From Clostridiales bacterium (lineage in GTDB: Bacteria; Bacillota; Clostridia; Lachnospirales; Lachnospiraceae): a stretch of DNA of 64,000 nucleotides. The position numbers were made by a program, and so were the translations under genes. The notes below the pieces were generated by a model. That model had not been told where the DNA came from, made no database searches, and saw only the letters and a list, made by a program, of their open reading frames with translations. The stretch is taken from positions 20,265 to 84,264 of the forward strand of contig JAJBUA010000031.1 in assembly GCA_020860565.1 (NCBI GenBank). Reading direction: 5' to 3'. Shown piece after piece: positions 1-64,000 of this stretch (position 1 is its first letter; every line of letters begins with the position of its first letter).

Positions 1-2
1 AT

Positions 3-332
3 AAGCCGGCAGAGAACCGTTTTGTGGAGAATACTACGATCGGAGCTGTCATCACGAACGCGGATTTTACGAAAACACAGCTTTGCAGGATTGCGTCTCT
101 GACGCACAACGGGCTTGCCCGTGCCATACGTCCGGTTCACACGTCTGCAGACGGTGACAGTATCTATGCACTGTCAACAGGCGGGATTCAGGCGGATGCA
201 GATATGGTCGGCACGCTGGCGGCAGAGGTGATGGCGGAGGCAATTTTAGTTGCTGTAAAAAGCGCGGATGCCGCCTATGGATTTCCCTCGTGGAAGAGCT
301 TACAGGAAAATGAAATTCAGAATATAAGATGA
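3..332 (+). CDS. P1 family peptidase (S58/DmpA-like), C-terminal part; 5' end outside window
   Basis: Open frame from the window edge: NTTIGAVITNADFTKTQ...HNGLARAIRPVHTSADGDSIYALSTG matches the S58 family C-terminus. Confidence 0.78.
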   Translation, partial: KPAENRFVENTTIGAVITNADFTKTQLCRIASLTHNGLARAIRPVHTSADGDSIYALSTGGIQADADMVGTLAAEVMAEAILVAVKSADAAYGFPSWKSLQENEIQNIR

Positions 333-1120
333 GACAGGATAAACAAAAAGAGAAGAAAAGTATCCGGCTGTCGGATAGCTGCCGGATCGCGTTTTCCATG
401 TATTCAAAGATTCCGGTTCCGCAGACAGAGTGGACCGAGGATGGCATGCGGTATGCCATGTGTTTTTTCCCGGCGGTGGGAGCGGTGCTGGGATTTGCTG
501 TTGTGTGTTTTCATCTGTTATCCGGCCGGATGGGGCTTGGCATGATCGCTGACGCATGCTTCGGAACCGCATTGCCGCTCCTTGTCACCGGCGGAATCCA
601 TATGGATGGTTTCCTGGATACTGTGGACGCCCTGAGTTCGTGGCAGGATCGGGAAACAAAGCTTGCGATCATGAAGGATCCGCATACGGGAGCTTTTGCC
701 GTCATTGGATGTGGCGTTTATCTGCTCTGCTATCTGGCGGCGTACAGCGAACTTAAGACAGGAGCTTTTCCTGCGATAGCAGGAATTCATGTAGGAACCA
801 GGGCACTCAGCGGGTGGGCAGTTGTAGCGTTTCCCAAGGCAAAGAAAGAAGGACTTGTGAGTACCTTTGCCGGACAGGCGGATACACGGACAGTAAAGAT
901 TTCCATGGTGTTATGGGGGCTGGCGGCAGCAGGATATGTGGCGATAACAGCCGGTCCGCTGACAGCAGCCGGGATTTGCCTGACCGGTTTTCTGTGCCTG
1001 ATGGGGTATCACCGGATGGCTGTAAGAGAGTTTGGCGGAGTTACGGGAGATCTGGCGGGCTTTTTTCAGCAGAGTTGTGAATTGCTTACGATCGCAGTGC
1101 TGGCCTTTCTGACTTCATAG
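329..1120 (+). CDS. cobS: adenosylcobinamide-GDP ribazoletransferase (cobalamin synthase)
   Basis: 263 aa; FSMYSKIPVP...GGIHMDGFLDTVDALSSWQDRETKLAIMKDPHTGAFAVIG motifs; overlaps the previous stop; in a cobalamin cluster. Confidence 0.93.
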   Translation: MRQDKQKEKKSIRLSDSCRIAFSMYSKIPVPQTEWTEDGMRYAMCFFPAVGAVLGFAVVCFHLLSGRMGLGMIADACFGTALPLLVTGGIHMDGFLDTVDALSSWQDRETKLAIMKDPHTGAFAVIGCGVYLLCYLAAYSELKTGAFPAIAGIHVGTRALSGWAVVAFPKAKKEGLVSTFAGQADTRTVKISMVLWGLAAAGYVAITAGPLTAAGICLTGFLCLMGYHRMAVREFGGVTGDLAGFFQQSCELLTIAVLAFLTS

Positions 1121-1139
1121 GGAGTTTCATGAGATTAAA

Positions 1140-1595
1140 ATGTCAGGGAGAAGTATTCCGGTGTATTCAGATGATGCAGTTTTTGACAGGATGGTACTTG
1201 AGATGATTTTGGTGATCGGGGGAGCCAGTCAGGGGAAAGACCGCTTTGCCTGTGGACTCCTAATGGCTGGTAATGAAATAAAATATGAAAAGAATCTGGC
1301 GCGCGGGGGACGTGATCTGCCGGACACTGTATTTCAAAAACCGTATGTGTCAGGATATCAGGAGATCATCCGGACTCTTTTAGAAGAAGGACGTGATCCG
1401 GAGACATTTACCAGTGAACTGATTGCGGCAGATCCTGAACTGGTCGTTATGGATGAGGTCGGCAGCGGGATTGTACCGATTTCCCGCGATGAGCGCGAGT
1501 ATCGGGAAGCTGTGGGCAGGGCTGGACAGCTGCTGGCAGCGCATGCAGAACAGGTATACCGGGTTATATGTGGCATCGGTATGAGGATTAAATAA
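1140..1595 (+). CDS. CobU-like adenosylcobinamide kinase/guanylyltransferase (short form); start uncertain
   Basis: ILVIGGASQGKDRFA P-loop-like start, VVMDEVGSGIVPISRDEREYREAVGRAGQLLA typical of CobU; between cobS and cbiB. Confidence 0.8.
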   Translation: MSGRSIPVYSDDAVFDRMVLEMILVIGGASQGKDRFACGLLMAGNEIKYEKNLARGGRDLPDTVFQKPYVSGYQEIIRTLLEEGRDPETFTSELIAADPELVVMDEVGSGIVPISRDEREYREAVGRAGQLLAAHAEQVYRVICGIGMRIK

Positions 1596-1613
1596 GCGGA
1601 CAGAGGAGCACAT

Positions 1614-2594
1614 ATGGTATATGAAATGATGGCGGCAATCTGGCTGGGCTTTGTGGTGGATCTGATCGTGGGGGATCCGCAGGGCTGGCCTCATGTGGTG
1701 CGCCTGATCGGCTGGGTGATCCAAAGGCTGGAGATAACTCTGAGAAAATACTTTCCTCAGACAAAGGCCGGACAGCTGGCGGCGGGAAGAGAGCTTGTAA
1801 TTCTGGTGCTGATGGCGACAGCAATCATCAGTACCGGATTTTTACGAGTGTCAGACAGGATACATCCGCTGCTTTTTTTAATCATATCCGTATTCTTTTG
1901 CTGGCAGGTGCTTGCGGCAAAGTCGCTTTATGTGGAAAGCGGTAAGGTATGGCAGGCATTTCAACAGGGAGATACCGGGCGTGCGCGCGAGGCGGTATCT
2001 ATGATTGTCGGAAGAGATACCGAACTTCTGGACGAGGCGGGCATTATCCGTGCGGCAATCGAGACGGTCGCAGAGAATACTTCGGATGGTGTGGTGGCTC
2101 CGCTTTTTTATCTGTTTCTGCTGGGACCGGTTGGGGGACTCCTCTATAAGGCGGTTAATACGATGGATTCGATGGTCGGTTACCAGAATGAAAAATACCG
2201 TTATTTTGGCAGGGCAGCCGCAAAAATTGATGATCTGTTAAACTGGATTCCTTCGCGTCTGTCTGCGCTTTTGATGATTGCGGCGGCATGGCTTCTGCCG
2301 GGATATGACGGCGCGGCTGCCTGGCGGATCTGGAGACGCGACCGGCATAATCATAAGAGCCCGAATTCAGCACAGACAGAGGCGGCCTGCGCCGGGGCGC
2401 TGCATCTGATGCTGGCAGGAGATGCCTGGTATTTCGGTGAACTTCATCATAAACCAACGATTGGAGATCCGGACAGGACGGCGGAAGCGGATGATATCCG
2501 GAGAGCCGGCAGGCTGATGCTGATGACGGCGTTCCTTGCTTTAGTATTTTTCACTGTGTTGATGGTGATTCTGACGGGAGGCTATAAAGGATGA
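1614..2594 (+). CDS. cbiB: adenosylcobinamide-phosphate synthase (CbiB/CobD family)
   Basis: DLIVGDPQGWPHVVRLIGWVI, ETVAENTSDGVVAPLFY, KAVNTMDSMVGYQNEKYRYFGRAAAKIDD motifs. Confidence 0.95.
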   Translation: MVYEMMAAIWLGFVVDLIVGDPQGWPHVVRLIGWVIQRLEITLRKYFPQTKAGQLAAGRELVILVLMATAIISTGFLRVSDRIHPLLFLIISVFFCWQVLAAKSLYVESGKVWQAFQQGDTGRAREAVSMIVGRDTELLDEAGIIRAAIETVAENTSDGVVAPLFYLFLLGPVGGLLYKAVNTMDSMVGYQNEKYRYFGRAAAKIDDLLNWIPSRLSALLMIAAAWLLPGYDGAAAWRIWRRDRHNHKSPNSAQTEAACAGALHLMLAGDAWYFGELHHKPTIGDPDRTAEADDIRRAGRLMLMTAFLALVFFTVLMVILTGGYKG

Positions 2595-3652
2595 CAGAAG
2601 TTCGACATGGCGGCGATATTTACCGCAATCCGGTCCGGCTGGATTATTCGGTGAATTGCAATCCGCTGGGGATGCCGGATCCGGTAAAGGAGGCACTGCG
2701 CTCCTCCGTGGAGTCATGGGCTGTTTATCCGGACAGGTACTGTGACGAGCTTCGTGAAAAGCTGGCGGAAAAACTTGAGGTAAAAAAAGAATGGATTCTT
2801 TGCGGCAACGGTGCAGCAGAACTGATCTATGATCTGGTGGCAGCGGTGCGCCCGCGAAAGGCGAGAGTGCCGGTTCCTTCGTTTACTGAGTATGAAGCAG
2901 CGCTTTCGAGAACCGGATGTGCGGTATTTTATGAAAAGACACGGAAAGAAGAAAGATTCCGGCTGGATATCGGGAATTACCGGAAGAAAATTTCCGATGA
3001 TACGGATTTGGTAATTTTGTGTAATCCCAACAACCCGAACGGATTTGCAGTGAATGAGTGGGATGTACGGGAATTAGCTGACAGATGCCGGAAAAAAGGG
3101 GCGGTTCTGCTGGTTGACGAGTGTTTTGCAGAATTGACGGAAAAACCACAGCAGTACAGCGTGATATCCGCCTGCGGAAAATATCCGAATCTTGTGGTTC
3201 TGCGGGCTTTTACGAAGACGTTTGCGATGGCCGGGCTGCGGCTGGGATATCTGGTTACATCCGACCGGAATCTGCTGGAAAAGATCCGCAGGTATCGGCA
3301 GCCGTGGAATGTGTCGGTTCCCGCACAGGTCGCCGGAATCGCGGCAGTATCTGATGTGTCTGAGGATTATCTGAAAAAGTCACGGGAACTGATTGCTGCG
3401 GAACGGATCTATCTGACAGAGAAGCTTGCCGCGATGGGATTTCATGTATTCCCATCGGCAGCAAATTATCTGTTGTTTGAAAGTCCGGTACCGGAGCTTT
3501 ATGAGAAATGCCTGAAGGGCGGACTGCTGATCCGTGATTGTTCGGACTACCAGGGTCTGGTCGGTGGGTTTTACAGAATCAGTGTACGTACCCGCAGGGA
3601 GAATGAGGAGATGCTGGAAATTATCAGGAAGACGCTGGAAACTTACCCCTGA
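2591..3652 (+). CDS. cobD: PLP-dependent class I aminotransferase, likely threonine-phosphate decarboxylase (CobD-type)
   Basis: HGGDIYRNPVRLDYSVNCNPLGMP N-terminus, FTKTFAMAGLRLGYL PLP lysine motif; 4-nt overlap with cbiB. A HisC role cannot be excluded. Confidence 0.8.
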   Translation: MTEVRHGGDIYRNPVRLDYSVNCNPLGMPDPVKEALRSSVESWAVYPDRYCDELREKLAEKLEVKKEWILCGNGAAELIYDLVAAVRPRKARVPVPSFTEYEAALSRTGCAVFYEKTRKEERFRLDIGNYRKKISDDTDLVILCNPNNPNGFAVNEWDVRELADRCRKKGAVLLVDECFAELTEKPQQYSVISACGKYPNLVVLRAFTKTFAMAGLRLGYLVTSDRNLLEKIRRYRQPWNVSVPAQVAGIAAVSDVSEDYLKKSRELIAAERIYLTEKLAAMGFHVFPSAANYLLFESPVPELYEKCLKGGLLIRDCSDYQGLVGGFYRISVRTRRENEEMLEIIRKTLETYP

Positions 3653-4089
3653 CTTAATTTGCTGTTCTGGTATTCCCCGCTGAAGGTTACTTCTCTGCCG
3701 AACCAGTGCGGCGGAGTGAAGGACAGGGCCATTTCTTCCGTAGGAAATTCTACTTCTGCAAGTATCAGGCCGGTGTATTTCCCGGAGAAAACATCCAGGT
3801 CGATGGTAAGATCGGAGCCTTCGAGCGGAATCCGGTATCTTTTTTTGGTGAGGATCAGACCGTCTGCCTTGGAGAGCAGATGGCTGTAGGCCTCTTTGGT
3901 GAGGGGAAGATTGGCTTCTTCGCGCATGAGAAGCCCACCGGATTTGTAGGTCAGATAGTAGTCGTCATCTGAGCGGCGGATCCGTACAACCGGGGAGGTA
4001 CACAGATAAGCCTGCTCAATTTGCTGAGAGGGATAATCCTGATAGTTGTCGGGCAGTGTGTCAATGAGATATTTACGTTCGATTTCCAT
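3643..4089 (-). CDS. CYTH domain protein
   Basis: MEIERKYLI start, VVRIRRSDDDYYLTYKS, ILAEVEF; triphosphate tunnel metalloenzyme signature. Confidence 0.85.
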   Translation of the reverse strand: MEIERKYLIDTLPDNYQDYPSQQIEQAYLCTSPVVRIRRSDDDYYLTYKSGGLLMREEANLPLTKEAYSHLLSKADGLILTKKRYRIPLEGSDLTIDLDVFSGKYTGLILAEVEFPTEEMALSFTPPHWFGREVTFSGEYQNSKLSQG

Positions 4090-4265
4090 AAATCAGTCAC
4101 CTCGTATCATAATTTTCATCCTTTGTTCTCAATCATAACCCGGATCGGGAAAAAGAAAAAGAGGAAAGCGGAATTTTTTTGGAAAAATCACGTCGAAACA
4201 TGAAAAAATCCTCAAAAATCGCGGATAAACGCAAAAAAAGGTACTGGTAATTGCAAATAAACTAT

Positions 4266-4273
4266 GTTATAAT
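4266..4273 (+). promoter_or_regulatory. extended -10 promoter element upstream of tig
   Basis: TGTTATAAT (TGnTATAAT) in the intergenic region before tig; no clear -35. Confidence 0.5.
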
Positions 4274-4337
4274 AAGCGCTTGAAGTGTGGCGTCTTGCCG
4301 TGACAGCCATACATTAATTTAGGAGGAACCCCATATT

Positions 4338-5624
4338 ATGAGTTTACAAGTCGAAAAATTAGAAAAAAACATGGCAAAACTGACCGTTGAAGTATCGGCA
4401 GAGCAGTTCGAAGAAGCTCTTAAAACTTCCTATATCAAAAATAAAAACAGATTTAGTGTACCAGGATTTCGTAAGGGCAAAGTTCCTCAGTCATTGGTGG
4501 AAAAAATGTACGGCGAAGAAGTCCTGTACGAGGACGCGATTAATGAAGTTTTGAATCGTACTTATCCGGACGCGGCGGAGGAGAGCGGACTTGAGATTGT
4601 TTCCAGACCGGAGATCGATGTGACGCAGGTTAAGAAGGGACAGACGATGATTTATACGGCTACTGTTGCCGTAAAGCCTGAAGTTACGCTGGGAGAATAT
4701 AAGGGCATCGAGGTTGAGAGGGCAAAACCGGAAGTGACGGATGCGGATATCGAAGCGGAGATCAAAAAGGCTCAGGATCAGAATTCACGGCTGGTAGCGG
4801 TAGAGGATCGCCCGGTTGCGGATGGCGACCAGACGGTGATCGATTTTGCAGGTTCTGTTGACGGTACCGCGTTTGAAGGCGGTACGGCGGAGGATTATCC
4901 TCTGACGATCGGTTCTCATTCCTTTATTGAAGGCTTTGAGGAACAGATCATTGGCATGAATCTCAAGGAAGAAAAGGACATTGAGGTGACCTTCCCGGAG
5001 AATTATCATGCGGCGGAACTGGCCGGGAAACCGGCGGTATTTAAGGTAAAGGTGAAGGAGATCAAAGTGAAGGAGCTTCCGGAAGTGGACGACGAGTTTG
5101 CCAGCGAGGTTTCTGATTTTGAGACACTGGATGAATATAAGGCAGATCTTCGTGAGAAACTGGAAAAAACGAAGCAGGCGCAGGCAACGGCTGAGAATGA
5201 AAACAATGTTGTTGCAAAGGTAGTGGAGAATGCTTCCATGGATATCCCGGAGGCAATGATTGATCTGCAGGTCGACAATATGATTGATGACTATGCAGCC
5301 AATATGCGCCGGCAGGGCCTGAGCCTGGAACAGTATTTCCAGTTTACCGGGATGACGATGGAGCAGCTGCGTGATGAGGTTCGTCCGGAAGCTGAGCAGA
5401 GGATCCGTACCCGTCTGGTACTGGAAGCGGTAGTCGCGGCGGAGAAGATTGAGGCTACGGATGAGGCAGTTGAGGAAGAACTCAAGAAGATGGCTGAGCG
5501 TTATAAGATGGAGCCGGATCAGGTGAAGGAGACCATGGGCGATCGTGGAATCGAGAGGATGAAGGAAGATCTGGCGATTCAGGAAGCTGTTGATTTCCTG
5601 GTAGCGGAAGCAAAACTGGTTTAA
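4338..5624 (+). CDS. tig: trigger factor
   Basis: 428 aa; VPGFRKGKVPQ motif, FKBP-like domain, followed by clpP-clpX; AGGAGG RBS. Confidence 0.97.
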   Translation: MSLQVEKLEKNMAKLTVEVSAEQFEEALKTSYIKNKNRFSVPGFRKGKVPQSLVEKMYGEEVLYEDAINEVLNRTYPDAAEESGLEIVSRPEIDVTQVKKGQTMIYTATVAVKPEVTLGEYKGIEVERAKPEVTDADIEAEIKKAQDQNSRLVAVEDRPVADGDQTVIDFAGSVDGTAFEGGTAEDYPLTIGSHSFIEGFEEQIIGMNLKEEKDIEVTFPENYHAAELAGKPAVFKVKVKEIKVKELPEVDDEFASEVSDFETLDEYKADLREKLEKTKQAQATAENENNVVAKVVENASMDIPEAMIDLQVDNMIDDYAANMRRQGLSLEQYFQFTGMTMEQLRDEVRPEAEQRIRTRLVLEAVVAAEKIEATDEAVEEELKKMAERYKMEPDQVKETMGDRGIERMKEDLAIQEAVDFLVAEAKLV

Positions 5625-5642
5625 TACGCTGAAGGGCGTACA

Positions 5643-5675
5643 GAGGGAGTCCCGCAGGCGGAACTCCCTTTTTAC
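5643..5675 (+). terminator. intrinsic terminator after tig
   Basis: GGGAGTcccgcaggcggaACTCCC followed by TTTTT. Confidence 0.75.
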
Positions 5676-5702
5676 CATCATAAGATTTATGGAGGTTAAA
5701 AA

Positions 5703-6284
5703 ATGAGTTTGGTGCCTTATGTGATAGAATCTACCAGCAGAGGCGAGAGATCCTATGATATTTATTCCCGTCTTCTGAAAGAACGGATTATTTTCCTGGG
5801 CGAGGAAGTGAATGATGTGACGGCAAGCCTGATTGTGGCCCAGCTTCTCTTCCTGGAGTCAGAGGATCCCGGCAAAGATATTAATCTTTATATCAACAGC
5901 CCGGGCGGTTCGGTAACGGCGGGTATGGCAATTTATGATACGATGAATTACATTAAATGCGATGTTTCTACTGTCTGCATCGGTATGGCTGCCAGTATGG
6001 GCGCTTTTCTGCTGGCTGGTGGTGCGAAAGGCAAACGCTTTGCCCTGCCGAATGCGGAGGTTATGATCCATCAGCCGTCCGGCGGCGCTCAGGGACAGGC
6101 GACCGAGATCCAGATTGTGGCGGAGAAAATTTTGCAGACGAAGAAAAAGCTGAATGAAATTCTTGCGGCAAATACCGGGCAGCCTTATGAGGTGATCTGC
6201 AGAGATACGGAGCGGGATCATTATATGACTGCTGAGGAAGCAAAAGAGTATGGCCTGATTGATCAGGTGATTTCGAGTCATTAG
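5703..6284 (+). CDS. clpP: ATP-dependent Clp protease proteolytic subunit
   Basis: 193 aa; [45 protein letters not shown]. Confidence 0.98.
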
Positions 6285-6303
6285 AAGGGACAGAGGTGTT
6301 GAT

Positions 6304-7605
6304 ATGCCGAATAGAATTGACGACAAAGTCAGATGCTCTTTCTGCGGGAAAAGTCAGGATCAGGTAAGAAAACTGATTTCCGGCATGAGTAAGGTATATA
6401 TCTGCGACGAGTGTGTGGAGTTGTGCGGGGAGATTCTGGAGGAAGATGAAGAGGAAGGCGAATCTTCGATTCCGGATCTGAACGGGATTAACCTGCTGAA
6501 GCCGAAGGAAATCAAAAGCTTTCTGGATGAGTATGTCATTGGTCAGGATCAGGCAAAGAAAGCGCTTTCGGTCGCAGTCTACAATCATTATAAACGTATT
6601 ACATCGATGAAAGATATGGATGTGGAAGTGCAGAAGAGTAATATCCTGATGCTGGGTCCGACCGGCTCCGGTAAGACCTATCTTGCACAGACACTGGCTA
6701 AGGTTTTAAATGTGCCGTTTGCGATTGCTGACGCGACTGCACTTACAGAAGCGGGATATGTCGGTGAAGATGTGGAAAATATTCTGCTGAAGCTGATTCA
6801 GGCAGCCGAATATGACATTCCCAGAGCGGAATACGGCATTATCTATATCGATGAAATTGATAAAATTACAAAGAAATCAGAAAACGTATCCATTACCAGA
6901 GATGTATCCGGAGAAGGTGTGCAGCAGGCTCTGCTTAAAATTCTCGAAGGGACACTGGCAAGTGTGCCTCCTCAGGGCGGCAGAAAGCATCCTCATCAGG
7001 AATTGCTTCAGATCGATACGACCAATATTCTGTTTATCTGCGGCGGAGCTTTTGATGGTCTGGAAAAGATCATCGAAAGACGTCTCAGTACGGGATCCAT
7101 CGGGTTCAATGCGGAGATTGTGGATCGGAACCACACAGATATCGATGAGCTTTTAAAACAGGTCGAGCCGCAGGATCTGGTGAAGTTCGGGCTGATTCCG
7201 GAGTTTATCGGGCGCGTACCGGTGACTGTGTCACTGGATTCACTGGATGAAAGCGCGCTGATACGGATCCTCACAGAACCGAAGAACGCACTGACAAAAC
7301 AATACCAGAAATTATTTGAGATTGATGACGTCAGACTGGAATTTACGCCGGAAGCGCTGCAGGAAGTGGCTCATCAGGCGGTGGAGCGCAAGACCGGCGC
7401 TAGGGGACTCCGGTCGATTCTGGAAAATGTTATGATGGATCTGATGTATGAGATTCCGTCGGATAATACGATCGGCATATGTACAGTCTCCCGCGATGCC
7501 GTACTGAAAAAGTGTCCTCCGGATCTGATCTATCGTGACCAGGCTGTGCCGAAGAAATCTTTTGTACAGAGATTCAAGAAAGAAAAGACGGGCGAGATTG
7601 CGTAA
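6304..7605 (+). CDS. clpX: ATP-dependent Clp protease ATP-binding subunit ClpX
   Basis: N-terminal Cys4 zinc finger (CSFCGKSQ...CDECVELC), [25 protein letters not shown]. Confidence 0.98.
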
Positions 7606-7608
7606 AAC

Positions 7609-7640
7609 AAATGGGAGCGTTGTGCTCCCATTTACTTTTA
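7609..7640 (+). terminator. intrinsic terminator after clpX
   Basis: AAATGGGAGCgttgtGCTCCCATTT followed by a T-rich tail. Confidence 0.75.
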
Positions 7641-7812
7641 TGCGCACGGCCGGATAGAGAAGTTTTGCAGCTGACGCTGCATCCGGGTCTACGCTCCGCT
7701 TCGGTCGGCGCTAAACGGATGTTCACCGGACATCCAGCGCCGGCGCGGCGAGTATGAGGCAAAAAGCTGCCTCCTACTCGATCACAGAGCCGGGTAAGAA
7801 ACTTTTGCAGGA
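7641..7812 (+). repeat. dispersed post-terminator repeat, copy 1 (extended, with partial second unit)
   Basis: Shares TTTTGCAGCTGACGCTGCATCCG and GCGAGTATGAGGC...GCCTCCTACTCGATCA blocks with 28747-28839 and 34631-34720; the start motif recurs at 7784-7810 (CACAGAGCCGGGTAAGAAACTTTTGCAG). Confidence 0.8.
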
Positions 7813-7836
7813 CAAAAGATATAAGGAGGAAAGAGT

Positions 7837-10146
7837 ATGGAAGAGACCATTTTGATGTTGCCGGTAATTGCCCTGCGCGGACTGACGGTACTTCCAGGTA
7901 TGACAGTAAATTTTGATATCAGCAGGGAAAAATCGATCAATGCGGTAGAAAAGGCAATGGTAACGGATCAGAAAGTATTTCTGGTCACACAGCATGATCC
8001 GAATGAAGCGGAACCGGATCAGGATCAGCTGTTTCAATATGGAACAATCTCCCGGATCCGACAGCTTGTAAAAATGCCGGGTAACATTGTCCGTGTTATG
8101 ACAGAAGGACTTTCCCGCGCGGAACTGATCGATCTGGATACAGAGGGAGATTCGCTGACAGGTGAAGTTCTCGAACGAAAGCCGGAGAATAATACGGATC
8201 CGGTTGTCGCGGAGGCGATGATCCGGATCCTCAAAGAACAGATAGAGTCCTTTGGAAATCTGCACCCGAAATTTGCCAGAGAGGTGATGAAGGGCCTGTT
8301 GTCGGTCCGGGACCTGGAAAAGCTGATGCTGGAAACGGCTTCCCAGATCCCATGGGATTACACCGTGCGTCAGAATTATCTGGAGCAGGAAAGCTTTACC
8401 GGATGTTATGAAGTGCTGGTTTCGAGTCTGATTAATGAGATTGAGATTTCCAGGATACGCAGAGAATTCCAGGAAAAGGTGAAGCAGAGCGTCGATAAGA
8501 ACCAGAAAGATTACATCCTTCGGGAACAGATGAAGGTGATCCGTGAAGAACTGGGAGATAATGAGGAGTCGGAGGCAGAAGAATTTGAGCGAAAGGTTCG
8601 TGCGCTGAGGGCGGATAAAGAGGTAAAAGAAAAACTTCTTAAGGACATCGACCATTTAAAATCGATGCAGAGCATGAGCCAGGAGGCAAATGTACTGCGT
8701 ACTTACCTGGAAACTCTGCTGGAACTTCCCTGGAACAAGGTATCCCGTGATGACAATGATATCCATCATGCGGAACAGATTTTAAATGAGGATCATTACG
8801 GGCTGGAAAAAGTCAAAGAGCGTGTGCTGGAATATCTGGCGGTACGCGTTCTGGCAAAGAAGAACAATGGGGCGATTCTCTGTCTGGTAGGACCGCCAGG
8901 AACCGGTAAGAAGTCGGTTGGTCGTTCAATTGCCCGTGCACTGAATAAAAAATATGTTCGCATCAGCCTGGGGGGCATCCGCGATGAGGCGGAGATCCGC
9001 GGCCATAGAAAGACCTATATCGGCGCAATGCCGGGACGTCTGGTAGAGGGATTGCGTCAGGCCGGAGTTTCCAATCCCCTGATGCTGCTGGATGAGATTG
9101 ATAAGGTGAGTTCCGATTACAAAGGAGATACTTCATCGGCTCTCCTTGAGGTTCTGGACGGAGAACAGAATGTCAGATTCCGGGATCATTATGTGGAACT
9201 TCCGGTAAATCTTTCCAACGTCATGTTTATTGCAACCGCCAATACGACGGAAACGATACCGCGTCCGCTTTTAGACCGGATGGAGATTATTGAGATTAAC
9301 AGCTACACCGAAAATGAAAAATTTCACATTGCGAAGGATTTTCTGCTTCCCAAGCAGCTGGAAAAACATGGGATTCATCCCGGACAGCTGACTATTACGG
9401 ATAAAGCGCTGCGCAAAATCATCCATAATTATACGAGAGAGGCCGGCGTGCGCAACCTCGAACGAAGAATCAGCGATATCTGTCGGAAATCGGCGAGAAA
9501 GATTCTTGAGGATAGGAAGAGAACGGTGCGTGTCACAGAAGTCAGTCTGGAAAAATATCTGGGAAAAGAACGGATTTCTTTCGAAAACGCGAACGAAGAG
9601 GATCAGATCGGTATTGTACGCGGACTGGCATGGACCAGTGTGGGAGGCGATACGCTGGAGATTGAAGTAAACTGCATGCCGGGAAAGGGCGAACTGAAGA
9701 TGACCGGTCAGATGGGTGACGTCATGAAGGAATCCGCGATGATTGCACTGACTTTTGTCCGCTCCGTTTGCCCGGAATATGGCGTCGAGGAGGATTATTT
9801 CGATAAGCATGATCTTCATTTGCATATCCCTGAGGGAGCAGTACCCAAGGACGGCCCGTCGGCTGGCATTACGATGGCGACGGCGATGCTTTCGGCGGTA
9901 ACCGGCAGAAAAGTATCGGCAAAGGTCGCGATGACCGGCGAGATTACGCTGCGCGGCCGCGTCCTTCCGATTGGCGGTCTGAAGGAAAAAATCCTTGCGG
10001 CCAAAATGGCCGGAATGAAAACCGTTCTGGTACCGGATAAAAACCGTCCGGATATTGCGGAGCTGTCCAAAGAGATTACAGGCGGACTGAAAATCGTGTA
10101 CGTAACGACAATGACTGATGTATTGAAAGAGGCATTTGTTTTATGA
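7837..10146 (+). CDS. lon: ATP-dependent protease Lon
   Basis: 769 aa; LPVIALRGLTVLPGM N-domain, LLDEIDK Walker B, KDGPSAGITMATAM catalytic Ser, GGLKEKILAA Lys. Walker A reads GPPGTGKKS. Confidence 0.96.
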   Translation: MEETILMLPVIALRGLTVLPGMTVNFDISREKSINAVEKAMVTDQKVFLVTQHDPNEAEPDQDQLFQYGTISRIRQLVKMPGNIVRVMTEGLSRAELIDLDTEGDSLTGEVLERKPENNTDPVVAEAMIRILKEQIESFGNLHPKFAREVMKGLLSVRDLEKLMLETASQIPWDYTVRQNYLEQESFTGCYEVLVSSLINEIEISRIRREFQEKVKQSVDKNQKDYILREQMKVIREELGDNEESEAEEFERKVRALRADKEVKEKLLKDIDHLKSMQSMSQEANVLRTYLETLLELPWNKVSRDDNDIHHAEQILNEDHYGLEKVKERVLEYLAVRVLAKKNNGAILCLVGPPGTGKKSVGRSIARALNKKYVRISLGGIRDEAEIRGHRKTYIGAMPGRLVEGLRQAGVSNPLMLLDEIDKVSSDYKGDTSSALLEVLDGEQNVRFRDHYVELPVNLSNVMFIATANTTETIPRPLLDRMEIIEINSYTENEKFHIAKDFLLPKQLEKHGIHPGQLTITDKALRKIIHNYTREAGVRNLERRISDICRKSARKILEDRKRTVRVTEVSLEKYLGKERISFENANEEDQIGIVRGLAWTSVGGDTLEIEVNCMPGKGELKMTGQMGDVMKESAMIALTFVRSVCPEYGVEEDYFDKHDLHLHIPEGAVPKDGPSAGITMATAMLSAVTGRKVSAKVAMTGEITLRGRVLPIGGLKEKILAAKMAGMKTVLVPDKNRPDIAELSKEITGGLKIVYVTTMTDVLKEAFVL

Positions 10147-10748
10147 TTATAAAAAAAGCAGAGCTGGAGACCGTCTGCGGCGTGACCAGCCGTTTCCCGG
10201 ATCATGACCAGCCGGAGATCGCTTTTGCAGGCAAATCCAATGTCGGCAAATCGTCGCTGATCAATGCGCTGATGAACCGGAAGTCGCTGGCACGCACTTC
10301 CGGTCAGCCGGGCAAAACGCAGACAATTAATTTTTATCATATCAATGACGCAATTTACCTTGTGGATCTGCCCGGTTATGGTTACGCCCGCGCAAATGAA
10401 GAAGTAAAGGCACAGTGGGGGCGTATGATCGAGCGATATCTGAAAAACGCCCCCATGTTAAAGTGTGTGTTTCTGCTGGTTGATATCCGTCATGAAGCTT
10501 CCGAAAATGACCGGCTGATGTATCAGTGGATTTTATCAAATGGTTATCATCCGGTGATTATCGCGACCAAGGTCGATAAGCTGAAACGGAGTCAGGTAGC
10601 AAAACAGGTCCGGCTGGTCCGGGAGTCGATCGGGCTGGAAAAGGACGGGTTGCTTTTTCCGTTTTCCGCTCAGACGAAACAGGGCAGGGATGACATCTGG
10701 CAATATGTGGAAAATCTTCTGGCAGATTCCGGGGAAACAGACAGATAG
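10143..10748 (+). CDS. ysxC: ribosome biogenesis GTP-binding protein YsxC/EngB
   Basis: EIAFAGKSNVGKSSLINAL, SGQPGKTQTINFY, DLPGYGYA, TKVDK; downstream of lon. Confidence 0.96.
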   Translation: MIIKKAELETVCGVTSRFPDHDQPEIAFAGKSNVGKSSLINALMNRKSLARTSGQPGKTQTINFYHINDAIYLVDLPGYGYARANEEVKAQWGRMIERYLKNAPMLKCVFLLVDIRHEASENDRLMYQWILSNGYHPVIIATKVDKLKRSQVAKQVRLVRESIGLEKDGLLFPFSAQTKQGRDDIWQYVENLLADSGETDR

Positions 10749-10836
10749 ACACAGATTTCTCCGGAAGGGGACACAAAAAGGTCACATAATTCTGTTATTT
10801 TAAAACGGAGAAATTACCATTAGCGGGAGGGGGATT

Positions 10837-11931
10837 GTGATGCAGAGAAAAGTTGCGGCTGTCATGGCGGCTGTTACTGCGGTCTCGGCAATCATGCCGA
10901 TCCAGGCTTATGCCGCTTCTAATAATCAGGATTATCGGCGGCGGGTGGTCGGAATTGCCGGCATTATGTTAAATACCACGACAGAGATGAGCCGGACGGT
11001 AACCAGAGCGGAATTTGCCAATTATCTTGTAAAAGCTTCTACTTATCGGGATTATCTGCCGGTATCCGGCAAAGTGGCTGTCTACAATGATGTACCCAGT
11101 ACCCATGAATACGCGTCGAGTATCCGGATCGCGGCAAAGGAAAACTGGCTGAACGGTTATCTGGGCGGACTTTTTAAACCAGATCAGGCGATTACATTAA
11201 AGGAAGCGTCCAGAGGAATTATGGCTCTTCTGGGCTATGAGGACAGTGATTTTGAGGGTGATATCGTCGGTTCCCGGATGTCTTTGTTTTATGAACTGGA
11301 ATTGAATGAAGATCTGGACCGACAGCCGACCGAGGTGCTGACCAAGGATGACTGTGTGAACCTTTTTTATAATCTGCTGAAAACGGAGATGAAGACCGGG
11401 ACGGTCTACGGGACAGTGCTCGGCTGTACGGTTAACAGCGACGGAGAAATCAATCCGATGGGACTGGCGGATACGAACCTCTCCGGCCCGAAGCTGATCG
11501 AAAAGGGCGGCGTTCTTGGCAATTATATCCCGTTTAATGTGCAGGAGGCCAGTATCTTTGTCAATGGCGATGCGTCAAGTTATACGGCGCTGCGTTCTTA
11601 CGTCCAGAGCAATTATGTGGTTGTCTATTATAATCAGACGGCCAGAACGATCTGGGCCTATATTGCGGATGAGGATGTCCAGACCGGACGCTGTGCGATT
11701 CGCGGCACGATTGAAAATATTTATTACAGTTCGACCGAGGTCATGACGCCGTCCTATGTCGTCCTTTCCGGTGACAGTGAGGAGTATCAGCTCGACAGTA
11801 CCGAGATGCAGTTTGCGTTTTCCGTATATGGATCGCTGCGTGTCGGGGATGTTGTGACGCTGATTTGTGAAAAGACCGTTGACTCGAACGATAACGCAAC
11901 GTACTCGATTGTTGATTATATAGCAGATTAA
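10837..11931 (+). CDS. secreted S-layer homology (SLH) domain protein
   Basis: Signal peptide (MQRKVAAVMAAVTAVSAIMPIQAYA) plus SLH-like repeats (VTRAEFANYL..., AAKENWLNGYLGGLFKPDQAITLKEASRGI). Confidence 0.75.
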   Translation: MMQRKVAAVMAAVTAVSAIMPIQAYAASNNQDYRRRVVGIAGIMLNTTTEMSRTVTRAEFANYLVKASTYRDYLPVSGKVAVYNDVPSTHEYASSIRIAAKENWLNGYLGGLFKPDQAITLKEASRGIMALLGYEDSDFEGDIVGSRMSLFYELELNEDLDRQPTEVLTKDDCVNLFYNLLKTEMKTGTVYGTVLGCTVNSDGEINPMGLADTNLSGPKLIEKGGVLGNYIPFNVQEASIFVNGDASSYTALRSYVQSNYVVVYYNQTARTIWAYIADEDVQTGRCAIRGTIENIYYSSTEVMTPSYVVLSGDSEEYQLDSTEMQFAFSVYGSLRVGDVVTLICEKTVDSNDNATYSIVDYIAD

Positions 11932-11945
11932 ACAGGAGAATCATT

Positions 11946-13775
11946 ATGGGTGAAAATGAAAAACAGCAGGGTGCGGACAACGCGCCGGAAACTGCGGGAG
12001 AAAAGAAAAAAGGCCTGTTTCATCTGCCAAAAGTGCCGAAGCGTGATACGAGCAAAAAGAAGAAACGGAGAAAGAGAAGCGTCAGGGATATTATTATCCG
12101 TATTGTTATCCTGCTGGTGATTTTAGGAGCCGCTTTTTACGCTTATCGAAGGTACACAGCTTCGAAGACGGTAAGCTCGTCGGCTTCTACGCAGCGGACA
12201 ACAACGGTTACCAGAGGTACCTTGACTTCGGAACTGAGTTCTTCCGGGACGATTTCGCCCAAGGATACTTACACCATTACATCACGGGCGGACGGTGAGG
12301 TAATCTGGGCTGACTTTGAGGAGGGCGATCAGGTAGAAAAGGACCAGGTCCTTTATCAGATCGACGTGTCCTCTATGGAGTCCGAGATGAAATCGGCGAC
12401 AAATTCTCTGACACGTGCAACGAACAGCTACAATGATGCGGTTGATGATTATAATCAGGCGCTGATTGATTACAGCGGCAATACCTACAAATCGACCCGC
12501 ACCGGTTTTATTAAGGATCTGCTGATCGAAGTCGGCGACAAGGTAGGGAGCAATACCGAAGTGGCCGAGATTTACAACGATCAGACTATGAAAATCCGGG
12601 TTCCCTTCTTAAACTGGGAGGCGGAGGCGATCGGTGTGGGAGCAAGTGCCACTCTGATTCTGGAAGATACGGAGGAAGAACTTACAGGAACGGTGACGGC
12701 AGTTGCCAATATGGATGAAGTTCTGGCGGGAGGACGGATGGTCCGTTATGTCACGATTGAGGGGGCAAATCCGGGCGGTCTCTCTACCAGTCATCAGGCG
12801 GTCGCGATTATCGGCGACATGGTCTGCACCGAGCAGGCTTATTTTGAACCAATTACCGATACGACCATGAAAGCGGAGCTTATATCAAATGTTGAGGTGG
12901 CTCAGCTGCTGGTCAATGAAGGTGATTATGTGACGGTCGGGACGCCGATCTTTCTCATGGACACAGACGATGCGGAGGATCTGATCCAGAGTTATAAGGA
13001 TCAGGTAGATTCGGCCGAGACCCAGATGGAATCCGCGCAGAGCAGTCTGGATTCCAAGCAGGAAACCTATGACAATTATACAATCACGGCGCCGATCTCC
13101 GGTCAGGTGATTACCAAGAGTGTAAAGGTCGGGGATAATATTAATAACAGCAATTCGACGACGACGCTGGCGACCATTTACGATCTCAGTGAGCTGACCT
13201 TTGAGATGTCCATTGACGAACTGGATGTCCGCAGCGTACAGGTCGGACAGCTCGTAGAGGTTACAGCTGACGCTCTGGACGGTGTGGAGATGACCGGACA
13301 TGTAACAAATATCAGCCTTGAGAGCAGTCAGTCGAATGGTGTTACCAACTATCCGGTAACAGTTACGATGGATGAGGTGGGAGATCTGCTTCCAGGCATG
13401 AACGTGGACGGTGTGATTATTCTGGATGAGGCTGAAGATGTTCTGATGATTCCGGTGGATTCTCTGATGAGAGGGAACCTTGTCTATGTGAAGGATGATA
13501 CGGTGACTGAGGCTCAGGGACTGGTACCGGCGGGATTCCGGGCGGTACAGGTATCGACAGGACTTACCAGTACGGATTATGTGGAGATCACGGACGGCCT
13601 TTCCGAAGGCGACGAGATCTATGTGGACGAATCCTCCAGCACGACAACCACATTCCAGATGGGTGGAATGGGTGATATGGGCGGCGGCCCAGGCGGCGGC
13701 GGAGGCGGCGGCAACATGGGCGGCGGCGGAGGCGGCGGCAATATGGGCGGCGGCGGAGGCGGCGGCAGACCATAA
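11946..13775 (+). CDS. MacA/HlyD-type efflux periplasmic adaptor with Gly/Met-rich C-terminus
   Basis: N-terminal TM segment, HlyD-type lipoyl regions (SGTISPKDTYTITSRADGEVIWADFEEGDQVEKDQVL; YTITAPISGQVITKSVKVGD), coiled-coil; MacB-like genes follow. Confidence 0.85.
   Translation: MGENEKQQGADNAPETAGEKKKGLFHLPKVPKRDTSKKKKRRKRSVRDIIIRIVILLVILGAAFYAYRRYTASKTVSSSASTQRTTTVTRGTLTSELSSSGTISPKDTYTITSRADGEVIWADFEEGDQVEKDQVLYQIDVSSMESEMKSATNSLTRATNSYNDAVDDYNQALIDYSGNTYKSTRTGFIKDLLIEVGDKVGSNTEVAEIYNDQTMKIRVPFLNWEAEAIGVGASATLILEDTEEELTGTVTAVANMDEVLAGGRMVRYVTIEGANPGGLSTSHQAVAIIGDMVCTEQAYFEPITDTTMKAELISNVEVAQLLVNEGDYVTVGTPIFLMDTDDAEDLIQSYKDQVDSAETQMESAQSSLDSKQETYDNYTITAPISGQVITKSVKVGDNINNSNSTTTLATIYDLSELTFEMSIDELDVRSVQVGQLVEVTADALDGVEMTGHVTNISLESSQSNGVTNYPVTVTMDEVGDLLPGMNVDGVIILDEAEDVLMIPVDSLMRGNLVYVKDDTVTEAQGLVPAGFRAVQVSTGLTSTDYVEITDGLSEGDEIYVDESSSTTTTFQMGGMGDMGGGPGGGGGGGNMGGGGGGGNMGGGGGGGRP
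13690..13772 (+). repeat. in-frame ~27-nt tandem repeat encoding GGGGGGGNM units
   Basis: Repeated GGCGGCGGAGGCGGCGGCAAYATGGGC at the 3' end of the adaptor gene. Confidence 0.85.
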
Positions 13776-13790
13776 GCGCTTAGTCCGGAC

Positions 13791-14522
13791 ATGAAAACAG
13801 GGGGAAGAACTGTGGAAGATAATGTGCTCATTGAATTACATGATATATATAAAATTTATCAGATGGGCGATGAAGAAGTCCGCGCCAACGATGGGATCAA
13901 CCTGAAAATCTCAAGGGGTGAATTTGTCGCTATCGTTGGGAAATCCGGAAGCGGAAAATCAACGCTGATGAATATTATCGGTGCACTGGATGTGCCGACT
14001 TCCGGAAGCTATCTGCTGGGCGGCGAGGACGTTGACATGATGACGGACGACCAGCTTGCTGATATCCGGAACCGCATGATCGGCTTTATCTTCCAGCAGT
14101 ATAATCTGCTTCCGAAATCAAACCTGCTGGAGAATGTCGAACTGCCGCTGCTTTACGCAAAGGTACCGAAGGACGAACGGAGGGAGCGGGCGCTGAATTC
14201 TCTGGAGCGGGTCGGACTGGCAGATGTGTGGAGAAAGTACCCCAGGCAGCTTTCCGGCGGTCAGCAGCAGCGTGTTTCCATTGCCAGAGCGCTGGCAGGA
14301 GATCCGTCCCTGATTCTGGCAGATGAGCCGACCGGCGCGTTGGATTCGAAAACGAGCCGGGAAGTATTAAATTTTTTAAAACAGATTAATGAAGAGGGCA
14401 ATACGATTGTTATGATCACTCACGACAGTTCGATTGCTCTGGAGGCGAAGCGTGTGGTCCGCATCCATGACGGTAAGATCAATTTCGACGGAGATGTAAA
14501 AGATTATGCTGCAATCCTTTAA
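13791..14522 (+). CDS. ABC transporter ATP-binding protein (MacB/LolD type)
   Basis: VGKSGSGKSTLMNIIGALD, LSGGQQQRVSIARALAGDPSLILADEPTGALDS. Start may be the GTG at 13812. Confidence 0.93.
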   Translation: MKTGGRTVEDNVLIELHDIYKIYQMGDEEVRANDGINLKISRGEFVAIVGKSGSGKSTLMNIIGALDVPTSGSYLLGGEDVDMMTDDQLADIRNRMIGFIFQQYNLLPKSNLLENVELPLLYAKVPKDERRERALNSLERVGLADVWRKYPRQLSGGQQQRVSIARALAGDPSLILADEPTGALDSKTSREVLNFLKQINEEGNTIVMITHDSSIALEAKRVVRIHDGKINFDGDVKDYAAIL

Positions 14523-15687
14523 GCTGGCAATAAAAAGTATCTGGAGCAACAAGATGCGGTCTTTTCTGACCATGCTGGGCATCATTATCGGTGTGGCTTC
14601 GGTTATCATACTGGTAAGCATTGTAAATGCCTACATGTCCTATATGACAGAGAGCTTTGCAAGTATGGGAACCAATCAGATCACGGTAAATCTGATCAAT
14701 CTGTCCTCCCGATCCGTCAGTGTTGATGAGATGTATGAGTTCTTTGATGAGAACACGGACGCATTTGACCATATGACCCCGATGGTGAGTTTAAGCGCAT
14801 CTGTTAAGAACGGAAATGATACGATGGATGCGACGTCAGTAAGCGGCGTGAGCGAGGATTATCTGAAAATCAAGGACTACGAACTTACGGTTGGCAGAAA
14901 CATCCAGTATGCGGATATCAGCGGACGCAGCAAGGTCTGCGTGATCGGTGCTTATGTGGCGAACGCGATTTTCGGCAGCGCACAGGAAGCTTTGAGCGAT
15001 ACCATCAAGATCAATGGATATGCGTTTACGGTTGTTGGCGTAGTCAGCCAGCAGGATGACGATGAAGATCAGGATGACGGGTGTACGGATGATTTCATCT
15101 GGATTCCGTATACGACAGCGTCTAAGATGGCAAGAAATGCCAGTATCAGCAATTATACGTTTACCATCCGCGAGATTTCGGAAGCGAGCGATGATAAGGA
15201 ACTGATTGAGGATTTCCTCTATACCAAATTTAAAAATGAGGATCTGTACACAGTTACCGCAATGAGCGAGATGCTGGATTCCTTAAACAGCATGATCGCG
15301 ATGGTATCGGCAGGACTCGGTGGAATCGCCGGTATTTCCCTGCTGGTAGCCGGCGTGGGCGTTATGAATATCATGCTGGTATCGGTTACCGAGCGTACGA
15401 GAGAGATCGGCATCCGTAAGGCGCTTGGTGCCAAGCGGAGCGTGATCATGCAGCAGTTTGTCATTGAAGCGGCTGTGACCAGTTCCATCGGCGGTCTGAT
15501 CGGCATCGGGCTGGGAAGTCTGGCGACCAATCTGGTCGGACAACTGGCGGGACTGGAGGCAACGCCGACACCGGCGGCGGTGATTGTTTCCTTCAGTGTC
15601 TCTGTAGGGATCGGACTTTTCTTTGGATATATGCCGGCGAGCAAGGCGTCAAAGTTAAATCCGATTGACGCTCTGCGAAGCGAATAA
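14506..15687 (+). CDS. ABC transporter permease (MacB/FtsX family)
   Basis: N-terminal KLAIKSIWSNKMRSFLTMLGIIIGVASVI and C-terminal VGVMNIMLVSVTERTREIGIRKALGAKR. Confidence 0.93.
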   Translation: MLQSFKLAIKSIWSNKMRSFLTMLGIIIGVASVIILVSIVNAYMSYMTESFASMGTNQITVNLINLSSRSVSVDEMYEFFDENTDAFDHMTPMVSLSASVKNGNDTMDATSVSGVSEDYLKIKDYELTVGRNIQYADISGRSKVCVIGAYVANAIFGSAQEALSDTIKINGYAFTVVGVVSQQDDDEDQDDGCTDDFIWIPYTTASKMARNASISNYTFTIREISEASDDKELIEDFLYTKFKNEDLYTVTAMSEMLDSLNSMIAMVSAGLGGIAGISLLVAGVGVMNIMLVSVTERTREIGIRKALGAKRSVIMQQFVIEAAVTSSIGGLIGIGLGSLATNLVGQLAGLEATPTPAAVIVSFSVSVGIGLFFGYMPASKASKLNPIDALRSE

Positions 15688-15915
15688 ATAAAAAAACAGG
15701 ATTCGGTAATGATTCAGCGAATCAAAGGGCTGCGGCACGGTCGGATAGGTGTGTCTGCGGTCCTTTGTTTATTCTTTTTTTACTTGATTTTATGTATAAT
15801 GATGATAAGATGATGATACCAGGGTCAGAACACAGGTCTCCAATATTGCTGCGGGTTCAGCGGGAACTGTTTTCATAAGGCTTTGTGGATAAAATATAGG
15901 ACGGGATAACAGAAT

Positions 15916-16593
15916 ATGATACGAATATTTCGTTGGATTCAGACACACAGATATTGTCTGGCAGGTTTGTATGCGATCGTCTTCCTTTTTGGATTTTTCT
16001 TTCTGGAGGTGATCAGCCCGCTGCCGGTGATCTGGGTTCACTGTTTTGTGGATGACTGGATTCCTTTTAATGAATGGTTTGTGATCCCATATTTTTTGTG
16101 GTATGTTTGGGTACCGGCTTTTTTGATTTATTTTATGGTGACAGACAGGGATACGTATCTGAAATTGATCTTTATCATGTTTGGAGGTGCGACACTTTGC
16201 CTTTTTATCTATGTACTGCTTCCAAACGGGCTTGATCTGCGGAGGCCGGTTCTGGGGAGAAATGTCTGCGCTAAGATTGTGGAGCTGCTTCGCTGGATTG
16301 ACCCGCCGTGCAATGTCTGTCCATCGATTCATGTCTCGAGTACCGTTGCGATTCTGTTTGCGATTCTGCAGTCGGAACGTTTCCGTCACAGCCGTCGGAT
16401 GAAAGTAGCCGCCTGGGCGGTAACACTGGCAATCTCAGTTTCCACGCTTTTTATTAAGCAGCATTCGGTGATTGATGTTGTGTGCGGATATCTGCTGACT
16501 GTTGGTATGGATCAGATCTATCAGCGATGGATGGCAAAAAGAAAGAAAAACAGGCCGGAATCGGTATCTGAATTGCCGGTGAGAGGAAAATAA
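15916..16593 (+). CDS. PAP2 superfamily phosphatase-like membrane protein
   Basis: Multiple TM segments with CPSIHVSST and KQHSVIDVVCGY, matching PAP2 motifs. Confidence 0.75.
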   Translation: MIRIFRWIQTHRYCLAGLYAIVFLFGFFFLEVISPLPVIWVHCFVDDWIPFNEWFVIPYFLWYVWVPAFLIYFMVTDRDTYLKLIFIMFGGATLCLFIYVLLPNGLDLRRPVLGRNVCAKIVELLRWIDPPCNVCPSIHVSSTVAILFAILQSERFRHSRRMKVAAWAVTLAISVSTLFIKQHSVIDVVCGYLLTVGMDQIYQRWMAKRKKNRPESVSELPVRGK

Positions 16594-16596
16594 ATT

Positions 16597-17319
16597 ATGG
16601 ATTATAACAGTAAGACAGAAGTCCTTTGTGCAGACATCTCAGATCTTCTGGCTCTTTCAGGGGAAAGTGGAGGTGAAAGAGAACAGTCAGATGCGTGGAT
16701 GAGGGCATCCATGTGCCGGTTGTCGTCAGCGCGGCAGGAAAAGATCCGGGCATTGAAGGACAGGAAAGCACGATGGCAGTCCCTGGCTGCGGGACTGCTG
16801 CTTGATTATGGCCTGCAAAAGAGGGGCTACTGTGAAAAGGAGGTCAGGATCGGGACGGGAAGGCACGGAAAACCGTATTTTACGGATCTTCCCGGTCTCT
16901 TTTTTAATCTGTCGCATTCGGAAAACCAGATCCTGGCCGTTTTTTCTGAGCATACGGCCGGCTGTGATATCCAGATGGTAAAATCCGGCAGTTCGCGGAT
17001 CGCCGATCGTTTTTTTACAGAAGATGAGGCAGAGTTTATCCGCAGGAGCGACCAGAATCACCGCGATGAGGTATTTACAGAATTATGGGTACTGAAGGAA
17101 AGCTATCTGAAAATGACAGGAGAGGGAATGAGCCGGGAACTGAAAAGCTTTTGCGTGCTTGACGGCAAACGCCCGTCCGGGGCAGTTTTCCGTGTTTATG
17201 ATATGGGAAATTATAAAGCCGCTGTATGTATAGAGACCGGAGTTGTGCAGAAAGAACCGGAGATGTTCCTGCCCGATCTCTGTTTTTGTCCTTTTCAAAA
17301 TCTGCTCAATGTGGTATGA
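16597..17319 (+). CDS. 4'-phosphopantetheinyl transferase, Sfp type
   Basis: GKPYFTDLPGLFFNLSHSENQILAVF...GCDIQ...FTELWVLKESYLKMTGEGM. Confidence 0.85.
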   Translation: MDYNSKTEVLCADISDLLALSGESGGEREQSDAWMRASMCRLSSARQEKIRALKDRKARWQSLAAGLLLDYGLQKRGYCEKEVRIGTGRHGKPYFTDLPGLFFNLSHSENQILAVFSEHTAGCDIQMVKSGSSRIADRFFTEDEAEFIRRSDQNHRDEVFTELWVLKESYLKMTGEGMSRELKSFCVLDGKRPSGAVFRVYDMGNYKAAVCIETGVVQKEPEMFLPDLCFCPFQNLLNVV

Positions 17320-17351
17320 TAGGCAGAGAATCAGAGCAGGAGAATGGAAAG

Positions 17352-18056
17352 ATGGACAGAAGACGAGTTTTTTTGAAATTGAGCGGAGAGGCCCTTGCCG
17401 GCCCGAAGAAAACCGGTTTTGACGAAGCTACGGTGAAGGAAGTGGCGCGTCAGGTGAAGATTTCGGTTGACGCCGGCGTAGAGGTCGGTATTGTGATCGG
17501 CGGAGGTAATTTCTGGAGAGGGCGTACAAGTGATGCGATTGACCGTACCAAGGCAGACCAGATCGGGATGCTGGCGACGGTAATGAACTGTATTTATGTA
17601 TCAGAAATTTTCCGGAACGCGGGCATGAAAACAGAGACTCTGACCCCATTTGCCTGTGGTTCCATGACAGAGCTGTTTTCCAGGGATCGTGCAAATCAAT
17701 ATTTTGCCGAGGGAATGGTCGTCTTTTTTGCAGGAGGTACCGGTCATCCGTATTTTTCAACAGACACGGGAATCACACTGAGGGCCATCGAAATGGAGGC
17801 AGACTGCATCCTGCTGGCAAAGTCCATCGACGGGGTGTATGACAAAGATCCGGCGGTTTATCCGGATGCAAAACGGTATGAGACGATCAGCATTCAGGAA
17901 GTGATCGACCAGAAACTGGCTGTTGTCGATCTGACTGCGTCCATTATGTGCATGGAACACAAGATGCCGATGGCAGTTTTTGATCTGAACGAAAAGGACG
18001 GCATTGCAAATGCGATGCAGGGGAAAGTGAACGGCACGATTGTGACCGTAGAATAA
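17352..18056 (+). CDS. pyrH: UMP kinase
   Basis: VFLKLSGEALAG, IVIGGGNFWRGR, DQIGMLATVMN, GTGHPYFSTDT; the ORF-track start at 17226 is too long. Confidence 0.96.
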   Translation: MDRRRVFLKLSGEALAGPKKTGFDEATVKEVARQVKISVDAGVEVGIVIGGGNFWRGRTSDAIDRTKADQIGMLATVMNCIYVSEIFRNAGMKTETLTPFACGSMTELFSRDRANQYFAEGMVVFFAGGTGHPYFSTDTGITLRAIEMEADCILLAKSIDGVYDKDPAVYPDAKRYETISIQEVIDQKLAVVDLTASIMCMEHKMPMAVFDLNEKDGIANAMQGKVNGTIVTVE

Positions 18057-18071
18057 CAGGAGGAGACACTT

Positions 18072-18626
18072 ATGGCGGCAGATTTAAAGGTATACGAAGA
18101 CAAGATGAATAAAACTCTGGAAGTGCTGATGAACGACTATGGCACGATCCGTGCAGGCCGGGCCAATCCACATCTTCTGGACAAGATCCGGGTGGATTAT
18201 TATGGCACGCCGACTCCGATTCAGCAGGTGGGTAATGTAAGTATCCCGGAGGCGAGGGTAATGGTGATTCAGCCTTGGGAGAAAAGCATGCTGAAGGCGG
18301 TGGAAAAGGCGATTATGACCTCGGAACTGGGGGTTCATCCAACAAATGACGGGAGTGTGATCCGTCTGGTATTTCCGGAACTGACGGAGGAGCGCCGTAA
18401 GAGTATCTCGAAGGATGTCAAGAAGAAAGGCGATAACGCCAAGGTCGCATTAAGAAATATCCGGCGCGACGCAAATGATTCTTTTAAGAAGATGGAAAAG
18501 GCCGGAGAACTGTCTGAGGATGAGCGCAAGGACGCTGAGACTAAGATGCAGAAGCTTACCGACAAGATGACTGCAAAGGTCGATGAGGCGGTGGAGAAAA
18601 AGACGAAAGAGATCATGACAGTTTAA
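18072..18626 (+). CDS. frr: ribosome recycling factor
   Basis: TIRAGRANPHLLDKIRVDYYGTPTPIQQVGNVSIPEARVMVIQPWEK. Confidence 0.97.
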   Translation: MAADLKVYEDKMNKTLEVLMNDYGTIRAGRANPHLLDKIRVDYYGTPTPIQQVGNVSIPEARVMVIQPWEKSMLKAVEKAIMTSELGVHPTNDGSVIRLVFPELTEERRKSISKDVKKKGDNAKVALRNIRRDANDSFKKMEKAGELSEDERKDAETKMQKLTDKMTAKVDEAVEKKTKEIMTV

Positions 18627-18718
18627 TCTGACCGATGACGGGAAGACACGTTGTGATGTCTGGTTTATCATAAGATACGAAAGGCAGCAGGTTCTGCAGT
18701 GATCTGAATTACGAAAGA

Positions 18719-18750
18719 GGTGGGGCGGTGGATTTGTAACCCGTCCCACC
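18719..18750 (+). terminator. terminator-like hairpin between frr and uppS
   Basis: GGTGGGGCGG...CCGTCCCACC stem (one G-U), followed by a weak T-rich stretch. Confidence 0.4.
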
Positions 18751-18778
18751 CTTCCTTATATGCACACGGGAGGATAAG

Positions 18779-19516
18779 ATGGAGAATATAGAAGAAACCC
18801 TGGAGGATCTGGTAATTCCGAAACATGTTGCCCTGATTCTTGACGGCAACGGAAGATGGGCAAAAAAACGTGGGCTGCCGCGTACGATGGGACACCGGGA
18901 GGGCTGTGTGACGGTAGAGAAAACCGTAGAAATCGCCGCCCGGCTGGGAATCAGGTATCTGACCGTATACGCTTTTTCAACGGAGAACTGGAAACGTTCC
19001 GCCGAGGAAGTGGGCGCCCTGATGCAGCTGTTTCGTTATTATATGGTCCGTCTGTTAAAGGTCGCCTCCCAGAACAATGTCCGCGTCTGCATGATCGGCG
19101 ATCGGATCCGTTTTGATGAGGATATTATTGCGGGGATTAACCGTCTGGAGTCGGAGACGAAGGAAAACACAGGGCTGACCTTTGTCATAGCAGTCAATTA
19201 CGGAGGCCGCGATGAGATCCGGCGTGCGGTGAGGAGAATGGCAGGGGATGCTGCCGACGGTGTCCTGCAGCCGGAGGAGATTACGGAGGAGACTGTGGCC
19301 TCTTATCTGGATACTGCCGGGATGCCGGATCCGGATCTGCTGATCCGAACAAGCGGGGAACTCCGCCTGTCTAATTTTCTTCTCTGGCAGCTTGCGTATA
19401 CGGAGATTTATGTAACTGACTGTCTGTGGCCTGATTTTAACCGGGAAGAAATGATTCGCGCAATTCAGGCATATAATAAACGGGACCGCAGATATGGCGG
19501 AGTAAAGACCCGGTAA
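18779..19516 (+). CDS. uppS: undecaprenyl diphosphate synthase (isoprenyl transferase)
   Basis: HVALILDGNGRWAKKRGLPRTMGH; FSTENWKR; SNFLLWQLAYTE. Confidence 0.96.
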   Translation: MENIEETLEDLVIPKHVALILDGNGRWAKKRGLPRTMGHREGCVTVEKTVEIAARLGIRYLTVYAFSTENWKRSAEEVGALMQLFRYYMVRLLKVASQNNVRVCMIGDRIRFDEDIIAGINRLESETKENTGLTFVIAVNYGGRDEIRRAVRRMAGDAADGVLQPEEITEETVASYLDTAGMPDPDLLIRTSGELRLSNFLLWQLAYTEIYVTDCLWPDFNREEMIRAIQAYNKRDRRYGGVKTR

Positions 19517-19539
19517 GAATGGCAAAGGAGGATGTTTTG

Positions 19540-20340
19540 ATGTTTACAAAACGTCTGCTTAGCGGAATTGTACTGGTGATACTTGCCATTGTGTTTGTCT
19601 ATCAGGGCGGTTTCCCGCTGTTTGCTGTGACGATGGCGCTTGCGCTGATCGGCCAGTTTGAATTATACCGGGCGCTGAAGCTGGAAAAGACGCCTTTCTG
19701 CTGGATCGGCTATCTGACCTCGGCGGCTTATTATGCGCTTCTCTGGTTTGACTGTGAGTATCTGATTGTACTTCTGGTAATTGCGGCATTGATGCTGCTG
19801 ATGACGGTCTATGTGGTAACCTTTCCCAGATATAAGACGGAGCAGGTGACAGAAGCATTTTTTGGCGTGTTTTATACGGCTGTCATGCTTTCATATCCGT
19901 ATCAGGTGCGGATGATGCCGGATGGAAAATATCTGGTATGGATGATATTTCTTGCATCGTGGGGATCGGACACATTCGCGTATTGTGTCGGACGGCTTTT
20001 CGGCAGACATAAGATGGCTCCGGTTCTGAGTCCGAAAAAGACTGTCGAGGGAGCCATTGGCGGTGTGGCAGGAGCCGCGCTGCTGGCAGGAATCTATGTA
20101 TCCTTTTTTGGCAGCCGGATGGTGGATATCGCGTATCCTCAGTTTACCTGCACGGCTGCCTGTACGATTGCGGCAGTCATATCACAGATCGGAGATCTTG
20201 CTGCCTCTGCGATTAAGAGAAATCACGATATTAAGGATTATGGCAATCTGATTCCCGGCCACGGAGGAGTACTGGATCGTTTTGACAGCATGCTGTTTAC
20301 AGCGCCGGAGATTTATTTTGCGATTTTATTTCTGAGATAA
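19540..20340 (+). CDS. cdsA: phosphatidate cytidylyltransferase
   Basis: WGSDTFAYCVGRLFGRHKMAPVLSPKKTVEGAIGG...GDLAASAIKRNHDIKDYGNLIPGHGGVLDRFDS. Confidence 0.95.
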   Translation: MFTKRLLSGIVLVILAIVFVYQGGFPLFAVTMALALIGQFELYRALKLEKTPFCWIGYLTSAAYYALLWFDCEYLIVLLVIAALMLLMTVYVVTFPRYKTEQVTEAFFGVFYTAVMLSYPYQVRMMPDGKYLVWMIFLASWGSDTFAYCVGRLFGRHKMAPVLSPKKTVEGAIGGVAGAALLAGIYVSFFGSRMVDIAYPQFTCTAACTIAAVISQIGDLAASAIKRNHDIKDYGNLIPGHGGVLDRFDSMLFTAPEIYFAILFLR

Positions 20341-20357
20341 CACAGGAAGGAACTTTT

Positions 20358-21509
20358 ATGAAGAAAATTGCGATTCTTGGTTCCACAGGTTCCATTGGGA
20401 CCCAGACGCTTACCGTAGTTGAAAATAACAGGGATATCCAGGTTACGGCGCTTGCCGCTGGCAGTAATATCCGGCTTCTGGAAGAACAGATCCGGAAATT
20501 TCATCCGGACATCGCATGTGTCTATGAGGAGGACAGAGCACGTGAACTGAAGGTATTGGTTGCAGATCTTCCGGTGAAGATCACATCCGGTATGGAAGGG
20601 CTGATTGAGGCAGCCGCAGGGTCAGAGGCAGAGATTGTCGTCACGGCAGTTGTGGGAATGATCGGGATCCGGCCTACCATTGCGGCAATGAAGGCGGGAA
20701 AGGATATCGCCCTTGCCAACAAGGAAACACTGGTGACAGCCGGACATCTGATCATGCCGCTGGCAGAGGAATGCGGTGTTCGTATCCTGCCGGTAGACAG
20801 TGAACACAGTGCGATTTTTCAATGCCGGAATGGGGAAGAGCACAATCGGATCCATAAGATCCTGCTGACAGCCTCCGGTGGCCCGTTCCGTGGATTTACG
20901 AGAGAACAGCTTGCCGGTATCCGGCCGGAGGACGCATTGAAGCATCCGAACTGGAGTATGGGCAAAAAGGTTACGATCGATTCTTCCACTATGGTCAATA
21001 AAGGCCTGGAGGTCATGGAGGCGAGATGGCTCTTTGATGTCGCGATCGATCAGATTGAGGTAGTCATTCAGCCGCAGAGTGTGATCCATTCGATGGTTGA
21101 GTTTGAAGACGGGGCGGTGATCGCACAGCTTGGCACACCGGATATGAAGCTGCCGATCCAGTACGCGCTGTATTATCCGGAGAGACGGTTCCTCCCGGGA
21201 GAACGCCTGGATTTTGCGCTGTTAAAGTCACTTACCTTTGAGGCTCCGGATCTGGAGGTGTTCCGTGGGCTTAAGCTTGCTCTTCAGGCAGGAAAGCGTG
21301 GAGGGACGCTGCCGACGGTGTTTAATGCGGCAAATGAATACGCGGTTGCGCACTTCCTGGAAGGAAAGATCTCCTATCTGACGATTACGGATATGATTGA
21401 GACGGCGATGGATCATCATGTTGTGTCAGATCAGCCGACGGTTGACCAGATTCTTGACGCGGAACGCGAAACGTATGAATTGATAGAAAGCAGGTGGGGA
21501 GATTGCTGA
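20358..21509 (+). CDS. dxr: 1-deoxy-D-xylulose 5-phosphate reductoisomerase
   Basis: ILGSTGSIGTQTLTVV; NKETLVTAG; PVDSEHSAIFQC; HPNWSMGKKVTIDSSTMVNKGLEVMEA. Confidence 0.97.
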   Translation: MKKIAILGSTGSIGTQTLTVVENNRDIQVTALAAGSNIRLLEEQIRKFHPDIACVYEEDRARELKVLVADLPVKITSGMEGLIEAAAGSEAEIVVTAVVGMIGIRPTIAAMKAGKDIALANKETLVTAGHLIMPLAEECGVRILPVDSEHSAIFQCRNGEEHNRIHKILLTASGGPFRGFTREQLAGIRPEDALKHPNWSMGKKVTIDSSTMVNKGLEVMEARWLFDVAIDQIEVVIQPQSVIHSMVEFEDGAVIAQLGTPDMKLPIQYALYYPERRFLPGERLDFALLKSLTFEAPDLEVFRGLKLALQAGKRGGTLPTVFNAANEYAVAHFLEGKISYLTITDMIETAMDHHVVSDQPTVDQILDAERETYELIESRWGDC

Positions 21510-22573
21510 ATATCCTCGCGGCAGTTTTTATTTTTGGTCTGATTATTCTGATTCATGAGTTCGGTCATTTCCTGCTTGCGAAACTGAACGGAATCGGGGT
21601 CATTGAATTTTCCATTGGTATGGGACCGCGTATTGCTGGCTTTGTGCGGGGAGAAACCAGATATTCACTGAAGATTCTTCCTTTTGGCGGTTCCTGTATG
21701 ATGGTGGGCGAGGACAGCGACAGTCAGGATGAAAAGTCGTTCAATAGTAAGCCGGTACTCGGCCGGATCTCTGTGATTGCCGCGGGTCCCGGCTTTAATT
21801 TTCTGCTGGCTTTTCTGGCAGCTATGGTGATCGTGGCGATGATCGGGCATGACGGAACGGTGCTGACAGATGTCATCGATGGTTATCCGGCTGCGGAGGC
21901 AGGACTCGCTGCCGGAGATAAAATTACTAAGATCAATACCCGCAGGGTAACCGCGCATCGGGATGTGTCTTTGTATCTGCTGACGCATCCGGGAGAGGAT
22001 GTCCTCATCACTTATGAGCGGCCTCCGGGAGGAAGCTGGGAAAACAGTGGAGCGAGTGAAAAACGCTCGGTCAGTATTACGCCGGTTTATGATGAGGAGT
22101 ACCAGTCCTATATGCTGGGGGTTGTGTTTGGCGGATATGAGAAGACATCCGGAGTGGGAGAGTTCTTAAGCGCCAGCCTGTATGAGGTGAAATACTGTGT
22201 GGTATCCACGTTTGACAGTTTTGGCATGCTGTTTCGCCGGCAGATTCGTGCGGACGAAGCGGTGGCAGGGCCGGTACAGATTGTCAGTATGGTAGGTGAA
22301 ACCGTGGGAGAAAGCCGTAAGTCCGGGCCAGAAGCCATTGTTTTTGTCGTGGCAAACTGGATTTTACTGCTTTCGGCGAGTCTGGGAATCATGAATCTGC
22401 TGCCGATTCCGGCGCTGGACGGAGGAAGGCTTTTATTCCTTTTAATTGAGCTGATCCGGGGGAAGCCGATCGACCCGGAAAAGGAGGGGTTTGTTCATAT
22501 GATCGGAATGTGTTTTCTGATGGCGCTGATGGTTGTGGTGCTGTTTCATGATATCTGGCAGTTGATGTTTTAA
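21494..22573 (+). CDS. rseP: RIP metalloprotease RseP/RasP (site-2 protease); GTG start
   Basis: IHEFGHF zinc motif, PDZ-like region, NLLPIPALDGGRL; overlaps dxr. Confidence 0.94.
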   Translation: MGRLLNILAAVFIFGLIILIHEFGHFLLAKLNGIGVIEFSIGMGPRIAGFVRGETRYSLKILPFGGSCMMVGEDSDSQDEKSFNSKPVLGRISVIAAGPGFNFLLAFLAAMVIVAMIGHDGTVLTDVIDGYPAAEAGLAAGDKITKINTRRVTAHRDVSLYLLTHPGEDVLITYERPPGGSWENSGASEKRSVSITPVYDEEYQSYMLGVVFGGYEKTSGVGEFLSASLYEVKYCVVSTFDSFGMLFRRQIRADEAVAGPVQIVSMVGETVGESRKSGPEAIVFVVANWILLLSASLGIMNLLPIPALDGGRLLFLLIELIRGKPIDPEKEGFVHMIGMCFLMALMVVVLFHDIWQLMF

Positions 22574-22597
22574 TATAGGAAGTTGAGGTTACAGAGT

Positions 22598-23677
22598 ATG
22601 GGAAGAATGGTTACGAGGGAGGTCTCGATCGGGGATCGAGTGATCGGGGGAGATCATCCGATTTTGATTCAGTCGATGTGCAATACGAAGACTGAGGATA
22701 CACAGGCGACGATTGCACAGATACTCAGGCTGGAACAGGCCGGCTGTGATATCATCCGTGTGGCGGTGCCGACGATGGAGGCGGCGGACAGTATCCGCAG
22801 CATCAGGAAAAAGATTCATATTCCGCTTGTGGCGGATATTCATTTTGATTACCGGCTGGCGATCGCCGCAATCGAGTGCGGAGCGGATAAGATCCGCATT
22901 AATCCGGGAAATATCGGGTCAGAGGAACGGGTCAGGGCAGTTGTGGATACAGCCAGAAATTACGGTGTGCCGATCCGTGTCGGAGTGAACAGCGGTTCTC
23001 TGGAGAAACCGCTGTTCGCGAAGTATGGTTCCGTGACGGCAGAGGGACTGGTGGAAAGCGCTCTGGCGCAGGTAGAACTGATCGAGAGACTGGGATATGA
23101 CCGTCTGGTAATCAGCATCAAGTCTTCCGATGTTATGATGTGCGTGAAAGCGCATGAACTGATGAGGAAACGGACGACCTATCCGCTGCATGTCGGTATT
23201 ACTGAGGCCGGTACGCTCATGTCGGGAAATATTAAATCAGCAGTAGGGCTTGGTATTATTCTGCATGAGGGAATCGGAGATACGATCCGGGTGTCACTGA
23301 CCGGGGATCCGGTGGAAGAAGTAAAATCAGCGAAACAGATTCTCCGCACGCTGGGTTTGCGCAGGGGAGGCGTAGAGGTGGTCTCCTGCCCGACCTGCGG
23401 CAGAACGAGGATAGATCTGATCAGCCTGGCAAATCAGGTGGAAACCATGGTAACAGAATTTGACGATCTGGATTTAAAGGTTGCGGTGATGGGCTGTGCG
23501 GTCAATGGACCGGGAGAGGCCAGGGAAGCGGATATCGGCATTGCCGGTGGTGTTGGTGAAGGACTTCTGATCGCACATGGCGAGGTAATCCGCAAGGTCG
23601 CGGAGGATCATTTGCTGGAAGCGCTGCATGATGAACTGGTAAGGATTGCTGCAGAGAGGAAACAGGAGAGATTATAG
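22598..23677 (+). CDS. ispG: 4-hydroxy-3-methylbut-2-en-1-yl diphosphate synthase (flavodoxin)
   Basis: GGDHPILIQSMCNTKTEDTQATIAQI; RINPGNIG; VSCPTCGRTRIDL; MGCAVNGPGEAREADIGIAGG. Confidence 0.96.
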   Translation: MGRMVTREVSIGDRVIGGDHPILIQSMCNTKTEDTQATIAQILRLEQAGCDIIRVAVPTMEAADSIRSIRKKIHIPLVADIHFDYRLAIAAIECGADKIRINPGNIGSEERVRAVVDTARNYGVPIRVGVNSGSLEKPLFAKYGSVTAEGLVESALAQVELIERLGYDRLVISIKSSDVMMCVKAHELMRKRTTYPLHVGITEAGTLMSGNIKSAVGLGIILHEGIGDTIRVSLTGDPVEEVKSAKQILRTLGLRRGGVEVVSCPTCGRTRIDLISLANQVETMVTEFDDLDLKVAVMGCAVNGPGEAREADIGIAGGVGEGLLIAHGEVIRKVAEDHLLEALHDELVRIAAERKQERL

Positions 23678-26600
23678 ATGAAGGCGTTTTTGGATGTGTT
23701 TCCTGGATTACATATGACGGAGGAAATGGAAGGGCTGTTAAAGCTGGTTGAGGTGGATCGTGTGACCATGACCAGCGACCGGAGTCTGATCCGTGTGTAT
23801 ATGGTATCCCCGCGCCTGATTCACAAAAAGAATATTATATCGCTGGAAAACGGGATTCGGGATCAGCTGTTTCCGGGCAAGCTGGTCACGGTGAAAATAT
23901 TTGAGAAATACCGCCTTTCTGCGCAGTATAATCCGGAAAAGCTTTTAAAGGCATATCGTGATAGCCTTCTTTATGAACTGAAAAATTACAGCATCATTGA
24001 GTACAATATGTTCCGTAAAGCGAAAATCACCTTTCCCAGACCGGATCAGCTTCATCTGACAGTTGAAAACACGATGGTTAACCGGGAAAAGGTTGGCGAA
24101 TTGCAGCGGATTCTGGAAAAGGTATTTCATGAGCGGTGCGGTTTGCCGACGAGTGTGGAGTTTGAATATGTTGATCCGCAGGAATGTCCGGAACGAAAGG
24201 TTCCGTTGACAGGGGAAATCGAAGAGTATCTGTCTGCGCGCAGGGAAGTGGGAAATCTTAATCCAGCACCGGCAGCTCCGGCTCCTGTGGAAAAGAAGAC
24301 GGCCGGAAAGCGGGATATCCCCCAACAGGATGGTGCCCGGCGGGATGCGCCGAAAAAGAGATCCTGGAGCGATGGCAATTACCGGAGTTCGGATCACCCG
24401 GATGTTCTTTACGGAAGAAATTTTGATGACGATTTTATCGAAATTGATAAGATTGAAGGCGAGATGGGCGAAGTTACGGTGCGCGGGCAGATTCTGAGCA
24501 AGGACAGCCGTGTGACCAAATCGGGCAAGACGATTTTTATTTTCCCGATTACGGATTTTACGGATACGATTACGGTAAAGGTATTTGCCAATGAGGAAAA
24601 TGTGGAGATTCTGGATGCTGCTATCCAGACGGGCTCCTTTATCCGTTTAAAAGGAAATACGACGATCGACCGTTTTGACGGAGAACTGACGATCGGCTCG
24701 GTCAGAGGCATCAAAAAATGTGAGGATTTCCGTCTGAAGCGAGCGGATCAGAGTCCGGTGAAGCGGGTGGAACTGCACTGTCATACCAAGATGAGCGATA
24801 TGGATGGTGTTTCCGAGGTGAAGGACATCATCAGGCAGGCAAAGGCCTGGGGGATGCCGGCGATTGCAATTACGGATCATGGCTGTATCCAGGCATTTCC
24901 GGATGCCTTTCATACACTGGATAAGGGAGATGATTTTAAGATCATCTATGGCGTAGAAGGGTATCTGGTGGATGATGTCAGGGCACTGGTGGAGAATCCG
25001 CAGGGGCAGAACTTTGAAGATCCTTTTGTAGTTTTCGATATCGAGACGACAGGTTTCAGCCCTGAGAAAAACAAGATCATCGAAATCGGAGCGGTAAAGA
25101 TTGAACGGGGAGAGATCACAGACCGGTTCAGTACGTTTGTCAATCCCTGTGAGCCGATTCCTTATGAGATCGAGCAGCTGACGGGGATCAATGACAACAT
25201 GGTACTTCCGGCAGATACCATAGATACCGTATTGCCGGAATTCCTGCGGTTTTGTGAGGGCTGTGCGATTGTCGCCCATAATGCTTCTTTTGATGTGAGC
25301 TTTATTCAGTTTCAGGCAAAGCGGCTGGGTATGACATTTTCACCGACGGTGCTTGATACGGTGGAAATCGCGAGACAGCTCCTGCCTAATCTGAACCGCT
25401 ATAAGCTGGATACCGTCGCGAAGGCCCTGAATGTTTCATTGGAGAATCACCACCGTGCGGTGGATGATGCGGAGGCGACTGCCCATATTTTTTTAAAATT
25501 TGTAAAAATGCTTCATGAACGGGGAATCGATGACCTGAAGGGGTTAAACGCGATCAGCAGATTGTCGGCGGAGGCAATTAAAAAGATGCCGACGTGGCAT
25601 GTAATTATTCTGGCGAAAAATGAGATCGGACGGGTGAATCTGTACCGGCTGGTTTCATGGTCCCATATTGATTATTTTTCAAAGAGACCCAGAATCCCCA
25701 AGAGTCTGCTGGACGAATACCGGGAGGGACTGCTGATTGGCTCTGCCTGTGAGGCGGGAGAACTGTTTCAGGCGCTTCTGCGCGGCCAGCCGGAGGAAAC
25801 GCTGTTAAAGATCGCTGATTTTTATGACTACCTGGAGATTCAGCCGCTGGGAAATAATGCTTTTATGCTGCGTAACGAAAAGAGCACCGTTAAGACCTGG
25901 GAGGATCTGAAGGAATGTAACCGCAGGATCCTGGCACTGGGAGACGCCCTGGGTAAGCCGGTCTGCGCTACCTGTGATGTGCATTTTCTGAACCCGGAGG
26001 ATGAAGTTTACCGTCGGATCGTCATGGCCGGGCAGGGATTTTCCGATGCGGATGAGCAGGCACCGCTTTTCCTGCGCACGACCGAGGAGATGCTGAAAGA
26101 ATTTGACTATCTGGGGCCGGATCGGGCGGAAGAGGTTGTGATTACCAATACACGCAAAATCTGTGATATGTGTGAGACGATCGCACCGGTACGTCCGGAC
26201 AAGAGTCCGCCTGTCATCGCGGATTCTGATGAGACTCTGCGTAAAATCTGTTATGACCGTGCCTATGAAATTTATGGAGAGGAACTGCCAAAGATCGTTG
26301 TCGATCGTCTGGAGCGGGAACTGCATTCGATTATATCCAATGGATTTGCCGTTATGTATATTATCGCTCAGAAATTGGTGTGGAAATCCAATGAGGACGG
26401 TTATCTGGTCGGCTCGCGGGGATCGGTCGGCTCCTCCTTTGTTGCTTATCTGGCAGGGATTACGGAGGTTAATTCCCTGAGCCCTCATTATCTGTGTCCG
26501 CAATGTCATTACTACGATTTTGACTCAGAAGAAGTAAAGAAATACAGCGGTATGGCCGGCTGCGATATGCCGGATAAGATTTGTCCGCGCTGTGGCAGCA

Positions 26601-28117
26601 AGCTTTCCAAACAGGGATTTGATATCCCCTTTGAAACGTTTCTTGGGTTTAAGGGAGATAAGGAGCCGGATATTGATCTGAATTTCTCCGGTGAGTATCA
26701 GAGTAAGGCTCATGATTATACGGAGGTAATCTTTGGCAAGGGTCAGACTTTCCGCGCGGGTACGATCGGTACGCTGGCGGATAAGACGGCCTTCGGCATG
26801 GTGAAGCACTATTATGAAGACCGCGGAGTTCATAAGCGCGGCTGCGAGATTGACCGGATCGTGAAGGGCTGTGTCGGGATCCGCCGCACGACCGGACAGC
26901 ATCCCGGCGGCATCGTTGTGCTGCCGATCGGTGAAGAGATCTATTCCTTTACCCCGGTCCAGCGTCCGGCAAATGATATGACGACCAAGACGGTAACGAC
27001 CCATTTTGATTATCATGCCATCGATCATAACCTGCTTAAACTGGACATACTGGGACACGATGATCCGACCATGATCCGTATGCTGCAGGATCTGACCAAA
27101 ATCGATCCGGTACGGGATATCCCGCTGGATTCCCCGGAAGTGATGTCACTTTTTCAGAATACGTCCGCTCTCGGCATCACACCGGACGATATCGGCGGAT
27201 GCCAGCTCGGCGCCCTCGGCATACCCGAATTCGGCACTGACTTCGCGATGCAGATGCTGATGGATGCGAAACCAAAATATTTCTCCGATCTTGTTCGGAT
27301 CGCCGGACTTGCCCATGGCACGGATGTATGGCTGGGCAACGCCAAGGACCTGATTCTCAGCGGCCAGGCGACGATTCAGACCGCGATCTGCTGCCGTGAT
27401 GACATTATGGTCTACCTGATCCAGATGGGACTGGAAGAGGGTCTTTCCTTTACGATCATGGAGAGCGTCCGTAAAGGAAAGGGGTTAAAACCGGAATGGA
27501 TCGAAGAAATGAAGGCTCATGATGTCCCGCAGTGGTACATCGACTCGTGCCTTAAGATCAAATATATGTTCCCTAAGGCGCACGCAGCCGCGTACGTCAT
27601 GATGGCATGGCGGGTCGCCTATTGTAAGGTGTTTCATCCGTTGGCCTATTATGCGGCGTTTTTCAGTATCCGCGCGAGCGGCTTTTCCTATGAGCTGATG
27701 TGCCAGGGAAGGGATAAACTGGAATACCACCTGGCAGACTTTAAAAAAAGAGCCAATACCCTGTCCAAGGCAGAGCAGGATACGCTGCGGGACATGCGGA
27801 TCGCGCAGGAAATGTACGCAAGAGGCTTTGAATTTATGCCGATCGACCTGTACCGTGCCAATGCCACCCGTTTCCAGATCATAGACGGAAAACTGATGCC
27901 GTCCTTTACCAGTATCACCGGGATGGGACAAAAAGCCGCCGAGTCCCTGCAGGACGCCGCGATGGACGGCCCATTCCTCTCACGGGAAGATCTGCGAACC
28001 CGCGGCAAAGTGAGCAAGACCATGTGCGACCTGATGGGAGACATGGGACTCCTTGGTGACCTGCCCGAAGAAAACCAGCTCTCCCTGTTCGATTTCGCCC
28101 TGCAAGCTACAGGGTAA
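23678..28117 (+). CDS. polC: DNA polymerase III PolC-type alpha subunit
   Basis: 1479 aa; PHP motif (ELHCHTKMSDMDG), DnaQ-like exonuclease (VFDIETTGFSPEKNKIIEIGAVK), polymerase core (KEPDIDLNFSGEYQSKAHDY). Confidence 0.97.
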   Translation: MKAFLDVFPGLHMTEEMEGLLKLVEVDRVTMTSDRSLIRVYMVSPRLIHKKNIISLENGIRDQLFPGKLVTVKIFEKYRLSAQYNPEKLLKAYRDSLLYELKNYSIIEYNMFRKAKITFPRPDQLHLTVENTMVNREKVGELQRILEKVFHERCGLPTSVEFEYVDPQECPERKVPLTGEIEEYLSARREVGNLNPAPAAPAPVEKKTAGKRDIPQQDGARRDAPKKRSWSDGNYRSSDHPDVLYGRNFDDDFIEIDKIEGEMGEVTVRGQILSKDSRVTKSGKTIFIFPITDFTDTITVKVFANEENVEILDAAIQTGSFIRLKGNTTIDRFDGELTIGSVRGIKKCEDFRLKRADQSPVKRVELHCHTKMSDMDGVSEVKDIIRQAKAWGMPAIAITDHGCIQAFPDAFHTLDKGDDFKIIYGVEGYLVDDVRALVENPQGQNFEDPFVVFDIETTGFSPEKNKIIEIGAVKIERGEITDRFSTFVNPCEPIPYEIEQLTGINDNMVLPADTIDTVLPEFLRFCEGCAIVAHNASFDVSFIQFQAKRLGMTFSPTVLDTVEIARQLLPNLNRYKLDTVAKALNVSLENHHRAVDDAEATAHIFLKFVKMLHERGIDDLKGLNAISRLSAEAIKKMPTWHVIILAKNEIGRVNLYRLVSWSHIDYFSKRPRIPKSLLDEYREGLLIGSACEAGELFQALLRGQPEETLLKIADFYDYLEIQPLGNNAFMLRNEKSTVKTWEDLKECNRRILALGDALGKPVCATCDVHFLNPEDEVYRRIVMAGQGFSDADEQAPLFLRTTEEMLKEFDYLGPDRAEEVVITNTRKICDMCETIAPVRPDKSPPVIADSDETLRKICYDRAYEIYGEELPKIVVDRLERELHSIISNGFAVMYIIAQKLVWKSNEDGYLVGSRGSVGSSFVAYLAGITEVNSLSPHYLCPQCHYYDFDSEEVKKYSGMAGCDMPDKICPRCGSKLSKQGFDIPFETFLGFKGDKEPDIDLNFSGEYQSKAHDYTEVIFGKGQTFRAGTIGTLADKTAFGMVKHYYEDRGVHKRGCEIDRIVKGCVGIRRTTGQHPGGIVVLPIGEEIYSFTPVQRPANDMTTKTVTTHFDYHAIDHNLLKLDILGHDDPTMIRMLQDLTKIDPVRDIPLDSPEVMSLFQNTSALGITPDDIGGCQLGALGIPEFGTDFAMQMLMDAKPKYFSDLVRIAGLAHGTDVWLGNAKDLILSGQATIQTAICCRDDIMVYLIQMGLEEGLSFTIMESVRKGKGLKPEWIEEMKAHDVPQWYIDSCLKIKYMFPKAHAAAYVMMAWRVAYCKVFHPLAYYAAFFSIRASGFSYELMCQGRDKLEYHLADFKKRANTLSKAEQDTLRDMRIAQEMYARGFEFMPIDLYRANATRFQIIDGKLMPSFTSITGMGQKAAESLQDAAMDGPFLSREDLRTRGKVSKTMCDLMGDMGLLGDLPEENQLSLFDFALQATG

Positions 28118-28172
28118 AAGGATGTGCTTTCCATACCGGAAGAAATCTTTGATCACTAATGTTATTTTAAAT

Positions 28173-28330
28173 CAGGAAAGTAGTCCCAGAGAGGGAAACA
28201 TATCCGCAGAGGACATTTTTCACGTCGGCACTTAGTGAGCCGGATGATTCTCCGGCGAACTTAGCACCGTTACGTGAAAACCTGAGTGCAAACGGTCCTC
28301 GGAGGATATGTTTTCCTCTCTGGGACGGAC
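28173..28330 (+). ncRNA. candidate structured RNA element, copy A (strand inferred from neighbours)
   Basis: CAGGAAAGTA + 23-bp closing stem GTCCCAGAGAGGGAAACATATCC/GGATATGTTTTCCTCTCTGGGAC (one G-U) + conserved core + CGGAC; same 158-nt length and architecture as 53936-54093 with compensatory changes. Confidence 0.7.
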
Positions 28331-28374
28331 GTGGAGAACAGAAAAATTCGGTGAAAAATATTTTAAAAATTTTC

Positions 28375-28403
28375 TTGACAATTAAAACAATTCATAGTAT
28401 ACT
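28375..28403 (+). promoter_or_regulatory. sigma-A type promoter of the tRNA operon
   Basis: TTGACA - 17 nt - TATACT, ending 15 nt before the first tRNA. Confidence 0.85.
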
Positions 28404-28418
28404 TTCATCGTTCGACAT

Positions 28419-28492
28419 CGAGGCGTGGCTCAGTTTGGTAGAGCGCTGCGTTCGGGACGCAGAGGTCGCAAGTTCAAATCTTGTCGCCTCGA
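28419..28492 (+). tRNA. tRNA-Pro (anticodon CGG)
   Basis: CGAGGCG...CGCCTCG acceptor, CTGCG-TTCGGGA-CGCAG anticodon arm, GTTCAAATC T-loop. Confidence 0.93.
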
Positions 28493-28519
28493 TTGCTTAA
28501 AAAGCATACACATTGACAT

Positions 28520-28591
28520 GGCCTTGTGGTCAAGCGGCTAAGACGACGCCCTCTCACGGCGTAATCCCGGGTTCGATTCCCGGCAAGGTCA
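28520..28591 (+). tRNA. tRNA-Glu (anticodon CTC)
   Basis: GGCCTTG...CAAGGTC acceptor, ACGCC-CTCTCAC-GGCGT anticodon arm, CCGGGTTCGATTCCCGG T-arm. Confidence 0.93.
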
Positions 28592-28598
28592 TTATAAG

Positions 28599-28628
28599 AT
28601 GCTTTGGATGCGAGTCCAAAGCATTTTA
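28599..28628 (+). terminator. hairpin with short T-run between tRNA-Glu and tRNA-Thr
   Basis: ATGCTTTGGA-tgcgag-TCCAAAGCAT then TTTATT. Confidence 0.55.
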
Positions 28629-28630
28629 TT

Positions 28631-28703
28631 GCTTCCATAGCGCAGTTGGTAGCGCACTTCACTCGTAATGAAGGGGTCGCCAGTTCGAGTCTGGCTGGAA
28701 GCT
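28631..28703 (+). tRNA. tRNA-Thr (anticodon CGT)
   Basis: GCTTCCA...TGGAAGC acceptor, CTTCA-CTCGTAA-TGAAG anticodon arm, GTTCGAGTC T-loop. Confidence 0.93.
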
Positions 28704-28712
28704 GAGTAAAGG

Positions 28713-28739
28713 AACCCCGCATTGGATGCGGGGTTTTTT
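28713..28739 (+). terminator. intrinsic terminator of the tRNA operon
   Basis: AACCCCGCAttggaTGCGGGGTTTTTTC. Confidence 0.9.
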
Positions 28740-28746
28740 CGTATGA

Positions 28747-28839
28747 TGCACACGGACGGATATGGAAATTTTGCAGCTGACGCTGCATCCGCCCGGCGCG
28801 GACGAGCGGTAGCCGGGAAATCCGTCTCCTGCTCGATCA
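28747..28839 (+). repeat. dispersed post-terminator repeat, copy 2
   Basis: TGCACACGGACGGATATGGAAATTTTGCAGCTGACGCTGCATCCG...CTCCTGCTCGATCA; cf. 7641 and 34631. Confidence 0.8.
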
Positions 28840-28856
28840 AGGCAAGGAGGAAGGAA

Positions 28857-30776
28857 ATGGCAAAATCACAGTACAACGCAGACAGTATTACCGTGTTGGA
28901 GGGTCTGGAAGCCGTCCGCAGGCGTCCGGGCATGTATATCGGCAGCATCGGGACCAAGGGCCTGAATCATCTGATTTACGAGATTGTAGATAACGCAGTG
29001 GATGAGCACCTGGCCGGATACTGCAATACAATTTTTGTGACTTTGGAAAAAGACGGTTCCTGTACCGTGCGCGACAATGGCAGGGGAATTCCGGTTGAGA
29101 TGCATAAAAAAGGTGTTTCCGCGGAGCGCGTGGTATTTACGACACTTCACGCCGGCGGGAAATTTGATAATGAGGCATATAAGACCAGCGGCGGACTGCA
29201 CGGTGTCGGTTCCTCTGTGGTCAATGCGCTTTCCGCAAGTCTGACCGTCAATGTCAGCAAAAACGGTTTGGTTTATCACGATGCCTATGTACGTGGAAAC
29301 GCTGTCGTTGATCTGGAAAAAGGACTGCTGCCGGTAACCGGGCGTACAAAAGAGACCGGAACAGAGATCAATTTCCTGCCGGATGCAGAGATTTTTGAAC
29401 ATATCCGTTTCCGTGCGGACTGGCTGAAGAGCCGTCTGCATGAGACGGCCTATCTGAATCCGGGCCTGACGATTTTTTATGAAAATTGCCGTGATGGGGA
29501 GGAGGAAAAGGTAACCTTCCATGAGTCCGAAGGGATCGTAGCCTATGTGAGGGAACTGAATACCGGAAAATCAGTGATCCATGAACCGATTTATTTCAAA
29601 GGAGAGTCCGAGCGGATCGAGGTGGAGGCCGCGATCCAGTTTGTTGATACCTTTGAGGAAAATGTTCTGGGATTCTGTAATAATATTTTCACGCAGGAGG
29701 GCGGCACTCATCTGGTAGGTTTTAAAACCCGCTTTACGCAGCTGATCAACGCGTATGCGAAGGAACTGGGTGTATTAAAGGAAAAGGATCCCAATTTTAC
29801 CGGCGCGGATACGCGAAACGGCATGACGGCGGTGATTGCCGTACGGCACCCGGATCCGATTTTTGAGGGACAGACCAAGACGAAATTAGCGAGCGCGGAC
29901 GCATCCAGGGCGGTTTCTGCGATTGCCGGAGATATGCTCCAGCATTATTTTGACCGTAATCTGGAGGTCTTAAAGGGAATTATCGCCTGTGCGGAGAAAT
30001 CGGCAAAGATCCGCAAGGCAGAAGAAAAAGCAAAAACCAACATGCTGACAAAGTCGAAGTTTTCCTTTGACAGCAACGGTAAGCTGGCAAATTGTGAGAG
30101 CCGCGACGCCTCCAGGTGCGAGATCTTTATCGTCGAAGGAGATTCGGCCGGCGGCTCAGCGAAGACGGCGCGAAACCGCATGTATCAGGCAATTTTGCCG
30201 ATCCGCGGCAAAATCCTCAATGTGGAGAAGGCGTCGATGGATAAAGTGCTGGCGAATGCGGAGATCAAAACCATGATTAACGCGTTTGGGTGTGGATTTT
30301 CTGAGGGCTACGGCAATGATTTTGATATTTCCAGGCTGCGGTATGATAAAATTATTCTCATGACGGATGCCGATGTGGACGGCAGTCATATCGATACCCT
30401 GCTGCTGACGTTTTTTTACCGTTTTATGCCGGAACTGATTCATGACGGGCATGTTTATCTGGCGATGCCTCCGTTATATAAGGCAGTTCCCTCCCGTGGA
30501 CAGGAGGTTTATCTGTATGATGACCGGGAACTGGATCGTTACCGGAAAACGCATAAAGGAGAGTTCCATCTGCAGCGCTATAAGGGTCTTGGCGAGATGG
30601 ATCCGGAACAGCTCTGGGAGACGACCTTAGACCCGGAGCGGCGAATCCTCAAACGGGTTGAGATCGAGGATGGACGACTGGCTTCCGAGGTTACCGGTCT
30701 GCTGATGGGAAGCGATGTGCCGCCGAGGAGACGGTTCATCTATGATCATGCGGACGAAGCGGAGATTGACGCGTAA
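28857..30776 (+). CDS. parE: type IIA topoisomerase subunit B (likely topoisomerase IV ParE)
   Basis: ADSITVLEGLEAVRRRPGMYIGS; GGLHGVGSSVVNALS; EIFIVEGDSAGGSAK; MTDADVDGSHIDTLLLTFFYR. True start is inside the longer ORF. Confidence 0.9.
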   Translation: MAKSQYNADSITVLEGLEAVRRRPGMYIGSIGTKGLNHLIYEIVDNAVDEHLAGYCNTIFVTLEKDGSCTVRDNGRGIPVEMHKKGVSAERVVFTTLHAGGKFDNEAYKTSGGLHGVGSSVVNALSASLTVNVSKNGLVYHDAYVRGNAVVDLEKGLLPVTGRTKETGTEINFLPDAEIFEHIRFRADWLKSRLHETAYLNPGLTIFYENCRDGEEEKVTFHESEGIVAYVRELNTGKSVIHEPIYFKGESERIEVEAAIQFVDTFEENVLGFCNNIFTQEGGTHLVGFKTRFTQLINAYAKELGVLKEKDPNFTGADTRNGMTAVIAVRHPDPIFEGQTKTKLASADASRAVSAIAGDMLQHYFDRNLEVLKGIIACAEKSAKIRKAEEKAKTNMLTKSKFSFDSNGKLANCESRDASRCEIFIVEGDSAGGSAKTARNRMYQAILPIRGKILNVEKASMDKVLANAEIKTMINAFGCGFSEGYGNDFDISRLRYDKIILMTDADVDGSHIDTLLLTFFYRFMPELIHDGHVYLAMPPLYKAVPSRGQEVYLYDDRELDRYRKTHKGEFHLQRYKGLGEMDPEQLWETTLDPERRILKRVEIEDGRLASEVTGLLMGSDVPPRRRFIYDHADEAEIDA

Positions 30777-30794
30777 GACAGGGAGGAGAGAGCG

Positions 30795-33029
30795 ATGGCA
30801 GAGAAAATATTAAGAACGGAATTTTCCGAGGAAATGCAGCGCAGCTACCTGAATTATTCGATGAGTGTCATCACCGCGCGTGCGATCCCGGATGCGAGAG
30901 ACGGGTTAAAGCCGGTGCAGCGGCGCGTGCTGTATGATATGAATGAGTTAAAGCTGGGGCATGATAAGCCACACCGGAAGTCTGCGCGTATTGTGGGCGA
31001 TACCATGGGTAAATACCATCCGCATGGGGACAGTTCGATCTATGAGACGCTGGTGGTCCTCTCCCAGGATTTTAAAAAGGGGATGCCGTTAGTGGACGGA
31101 CATGGCAATTTTGGCTCGATTGAAGGAGACGGCGCCGCGGCGATGCGTTATACGGAGGCGAGGCTGGAGAAATTTGCGGAAGATGTGTATCTAAAGGATC
31201 TGGATAAGACCGTCAACTTTGTACCAAACTACGATGAATCTGAGAAAGAGCCGGAGGTTCTGCCGGTCCGCGTGCCGAATCTGCTGATTAACGGCGCGGA
31301 AGGGATTGCGGTCGGTATGAGTACCAGCATTCCGCCTCATAATCTGGGTGAAGTCATCGATGCGGTGGAGGCTTATCTGGACAACCGGGATATCTCAACA
31401 GAGGAACTGATGCAGTTGATGCCCGGACCGGATTTCCCGACCGGCGGCGTGATTGCCAACCGGAAAGAACTAGTTGAGATTTATGAGACCGGCGTGGGAA
31501 AGATCCGGCTGCGGGGCAAGGTTGAGATTGAGAAGGGAAAGAAAAGAAATGACCGGGATAAGCTGGTAATCACGGAGATTCCTTACACCATGATCGGAGC
31601 CGGGATCAATAAATTTCTGGTTGATGTGGCGGAACTCGTGGAATCCCGCCGTCTGCCGGATGTGACAGATATTTCCAACCAGTCCGGCAAGGAGGGGATC
31701 CGCATTGTCCTGGAATGTAAAAAGGACGCGGATGTTGAGAAGATCAAAAATATTCTCTATAAGAAAACAAAGCTGGAGGATACGTTCGGCGTTAATATGC
31801 TGGCGATTGCGGACGGACGTCCGGAGACGCTGAGCCTGAAAGGGATCCTGAAAAATTATCTGGATTTTCAGTATGAAAATAATACCAGAAAATATCAGGC
31901 GCTGCTGGAACGCGAACAGGAGCAAAAGGAGATTAAGGGCGGGCTGATCCGCGCCTGCGATGTGATCGACCTGATCATCGCGATTTTGCGCGGCTCCAAA
32001 AACCGCAAAGACGCCAAAGCCTGCCTGATGTGCGGGGATACCAGTAAGATTACATTCCGTACGACGGGCTGGGAAAGCGATGCGAAAAAGCTGGATTTTA
32101 CAGAAAAGCAGGCGGACGCGATCCTGGATATGCGTCTTTACAAACTGATCGGACTGGAAATTCTCGCATTGCAGAAGGAATACAAAGAGTGTCTGAAAAA
32201 AATTGCCGAATATGAGAAAATTTTGAAGAACCGAAAAAATATGGATCGGGTGATTCGTGAGGATCTGGAGAAAATCAAAGAAGAGTTTGCCGTGCCGAGA
32301 AAAACGAGAATCGAGGACAGTGAGGAAGCCGTATATATCGAAGAACCAGTGGCTGTCCAGGACGCTGTTTTCGTCATGGATCGTTTTGGTTACTGTAAAT
32401 TGCTGGAGCAGAGCGTCTATGATAAGAATCAGCAGACGATCGATGCTGATTATCCGCATGTTATTTTCTGTCAGACAAGCGACCGGATCTGCATCTTTAC
32501 CAATACAGGAAGCCTGCACCAGATGAAACTGGCAGACGTACCGTTTGGCAAGCTGCGTGACAAGGGGACGCCGATTGATAATCTGAGTAAGTATGACGGC
32601 AGCAAAGAAGACATCGTATTCCTTACCAGACTGGGAAATATTCAGGGTCAGCTGCTGCTCTTTGCGACCCGCATGGGTATGGTAAAACAGGTTCCGTCGG
32701 AAGAATTTCTGACGAATAACCGCACAGTGGCGGCGACGAAACTGCAGGAGGGCGATTTGCTGGCGGTTGTCCGTGTGGTCGGCCAGGAGACGGACATTGT
32801 GCTGGCAAGCTCCGCGGACATGATGCTGCGCTTTTCCATGGATGAGATTCCGCAGATGAAAAAGGGCGCGAAGGGCGTCCGCGGGATGCGTCTGGGCGAG
32901 GGGGAAACTCTGGAAGCGGTGTATTTCGTCAGCCAGCAGCCGCAGATCCTTTATAAGGGTAAGGAAGTTCATCTCAATAAGCTCAGATTGGCAAAGAGAG
33001 ACGGAAAGGGAAGCAAGGTGCGGTTTTAG
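30795..33029 (+). CDS. parC: type IIA topoisomerase subunit A (likely topoisomerase IV ParC)
   Basis: [55 protein letters not shown]. Confidence 0.9.
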
Positions 33030-33143
33030 GCGCATTCTTTTCAAAGAGTCTATTGATTTTTCGGAAAATATGAGATAGGATAGGAAAGATTCTAGAGGAA
33101 CGCCGTGTTTCGGCGGATCCGTGCGTATATGAGGAGAACAGTT

Positions 33144-34229
33144 ATGGACAAGAAATGGAAAGTCGGTATTCTGGGAGCTACCGGTATGGTAGGGCAGAGG
33201 TTTATTGCTCTGCTGGAAAATCATCCCTGGTTTGAGGTTGTTACCGTTGCGGCGAGTCCCCGCTCCGCCGGTAAGACTTATGAGGAGGCGGTCGGCGGCC
33301 GCTGGAAGATGACTACACCGATGCCGGAATCTGTGAAGAAGCTGGTAGTGATGGATGTCAACGATGTGGAGAACGTCGCAGCAACCGTTGATTTTGTGTT
33401 CAGTGCGGTTGATATGAAGAAAGAAGAGATCCGCGCGATCGAGGAGGAATACGCTAAGACGGAGACTCCGGTGGTTTCCAACAACAGTGCGCATCGCTGG
33501 ACGGTGGATGTGCCGATGGTTATCCCGGAGATTAATGCCGATCATTTTGCTCTGATTGAGTATCAGAAGAAACGTCTGGGTACGAAGAGAGGATTTATCG
33601 CGGTGAAGCCGAACTGCTCAATCCAGAGTTATACGCCAGCCCTGGCTGCCTGGCGGGAGTTTGAGCCGTATGAGGTTGTTGCTACCACTTATCAGGCGAT
33701 TTCCGGCGCCGGAAAGACTTTTAAGGACTGGCCGGAGATGGAGGGCAATATCATCCCGTACATCGGCGGTGAGGAGGAAAAGAGTGAGCAGGAGCCGTTG
33801 CGCGTGCTGGGAACGTTTGAGGACGGCGAGATCCGGAAAGCAGAAGATCTGAAAATTACCTGCCAGTGTATCCGTGTGCCGATCCTTAACGGACATACGG
33901 CCGCGGTATTTGTCCGCTTCCGCAGGAACCCGACCAAAGAGGAACTGATCGACCAGCTGGTGAAATTCAGCGGCCTGCCGCAGGAACTGAAGCTTCCGAG
34001 CGCGCCAAAGCAGTTTATCCAGTATCTGGAAGAAGATAACCGCCCGCAGGTTACGATGGATGTCGATTATGAAAATGGTATGGGTGTATCGATCGGACGT
34101 CTGAGGGAAGACAGCATTTACGACTACAAGTTTGTCGGCCTTTCCCATAATACCGTCCGCGGAGCTGCCGGCGGAGGGATTCTGTGCGCGGAGCTTCTGG
34201 CAGCGCAGGGGTATATTCCGACAAAGTAA
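33144..34229 (+). CDS. asd: aspartate-semialdehyde dehydrogenase
   Basis: KVGILGATGMVGQRFI; VKPNCSIQSYTPAL active-site Cys; GHTAAVFVRF. Confidence 0.93.
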   Translation: MDKKWKVGILGATGMVGQRFIALLENHPWFEVVTVAASPRSAGKTYEEAVGGRWKMTTPMPESVKKLVVMDVNDVENVAATVDFVFSAVDMKKEEIRAIEEEYAKTETPVVSNNSAHRWTVDVPMVIPEINADHFALIEYQKKRLGTKRGFIAVKPNCSIQSYTPALAAWREFEPYEVVATTYQAISGAGKTFKDWPEMEGNIIPYIGGEEEKSEQEPLRVLGTFEDGEIRKAEDLKITCQCIRVPILNGHTAAVFVRFRRNPTKEELIDQLVKFSGLPQELKLPSAPKQFIQYLEEDNRPQVTMDVDYENGMGVSIGRLREDSIYDYKFVGLSHNTVRGAAGGGILCAELLAAQGYIPTK

Positions 34230-34277
34230 GACGGCCTGTTTTGCATGATTCTTACAAATCGCGAAAAAGCTTCTAGT

Positions 34278-34304
34278 GTATTCGGTTTTCTTTGGCGCAT
34301 ACTA
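34278..34304 (+). promoter_or_regulatory. candidate forespore (sigma-G/F type) promoter of the SASP gene
   Basis: CATACTA at 34298-34304 matches the sigma-G -10 consensus; GTATT at 34278 is a weak -35 with short spacing. Confidence 0.5.
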
Positions 34305-34349
34305 ACGGTGTAACAAAAAACAACGCCAAAAGAAAAGGAGGCCGATTTT

Positions 34350-34556
34350 ATGTCAGGCAAATCTTCAAACAGAGCTGAAGTACCGGAAGCAAAAGAGGCA
34401 CTGGATCGTTTTAAGATGGAGGTAGCTCAGGAACTGGGAGTTCCGTTAACCGAAGGCTATAACGGAAACCTGACCTCAGCACAGAATGGATCTGTGGGTG
34501 GTCATATGGTTAAGAAAATGATTGAAGCTCAGGAAAAGAAAATGGCTGGTAAATAA
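34350..34556 (+). CDS. alpha/beta-type small acid-soluble spore protein
   Basis: LDRFKMEVAQELGVPLTEGYNGNLTSAQNGSVGGHMVKKMIEAQEKKM matches the SASP signature. Confidence 0.95.
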   Translation: MSGKSSNRAEVPEAKEALDRFKMEVAQELGVPLTEGYNGNLTSAQNGSVGGHMVKKMIEAQEKKMAGK

Positions 34557-34597
34557 ACCAGTCTCATGCAAAAGGCAATCATCGCCTGATAGCAGTC

Positions 34598-34630
34598 AAA
34601 AGGAGTCCGGATGAGGGCTCCTTTTCTTTT
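34598..34630 (+). terminator. intrinsic terminator after the SASP gene
   Basis: AAAAGGAGtccggatgaggGCTCCTTTTCTTTT. Confidence 0.75.
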
Positions 34631-34720
34631 GTGCACAGAACCGGGTAAAGAATTTTGCGGCTTGCGCCGCACCAGGCTCGCGCAGCGAGTAAGAGGAAAA
34701 AACCGCCTCCTGCTCGATCA
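34631..34720 (+). repeat. dispersed post-terminator repeat, copy 3
   Basis: GTGCACAGAACCGGGTAAAGAATTTTGCGGCTTGCGCCGCACC...GCGAGTAAGAGG...CCTCCTGCTCGATCA. Confidence 0.8.
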
Positions 34721-34733
34721 CTCGTGATTTATA

Positions 34734-34763
34734 TTGACGTAAAGTACAGCGATATATTATAAT
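34734..34763 (+). promoter_or_regulatory. sigma-A type promoter of a small gene
   Basis: TTGACG - 18 nt - TATAAT. Confidence 0.75.
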
Positions 34764-34832
34764 AACAGAAAACATGGCTGATAATAAGAAACAAAAGAAT
34801 AGAAAAATCCCGGAAATAAAGGAGGAAGGAGT

Positions 34833-34982
34833 ATGGATGCAGATATCATGACAGACAAACAACTTCAGACGATTCTTGAAATGGTTGATATGATTTTGGA
34901 TGGGTGCAAGGATTTGGAAGAAGCTAAAAAGAAAGTGAAGAAACTGATTGATAATCAGAATGGAAAAGAAAAATCAGAATAA
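34833..34982 (+). CDS. 49-aa small protein, unknown function
   Basis: GGAGGAAGG RBS; MDADIMTDKQLQTILEMVDMILDGCKDLEEAKKKVKKLIDNQNGKEKSE*; own promoter and terminator. Below the ORF-track length cutoff. Confidence 0.8.
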   Translation: MDADIMTDKQLQTILEMVDMILDGCKDLEEAKKKVKKLIDNQNGKEKSE

Positions 34983-34991
34983 TAACGACAG

Positions 34992-35017
34992 AGAGCGGCT
35001 GGTGACCGCTCTTTTTA
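34992..35017 (+). terminator. intrinsic terminator after the small gene
   Basis: AGAGCGGctggtgaCCGCTCTTTTT. Confidence 0.8.
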
Positions 35018-35069
35018 CCGTCCATTTACCGTCGTTTTCAATTAATCAAAAAAACAGGTGGATATTATT

Positions 35070-35630
35070 ATGCGAGTAATAGCGGGCAGTGCCCGGAGAA
35101 CAAATTTAAAAACGCTTCCCGGTCTGGATACCAGACCTACGACCGATAAAATCAAGGAAACCCTTTTCAATATGCTGCCGTTTGATCTGTCCGGATATAC
35201 CTTTCTGGATCTTTTTGCCGGCAGCGGCGGGATCGGGATTGAGGCGTTAAGCCGCGGAGCAGATAAAGCAGTTTTTGTTGATAAAAATCGCAGGGCAGCC
35301 GAGATCATCCGCAGCAATCTGCGGGCGACGCATCTGGAGGAGCGCGCGGATGTGTTGGTCTGCGATGCGGCGACAGCGATTGCACGGCTGGATGGCACTG
35401 CCTATTTTGATTATATTTTTATCGATCCGCCGTATCGCCATGAGCTTGAACGCAGGGTGCTGGAGCAGCTAAGAGATACATCGCTGATTGATAAGCAAAG
35501 CACCCTGATTGTGGAGGCGTCACTGGATACGGATTTTGGTTATCTGGGAGCGCTGGGCTATGTAACAGAGAAACAAAAGATTTATAAAACCAACCAGCAT
35601 CTTTTCCTATATCAGAAGGAAAAACGGTAA
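35070..35630 (+). CDS. rsmD: 16S rRNA (guanine(966)-N(2))-methyltransferase RsmD
   Basis: MRVIAGSARRTNLKTLPG; RPTTDKIKETLFNML; FLDLFAGSGGIGIEALSRGA; IFIDPPY. Confidence 0.94.
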   Translation: MRVIAGSARRTNLKTLPGLDTRPTTDKIKETLFNMLPFDLSGYTFLDLFAGSGGIGIEALSRGADKAVFVDKNRRAAEIIRSNLRATHLEERADVLVCDAATAIARLDGTAYFDYIFIDPPYRHELERRVLEQLRDTSLIDKQSTLIVEASLDTDFGYLGALGYVTEKQKIYKTNQHLFLYQKEKR

Positions 35631-35760
35631 TCACAGGCAGCTGCCTGAAAAATAAAATAAAAAGTGCGTTGTTTTCTGCAAAGGTTCGTGTTAAGATACA
35701 TAAGGTAGAGACCGGTTTCGGCCGTCCGGCCGGGAGAAAGAAAGCGGAGGAGAGAAATAG

Positions 35761-36324
35761 ATGAGCAGAATTGAGCAATTAATCGGAGAAATTGAGGAAT
35801 ATATCGACAGCTGCAAGCCGCAGGCGTTTTCAAATACAAAGATCGTCGTCAATAAAGAAGAACTGGAAGAACTTTTAGTAGAGCTTCGTCTTCGGATCCC
35901 GGATGAGATCAAAAAATACCAGAAGATCATCAGCCAGGAGGATGCGATCTTAAGTGAGGCACGCTCACAGGCCAGCGCGATGCTGGAGGAAGCAAACGCG
36001 CAGACGAATGAGCTGATCAATGAGCATGAGATCATGCAGAAAGCCTATGCCCAGGCTAATCAGATCATTGAGGAGGCGCAGGCTCAGGCACAGCAGATCG
36101 TCGACAGCGCTGTGGCTGACGCTGACAATATCCGCCAGAGTTCGATTGATTACACGGACGATATGTTAAAGAGTCTGCAGACGATCATCCGTCATTCGAT
36201 GGATGAGGCAGGAGGATATTTTAATTCGCTGCAGAGCTCCCTGCAGTCCAGCTATGATATCGTGACATCAAACCGCAATGAGCTCTCCGGCAGCGTCAGC
36301 GCCGCAGAGGAAGAGGAATCCTGA
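35761..36324 (+). CDS. coiled-coil protein (ATPase subunit H / DivIVA-like composition), unknown function
   Basis: Ala/Gln/Glu-rich coiled coil EEANAQTNELINEHEIMQKAYAQANQIIEEAQAQAQQIV. Confidence 0.6.
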   Translation: MSRIEQLIGEIEEYIDSCKPQAFSNTKIVVNKEELEELLVELRLRIPDEIKKYQKIISQEDAILSEARSQASAMLEEANAQTNELINEHEIMQKAYAQANQIIEEAQAQAQQIVDSAVADADNIRQSSIDYTDDMLKSLQTIIRHSMDEAGGYFNSLQSSLQSSYDIVTSNRNELSGSVSAAEEEES

Positions 36325-37330
36325 GAGGGGAGCTTTGGCTGAGAGCGAGCATACACAGGAATGTGATGAGAGCGTGGATCATTTTCCAGCCTATATAATG
36401 CCGGATGGACAATCCGGTGTGTTTCGTACGGGAGGTTCCGTCAGGAATTCCCGTACTTTTTGCATCATCCCCATCTTCCTGCGGTTTTCTGCAGCAGGAA
36501 ATGACGCCTTTTGTCTGAAAGATGCCGGACAGACCGCCGAAAGCGGTTGCGGTGAGAACCGGAAGCAGGGCATCCTTTCCGGCAAAAGCTTCGCAGATCT
36601 GCCGGGTACCGGTTGTGATTTCCGCAAATCCCGCACAAAGTGCGCACAGCCGGGACGAGAGGAAGGGAAGATGACGGATCCAGCTGGCCAGGATGGAAAA
36701 CAACATGATATAATTTCCGATCAGTACCATCGTCTCGCTGGTGTCCATCAGAATTTCTTCGATGGATGTGGATGATGCCGGTGTATGCTGTTTTATGACG
36801 GGATCTGCCGGGGTGAAATTCTGATCCTTGTTTTCTTCCGGATCCGATCGATAGAGCCATTTCGCCATGATCGAGATCGGAAGAATCGGAAAATAAAGAC
36901 AGAAAAGCATCCAAGGCGCAGATACCCTGACTGTCATGAGAGAGGTGAGATACCCGGTGACAAACATCGGACTGGGATGATTGCAGATGGAGAGAAGTAT
37001 CTGCGCTTCTCTTTGGGAAATCCTGCCATCAGAGAGAAATTCCGAGCAGAGACTGGCACCTAGCGGATAACCACATAATAATCCGCAGCAGAGAATATAG
37101 GAGCCCGGCTGGGAAAGTCCGAAAATCAGGCGAAACAGCGGTGCAATGGGCTGCATGAGGATGGGGATCGCGCCCATGGCTGAGATGAGCCGGGTACAGA
37201 TCATAAACGGTGCGAGTGTCGGAAGTACTGTGTGAAACCAGAGAGAGAGTCCATCGGCAGCGCCGGAGACGGATGCCTGTGGAAATAGTAACAGCAATAT
37301 CAGGATGGCAATCGGGAGCCTTGTAAACAT
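36296..37330 (-). CDS. ylbJ: YlbJ-like sporulation integral membrane protein (nucleoside recognition family)
   Basis: SGAADGLSLWFHTVLPTLAPFMI; GYPLGASL; CNHPSPMFV; located near rsmD. Confidence 0.82.
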   Translation of the reverse strand: MFTRLPIAILILLLLFPQASVSGAADGLSLWFHTVLPTLAPFMICTRLISAMGAIPILMQPIAPLFRLIFGLSQPGSYILCCGLLCGYPLGASLCSEFLSDGRISQREAQILLSICNHPSPMFVTGYLTSLMTVRVSAPWMLFCLYFPILPISIMAKWLYRSDPEENKDQNFTPADPVIKQHTPASSTSIEEILMDTSETMVLIGNYIMLFSILASWIRHLPFLSSRLCALCAGFAEITTGTRQICEAFAGKDALLPVLTATAFGGLSGIFQTKGVISCCRKPQEDGDDAKSTGIPDGTSRTKHTGLSIRHYIGWKMIHALITFLCMLALSQSSPLRIPLPLRR

Positions 37331-37475
37331 AGATTCCTGCCGGCAATTATGGTTGATGTCCTTTTAATATATGAAAATCATGCACAGGAAAGAAGAAACT
37401 TTTGCGGCTTGATTAGTTGAGGGCGCTATGATAAAATTTTTATGAAAATGATTGGAAAGGGACAGGTAAGCGGAA

Positions 37476-38948
37476 ATGGGATTGCCGGAGACATATTTGA
37501 CCAGTATGAAAGCCCTGTTGGGCGCGGAATATGATGAGTGGTTATCGTCAATGTCGGAAGAGTCCCATGCCGGTCTTCGGTTTAACCGCTCCAAAATAGG
37601 TCCGGAGGACTGGCAGTTAAGCAATCCATTTCCCGGGGAACGGATCCCCTGGACGGATAATGGCGTCTATTATAGTCCGGAATGCCGGCCGGCGCTGGAT
37701 CCGTATTATGCGGCAGGGCTTTATTATATCCAGGAACCGAGCGCGATGCTGCCGGCGGCAGTGTTACGACCGGAAGCCGGAGACTATGTCCTGGATCTCT
37801 GTGCAGAACCTGGTGGAAAAAGTACAGAGCTTGGAGCCTGTCTGTATGGGACCGGCGGCCTGCTGGTTTCCAACGATATCAGCCATTCACGCGCAAAGGC
37901 GTTGTTAAAAAACCTGGAAATGGCCGGGATTACGGATCTGCTGGTTACCAGTGAGGCACCGGAAAAGCTGGCGGATACGTTCGGGGCTATTTTTGATAAA
38001 ATATTGGTCGATGCGCCGTGCTCCGGCGAAGGAATGTTTCGCCGGGATCCGGAACTGATCCGCAGTTGGGAAGAACGCGGGCCGGAGTATTACGTGCCGA
38101 TCCAGCGGGAGATCTGTAAGCAGGCAGTGCGCATGCTGAAACCGGGAGGACAGCTGCTCTACTCGACCTGTACATTTGAAAGAGCGGAGGATGAGGAGAT
38201 CATCGAGTGGCTGATGCAGGAGGAACCCTCGATGGAAATTTTGGCGATTCCTCTGTTTGAGGGAGCCTGCGGCGGTTTTGGTCTGGATGGTGTGATCCGT
38301 CTTTTCCCACACCGCATTCGGGGCGAGGGACATTTCGCGGCTCTGTTAAAGAAACGGTATTCTGCTGGGAACGGAGGTCACACAGGGAGAGAATCTGGCA
38401 TACCGCGGAATGTTGACCGATTACACAGCAGCCAAAATGCGACGATGAGTTGCCGCCAGTCGGATTGTCTCTCAAATCTAAGGAAAGTGCATGGCCGTCG
38501 TTCCGGCACCTCCGGTTACCGGGAGATGATGGAAGAAACCGACTTTGCCGAGTGGGAGTCTCATTTCCCTCAGCCCTTCCCGCAAAACCGCATTATGATC
38601 CGTGAAAGACAGGTATATCTTTTGCCGGAATGCTTTTCACCTGCATGGCAGCTGCGTTACCTGCGTACCGGGCTTCTGTTGGGTGAATGGAAGAAAAACC
38701 GTTTTGAACCGTCTCAGGCGGCGGCGATGGCGATTCGGCCGGGCGGATATTCTCAGTGCCTCAATCTGAGACGTGAGGATGAGCGGGCAGTCCGTTATTT
38801 AAAGGGAGAGACGATTGAACTGAAGGAAGAGGAAAATCTGCCGGCCGGGTGGATTCTCGTGTGCGTGGACGGTTTTTCTCTGGGCTGGTCAAAATGCTCC
38901 GGCGGCAGATGTAAGAATAAATATGAGGTAAGCTGGCGCAGGCAGTAG
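37476..38948 (+). CDS. RsmF/NOL1-NOP2-Sun family rRNA cytosine-C5 methyltransferase
   Basis: YIQEPSAMLPAAVL; VLDLCAEPGGKSTELGA; ILVDAPCSGEGMFRRDPE; LLYSTCTFERAEDEEI. Confidence 0.93.
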   Translation: MGLPETYLTSMKALLGAEYDEWLSSMSEESHAGLRFNRSKIGPEDWQLSNPFPGERIPWTDNGVYYSPECRPALDPYYAAGLYYIQEPSAMLPAAVLRPEAGDYVLDLCAEPGGKSTELGACLYGTGGLLVSNDISHSRAKALLKNLEMAGITDLLVTSEAPEKLADTFGAIFDKILVDAPCSGEGMFRRDPELIRSWEERGPEYYVPIQREICKQAVRMLKPGGQLLYSTCTFERAEDEEIIEWLMQEEPSMEILAIPLFEGACGGFGLDGVIRLFPHRIRGEGHFAALLKKRYSAGNGGHTGRESGIPRNVDRLHSSQNATMSCRQSDCLSNLRKVHGRRSGTSGYREMMEETDFAEWESHFPQPFPQNRIMIRERQVYLLPECFSPAWQLRYLRTGLLLGEWKKNRFEPSQAAAMAIRPGGYSQCLNLRREDERAVRYLKGETIELKEEENLPAGWILVCVDGFSLGWSKCSGGRCKNKYEVSWRRQ

Positions 38949-39016
38949 TCGGAGAAGAAACAAAGAGCTGACTAAGAAGAGTCAATGGAAGGTAAGATTA
39001 TAAATCAATTAAGGTT

Positions 39017-40420
39017 ATGAGTAAATGGATTCGATTAGATAAAAATCTTTCCGATATGAACCGGGGAACCCGTTCGCAGCTGAGGCAGGCGATACAAAAG
39101 GGCCGTGTCGAGGTCAACGGGGTTGCGGAGACCCGTCCGGAGAGAAAAGTCTGCCCGCAGGAAGACGAGATCATCATGGATGGGGATAAAGTCGCTTATC
39201 TGGCTGTCGAATACTATATGTTGAATAAGCCTGCTGGTGTTGTGTCCGCGACCGAGGACCGCCGTTATCCGACCGTGATCTCACTGCTGGGAGAAGGGAA
39301 ACGTAAAGACCTGTTTCCGGTCGGCCGTCTGGATATCGATACCGAAGGGTTATTGCTGATGACCAATGACGGGCTTCTGGCTCATCGGCTGCTCGCTCCG
39401 GGAAAACATGTGGATAAGCAATATTACGTGAAAGTTTCCGGAAAACTGCCGCAGGATGCCGTGCAGCAGTTTGTACAGGGAATCACTCTGGAAGACGGTA
39501 CGCAGACCCTTCCGGCCGAACTGCATATTCATGATCAGACGGATCTGTGCGCAGAAGTATATCTGACGGTTCAGGAGGGAAAATTTCATCAGGTGAAACG
39601 GATGTTTGAGGCGGTTGGATGTCATGTGGAGTATCTGAAACGGATGTCCATGGGACCGCTGGTATTGGATCCGTCGTTGCAGCCCGGCATGTACCGGGCG
39701 CTCAGTCCATCGGAGATCGCCCGTTTAAAAAGGAGTCCGGATTATAGGGATGGCCTGAGTGGGGAAATCGCGCACAAAAAAGCCGTAATTTTTGATTTGG
39801 ATGGGACTCTTGTGGATTCTATGTGGATGTGGCATGATATTGATGTGGAGTATCTGGCTCAATATGGATGCAGCTGTCCGCCGATGCTTCAGCGAGAGAT
39901 CGAGGGAATGAGTTTTACGGAAACCGCCGTATATTTTAAAGAACGGTTTGCGATCCCGGATTTGCTGGATGAGATCAAAGCTTCGTGGGTGCGGATGAGT
40001 CTGGATAAATATCGTCACGAGGTTCCGTTAAAAAAAGGGGCGGCTCGTTTTCTGCGTTATCTGAAAAGTAAGGGGATCCGGACAGGGATCGCGACGAGCA
40101 ACGGCAGCGATATGGTTCAGGCTGTGCTGGAGGCGCAGGGCGTCGCGGGAGATTTTGACTGCGTGGTGACAGCCTGCGAGGTGGCGCACGGCAAGCCGGC
40201 GCCGGATATTTATCTCAAAGTCGCATCAGATCTGGGGGTGGAACCGCAGGATTGTCTGGTTTTTGAAGATATTCCCGCCGGGATCAGGGCCGGGAAAGCG
40301 GCCGACATGACGGTGTGCGCGGTGGAGGACGATCATTCGGCCTGGCTGCGCGCGGAGAAGATCGCACTTGCCGATTACTATGTGAAAGATTACGAGGAAT
40401 TTTTTGCGGAGCTACAGTAG
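39017..40420 (+). CDS. fusion: RsuA/RluB-family pseudouridine synthase + HAD hydrolase (beta-phosphoglucomutase-like)
   Basis: N-part: S4-like region, GRLDIDTEGLLLMTNDG; C-part: KKAVIFDLDGTLVDSMWMWHDID...IATSNGS...HGKPAPDIYL...FEDIPAGIRAGKAA. One 467-aa ORF. Confidence 0.92.
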   Translation: MSKWIRLDKNLSDMNRGTRSQLRQAIQKGRVEVNGVAETRPERKVCPQEDEIIMDGDKVAYLAVEYYMLNKPAGVVSATEDRRYPTVISLLGEGKRKDLFPVGRLDIDTEGLLLMTNDGLLAHRLLAPGKHVDKQYYVKVSGKLPQDAVQQFVQGITLEDGTQTLPAELHIHDQTDLCAEVYLTVQEGKFHQVKRMFEAVGCHVEYLKRMSMGPLVLDPSLQPGMYRALSPSEIARLKRSPDYRDGLSGEIAHKKAVIFDLDGTLVDSMWMWHDIDVEYLAQYGCSCPPMLQREIEGMSFTETAVYFKERFAIPDLLDEIKASWVRMSLDKYRHEVPLKKGAARFLRYLKSKGIRTGIATSNGSDMVQAVLEAQGVAGDFDCVVTACEVAHGKPAPDIYLKVASDLGVEPQDCLVFEDIPAGIRAGKAADMTVCAVEDDHSAWLRAEKIALADYYVKDYEEFFAELQ

Positions 40421-40513
40421 GTGAATATCGTGGGTAAATGGACGGGAAGTGAAAATCCTGCGGTATAAAGTCCGTTTGTCTGAGTAAGAGTTGATGGGAA
40501 ATCAGGTGAAACT

Positions 40514-42529
40514 ATGCATGATTATCTTCCTATATGCCGTGAAGATATGCAGAAGCGCGGATGGGAGCAATGTGATTTTGTCTATATATCCGGTGATGCG
40601 TATGTGGATCATCCGTCTTTTGGACCGGCGATCATCTGCCGGCTGCTGGAGGCGCATGGTTATAAGGTAGGTATCATCGCTCAGCCGGACTGGAAGAAAC
40701 GGGAAAGTATCCAGATCCTGGGAGCGCCCCGGCTGGCTTTCCTGGTGTCTGCCGGCAACATGGATTCGATGGTCAATCACTATTCCGTCTCGAAAAGACG
40801 CCGGAAAACGGATTCCTACACACCGGGAGGCGTGATGGGACGGCGTCCGGATTATGCGACGGTTGTGTACTGCAATCTGATCCGTTCTGTTTATAAAGAC
40901 GCGGCCATCGTAATCGGCGGCATCGAGGCCAGTCTGCGCCGGCTGGCTCACTATGATTACTGGTCGGATAAAGTGAAACGCTCCATTCTGCTGGATTCTC
41001 AGGCGGACCTGATTTCCTATGGGATGGGAGAGCATTCGATCGTAGAGATCGCGGAAGCGCTGGATGCCGGACTGTCGATCCGGGATATTACGTATATTGA
41101 CGGCACGGTGTATCGTACCCGTTCGCTGGACAGTGTTTATGATTATACGCTTCTTCCTGATTTTGAGGAGCTGCGGGAAAGCCGCAGAAAATATGCCGAG
41201 AGTTTCCGCATCCAGTATCAGAATACGGATCCCTTTTCCGGGAAGCGGCTGGTCGAGCCGTACGGCGGCAAGGAATATATTGTGCAGAATCCTCCGGCAA
41301 AGCCGCTGACGACCTTTGAGATGGATGAAGTCTACGGCCTGCCTTATATGAGAAACAGTCATCCGGTTTATGACCGGGACGGAGGCGTGCCGGCGGTTCA
41401 GGAAATTAAATTCAGCCTCATCAGCAGCCGCGGCTGCTTTGGCGCGTGCAGCTTCTGTGCACTGACCTTTCATCAGGGGCGTATTATCCAGTCAAGGAGC
41501 CATGAATCGCTGATTGAGGAAGCGAAGCTGCTGACGCAGGATGCGGATTTTAAGGGTTATATCCATGATGTGGGCGGTCCGACCGCTAATTTCCGCTTTC
41601 CCGCCTGTGAAAAGCAGCTGGAAAAAGGAGCCTGCCCAAACCGGCAGTGCCTTTTCCCGAAGCCATGTAAAAATCTGCGCGCCGATCATACCGATTACCG
41701 CGAGCTGTTACAAAAGCTTCGCGCACTGCCCGGGGTGAAAAAGGTATTTATCCGCTCCGGCATCCGGTTTGATTATCTGCTTGCTGATAAAGACCGCAGA
41801 TTTTTACGGGAATTGTGTGAGTATCACGTCAGCGGACAGCTGAAGGTAGCGCCGGAGCATGTCTCAGACGCTGTTCTTTCGAAAATGGGGAAACCGGAAA
41901 ATGCTGTATACCGGAAATTCGTCAGAGAGTATCAGGAGATGAACCGGAAACTGGGCAAGGATCAGTATCTGGTGCCCTATCTGATGTCGTCGCATCCGGG
42001 TTCTTCGTTGAAGGAGGCCGTTGAGCTGGCGGAATATCTGCGCGACCTGGGATATATGCCGGAACAGGTGCAGGATTTTTATCCGACGCCTTCTACGATA
42101 TCGACATGTATGTATTATACCGGACTGGATCCCAGAACGATGGAACCGGTCTATGTACCGGTAAATCCACATGAAAAGGCGATGCAGCGTGCGCTGATCC
42201 AGTATCGGGACCCGAAAAATTACGATCTCGTAGAAGAGGCTCTGCGCAGGGCGGGGCGCACGGACCTGATCGGATACGATAAAAAGTGCCTGATTCGGCC
42301 GCGGCGGTCAGCGCAGAGGGAAGAATTCAGAGAGAAAACCGAAAATGCGAAAAGAAGGAAAAGCCCGGAAAAGTCTGGGGAACCAGTAAAAACTACGAAA
42401 CGAGAAAAGACAAAAGAATCGGAAAAGACGAAGAAGCCAGGAAAGACCAGAACGACTGTAAGGGAACAGGTGTCGAGAAGGGAAAAACAAAAACAGAATC
42501 CGACGCGAAAGGCAGGAAGAATTTTATGA
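40514..42529 (+). CDS. YgiQ family radical SAM protein with charged C-terminal tail
   Basis: SLISSRGCFGACSFCALTFHQGR radical SAM Cys motif; DYATVVYCNLIR; K/R/E-rich tail. Confidence 0.93.
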   Translation: MHDYLPICREDMQKRGWEQCDFVYISGDAYVDHPSFGPAIICRLLEAHGYKVGIIAQPDWKKRESIQILGAPRLAFLVSAGNMDSMVNHYSVSKRRRKTDSYTPGGVMGRRPDYATVVYCNLIRSVYKDAAIVIGGIEASLRRLAHYDYWSDKVKRSILLDSQADLISYGMGEHSIVEIAEALDAGLSIRDITYIDGTVYRTRSLDSVYDYTLLPDFEELRESRRKYAESFRIQYQNTDPFSGKRLVEPYGGKEYIVQNPPAKPLTTFEMDEVYGLPYMRNSHPVYDRDGGVPAVQEIKFSLISSRGCFGACSFCALTFHQGRIIQSRSHESLIEEAKLLTQDADFKGYIHDVGGPTANFRFPACEKQLEKGACPNRQCLFPKPCKNLRADHTDYRELLQKLRALPGVKKVFIRSGIRFDYLLADKDRRFLRELCEYHVSGQLKVAPEHVSDAVLSKMGKPENAVYRKFVREYQEMNRKLGKDQYLVPYLMSSHPGSSLKEAVELAEYLRDLGYMPEQVQDFYPTPSTISTCMYYTGLDPRTMEPVYVPVNPHEKAMQRALIQYRDPKNYDLVEEALRRAGRTDLIGYDKKCLIRPRRSAQREEFREKTENAKRRKSPEKSGEPVKTTKREKTKESEKTKKPGKTRTTVREQVSRREKQKQNPTRKAGRIL

Positions 42530-43308
42530 AAAAAACAGCCATTATTACAGGTGCTTCTTCCGGTATGGGAAGAGAAGCGTTGTTGCAGATTGCGGATCGT
42601 TTTGACGGTCTGGAGGAAATATGGGCGATCGCACGCAGAAAGGACCGGCTGGAAGAACTCTGCGGACAGCTCCCTGTCCATCTGAGGATCTTTGCGCTGG
42701 ATCTTTCGCAGCCGGAAGCGGTGGAAGAATTGTCTGCGGCTCTGGAAACATACCGGCCGGATGTGAAAATCCTGGTAAATGCGGCCGGTTTTGGCAAGAT
42801 TGGGCCGGTGGAGGATATTTCCTCAGAAGATGAATCCGGTATGATCCGTGTCAACTGTGAAGCCATGTGTGCAGTTACTCACGCGGTGCTTCCCTATATC
42901 AGTGACAACAGTCGGATCATTGAATTTGCCTCAGCAGCGGCGTTTGTGCCGCAGTCCGATTTTGCGGTTTACGCGGCTACGAAAGCATTTGTCTTAAGTT
43001 ACAGCCGCGCGCTTCATTATGAACTGCGGCCGCGTAAGATCGCCGTGACCGCGGTATGTCCGGGCCCGGTGCGGACGGAATTTTTTGAGGTTGCGGAGAC
43101 GAGACATAAGATGGTCGGCTATAAAAGATTCTTTATGGCAAATCCGAAAAAGGTTGTCCGGACAGCAATCCGTGACAGCATGATGGGAAAGACGGTCTCG
43201 GTGTATGGATGGGCGATGAAACTGTTCTTCCTGTTGTGTAAGGTGATTCCTCATGATATCCTGTTAGCAGTGATGGCAGATGAAAAACTGACCGGGAGTA
43301 ATGGATGA
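42526..43308 (+). CDS. short-chain dehydrogenase/reductase
   Basis: TAIITGASSGMGREALLQIA; VNAAGFG; YAATKAFVLSYSRAL; ATGA overlap with the upstream stop. Confidence 0.93.
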   Translation: MKKTAIITGASSGMGREALLQIADRFDGLEEIWAIARRKDRLEELCGQLPVHLRIFALDLSQPEAVEELSAALETYRPDVKILVNAAGFGKIGPVEDISSEDESGMIRVNCEAMCAVTHAVLPYISDNSRIIEFASAAAFVPQSDFAVYAATKAFVLSYSRALHYELRPRKIAVTAVCPGPVRTEFFEVAETRHKMVGYKRFFMANPKKVVRTAIRDSMMGKTVSVYGWAMKLFFLLCKVIPHDILLAVMADEKLTGSNG

Positions 43309-43883
43309 TGAAGCACAGAAGATGCAAAAAAGGCGAATATGGATACCGGAACCAGCGGAAACGGGACCGACTGCTGATCACGGCTGCGATTGCGGCTGTG
43401 ATCGCAGGAGAATTGTGGATTCGCAGTGCGGTATCAGACAGTACGCTGAAGACGCTGCTCACGGTAACGGCGATTCTCACAGTCCTGCCGATGGCCAATA
43501 TCGCGTCTCCGCTTCTGGCGTCGTGGAAATACCGGACCATCGAGAGAGAGTTTTATGAGCGGGTTAAGGCATATGAGGGACAGTTCCGCATCCTGTATGA
43601 TCTGGTTTTAACGACGAAAGAACAGGTGATCCCGCTGGATGCAGTGATCGTCCATCCGATGGGAGTATTTGCCTTCTGTATGGATGAAAAACTGGATGGA
43701 AAGAAAGCAGAAAAAGGCTTAAACGCGATCTTTACCGGCGCCAGACTGGATCCGTCGATCCGCATCATCCGGGATCCGGCCGCGTTTCAGAGACGGCTGG
43801 ACAGTTTAAAACCGGAGAAGGAGTTTGAAGACGACGGAGTCGTTGATTATGAGGTGCAGACACTGCTTAGTCTCTGTATGTAA
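43305..43883 (+). CDS. conserved membrane-anchored protein of unknown function
   Basis: 192 aa, TM segments near N-terminus; 4-nt overlap with SDR. Confidence 0.65.
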   Translation: MMKHRRCKKGEYGYRNQRKRDRLLITAAIAAVIAGELWIRSAVSDSTLKTLLTVTAILTVLPMANIASPLLASWKYRTIEREFYERVKAYEGQFRILYDLVLTTKEQVIPLDAVIVHPMGVFAFCMDEKLDGKKAEKGLNAIFTGARLDPSIRIIRDPAAFQRRLDSLKPEKEFEDDGVVDYEVQTLLSLCM

Positions 43884-43951
43884 GGATTCAGGAGAACGAA
43901 GTGTCATATCATGCATCTGCGTTTATACGAATTTGGCATGAGAGGACGGCT

Positions 43952-44986
43952 ATGAGGAGCATAATCATAAAGCAGAAGGAAGCGGGACAGCGTCTGGATA
44001 AATTTGTGGAAAAATATCTGAGTCTGGCGGGCAAGGGCTTCCTCTATAAGATGATCCGCAAGAAAAATATTACCTTAAACGGCAGAAAATGTGTCGGTTC
44101 CGAAAAGCTTTGCGAGGGTGACGAGATCTGCCTGTATTTTTCCGAGGATACCATCCGCAAATTTTCAGGAGAAGGAGAAGAAAAAGTCCTGAAACGATCC
44201 GAAAACCGACCGAAGGCGCAGAAGCTGGATATCATTTATGAAGACCGTCATATCATCCTGATCAACAAACCGTCCGGCATGCTTTCGCAAAAGGCGCGGG
44301 AAGATGATATCTCACTGGTCGAACTGGTAATCGCAGATCAGATCGAAAAGGGCGAACTGACGGAGGAAGATCTGAGAACCTTCCGGCCATCGGTCTGCAA
44401 CCGGCTGGACCGCAACACGAGCGGTCTGATTACCGCAGGGAAGTCCCTGGCCGGGCTGCAGTTCCTCTCTGCGATGTTCCGGCAGCGGACGTTACATAAA
44501 TATTATCTGTGCGTGGTACAGGGAGAGATCCGGGAAAAACAGAGGATCGACGGTTATCTGAAAAAGGATGAAAAGACCAATCAGGTGACGGTCAGCGATC
44601 ATGAGGAAGCGGATGCCGCGCGGATTCTGACTGAATATGAACCGGTTGCCTGCTCGGGCGGATATACGCTGCTGAAGGTGCTGCTTCTCACGGGACGAAC
44701 TCATCAGATCCGCGCACATCTGGCCGCGTGCGGAATGCCGATCGTGGGAGATTATAAGTACGGAGATGCTGATATCAATGAGACCGTTCGAAAACGGTTC
44801 CGGATACAGTCGCAGATGCTTCATTCTTATGAGCTGGTATTTCCGGACCAGGCCGGGATCCGGGATATCGCGGGTGGTTCTGAGGCATTTGACGGGCTGG
44901 CGGGCAGGGCATTTTTTGCTCCGGTACCGGCGGAATTTCACAGGGTTTTTCCGGAATTGGATTTCGGGAAACTGGAAGAGAGATAA
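43952..44986 (+). CDS. RluA/RluD family pseudouridine synthase
   Basis: S4-like N-terminus; CNRLDRNTSGLITAGKS; LLLTGRTHQIRAHLAACGMPIVGDYKYG. Confidence 0.93.
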   Translation: MRSIIIKQKEAGQRLDKFVEKYLSLAGKGFLYKMIRKKNITLNGRKCVGSEKLCEGDEICLYFSEDTIRKFSGEGEEKVLKRSENRPKAQKLDIIYEDRHIILINKPSGMLSQKAREDDISLVELVIADQIEKGELTEEDLRTFRPSVCNRLDRNTSGLITAGKSLAGLQFLSAMFRQRTLHKYYLCVVQGEIREKQRIDGYLKKDEKTNQVTVSDHEEADAARILTEYEPVACSGGYTLLKVLLLTGRTHQIRAHLAACGMPIVGDYKYGDADINETVRKRFRIQSQMLHSYELVFPDQAGIRDIAGGSEAFDGLAGRAFFAPVPAEFHRVFPELDFGKLEER

Positions 44987-44988
44987 CT

Positions 44989-45531
44989 ATGGGCACATGG
45001 AAAAGCAGAGGCCTGCGCGGCTCCACGCTGGAAGATATGATTAATCACACCAATGAACTTTACCGGCAGCAAAAGCTCGCTCTGATTCAGAAAATTCCGA
45101 CGCCGATCACGCCGGTCGCGATCGATAAGGAGACCCGGCATATCACGCTGGCTTATTTTGACCAGAAGAGTACGGTAGACTATATCGGCAGCGTACAGGG
45201 CATCCCGGTTTGTTTTGATGCCAAGGAATGTGCGGCGGGCACATTCCCGCTGCAAAATGTGCATGCACATCAGATGCGGTTTATGCAGGAGTTCGAGGAA
45301 CAGGGAGGAATCTCGTTCCTGATCATCAGCTTTACGGCTCTGAATGAGATTTATTATCTGCCTCTACAGGAGCTGAAACGATATTGGGAGCGGATGGAAA
45401 ACGGCGGAAGAAAGAGCTTTACCTATCAGGAGATGACGAAGGAGTTCCGTCTGTGGCCGCACAGGGATATTCTGGTGCCATATCTGGAGGGCCTGCAAAA
45501 GGATCTCGATCTTCGTCAGGAGCAATCGTGA
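44989..45531 (+). CDS. recU: Holliday junction resolvase RecU
   Basis: LEDMINHTNELYRQQKLALIQKIPTPITPV...YFDQKSTVDYIGSVQGIPVCFDAKE. Confidence 0.92.
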   Translation: MGTWKSRGLRGSTLEDMINHTNELYRQQKLALIQKIPTPITPVAIDKETRHITLAYFDQKSTVDYIGSVQGIPVCFDAKECAAGTFPLQNVHAHQMRFMQEFEEQGGISFLIISFTALNEIYYLPLQELKRYWERMENGGRKSFTYQEMTKEFRLWPHRDILVPYLEGLQKDLDLRQEQS

Positions 45532-45578
45532 ACGGCAAAAATAATTTGTCTTTTACTATTATATAAGGAGGATGGGTC

Positions 45579-45863
45579 ATGAACATTGCGGAAATGCTGG
45601 ATGAACTGAAACAACGTGCCGAAAAGGATCCGGAAGTGCTGCGCGCGCTTCTGGAAACGAGGAAGATGCCAAATCCGATGACGGCATTCTGCCGGTATTG
45701 TCAGAGCCTGGGGTATGAGATGTATGAGATGGAGCTGATCGACGCGGGGGAGGAATTTTACGCGACAATCAAGCGGAGCACTAACGGAGGCGGGGAAAAT
45801 TCGCCGGTACTGACCGGTCAGAATGATTTCTATGAGATGTTTTTCCGGGAACTGGAAGGGTAG
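45579..45863 (+). CDS. small protein with Nif11-like N-terminal region, unknown function
   Basis: LDELKQRAEKDPEVLRALLETRKMPNPMTAFCRYCQSLGYEMYEMEL; GGAGG RBS. Confidence 0.6.
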   Translation: MNIAEMLDELKQRAEKDPEVLRALLETRKMPNPMTAFCRYCQSLGYEMYEMELIDAGEEFYATIKRSTNGGGENSPVLTGQNDFYEMFFRELEG

Positions 45864-45892
45864 CAAAACTGCGGGATGAGAGGATATTGCCC

Positions 45893-47023
45893 ATGAAGAG
45901 GGATGAGGGGGTTTTAAAAGCAGCGGCGTTTCTGGCGGCCGGCGGCATACTGGTTCTGGCCGGCTGCGCCCGCGCTCAGGAGACAGCTGAGAGTTATGAA
46001 ATTATCATTGAGACGGAGCCGGAGACGATCATTATCGAGACCGAGGCAGAGCCGGAGGAAGAGGTGCAGGAGGAGATCGAAATCCCGGAAGGCATGATGC
46101 GCAGCTATCTCACCGGTGAGCTGGTATCGATTGAGCAGGGGCTGAGACGCCCGCTGGCAATCATGATGAGCAATGACAAGGAGGCTCTGCCTCAGTACGG
46201 CATCAACCGGGCCGGGGTCGTATATGAAGCTCCGGTGGAAGGAACGATGAACCGTTATATGTCGATCATCGAAGATTATGATGATCTGGAACGGATCGGA
46301 TCGGTGCGCAGCTGCCGGACCTATTATGTCTATTTTGCGAGAGAATTTGACGCGATCTATGCACATTACGGTCAGAGTACGTTCGCGAAGCCTTATCTGA
46401 AATACATCGATAACATCAATGGTGTGGAGGGGATCGGCGGTACGGCTTATTTCCGCTCGAAAGACCGCAAAGCGCCGCACAATGCCTATGCAAGTTATGA
46501 CGGGATCCAGAAGGCAATCGCGACGCTGGGATATTCTCAGGAGTACGACGCGGATTATGCCGGACATTATCAGTTTGCTGATCTGGGGACAGAAACGGAG
46601 CTGGGAGGCAGTGATGTCCGCGAGGCTTATCAGGTGTCCGTGGGATACAGCTATAATAAGCCATGGTTTGAATATAACGAAGAGAATGGACTTTATTATC
46701 GCTTCCAGTATGGAGCGGCACACGAGGGAGACGAAGGGCAGATCGCGGTCAGAAATATCATCATCCAGTTCTGCCCGGCAGGATATTACGCGACGACGGC
46801 TTATCGCAATATCAATGTCCACGACGACCATTACGGATATTTTATTACGGGAGGCCAGGCGGAGAGCATTACCTGGAAAAAGGACGGGGAATACGGAGTA
46901 ACCCATTATTACGATTCAGAAGGGAACGAAATCATCCTGAATCATGGAAAAACATGGGTCTGTATCTGTACGACCAATGATATGGATGCGGATGATATTG
47001 TGATCGAGGGGAAAAAGGAATGA
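45893..47023 (+). CDS. DUF3048 domain lipoprotein (YerB-like)
   Basis: Lipobox VLAGC; RPLAIMMSNDKEALPQYGINRAGVVYEAPVEGTMNRYMSII. Confidence 0.88.
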   Translation: MKRDEGVLKAAAFLAAGGILVLAGCARAQETAESYEIIIETEPETIIIETEAEPEEEVQEEIEIPEGMMRSYLTGELVSIEQGLRRPLAIMMSNDKEALPQYGINRAGVVYEAPVEGTMNRYMSIIEDYDDLERIGSVRSCRTYYVYFAREFDAIYAHYGQSTFAKPYLKYIDNINGVEGIGGTAYFRSKDRKAPHNAYASYDGIQKAIATLGYSQEYDADYAGHYQFADLGTETELGGSDVREAYQVSVGYSYNKPWFEYNEENGLYYRFQYGAAHEGDEGQIAVRNIIIQFCPAGYYATTAYRNINVHDDHYGYFITGGQAESITWKKDGEYGVTHYYDSEGNEIILNHGKTWVCICTTNDMDADDIVIEGKKE

Positions 47024-47051
47024 TCCCGACACAAAACAGGGATATCAGAGC

Positions 47052-47082
47052 AAAAGAATCCTGTCATTCAGGGTTCTTTTTT
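47052..47082 (+). terminator. intrinsic terminator after the DUF3048 gene
   Basis: AAAAGAATCCTGtcattCAGGGTTCTTTTTTC. Confidence 0.85.
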
Positions 47083-47120
47083 CTTTGTCGGAAATGCCAG
47101 ATGGAAAAATCTTTTTAAGG

Positions 47121-47150
47121 TTTTGTGAAAAATACAAACATTTCACAAAA
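47121..47150. promoter_or_regulatory. 10-bp inverted repeat, candidate operator of the RND operon
   Basis: TTTTGTGAAA-aatacaaaca-TTTCACAAAA, 61 nt upstream of the adaptor ATG. Confidence 0.5.
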
Positions 47151-47210
47151 TTCTCACAAATCTCCAATATGATAAGCCCATAAATAATCCAGTATCAGGA
47201 GGAGATCCAG

Positions 47211-48371
47211 ATGAATAAGAAAGTAATAGCGGCAGGTGTTGTCGTCGTCGCAGTGGCGGCAGTGGCAGCAGGATTTATATTGATGAATCAGGGGGGCGGT
47301 AATCGCGGCGGTATGATGGAAGACACGACATACGCGGTTGTCAGGGCGGATTATCCTTATACCGGGGATGTCAGCGTGACGAGCAGTTTGACCGGTACGG
47401 TAGAGGCGAATGATGTCGTTTATGTCTATGCGAAGGCGGGTGGAGACATATTGTCGGTTAATGTAAAGCCGGGTGATCTGGTTCTGCAGGGAGACGTTCT
47501 CTGTGAGATCAATACCGAGCAGGTAGAAACAGCGAAGAATTCGATGGATTCTGCCCAGGTTACATACCGGGAGGCGCAGAGCACATTGAGCCGGATGCAG
47601 ATCCTTTATGATGGCGGAGACCTTTCTGCACAGGATTATGAACAATATCAGAATAATGTAGAGTCCGCGAGACTTTCTTACGAGTCTGCGAAATATAATT
47701 ATGATAAGCAGGTAGAATACAGCAAGGTGACTGCGCCGATTGACGGCAGGATTGAGAGCTGCGATCTGGATGTCTATGATCATATCAGCCAGAATGACGA
47801 GCTCTGTGTCATCGCCGGGAATACTGGCAGCCGGATTACTTTCTACGTCAGCCAACGGATGCTGAATAACCTGAATGTTGGTGACGAGGTGCAGATCATC
47901 AAGAACAGCAAGACTTATGATGGACAGATTACAGAAATCAGCACGATGGTTGACTCGGACACCGGCCTTTTTAAGATCAAGGCTCAGCTGGAGGAGACGG
48001 ATGAGATCGCGATCGGCAGTTCGGTCAAGATCCAGTTTGTCAGTGACCGTTCGGAAAATGTAATGTTGATTCCGGTGGACGCGATTTATTACAGCGGCAG
48101 CAAGGGATATGTTTATGTTTATGAGGATGGCTATGCGAAGACTGTTTCCGTTGAGGTAGGCCTCTATGACGATGATAATGCGGAGATTATCTCCGGCCTG
48201 GAACCTACGGATCTGGTTGTCAGCACCTGGAGCTCCAACCTCTATGAGGGCGCTAATATCCGCCTGATGAGCGAATTACAGGCAGAGGAAAAAGCAGAGG
48301 GGCAGGCAGAAGAAACTTCTGATGCCGTAGCTCCGGATGCGGAAGCTCAGCCTCAGGGTAATCAGGGCTAA
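47211..48371 (+). CDS. RND efflux membrane fusion protein (HlyD family)
   Basis: N-terminal TM; LTGTVEANDVVYVYAKAGGDILSVNVKPGDLVLQGDVL; YSKVTAPIDGRIES. Confidence 0.9.
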   Translation: MNKKVIAAGVVVVAVAAVAAGFILMNQGGGNRGGMMEDTTYAVVRADYPYTGDVSVTSSLTGTVEANDVVYVYAKAGGDILSVNVKPGDLVLQGDVLCEINTEQVETAKNSMDSAQVTYREAQSTLSRMQILYDGGDLSAQDYEQYQNNVESARLSYESAKYNYDKQVEYSKVTAPIDGRIESCDLDVYDHISQNDELCVIAGNTGSRITFYVSQRMLNNLNVGDEVQIIKNSKTYDGQITEISTMVDSDTGLFKIKAQLEETDEIAIGSSVKIQFVSDRSENVMLIPVDAIYYSGSKGYVYVYEDGYAKTVSVEVGLYDDDNAEIISGLEPTDLVVSTWSSNLYEGANIRLMSELQAEEKAEGQAEETSDAVAPDAEAQPQGNQG

Positions 48372-48388
48372 AAAGGAGGCATACTTAG

Positions 48389-51300
48389 ATGGGATTTACA
48401 AGACTTGTATTAAAACGGCCGGTGACGGTCGTCATGGTTCTCCTTTGCCTGGTGGTTTTCGGCATTTCTTCTGTATTTAATGCCACAATCGAGCAGATGC
48501 CGGACACCGATCAGCCGATGCTGATGGTATTTGCCTCTTATGATGGCGCGAGCCCGGAGGATATGGATGAGCTGGTGACACAGCTGATCGAGGATGCGGC
48601 CAGTACGTTGGAGGGCGTAGAGACGATGTCTTCTACGACCAGCGAGGGAAGCTCCCGCATCATGCTGGAATATTCTTATGAGCAGGATATGGATGAGGCC
48701 TATGATGATCTGAAAAAGGCGATTGATAATATCCGTGATCTGCCGGATGATGTGGAGCCGACGATCCGTGAGATGAACAGCAATGCGAATGCCAATATCA
48801 CGTTGACAGTTGCCAATCCTTCGCAGGCGAGTCTCTATGACTACGTGGATCAGAATATCATCCCGGAAATCGAACGTCTGAGTACGGTTGCCGAGGTTGA
48901 GGTGCGAGGCGGCACTTCGGAGTATATTAAAGTAGAGTTAAATTCAGAACTGATGGCGCAGTATCAGGTTACGGTGGATGATATCAGCTCTGCCATGGAT
49001 GCGGCGGATCTGACCTATCCTTCCGGCAGCGTCATTTCGGGAAATCTGGAACTCACGGCCTCCACAGAGATGGATAATGATACGCTGGACGATTTAAAGA
49101 GAGTGCCGATCACGACATCGAGCGGACAGCTGGTTTATCTGGAAGATATTGCAACTGTGGGCTATGACGAGGAGGAACAGGGCGGTATCTCCCGGTATAA
49201 TGGACAGGAGACAATCTCTGTCTCGATTACCAAGCAGCAGAGCAATACAGCGATGGAATTGTCCAGCCAGGTGAAAGCACTGATCAAGACGCTGGAAGCG
49301 GATGATGAGGATCTGTCGATTGAGATCGCCAGAGATGAAGCTGATACGATTATCGAGTCGCTGCAGGATGTGGCGGTAACCATGATTCTGGCGGTCGTGA
49401 TTTCCATGCTGATCATCTTCCTGTTCTTTGGAGATATCAAGGCGTCAATGATTGTCGGAAGCTCGATTCCGACCTCGATTCTGGTAACCTTGATCGTGAT
49501 GACGCAGCTGGGCTTTTCCATTAACGTTATCTCGATGAGCGGTCTGGTGCTTGCCGTCGGTATGATGGTGGATAACTCCATTGTTACGCTGGAAAGCTGT
49601 TTCCGTGCGATGGAAGCGTCAAAAGATAAGGGCGCTCTGGAGTACGCCAAGGCTGCTCTGAACGGTACCAACGTGGTTATTATGTCGATCTTTGGTTCGA
49701 CACTGACGACCTGCGTGGTATTTATCCCGCTGATTTTCTTAAACGGTATGGTCGGACAGATGTTCGGTTCGATGGGATATATTATCGTCATCAGTATGGT
49801 GGCTTCGTTCCTGTCGGCAATGTCAATCGTACCTCTGACCTATATGATGTATAAACCAAAGGAACGGGAAAGCGCTCCGATGTCGCGTCCGGTTGCGGCG
49901 ATGCAGAAAGCGTACCGGGCGATCATGCCGACGCTTCTCAATCACAAGATCATCGTAATGGCAGCATCTGTCGCAATCCTGGTTGGTATCTATTTCCTGT
50001 CAAGCGGCATGAAAACCGAGCTGATGACGTCCGATGATACGGGTACGATCTCCGTCAGCATCGAGACACGGCCGGGACTGCTGGATGAGCTTGCCGACGA
50101 TATGCTGAGACAGGTAGAGGAAATCGTAGCTTCGCATGAAGATGTCGAATCTTACATGCTGCGGTTCAACAGCAATGAAGGTACGGTCACTGCCTATCTG
50201 AAGGACGATCGTAAGATGAGCACCGATGATATCGTGGAGCAGTGGGAGATCGAGATGGCGGATATCGATAACTGTACGATTGAGGTTGAGGCATCGGCTT
50301 CCATGAGCATGATGGGAAGTACGAGAGGTTATGAGGCGATCCTGGAGGGGACTCAATATGATGAGCTTCAGGAGGTCAGCAATGAGATCGTGACAGAGAT
50401 GATTGCCAGAGACGATGTAAAGAACGTCCATTCCAGTATCGAAAATACCGCTCCGGTTGTCGCGATCAATGTAGACCCGGTAACCGCCGCGGCGGAGGGA
50501 CTGACCGCACAGCAGATCGGCAGTCAGGTAAAGAGCCATCTGGACAGCACCGAGATCGCGACGCTGACGATCGACGGCAATGAGATCAGCGTTAACGCGG
50601 AATACCCGGAGGATGAATACCGGACCGTTCCGCAGCTGGAGCGTATGCTGATTTCAACCAGTTCCGGAAAATATGTGGCACTGTCGGATGTGGCGGAGAT
50701 TTATTATAAGGACAGCCCGTCCTCCATCAGCAAGGAGGATAAGGCATATCAGATCACGATCACGGCAGATTATGTGACCGGATATAACAGCACAGAAGTG
50801 AAAAATGCGATTGACAACGAAGTGATTTCTCCGAACCTGAGCGGCACCATTACCAAGGGAACCAACAGCCGTGACCGTATGATGGCGACCGAGTTCTCCG
50901 GACTTTATAATGCGATTGCGGTAGCAGCCTTCCTGGTGTTCGTCGTGCTGGCGGCACAGTTTGAGTCGCCGAAGTTCTCCTTCATGGTAATGACGACGAT
51001 CCCGTTCAGTCTGGTCGGTTCCTTTGCTTTGCTGCAGCTGACCGGCGTATCGATCAGTATGACATCTATTCTGGGATTCCTGATCCTGATCGGTACGGTT
51101 GTTAATAACGGTATCCTTTATGTCGATACGGTGAACCAGTACCGTCTGACCATGCCGATGAATGAAGCTCTGATCAGCGCGGGAGCCGACCGTATCCGGC
51201 CGATCCTCATGACGAGCCTTACGACCATCCTGTCGATGATCCCGATGGCGACCGGTTTCGGCAGCAGCGGTTCCACGACACAGGGTCTGGCAGTTGTTGA

Positions 51301-51403
51301 TATCGGCGGACTGACTTTCGGTGTGATTGTTGCTCTCTTTATGCTTCCGGTTTACTACCTGCTGATTAACGGCAAGAAGGAACTGAAAGTGCTGGATATC
51401 TGA
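48389..51403 (+). CDS. RND family efflux transporter permease (AcrB/MMPL-like)
   Basis: 1004 aa; LVLKRPVTVVMVLLCLVVFG; GLVLAVGMMVDNSIVTLE; LIGTVVNNGILYVDTVNQ. Confidence 0.95.
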   Translation: MGFTRLVLKRPVTVVMVLLCLVVFGISSVFNATIEQMPDTDQPMLMVFASYDGASPEDMDELVTQLIEDAASTLEGVETMSSTTSEGSSRIMLEYSYEQDMDEAYDDLKKAIDNIRDLPDDVEPTIREMNSNANANITLTVANPSQASLYDYVDQNIIPEIERLSTVAEVEVRGGTSEYIKVELNSELMAQYQVTVDDISSAMDAADLTYPSGSVISGNLELTASTEMDNDTLDDLKRVPITTSSGQLVYLEDIATVGYDEEEQGGISRYNGQETISVSITKQQSNTAMELSSQVKALIKTLEADDEDLSIEIARDEADTIIESLQDVAVTMILAVVISMLIIFLFFGDIKASMIVGSSIPTSILVTLIVMTQLGFSINVISMSGLVLAVGMMVDNSIVTLESCFRAMEASKDKGALEYAKAALNGTNVVIMSIFGSTLTTCVVFIPLIFLNGMVGQMFGSMGYIIVISMVASFLSAMSIVPLTYMMYKPKERESAPMSRPVAAMQKAYRAIMPTLLNHKIIVMAASVAILVGIYFLSSGMKTELMTSDDTGTISVSIETRPGLLDELADDMLRQVEEIVASHEDVESYMLRFNSNEGTVTAYLKDDRKMSTDDIVEQWEIEMADIDNCTIEVEASASMSMMGSTRGYEAILEGTQYDELQEVSNEIVTEMIARDDVKNVHSSIENTAPVVAINVDPVTAAAEGLTAQQIGSQVKSHLDSTEIATLTIDGNEISVNAEYPEDEYRTVPQLERMLISTSSGKYVALSDVAEIYYKDSPSSISKEDKAYQITITADYVTGYNSTEVKNAIDNEVISPNLSGTITKGTNSRDRMMATEFSGLYNAIAVAAFLVFVVLAAQFESPKFSFMVMTTIPFSLVGSFALLQLTGVSISMTSILGFLILIGTVVNNGILYVDTVNQYRLTMPMNEALISAGADRIRPILMTSLTTILSMIPMATGFGSSGSTTQGLAVVDIGGLTFGVIVALFMLPVYYLLINGKKELKVLDI

Positions 51404-51447
51404 TGATGGTATGTGGATTTTCGGGGTTAGAAAGGATGAGTAGAGAT

Positions 51448-52614
51448 ATGTTAAAAACAAAATGTTTTCTTTTCTCTGCCAGCGCTGTGCTGCTGACCGG
51501 CTTATGTCCGGTCACAGCATTCGCGCAGCAGAGTCCCGAGTTTGCCTATACAGCGGAAAAATGGGCGACCTTACGGGATGATAATCTGGAATATGATGAG
51601 ATCGCGGATCTGATCCATGAATATAATAATACAGTTGTGCAGAATGCGATTACCTATCGCAATGACTATCTGGATAAGGACGCGGATGATGTCGCTCAGG
51701 ATTATTATGATGCGGCGGAGGATATCTACAGCAACCTGACCTATCCGGATTCCGACGACGCAAACTACGGTTCCGGTGTCAGCTCCTATCTAAACAGCCA
51801 GATTCAGGCAGAAAATCTGGTGGAACAGGGAGATAAAAATACCGACAATGCGAAAACCATGCGGCTTACCTATGACCAGACAGAGGCAAATCTTGTCAAG
51901 CAGGCGCAGGAGCAGATGATCAGTTATTACAGCCAGCTCTACAGCCTGGAGAGCCTGGAAGAAAATGTCAATACTGCCCGTACCTCACTCGCGTCAGAAG
52001 AAATAAAGCTGTCAGCGGGTACTTCAACTGAGTCAAAGGTGCTTTCTGCCAGACAGACCCTGTCTCAGGCAGAGGCAAATTATCAGTCGGCACAGAGTTC
52101 ATTAAACACAGCAAAAGAAAATCTGCTGCTGATGCTTGGCTGGTCTTATGGTTCCGATGTGGCGATCGGCGAACTGCCGGAGCCGGATATCGAGGCGATT
52201 GAAGCGATTGACCTGGAGTCAGATATCGCGGCTGCGATTGCAAATAATTATGCGCTGCAGATTACTAATTATCAGCTTGAGAATGCAAGATCTTCTTCAG
52301 TTGTGGAGACTCTGACCCAGACAAAGAGTAATTCGTCTCAGGCAATTTCCAACAGCGTGTCCAGCGCGTACAGCAGCCTGCTTCTCGCAGTATCCAATTA
52401 CGAACAGGCAAAGGAAACCTATGACATCCAGCAGGCGGCAGTCGATACCGCCGAGCGTCAGATGCAGGCCGGTACCATTACACAGAATTCCTATGCTTCT
52501 ACCGAGGCGGCTTATCATCAGGCAGAAGTTACCGTGCGGACGACAAAACTCGCCTTACTTACGGCACTGGTTGATTATCAGTGGGAGGTCAATGGACTTG
52601 CGAGCACATCATAA
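51448..52614 (+). CDS. TolC-family-like secreted protein, copy 1
   Basis: Signal peptide (FSASAVLLTGLCPVTAFAQQ); coiled-coil with SARQTLSQAEANYQSAQSSLNTAKENLLLMLGW; ends YQWEVNG. Confidence 0.8.
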   Translation: MLKTKCFLFSASAVLLTGLCPVTAFAQQSPEFAYTAEKWATLRDDNLEYDEIADLIHEYNNTVVQNAITYRNDYLDKDADDVAQDYYDAAEDIYSNLTYPDSDDANYGSGVSSYLNSQIQAENLVEQGDKNTDNAKTMRLTYDQTEANLVKQAQEQMISYYSQLYSLESLEENVNTARTSLASEEIKLSAGTSTESKVLSARQTLSQAEANYQSAQSSLNTAKENLLLMLGWSYGSDVAIGELPEPDIEAIEAIDLESDIAAAIANNYALQITNYQLENARSSSVVETLTQTKSNSSQAISNSVSSAYSSLLLAVSNYEQAKETYDIQQAAVDTAERQMQAGTITQNSYASTEAAYHQAEVTVRTTKLALLTALVDYQWEVNGLASTS

Positions 52615-52674
52615 ACGCTCCATGCATGTTTCATGCAACACCGTTCGATCTGATGAAAAGGAGGATTTTGACCC

Positions 52675-53772
52675 ATGAAAAGCAGGAAAAAACTGGCGGC
52701 AATCTTTATGGCCGCGTGTTGTCTGACATCCCTGGTTGTTTTTCCGTCCTTTGCGGAGGAAGAGGCGGTCACCATCGAGTATGAGAATCTCCGGGAACTG
52801 TTGCTGGCAGGAAACCAGTCACTCAAGGACAGCACGGATACTTATTATACCAATATTGAAAATTATCAAAACCTGATTGCCGCTATGACCGATGAGCGGG
52901 ACTTTATGAAGCTGAAGGCAAAGCAGTACGAGGACGACGATGAAACATCGTCCCAGTACAGCCAGAACGCTGCTAATCTGACCAGCTCGATCAGCCAGCT
53001 TACCAAACAGCTCGGAAGGGCGACAAGCACATCCGGTTTCCTCTCTACAGATAAGACGATTGATTCGTATGTGATGTCGGCTCAGACCGTGATGAATTCC
53101 TATAATCAGATGCTGCTGAATTATAACGCCGAGGTCAAGACAGCGGCCGCGGCAGAGGCGACTTATCATACCGCCATGCTGCAGTATTCCTCCGGCGCCG
53201 CCACAGAGGCAGACTTAAACAACGCGCTCAATTCCATGATTCAGGAACAAAACCAGCTGGAGTCCTACCGGATCCAGGTGGAATCCTTAAAAAACAGTCT
53301 GCTTACCATGCTGGGGATCGATACCGGTACGGAGGTCGTGATCGGCACAATCCCTGATCCGGATATCGAGGCGATCGAATCCATCGATCTGGCAGCCGAC
53401 CTGGAGAAAGCAGTCGGAAATGACAGTTCCGTGCAGAGTGCACGTCATACCAATGCATACACCGCATCAGACAGAAGTACCAAAGCACATAAAGAGGCAG
53501 TAGCCGAAGGAACCGTCCGTGCCGACCTCACAGATTCTTACGAACAGCTGATGGCAAGCTTAAAAGAGTACGAGGCGGCCTGCGACGCTTACACCGCCGC
53601 CCAGATCACCTACGAGTCCCTGCAGCGCCAGAAATCAGCCGGTATGCTGACCGAGGCCGAGTATCTGACCGGAGAAGCCGAATGGCTGACAGCAGTTGCA
53701 AACAAAGAAACGGCTGCTATGGATCTGAGCCAGGCGTATGACAGTTATCAGTGGGAAGTAAAGGGCGTGTAA
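52675..53772 (+). CDS. TolC-family-like secreted protein, copy 2
   Basis: Signal peptide; shares VIGTIPDPDIEAIESIDLAADLEKAV and YQWEVKG with the preceding gene. Confidence 0.8.
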   Translation: MKSRKKLAAIFMAACCLTSLVVFPSFAEEEAVTIEYENLRELLLAGNQSLKDSTDTYYTNIENYQNLIAAMTDERDFMKLKAKQYEDDDETSSQYSQNAANLTSSISQLTKQLGRATSTSGFLSTDKTIDSYVMSAQTVMNSYNQMLLNYNAEVKTAAAAEATYHTAMLQYSSGAATEADLNNALNSMIQEQNQLESYRIQVESLKNSLLTMLGIDTGTEVVIGTIPDPDIEAIESIDLAADLEKAVGNDSSVQSARHTNAYTASDRSTKAHKEAVAEGTVRADLTDSYEQLMASLKEYEAACDAYTAAQITYESLQRQKSAGMLTEAEYLTGEAEWLTAVANKETAAMDLSQAYDSYQWEVKGV

Positions 53773-53935
53773 GAACGTATGAAGAGTTCTTCCCTCTCAG
53801 GGACTACTGTATTGGCATGATTATATTATAAAAATTTGTTTAGCAGAATCTCATAACTGGGGGTTGACGGTGCAAAAATATGTGTCTTTCATCGAATTTT
53901 CCTAGTAGATATTCCAATAAGCTTATTATATATGC

Positions 53936-54093
53936 CAGGGAAGTAGTCTCTGCAGGGAAATCATATCCGCAGAGGACATTTTTCACGTCGGCACTTAGTG
54001 AGCAGGATGCTTTTCCTGCGAGCTTAGTACCGCTACGTGAAAACTTAAGTGCAAACGGTCCTCGGAGGATATGATTTCCCTGCAGAGACGGAC
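53936..54093 (+). ncRNA. candidate structured RNA element, copy B (strand inferred from neighbours)
   Basis: Perfect 23-bp closing stem GTCTCTGCAGGGAAATCATATCC/GGATATGATTTCCCTGCAGAGAC; core nearly identical to 28173-28330. Confidence 0.7.
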
Positions 54094-54163
54094 CTTTCGC
54101 ATAACCTCCCAATTAATTGCTATTTTCCTGCGGCGGTCTGCCGCTTTCCTCCCGATTATAGAC

Positions 54164-54192
54164 TTGTGAAATATCGTCAGTCATGTTATAAT
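54164..54192 (+). promoter_or_regulatory. promoter of the activase operon
   Basis: TTGTGA - 17 nt - TATAAT with extended -10 TGTTATAAT. Confidence 0.7.
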
Positions 54193-54203
54193 ATTTATTC
54201 GTT

Positions 54204-54234
54204 GTAAACGAAATTTCCAAGTAAGCGAAATTTC
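54204..54234. promoter_or_regulatory. tandem 14-bp direct repeat, candidate operator
   Basis: GTAAACGAAATTTC and GTAAGCGAAATTTC, 17-nt period, directly downstream of the -10. Confidence 0.5.
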
Positions 54235-54265
54235 AATTCAGAAAGAATCAGGAGCGCTGCAGATT

Positions 54266-57190
54266 TTGAAGATAGGACTTGATGTAGGATCGACGACAAT
54301 TAAAAGTATTGTTCTGGACGATGCGGGGACGATCGTATATTCCAATTATGAGCGGCATTTCTCTCAGATCACGGAAAAGACAGCGGAGGCGTTGAGCAAG
54401 ATCCGCGTGGCATTTCCGGAAATGAAGGAAGCGGCTCTGATGTTTTCCGGTTCGGCCGGGATGGGGATGGCGGAGAACTGCTCCATCGACTTTATCCAGG
54501 AAGTGTATGCGACCAAGGTTGCAGCGACAGAGATGGCTCCTGATACCGATGTGATTATCGAACTGGGCGGCGAGGATGCTAAGATTATCTTCCTGCAGGG
54601 CGTGATGGAAGCGCGGATGAACGGATCCTGCGCCGGCGGGACGGGTGCGTTTATCGATCAGATGGCAGTGCTTTTAAATGTTACGCCGGACGATATGAAC
54701 GAACTGGCAAAGACAAGCACCAGACGTTATACGATCGCTTCCCGCTGCGGCGTATTCGCAAAGACGGATATCCAGCCGCTGATTAACCAGGGGGCGGAGC
54801 GCAGTGATATCGCGGCCAGTATTTTTTATGCGGTCGTCAATCAGACGATCGGCGGACTCGCGCAGGGGCGGGCGATCCGCGGCAATGTCCTGTATCTGGG
54901 AGGCCCCTTAAGCTTCATGTCTGAACTTCGCAGGAGTTTTGACGAGACATTGTCTCTGCATGGGACATGCCCGGAAAACTCTCTTTATTTCGTTGCGCTC
55001 GGCGCAGCTCTCTGTGCAAAAACAGTGACCGATCTGGATCAGGCGATTCAGGATCTGTCAGATTATCAGTCTCGCAATCAGTTCCATACGCTTCCGGCGT
55101 TGTTTGAAAATCAGGAGGAATACGACCGCTTCTGTGAGCGTCATGCGAAAGCAGACGCTGTCTATGGGGATTTATCCTGCTATCAGGGTAAGGCATATCT
55201 GGGGATCGACGCTGGTTCGACGACGGTAAAAGCAGTAGTGACCGGAGAAAATCACGAGATTCTGGACAGCATTTATCTTTCCAACAGCGGCAACCCGGTA
55301 CCGATTGTCTGCGATTACCTCAAAAGCTTATATAAAAGAAAACCGGATATCCGGATCGCCGGCTCGTGCGTAACCGGATATGGCGAGGATATTATTAAGA
55401 ACGCGTTTTCTGTCGATCATGGTCTGGTAGAGACGATGGCGCATTTAAAAGCTGCCCGTGAGTTCATGCCGGATGTGGAATTTATCATTGACATCGGCGG
55501 TCAGGATATGAAATGTTTTAAGATTCATAATGCCGCGATCGATAATATCTATCTGAATGAGGCGTGTTCATCCGGGTGTGGTTCATTCCTGCAAACCTTT
55601 GCACAGGCGCTGCATTACACGCCGGAGGAATTTTCCAAACTGGGACTGTTTGCGAAAAACGCCGTGGATCTGGGTTCGCGCTGCACGGTATTTATGAATT
55701 CGTCTGTTAAGCAGGCGCAGAAGGACGGCGTAAGTACTGCAGATATCTCCGCGGGACTTTCGATCAGTGTAGTAAAGAACGCGATCCATAAGGTGATCCG
55801 GCCTGCCAGTATGGATGAGCTCGGTAAAAAGATCGTTGTGCAGGGCGGGACATTTTTAAATGATGCGGTTTTACGGGCATTTGAGATGGAACTGGGTCTA
55901 TCGGTGGTCCGTCCGGTGATTGCAGGCCTGATGGGAGCTTACGGCTGCGCGCTCCATGCGCAGGAGAGAAGCAACGGCAAGAGCACGTTGCTGACAGCGG
56001 CAGAGCTGTCGGAGTTTACGCATTCAATTAAAAATACGGTCTGCGGACTTTGCAGCAATCATTGCAAGCTCAGTGTTAATACCTTCTCCGGAGGGCGGCG
56101 GTATATCGCCGGGAACCGCTGTGAGCGCCCGATTACCAAACGCTCAGGCAACTTTGAAAATAATATTTATCGTTATAAACAGGAGCTTTTATCGGAATAT
56201 GGAGAAACGTCAGGAAGGCGCAAAGAGACGATCGGGATTCCGCTCGGTCTTAACATGTACGAGCTGCTTCCATTCTGGCACCGGTTCTTTACGGCGCTGG
56301 GATTTGGCGTAAAGGTTTCTCCATTCTCTAACCGGGAGATCTACCTTTCCGGACAGCAGACGATTCCCAGTGATACCGTATGCTTCCCGGCCAAGATGAT
56401 GCATGGACATGTGATGAATCTGATCCGGCAGCAGGTCGACGCGGTCTTTTATCCCTGTATGAGTTTTAACTTTGATGAGGGACTGGGCGATAATAATTAC
56501 AACTGTCCGGTAGTTGCCTATTATCCGGAAGTCATAGACGCCAACATGGAGATGCCGGAGGGAACGGTGCTGATTCATGATTATGTCGGCCCTCATAAGA
56601 GAAAATTCTTCCCGAAGAAGATGACGGAGCTCCTGAGCCGGTATTTTGAGGGGATCCGGCTGGAGGATGTCAGGAAAGCGAGCGATCTCGCTTATGCCGA
56701 GAGAGAACTTTTCCTGAAAAAGATCCGCATCCGTGCGGAAGAGATCGTTGCCCGCGCGAGAGAGGAGGGACGCCGGATCCTGGTGCTGGCCGGACGTCCG
56801 TATCACGCAGATCCGGAGATCAATCATGGGATTGATCTGCTGATTAACGCCTTTGGAGTCAGTGTGATCTCGGAAGACTCTGTGAGCCATAAGGTCTCCA
56901 GGTTCCCGGTGCGGATATTAAACCAGTGGATGTATCATGCCCGTCTTTACGCGGCGGCGAAATATGTCTGCACCCAGAAGGATATGAATCTGGTGCAGTT
57001 AGTCAGCTTCGGCTGTGGCCTGGATGCGATTACTACGGACGAGGTCCGCAGTATCATCGAGTCAGCCGGTAAGATCTATACACAGATTAAAATTGATGAA
57101 ATTACAAATCTTGGAGCGGTCAAGGTAAGGCTGAGAAGCCTGCTTGCCGCCCTGGAGCAGCAGGAGTGCATGGATTATGGCGAAAATTAA
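54266..57190 (+). CDS. acyl-CoA dehydratase activase (two BadF/BadG/BcrA/D ATPase domains + DUF2229-like); TTG start
   Basis: IGLDVGSTTIKSIVLD and LGIDAGSTTVKAVV; GGEDAKII / GGQDMKCF; NGSCAGGTGAFIDQMA / EACSSGCGSFLQTFA. Confidence 0.9.
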   Translation: MKIGLDVGSTTIKSIVLDDAGTIVYSNYERHFSQITEKTAEALSKIRVAFPEMKEAALMFSGSAGMGMAENCSIDFIQEVYATKVAATEMAPDTDVIIELGGEDAKIIFLQGVMEARMNGSCAGGTGAFIDQMAVLLNVTPDDMNELAKTSTRRYTIASRCGVFAKTDIQPLINQGAERSDIAASIFYAVVNQTIGGLAQGRAIRGNVLYLGGPLSFMSELRRSFDETLSLHGTCPENSLYFVALGAALCAKTVTDLDQAIQDLSDYQSRNQFHTLPALFENQEEYDRFCERHAKADAVYGDLSCYQGKAYLGIDAGSTTVKAVVTGENHEILDSIYLSNSGNPVPIVCDYLKSLYKRKPDIRIAGSCVTGYGEDIIKNAFSVDHGLVETMAHLKAAREFMPDVEFIIDIGGQDMKCFKIHNAAIDNIYLNEACSSGCGSFLQTFAQALHYTPEEFSKLGLFAKNAVDLGSRCTVFMNSSVKQAQKDGVSTADISAGLSISVVKNAIHKVIRPASMDELGKKIVVQGGTFLNDAVLRAFEMELGLSVVRPVIAGLMGAYGCALHAQERSNGKSTLLTAAELSEFTHSIKNTVCGLCSNHCKLSVNTFSGGRRYIAGNRCERPITKRSGNFENNIYRYKQELLSEYGETSGRRKETIGIPLGLNMYELLPFWHRFFTALGFGVKVSPFSNREIYLSGQQTIPSDTVCFPAKMMHGHVMNLIRQQVDAVFYPCMSFNFDEGLGDNNYNCPVVAYYPEVIDANMEMPEGTVLIHDYVGPHKRKFFPKKMTELLSRYFEGIRLEDVRKASDLAYAERELFLKKIRIRAEEIVARAREEGRRILVLAGRPYHADPEINHGIDLLINAFGVSVISEDSVSHKVSRFPVRILNQWMYHARLYAAAKYVCTQKDMNLVQLVSFGCGLDAITTDEVRSIIESAGKIYTQIKIDEITNLGAVKVRLRSLLAALEQQECMDYGEN

Positions 57191-58460
57191 ACGTGCGAAA
57201 AACGGAAGAATCCTCTTTACGAGAGAAATGAAGCGGGGGTATACGATCCTGGTGCCGGAGATGCTGCCGATCCATTTTGAGATCCTCAAACCGATCTTTA
57301 CCAATGCCGGTTATCAGCTGGAGCTTCTCCATACGCAAAAGCCGGAATTTTCCCAGATCGGGATCCGCTATGTACATAACGACGCCTGTTATCCGCTGAT
57401 TCTGGTTGTCGGACAGTTCATTGACGCACTGCAAAGCGGAAAATATGATCTGGATAAGGTAGCGCTGATGATGGTGCAGTCCGGAGGCGGATGCCGGGAA
57501 TCCAATTACATTCACCTGATCCGCAAGGCGCTTGAACGGGCGGGATATGGGCATATCCCGGTGATTTCCTTCAGCTTGTCCGGCATGGAATTTAACACGG
57601 GCTTTACCATGACAGTTTCGATGATCCGTAAATGCGCGGCGGGCGTGATCTATGGAGACCTGCTGATGCTGCTGAATAATCAGGTCAAGGCATATGAGAT
57701 TCATAAGGGAGACGCTCAGAAGCTGATCGATAAGTGGGTGAAGGCGATCACGGAACAGTTTCAGCATGCGAGAGGCTTCAGCTTCGCCGATATGAAGAAG
57801 AACTTTTTCAAAATCGTATCCTCTTACGCTGAGGTCCCGATACAGAAGATCCCCAAGGTTAAAGTTGGCATCGTAGGGGAGATTTATGTCAAATATGCGA
57901 ATTTTGCTAACAATAATCTGGAAAAATTCCTCGAAGAGCAGAACTGCGAGGTGATGGTGCCGGGACTTCTGGGATTTTTGATGTTTAAGATCGATGCGCG
58001 GATTCAGGATATCCATCTGTATGGCGGCAGCAGGCTCAAGCTCGCGGTTGCGACCTGGCTGTTAAATTATTTTAAAAAAGTGGAAAAGGCGTTTATGGAG
58101 TGTGTGGACGCATTTCCGATGTTTACGCAGCTCGCCAGTTATGAGGATACCAAGCCTCTGGTCGACGGTCTGATCGGAGTGGGCAACCGCATGGGCGAGG
58201 GATGGTTCCTGCCGGGAGAGATGATTGAACTGATCCGCCACGGATATGATAATATTGTCTGTACGCAGCCATTTGGATGCCTGCCAACGCATGTCTGCGG
58301 GAAGGGTATGATTCACAAAATCAAACAGATGTATCCGATGGCAAATATTGTGCCGATTGATTATGATCCGGGCGCGACAAAGGTCAATCAGGAAAACCGG
58401 ATCAAGCTGATGCTTTCGGTCGCAGGAGAGAAAACCTCATGCGAGCCGGAACCGTGCTGA
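57177..58460 (+). CDS. 2-hydroxyacyl-CoA dehydratase-related protein (C-terminal part of the large activase)
   Basis: NDACYPLILVVGQFIDAL; QSGGGCRESNYIHLIRKAL; QPFGCLPTHVCGKGM; overlaps the previous gene by 14 nt. Confidence 0.85.
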   Translation: MAKIKRAKNGRILFTREMKRGYTILVPEMLPIHFEILKPIFTNAGYQLELLHTQKPEFSQIGIRYVHNDACYPLILVVGQFIDALQSGKYDLDKVALMMVQSGGGCRESNYIHLIRKALERAGYGHIPVISFSLSGMEFNTGFTMTVSMIRKCAAGVIYGDLLMLLNNQVKAYEIHKGDAQKLIDKWVKAITEQFQHARGFSFADMKKNFFKIVSSYAEVPIQKIPKVKVGIVGEIYVKYANFANNNLEKFLEEQNCEVMVPGLLGFLMFKIDARIQDIHLYGGSRLKLAVATWLLNYFKKVEKAFMECVDAFPMFTQLASYEDTKPLVDGLIGVGNRMGEGWFLPGEMIELIRHGYDNIVCTQPFGCLPTHVCGKGMIHKIKQMYPMANIVPIDYDPGATKVNQENRIKLMLSVAGEKTSCEPEPC

Positions 58461-58530
58461 AAAGATAGGCGCCAGGGATAGGAAAGGGATTTCAGCCCGG
58501 TTTGCGCCAGAGAAAGGGATGGTAATAACG

Positions 58531-59823
58531 ATGAGCAGACAGCTGCTGCATACTCCGGAGGGCGTCCGCGATACGTACGGTGAGGAATGCGCCAGAAAGC
58601 TGGCCGTTCAGGAAAGAATCCGGCAGGTTTTCCGCCTGTACGGTTATCAGGATATCGAGACGCCGACGTTTGAGTTCTTTGATATTTTTAAAAAAGAGCG
58701 CGGGAGTGTCGGAACCCGTGAAATGTATAAATTATTTGACCGGGAAAATAACACACTGGTGCTGCGTCCGGATATGACGCCGTCGATTGCCCGCTGTGTT
58801 GCGAAATATTATATGGATGAGCCGGGACCGCTGCGTCTGTGTTATCTTGGTTCGACCTTTATCAACCGCGCCAGTTATCAGGGACGGCTCAATGAGACGG
58901 CTCAGACAGGGGTTGAATTGATCGGGGACGATTCGATCGACGCGGACGCGGAGATGATCGCGATCGTGATCGACGCGCTCAAATCCAGCGGACTGCGGGA
59001 ATTTCAGGTGGAACTGGGACAGGTTGAATTTTATCGCGGGCTGGTAGAAGAAGCCGCTTTTGATGAGGAAACCGGTGAGGAACTGCGGGAACTGATCGAG
59101 AGGAAAAATTTCTTCGGCGTGGAAGAACTGCTGAGCCGGCATTCCATACCGCTTCACCTGAGACAGCTTTTTCTGAAGCTGCCGGAGCTCTTCGGGGATA
59201 TTACACAGATCCGTCTGGCAAAATCAATGACCTCTAACCGACGGGCGCTGCAGGCGATTGAGCGGCTGGAAAAGGTACAGGAGATTCTGGACGCTTACGG
59301 GCTGGGGGATTATGTCTCCTATGATCTGGGGATGCTGAGCAAATACAGTTATTATACCGGTATTATTTTGAAAGCCTATACCTATGGCACCGGGGAATAT
59401 CTGGTAACGGGCGGCCGTTACGATACCCTGCTGACACAGTTTGGCAAGGAGGCACCGGCGATCGGCTTTGCGATCGTGATTGATCAGCTGATGCTCGCAC
59501 TTTCGAGACAGAAAATCGAACTGCCGCTGAAACGTGTGGAGACGATGCTCCTGTATCCGAGTGAGCAGCGGACGCAGGGCATTGCGCTGGCGAAGGCACT
59601 TCGGGAGATGAATCTGCCGATCGAGCTCATCTGTATGGCAGAGGGAACAACATACCGGGATTACATCGCTTACGCCAGACGCCAGAAGGCGCGGACCATG
59701 ATCACGTTTGCTGATGAGGGGGATACCATCCGGATTCTGGATCCGATGACGGATCATATGGCTGTGATGTCCGGAGATGAATATATCAGAAATATCAGGG
59801 AAAAGAGGGAGTATGGCTCATGA
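58531..59823 (+). CDS. hisZ: ATP phosphoribosyltransferase regulatory subunit
   Basis: HisRS-like [36 protein letters not shown]; directly before hisG. Confidence 0.94.
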
Positions 59824-60479
59824 GATATCTGACATTTGCGCTGGCAAAAGGCCGACTCGCTTATAAAACGCTGGAAATGTTTGAGCGGATCGGAATTACC
59901 TGTGAAGAGATGAAGGATAAGGATTCGCGGAAGCTGATTTTTGTGAATGAAGAGCTGGGATATCGTTTCTTTCTGGCAAAGGCGAACGACGTTCCCACTT
60001 ATGTAGAGTACGGTGCGGCGGATATCGGTATCGCCGGGAAAGATACGCTTCTCGAAGAGGGGCGTAATCTTTATGAAGTTCTGGATCTGGGGATCGGGCG
60101 CTGTCGGATGTGCGTCTGCGGACCCGCTTCCGCCAGAGAATATCTGCAGCATCATGAAATGATCCGCGTAGCGACCAAGTATCCACGGATCGCCAAAGAT
60201 TACTTTTTTAATAAAAAACATCAGACCGTAGAGATTATCAAGCTGAACGGCTCGATCGAACTGGCTCCGATTGTGGGGCTTTCCGAAGTGATCGTAGACA
60301 TCGTAGAGACCGGTTCGACGCTGCGGGAAAACGGGTTGACTGTTCTTGAAGAGGTATGTCCTCTGTCGGCGCGGATGGTTGTCAATCAGGTAAGCCTGAA
60401 ACGGGAAAACGAAAGGATCTCACGTATGATCCGGCAACTGAAAACACTGATTCAGCAGCAACAGGAGGTAAATCAATGA
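59820..60479 (+). CDS. hisG: ATP phosphoribosyltransferase (short form)
   Basis: [55 protein letters not shown]. Confidence 0.96.
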
Positions 60480-61786
60480 GAATCGTCAGACTCAATGAAC
60501 AGAGCAGGACGGATCTTCTGTCCAGTCTGTTAAAACGGGATCCCAATCACTATACCGAATACGAGGCCACGGTGCAGGAGATCATTGATGATGTCCGTAC
60601 AAACCGTGACAAGGCGGTTTTTTCTTATACAAGGAAGTTTGATCATGCTGAGATCAGTGCGGAAAATATCCGCGTGACAGAGGCGGAGATTGAGGAGGCG
60701 CTGTCGGTGACCGATCCGGCTCTTCTGGAGGTGATTCGCAAGTCTCTGGCTAATATTCGTTCTTACCATGAGAAGCAGAAACGGAACAGTTGGTTTGACA
60801 GCAGGCCGGACGGGACGATCCTTGGTCAGAAAATCACGCCGCTCGCCAGTGTCGGCGTCTACGTGCCGGGCGGCAAAGCGGCCTATCCGTCGACCGTGCT
60901 GATGAATATCATACCGGCGGAGGTGGCCGGAGTACCGCGGATCGTGATGGTGACGCCGCCGGGAAAGGACGGCAGGGTCAATCCGGTGACGCTGGCAGCT
61001 GCGCATCTGGCAGGAGCGACCGAGGTTTATAAAGTGGGCGGCGCGCAGGCGATCGCGGCGCTGGCCTTTGGTACCGAGTCAATCCCGCGTGTGGATAAGA
61101 TCGTAGGACCCGGCAATATCTTTGTTGCGATGGCGAAAAAGGCCGTCTACGGACATGTGAGCATCGACAGTGTTGCGGGACCCAGTGAGATCCTGGTACT
61201 GGCGGATGATTCAGCCAATCCCCGTTATGTAGCCGCAGATTTACTCTCACAGGCAGAGCATGACGAACTCGCTTCCGCGATTCTGGTGATAACCAGCATG
61301 GAACTGGCAGAGGCGGTATCCGCAGAGGCGGATCGTTTCATCGAACAGCTCTCACGCAAAGACATTTTGAAAAAATCACTGGAAAATTACGGATATATTC
61401 TGGTGGCGGATACGATGGAGGACGCCATTGCCGCGGCCAATGAAATCGCGTCGGAACATCTGGAAATTGTGACGCGCAATCCGTTTGAGGTGATGACAAA
61501 GATTCAGAATGCCGGAGCAATCTTTATGGGCGAGTACAGCTCCGAGCCGCTGGGCGATTATTATGCGGGTCCGAATCACGTGCTCCCGACCAACGGTACG
61601 GCGAGATTTTTCTCACCGCTGGGTGTGGACGACTATATTAAGAAGTCGAGTATCATCTATTATTCGAGAGACGCACTTCTGGCGGCGCATAAAGATATTG
61701 AGGCATTTGCAAAAGCAGAGGGACTGACAGCCCATGCGAATTCCATACGGGTAAGATTTGAAGAAGAATCAGAGGTATCCGGTTAA
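60476..61786 (+). CDS. hisD: histidinol dehydrogenase
   Basis: [58 protein letters not shown]. Confidence 0.97.
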
Positions 61787-61841
61787 AAATGTTAGAAGCC
61801 GGAGAGATTAACAGGGGCAGATTGGCCAGGAGGTATTTACG

Positions 61842-62429
61842 ATGGCGAGAACCGCAACAATCGAACGGAATACAAAGGAGACAAAGATCCGGCTCACGCT
61901 GAATCTGGATGGGACAGGAAAGTCTGATATCCATACCGGGATCGGCTTTTTCGATCATATGCTGGACGGATTTGCCCGCCATGGTTTCTTTGATCTGAGC
62001 GTACAGGCAGATGGCGATCTGGAGGTGGATACTCATCACACGATTGAGGATACCGGTATCGTACTGGGGACTGCGATCCGTGAGGCAGTGGGAGATAAGA
62101 AAGGCATCACCCGTTATGGGTCAAAGATCCTGCCGATGGATGAGGCACTTCTTCTTTGTGCGATTGACCTGTGCGGACGCCCCTATCTGGTCTGCGATCT
62201 CAAGCTGGACCGGGAGAAGGTCGGCGATCTGGAGACGGAGATGGTGCGCGAATTTTTCTATGCGGTGTCCTATGCCGCGCAGATGAATCTTCACATCCGC
62301 CAGCTGGATGGCAGCAATAATCACCATATCATCGAGGGGGCGTTTAAGGCCTTTGCCAAGGCACTCGATCAGGCAGTCAGTTACGATGAACGGATCACGG
62401 GGGTATTGTCGACGAAGGGCAGCTTATAA
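61842..62429 (+). CDS. hisB: imidazoleglycerol-phosphate dehydratase
   Basis: IHTGIGFFDHMLDGFARHGFFDL; DTHHTIEDTGIVLG; NNHHIIEGAFKAFAKAL. Confidence 0.97.
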   Translation: MARTATIERNTKETKIRLTLNLDGTGKSDIHTGIGFFDHMLDGFARHGFFDLSVQADGDLEVDTHHTIEDTGIVLGTAIREAVGDKKGITRYGSKILPMDEALLLCAIDLCGRPYLVCDLKLDREKVGDLETEMVREFFYAVSYAAQMNLHIRQLDGSNNHHIIEGAFKAFAKALDQAVSYDERITGVLSTKGSL

Positions 62430-62444
62430 AGGGGGACGAGAACG

Positions 62445-63506
62445 ATGCAGCTTTATCCGGCGATTGATATGAAAGGCGGCAAATGTGTCCGCTTAAAGCA
62501 GGGGTCTTTTCAGCAGGTGACCGTTTATGCGGATGAACCGGCTGAGATGGCGAAGCTCTGGGTGATGCAGGGAGCCTCTTATCTGCATCTTGTGGATCTG
62601 GATGGTGCGCTGGCGGGGCATTCGGTGAATGAGGCGGCGATCCGTGCCATCGTCGATGCCGTAGATGTGCCGGTCGAACTGGGCGGCGGAATCCGCAGTG
62701 CTGAGACGGTAGAATATCTTTTAAATCTGGGAGTCGCCCGCTGTATCATCGGGACCAAAGCGGTCGAGCAGCCGGAGTTTATCCGCGAACTGGTGGAGCG
62801 TTTTGGCGCCGAGCGGATCGTGGTCGGTGTGGATGCGAAAGATGGAATGGTTGCAGTAGAGGGCTGGGAAAAGCTGAGCAGTATCAGCGCGATTGACCTT
62901 TGCAGCAGGATGAAGGAATACGGCGTGCGTCACATCGTCTATACGGACATTTCCCGTGACGGGATGCTTACCGGACCGAACGTAGAAGCGACCAGACAGC
63001 TCACAGAAGCAACGGGACTTGACATTATCGCCTCCGGCGGCGTCTCCGGGATGAAAGATCTGGAACACTTAAATGCAAACGGCATCAAAGGAGCGATTAT
63101 CGGCAAAGCCCTGTACGAAAACCGGATCTTCCTGCCGGAAGCAGTTGCGGCATTTGAAAGAGCCGGTCAGGAGTGTACCGTGTCGTGGAGTGACCTGAAA
63201 ACCGACGCTGCCGGACTGGTTCCCGTCATCGTGCAGGACTGGGAAAATGGTCAGGTGCTGATGCTGGCTTATATGAATCAGCAGGCATTTGAAGATACGG
63301 TCCGGAGCGGGAAGATGCATTATTACAGCCGCAGCCGCCAAAGCCAGTGGCTGAAAGGCGAGACCTCCGGGCATTTCCAGTATGTGAAATCATTATATCT
63401 GGATTGTGACAATGATACGCTGCTGGCAAGGGTTGAGCAGGTCGGTGTAGCGTGCCATACCGGGTCGAGAAGCTGTTTTTACCGTGGTATAAAAACGTTT
63501 TTGTGA
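62445..63506 (+). CDS. hisA: bifunctional HisA-HisI: ProFAR isomerase fused to phosphoribosyl-AMP cyclohydrolase
   Basis: N-part: [27 protein letters not shown]-part: [27 protein letters not shown]...[20 protein letters not shown]...[11 protein letters not shown]. Confidence 0.95.
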
Positions 63507-63515
63507 CAGGAGGAT

Positions 63516-63800
63516 GTGGTATTGAAATATTATTACAGTACACTAGATAATGTTGTATTAACTTTTTCTGATATAGAAGAAAAAAATGGTTTTGACTCGA
63601 TTACAGTACGTTTTGAACGAACCAATCAAAATGGTTTTGATTTTGCTGAGGGAATTCTTCCGGAGAATCATTTCTATAAAAGTTATGGATTTTCGGAAGA
63701 TGAATTGCTGCAATTTGAAAAATATTTGATGAAAAACAGCTTCCTGATATGGGAAATCGCATTGGAAGAAGGTGCCAAAATTGCCAAAAGTCCTGCTTGA
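63516..63800 (+). CDS. small hypothetical protein adjacent to DUF4160-like gene
   Basis: 94 aa; starts 9 nt after hisA/I stop with AGGAGG RBS; AT-rich. Confidence 0.6.
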   Translation: MVLKYYYSTLDNVVLTFSDIEEKNGFDSITVRFERTNQNGFDFAEGILPENHFYKSYGFSEDELLQFEKYLMKNSFLIWEIALEEGAKIAKSPA

Positions 63801-63804
63801 TTTT

Positions 63805-64000
63805 ATGGGGTACACATTTTATTTTTATTCCAGAGAAGATGGTGAGCCTGTTCATATACATGTATCGAGGGGAAATCCAAATGAATGTAGTGCAAAATTC
63901 TGGATTAAAAGAGATGGTATTGAATTGGAACATAATAAGGGAAATATTCCTAAAAAGGATTTAAAACGAATCCAAAAGTACATCTGTGCTAACAGAGAGA
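63805..64000 (+). CDS. DUF4160-like protein, 3' truncated by window edge
   Basis: Continuous frame MGYTFYFYSREDGEPVHIHVSRGNPNECSAKFWIKRDGIELEHNKGNIPKKDLKRIQKYICANRE; not in the supplied track. Confidence 0.75.
   Translation, partial: MGYTFYFYSREDGEPVHIHVSRGNPNECSAKFWIKRDGIELEHNKGNIPKKDLKRIQKYICANRE

Follow-up and report, generated by a model that had tools for sequence, protein, structure and literature searches.

What are two intergenic stretches of identical length, located on the same strand 25.76 kb apart in the genome of a Clostridiales bacterium, that share a nearly identical core while their outer arms diverge in sequence and yet remain complementary? The initial annotation of the window (a contiguous stretch of 64,000 nucleotides from this genome) described both of them, copies A and B, as a candidate novel structured RNA, and took the compensatory changes in their closing stems as an indication of selection on structure rather than on an encoded protein. 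That observation proved correct in every detail, whereas the reading placed upon it is only partly supported. The structure is real, strongly covarying across many genera, not protein-coding and uncatalogued, but it belongs to a high-copy dispersed repeat rather than to a two-copy RNA gene, and the matching changes in the closing stem need not mean selection on structure. None of the outcomes named beforehand as refuting the annotation—a match to an Rfam family, a lack of covariation across more homologs, or homologs with non-complementary arms—was encountered.

Structure of the two copies

The 25-base core shared by copies A and B matches exactly twice in the window, against 0 expected in shuffled sequences. 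In their 23-bp closing stems (P1), seven positions differ, six of them on both sides, while the remaining one is a G-U versus an A-U pair. Copy A folds alone into P1, a 3x3 internal loop, a 6-bp stem (P2), a long hairpin (P3) with a 2-nt bulge and an apical hairpin, and a small hairpin (P4) (Table 1). The predicted energy of this 144-nt branched fold is -83.9 kcal/mol, with z = -11.2 as RNA, so that chance is excluded. Nearly the same fold is predicted for the strand as DNA (z = -10.4). Comparison with Rfam 15 returned only three tRNAs in the window above the curated gathering thresholds, and a search of the region at E<=10 gave only chance matches far below threshold, HEARO not being among the families matched.

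Table 1. Positions in the window of copies A and B, their predicted parts and neighbouring features.
Feature	Position	Strand	Observations
Stop of a 1479-aa ORF	28117		Precedes copy A
Copy A, whole element	28173..28330	+	Stem 28183-28326 plus short conserved feet; R1 match 28181-28330, 138.4 bits
Copy A, P1 5' arm	28183..28205	+	23 bp, variable but complementary
Copy A, P1 3' arm	28304..28326	+	One G-U pair with the 5' arm
Copy A, P2 5' side	28209..28214	+	GAGGAC; 3' side 28295-28300
Copy A, P3 core hairpin	28217..28280	+	TTTTCACGTCGGCACTTAG...CTTAGCACCG-TT-ACGTGAAAA; contains the most conserved residues of the family
Copy A, P4 small hairpin	28286..28293	+	GT-GCAA-AC with GNRA loop; stem covaries
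Promoter-like site and three tRNA genes	28375-28703		TTGACA-17-TATACT, followed by the tRNA genes, directly after copy A
Copy B, whole element	53936..54093	+	R1 match 53944-54093, 141.8 bits
Copy B, P1 5' arm	53946..53968	+	3' arm 54067-54089, perfect complement
Relic of a third copy	53784..53829	-	5' flank GCCAATACAGTAG plus part of an arm only; head-to-head with copy B; the sister genome has longer copies here

A family of dispersed repeats

Copies A and B are not a pair. The genome of the window (G000) holds at least 42 copies, and its sister genome (G019) holds many more. More distant members in the genus share only the core, but keep the fold. A covariance model was built from 17 sequences, in which 29 of 39 pairs changed on both sides in an alignment not fitted to structure. 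With this model the element was found in 158 of 397 genomes of the same family of gut bacteria (141 of 334 genera), the name Lachnospiraceae being consistent with, but not proved by, these results. In a class-wide draw of 391 genomes, every hit fell in that same family. Copy numbers vary widely among carrier genomes, with about 130 copies in G157, 76 in G084, 31 in G224 and 15 in G437. No match was found in plasmids with a query from the group of copies designated group A. Phage sequences gave two weak partial matches with a copy from another genus, in unannotated faecal records, and viral contigs gave none for an exact core pattern. No papers on such repeats in this family were found in the literature searched.

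Each unit, of about 145–185 bp, comprises the sequence-variable P1, an internal loop, P2, and two hairpins, namely the conserved P3 core (ACGYCGGYACUUAG...CUUAGUACCG-YU-RCGU) and P4. Over 53 sequences from about 40 genomes, 96.1% of cells pair, against 60.4% in shuffles, and 37 of 39 pairs show a change on both sides. Although this alignment was fitted to the model and leans towards it, slid versions collapse to 32–46%. P4 carries a GNRA loop in 53 of 53 sequences (GAGA 24, GAAA 13, GCAA 8, GCGA 4, GGGA 3, GGAA 1), with variable N and R and invariant A and G around it. Many P3 residues (CG-C-G..CTT, TTA-G...C-G-YT-C..GT), including the YU bulge, are nearly invariant or conserved, and the outer stem of P3 swaps Watson-Crick pairs with almost no G-T or A-C. 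The loops and core are therefore probably recognised by something conserved, and it is for the core that selection is better shown.

These features would also be expected of a functional structured RNA—a 3'-UTR element or small RNA in many copies—whose whole fold, P1 included, is kept by selection for base pairing. The extent of covariation favours this possibility, as does a sense bias in G000 and G019, where the upstream gene is co-directional 38 to 13 according to a simple ORF caller, although orthologous loci in this set make the counts not fully independent. However, the bias is absent in other genera (16 to 18), G-U pairs are rare in the core, and the copy number ranges from none to about 130 in related genera. 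Together with the behaviour of the P1 arms described below, this makes the explanation unlikely, although action as RNA remains possible.

Several copies depart from the standard unit. Loci L056, L057, L058, L059, L060 and L040 carry an extra perfect hairpin of 43–45 nt (TCCATATGACGTG...CACGTCATATGGA or a close variant) at one fixed position inside P3. Loci L089, L045 (contig C71 of G019) and L075 (C10 of G019) contain tandem repeats of only the right part of the element (95- and 60-nt units), as if the 3' part could duplicate alone. Four copies of G000—L050 (C97), L052 (C23), L055 (C34) and L087 (C6)—are interrupted at the same place, just after ACGTGAAAACC before P4, by the same sequence, TGATATGTAATGACTTTTGTCAAGATGTAGAGG..., which is probably an insertion sequence that prefers this hairpin, although it runs into contig ends too soon to be identified. 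A similar end lies in genome G020 (L279), apparently in a coding gene.

Joint change of the P1 arms

In group A, 56 distinct arm pairs carry 53 different 5' arms, yet 35 of them are perfect over 23 bp, against 0.7 when arms are shuffled among copies, and Watson-Crick pairing amounts to 95.3% against 68.9%. At the eight loci shared by G000 and G019 with both flanks aligned, P1 changed on both sides 18 times and on one side twice, while independent change at the same per-site rate (38 changed sites of 368) would give about 2 and 34. The 9.8% of positions changed on both sides is close to the divergence of the flanks, which are 84–96% identical. The ortholog of copy A shows five two-sided changes, four of them within five bases.

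Compensation through disfavoured intermediates should be slower than neutral. On the other hand, unbiased copying of one arm onto the other predicts just the rate observed, and also predicts equal G-T and A-C mismatches, which in the P1 stems of the unselected copies number 21 and 21. In the family-wide alignment, however, G-U exceeds A-C (about 61 to 20 without one doubtful column), though that set was chosen and aligned by the model. Template switching that repairs stems, leaving perfect stems with clustered two-sided changes, is documented (PMC8794818); here, the pattern is measured as joint drift at about the flank rate over orthologous loci. Conversion of one copy by another could produce some of the two-sided changes at loci with common arms, but at two of the loci (L054 and L012+) the arms are peculiar to the locus and unlike other copies, so that such conversion can explain only part. 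Arm-to-arm copying in DNA is thus the best account of P1, and explains its changes better than selection.

Genomic context and arrangement

The units occur in head-to-tail arrays with a period of 164–211 nt in G157, and in head-to-head pairs in genomes G023 and G084. In G084 and G157, the core sits inside larger inverted repeats, and three loci of G084 (L240, L245 and L256) are larger clusters that join two subtypes of the element with other conserved segments ending in TAAACTGyAGnTTA inverted repeats. In group A, conservation stops about 15 bases outside the stem, with CCAATA on both sides, and no inverted repeats were seen beyond P1. According to a simple ORF caller, gene contexts are convergent in 25 cases and divergent in 4 over two sets together, although orthologous loci in the first set make these counts not fully independent. 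This location near gene 3' ends is the placement known for REPs (PMC3733652).

Sites lacking the element in the sister genome look like deletions or partial remnants, and neither a clean empty site nor a target-site duplication was recognised among them. Structured MITEs such as bcr1, NEMIS and RUP resemble the element in their size of about 150 bp, their dispersed, intergenic and non-coding nature, their predicted fold and, for some genera, the outer inverted repeats. In contrast to them, conservation here lies in the centre rather than at the ends, no target-site duplication was found, and the element extends through a large part of a bacterial family.

Candidate mobilisers

The high-copy extragenic palindromes, the head-to-head pairs and the intergenic 3' location, together with a GTAG tag at the 5' foot in group A, raise the possibility of a giant REP mobilised by a RAYT (TnpA-REP, Y1 tyrosine transposase). 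REPs carry a GTAG or CGTC tag at one foot; here, GTAG is frequent in group A, but is mostly replaced by CAG in other genera, while the 3' foot is often CGTCC or CGGAC. Y1_Tnp was not detectable in 8 of 12 carriers, including the complete genomes G437, G278 and G328 and the 76-copy G084, and only a 60-aa fragment was found in G000. In addition, Y1 genes in the genus are not flanked by the element, and the unit is a branched fold of about 150 nt with a conserved core instead of a simple hairpin of 20–40 bp. This explanation is therefore disfavoured, although absence of the transposase today does not exclude past use.

A non-autonomous guide-type RNA of a TnpB/IscB element (omega-RNA, HEARO-like), or a retron-like RNA, is suggested by the presence of a structured sequence in many ORF-less copies, and the variable terminal inverted arms recall retron a1/a2. 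However, besides the lack of any Rfam match, PF07282 (TnpB) was not detected in 6 of 13 carriers, including G000, G084 and the complete G328, and no transposase-like ORF was seen beside the copies examined, the ORFs between nearby copies in G000 being what look like ordinary host genes. Neither Y1_Tnp nor TnpB was detected in G084 and G328. Judged on TnpB and on the ORFs beside the copies, this is the least likely of the alternatives.

A structured single-stranded DNA recombination site, acted on by a recombinase on the folded strand in the manner of integron attC sites, which are defined by RYYYAAC/GTTRRRY core sites and cassettes, would account for the variable but complementary stems, the tandem arrays and the conserved loop positions in one strand, which also folds well as DNA. 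Nevertheless, no cassette genes were noted between tandem copies, the internal anatomy is different, no recombinase was tied to the element, and GNRA is better known as an RNA motif. This makes the proposal improbable.

Interpretation

Copies A and B are best placed in a new, family-wide set of dispersed, non-autonomous repeats, REP/MITE-like in organisation, with a conserved, structured core; the probability of this reading is estimated at about 0.6. The analysis itself establishes the fold and its conservation, the high copy number, the pairs and tandem arrays, the location near gene 3' ends, and the joint change of the P1 arms at orthologous loci. The rest of the model is inferred. The units would have spread in the past as passive mobile DNA, by means of an unidentified trans-acting factor recognising the conserved core as ssDNA or as RNA. 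This mobility is inferred from distribution, with no autonomous partner identified among the transposase families searched, and any function as RNA is likewise unproven. A mutation in one P1 arm would be quickly copied to, or erased from, the other by template switching within the palindrome, so that the arms stay perfect while drifting at the neutral rate. Units would persist after stop codons because a stable hairpin there is harmless, or helps to end or protect the mRNA. Against this reading, the GNRA loop suggests RNA rather than DNA.

A more tentative possibility, compatible with the same evidence, is that of a new class of mobile element whose conserved unit is a structured RNA (a three-way junction with a GNRA hairpin) bound by an unknown protein shared by this bacterial family, spreading without IS200/IS605-type machinery, with arms that reset by self-templated copying.

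The element appears to be an undescribed repeat family in some 40% of the genera of a major gut bacterial family, and among the commonest non-coding sequences in some of those genomes, without an Rfam entry or a described mobiliser. It also provides a measurable case in which perfect covariation of a stem arises at about the neutral rate, which represents a warning for RNA discovery by covariation alone, and a direct test system for template-switch correction of palindromes.
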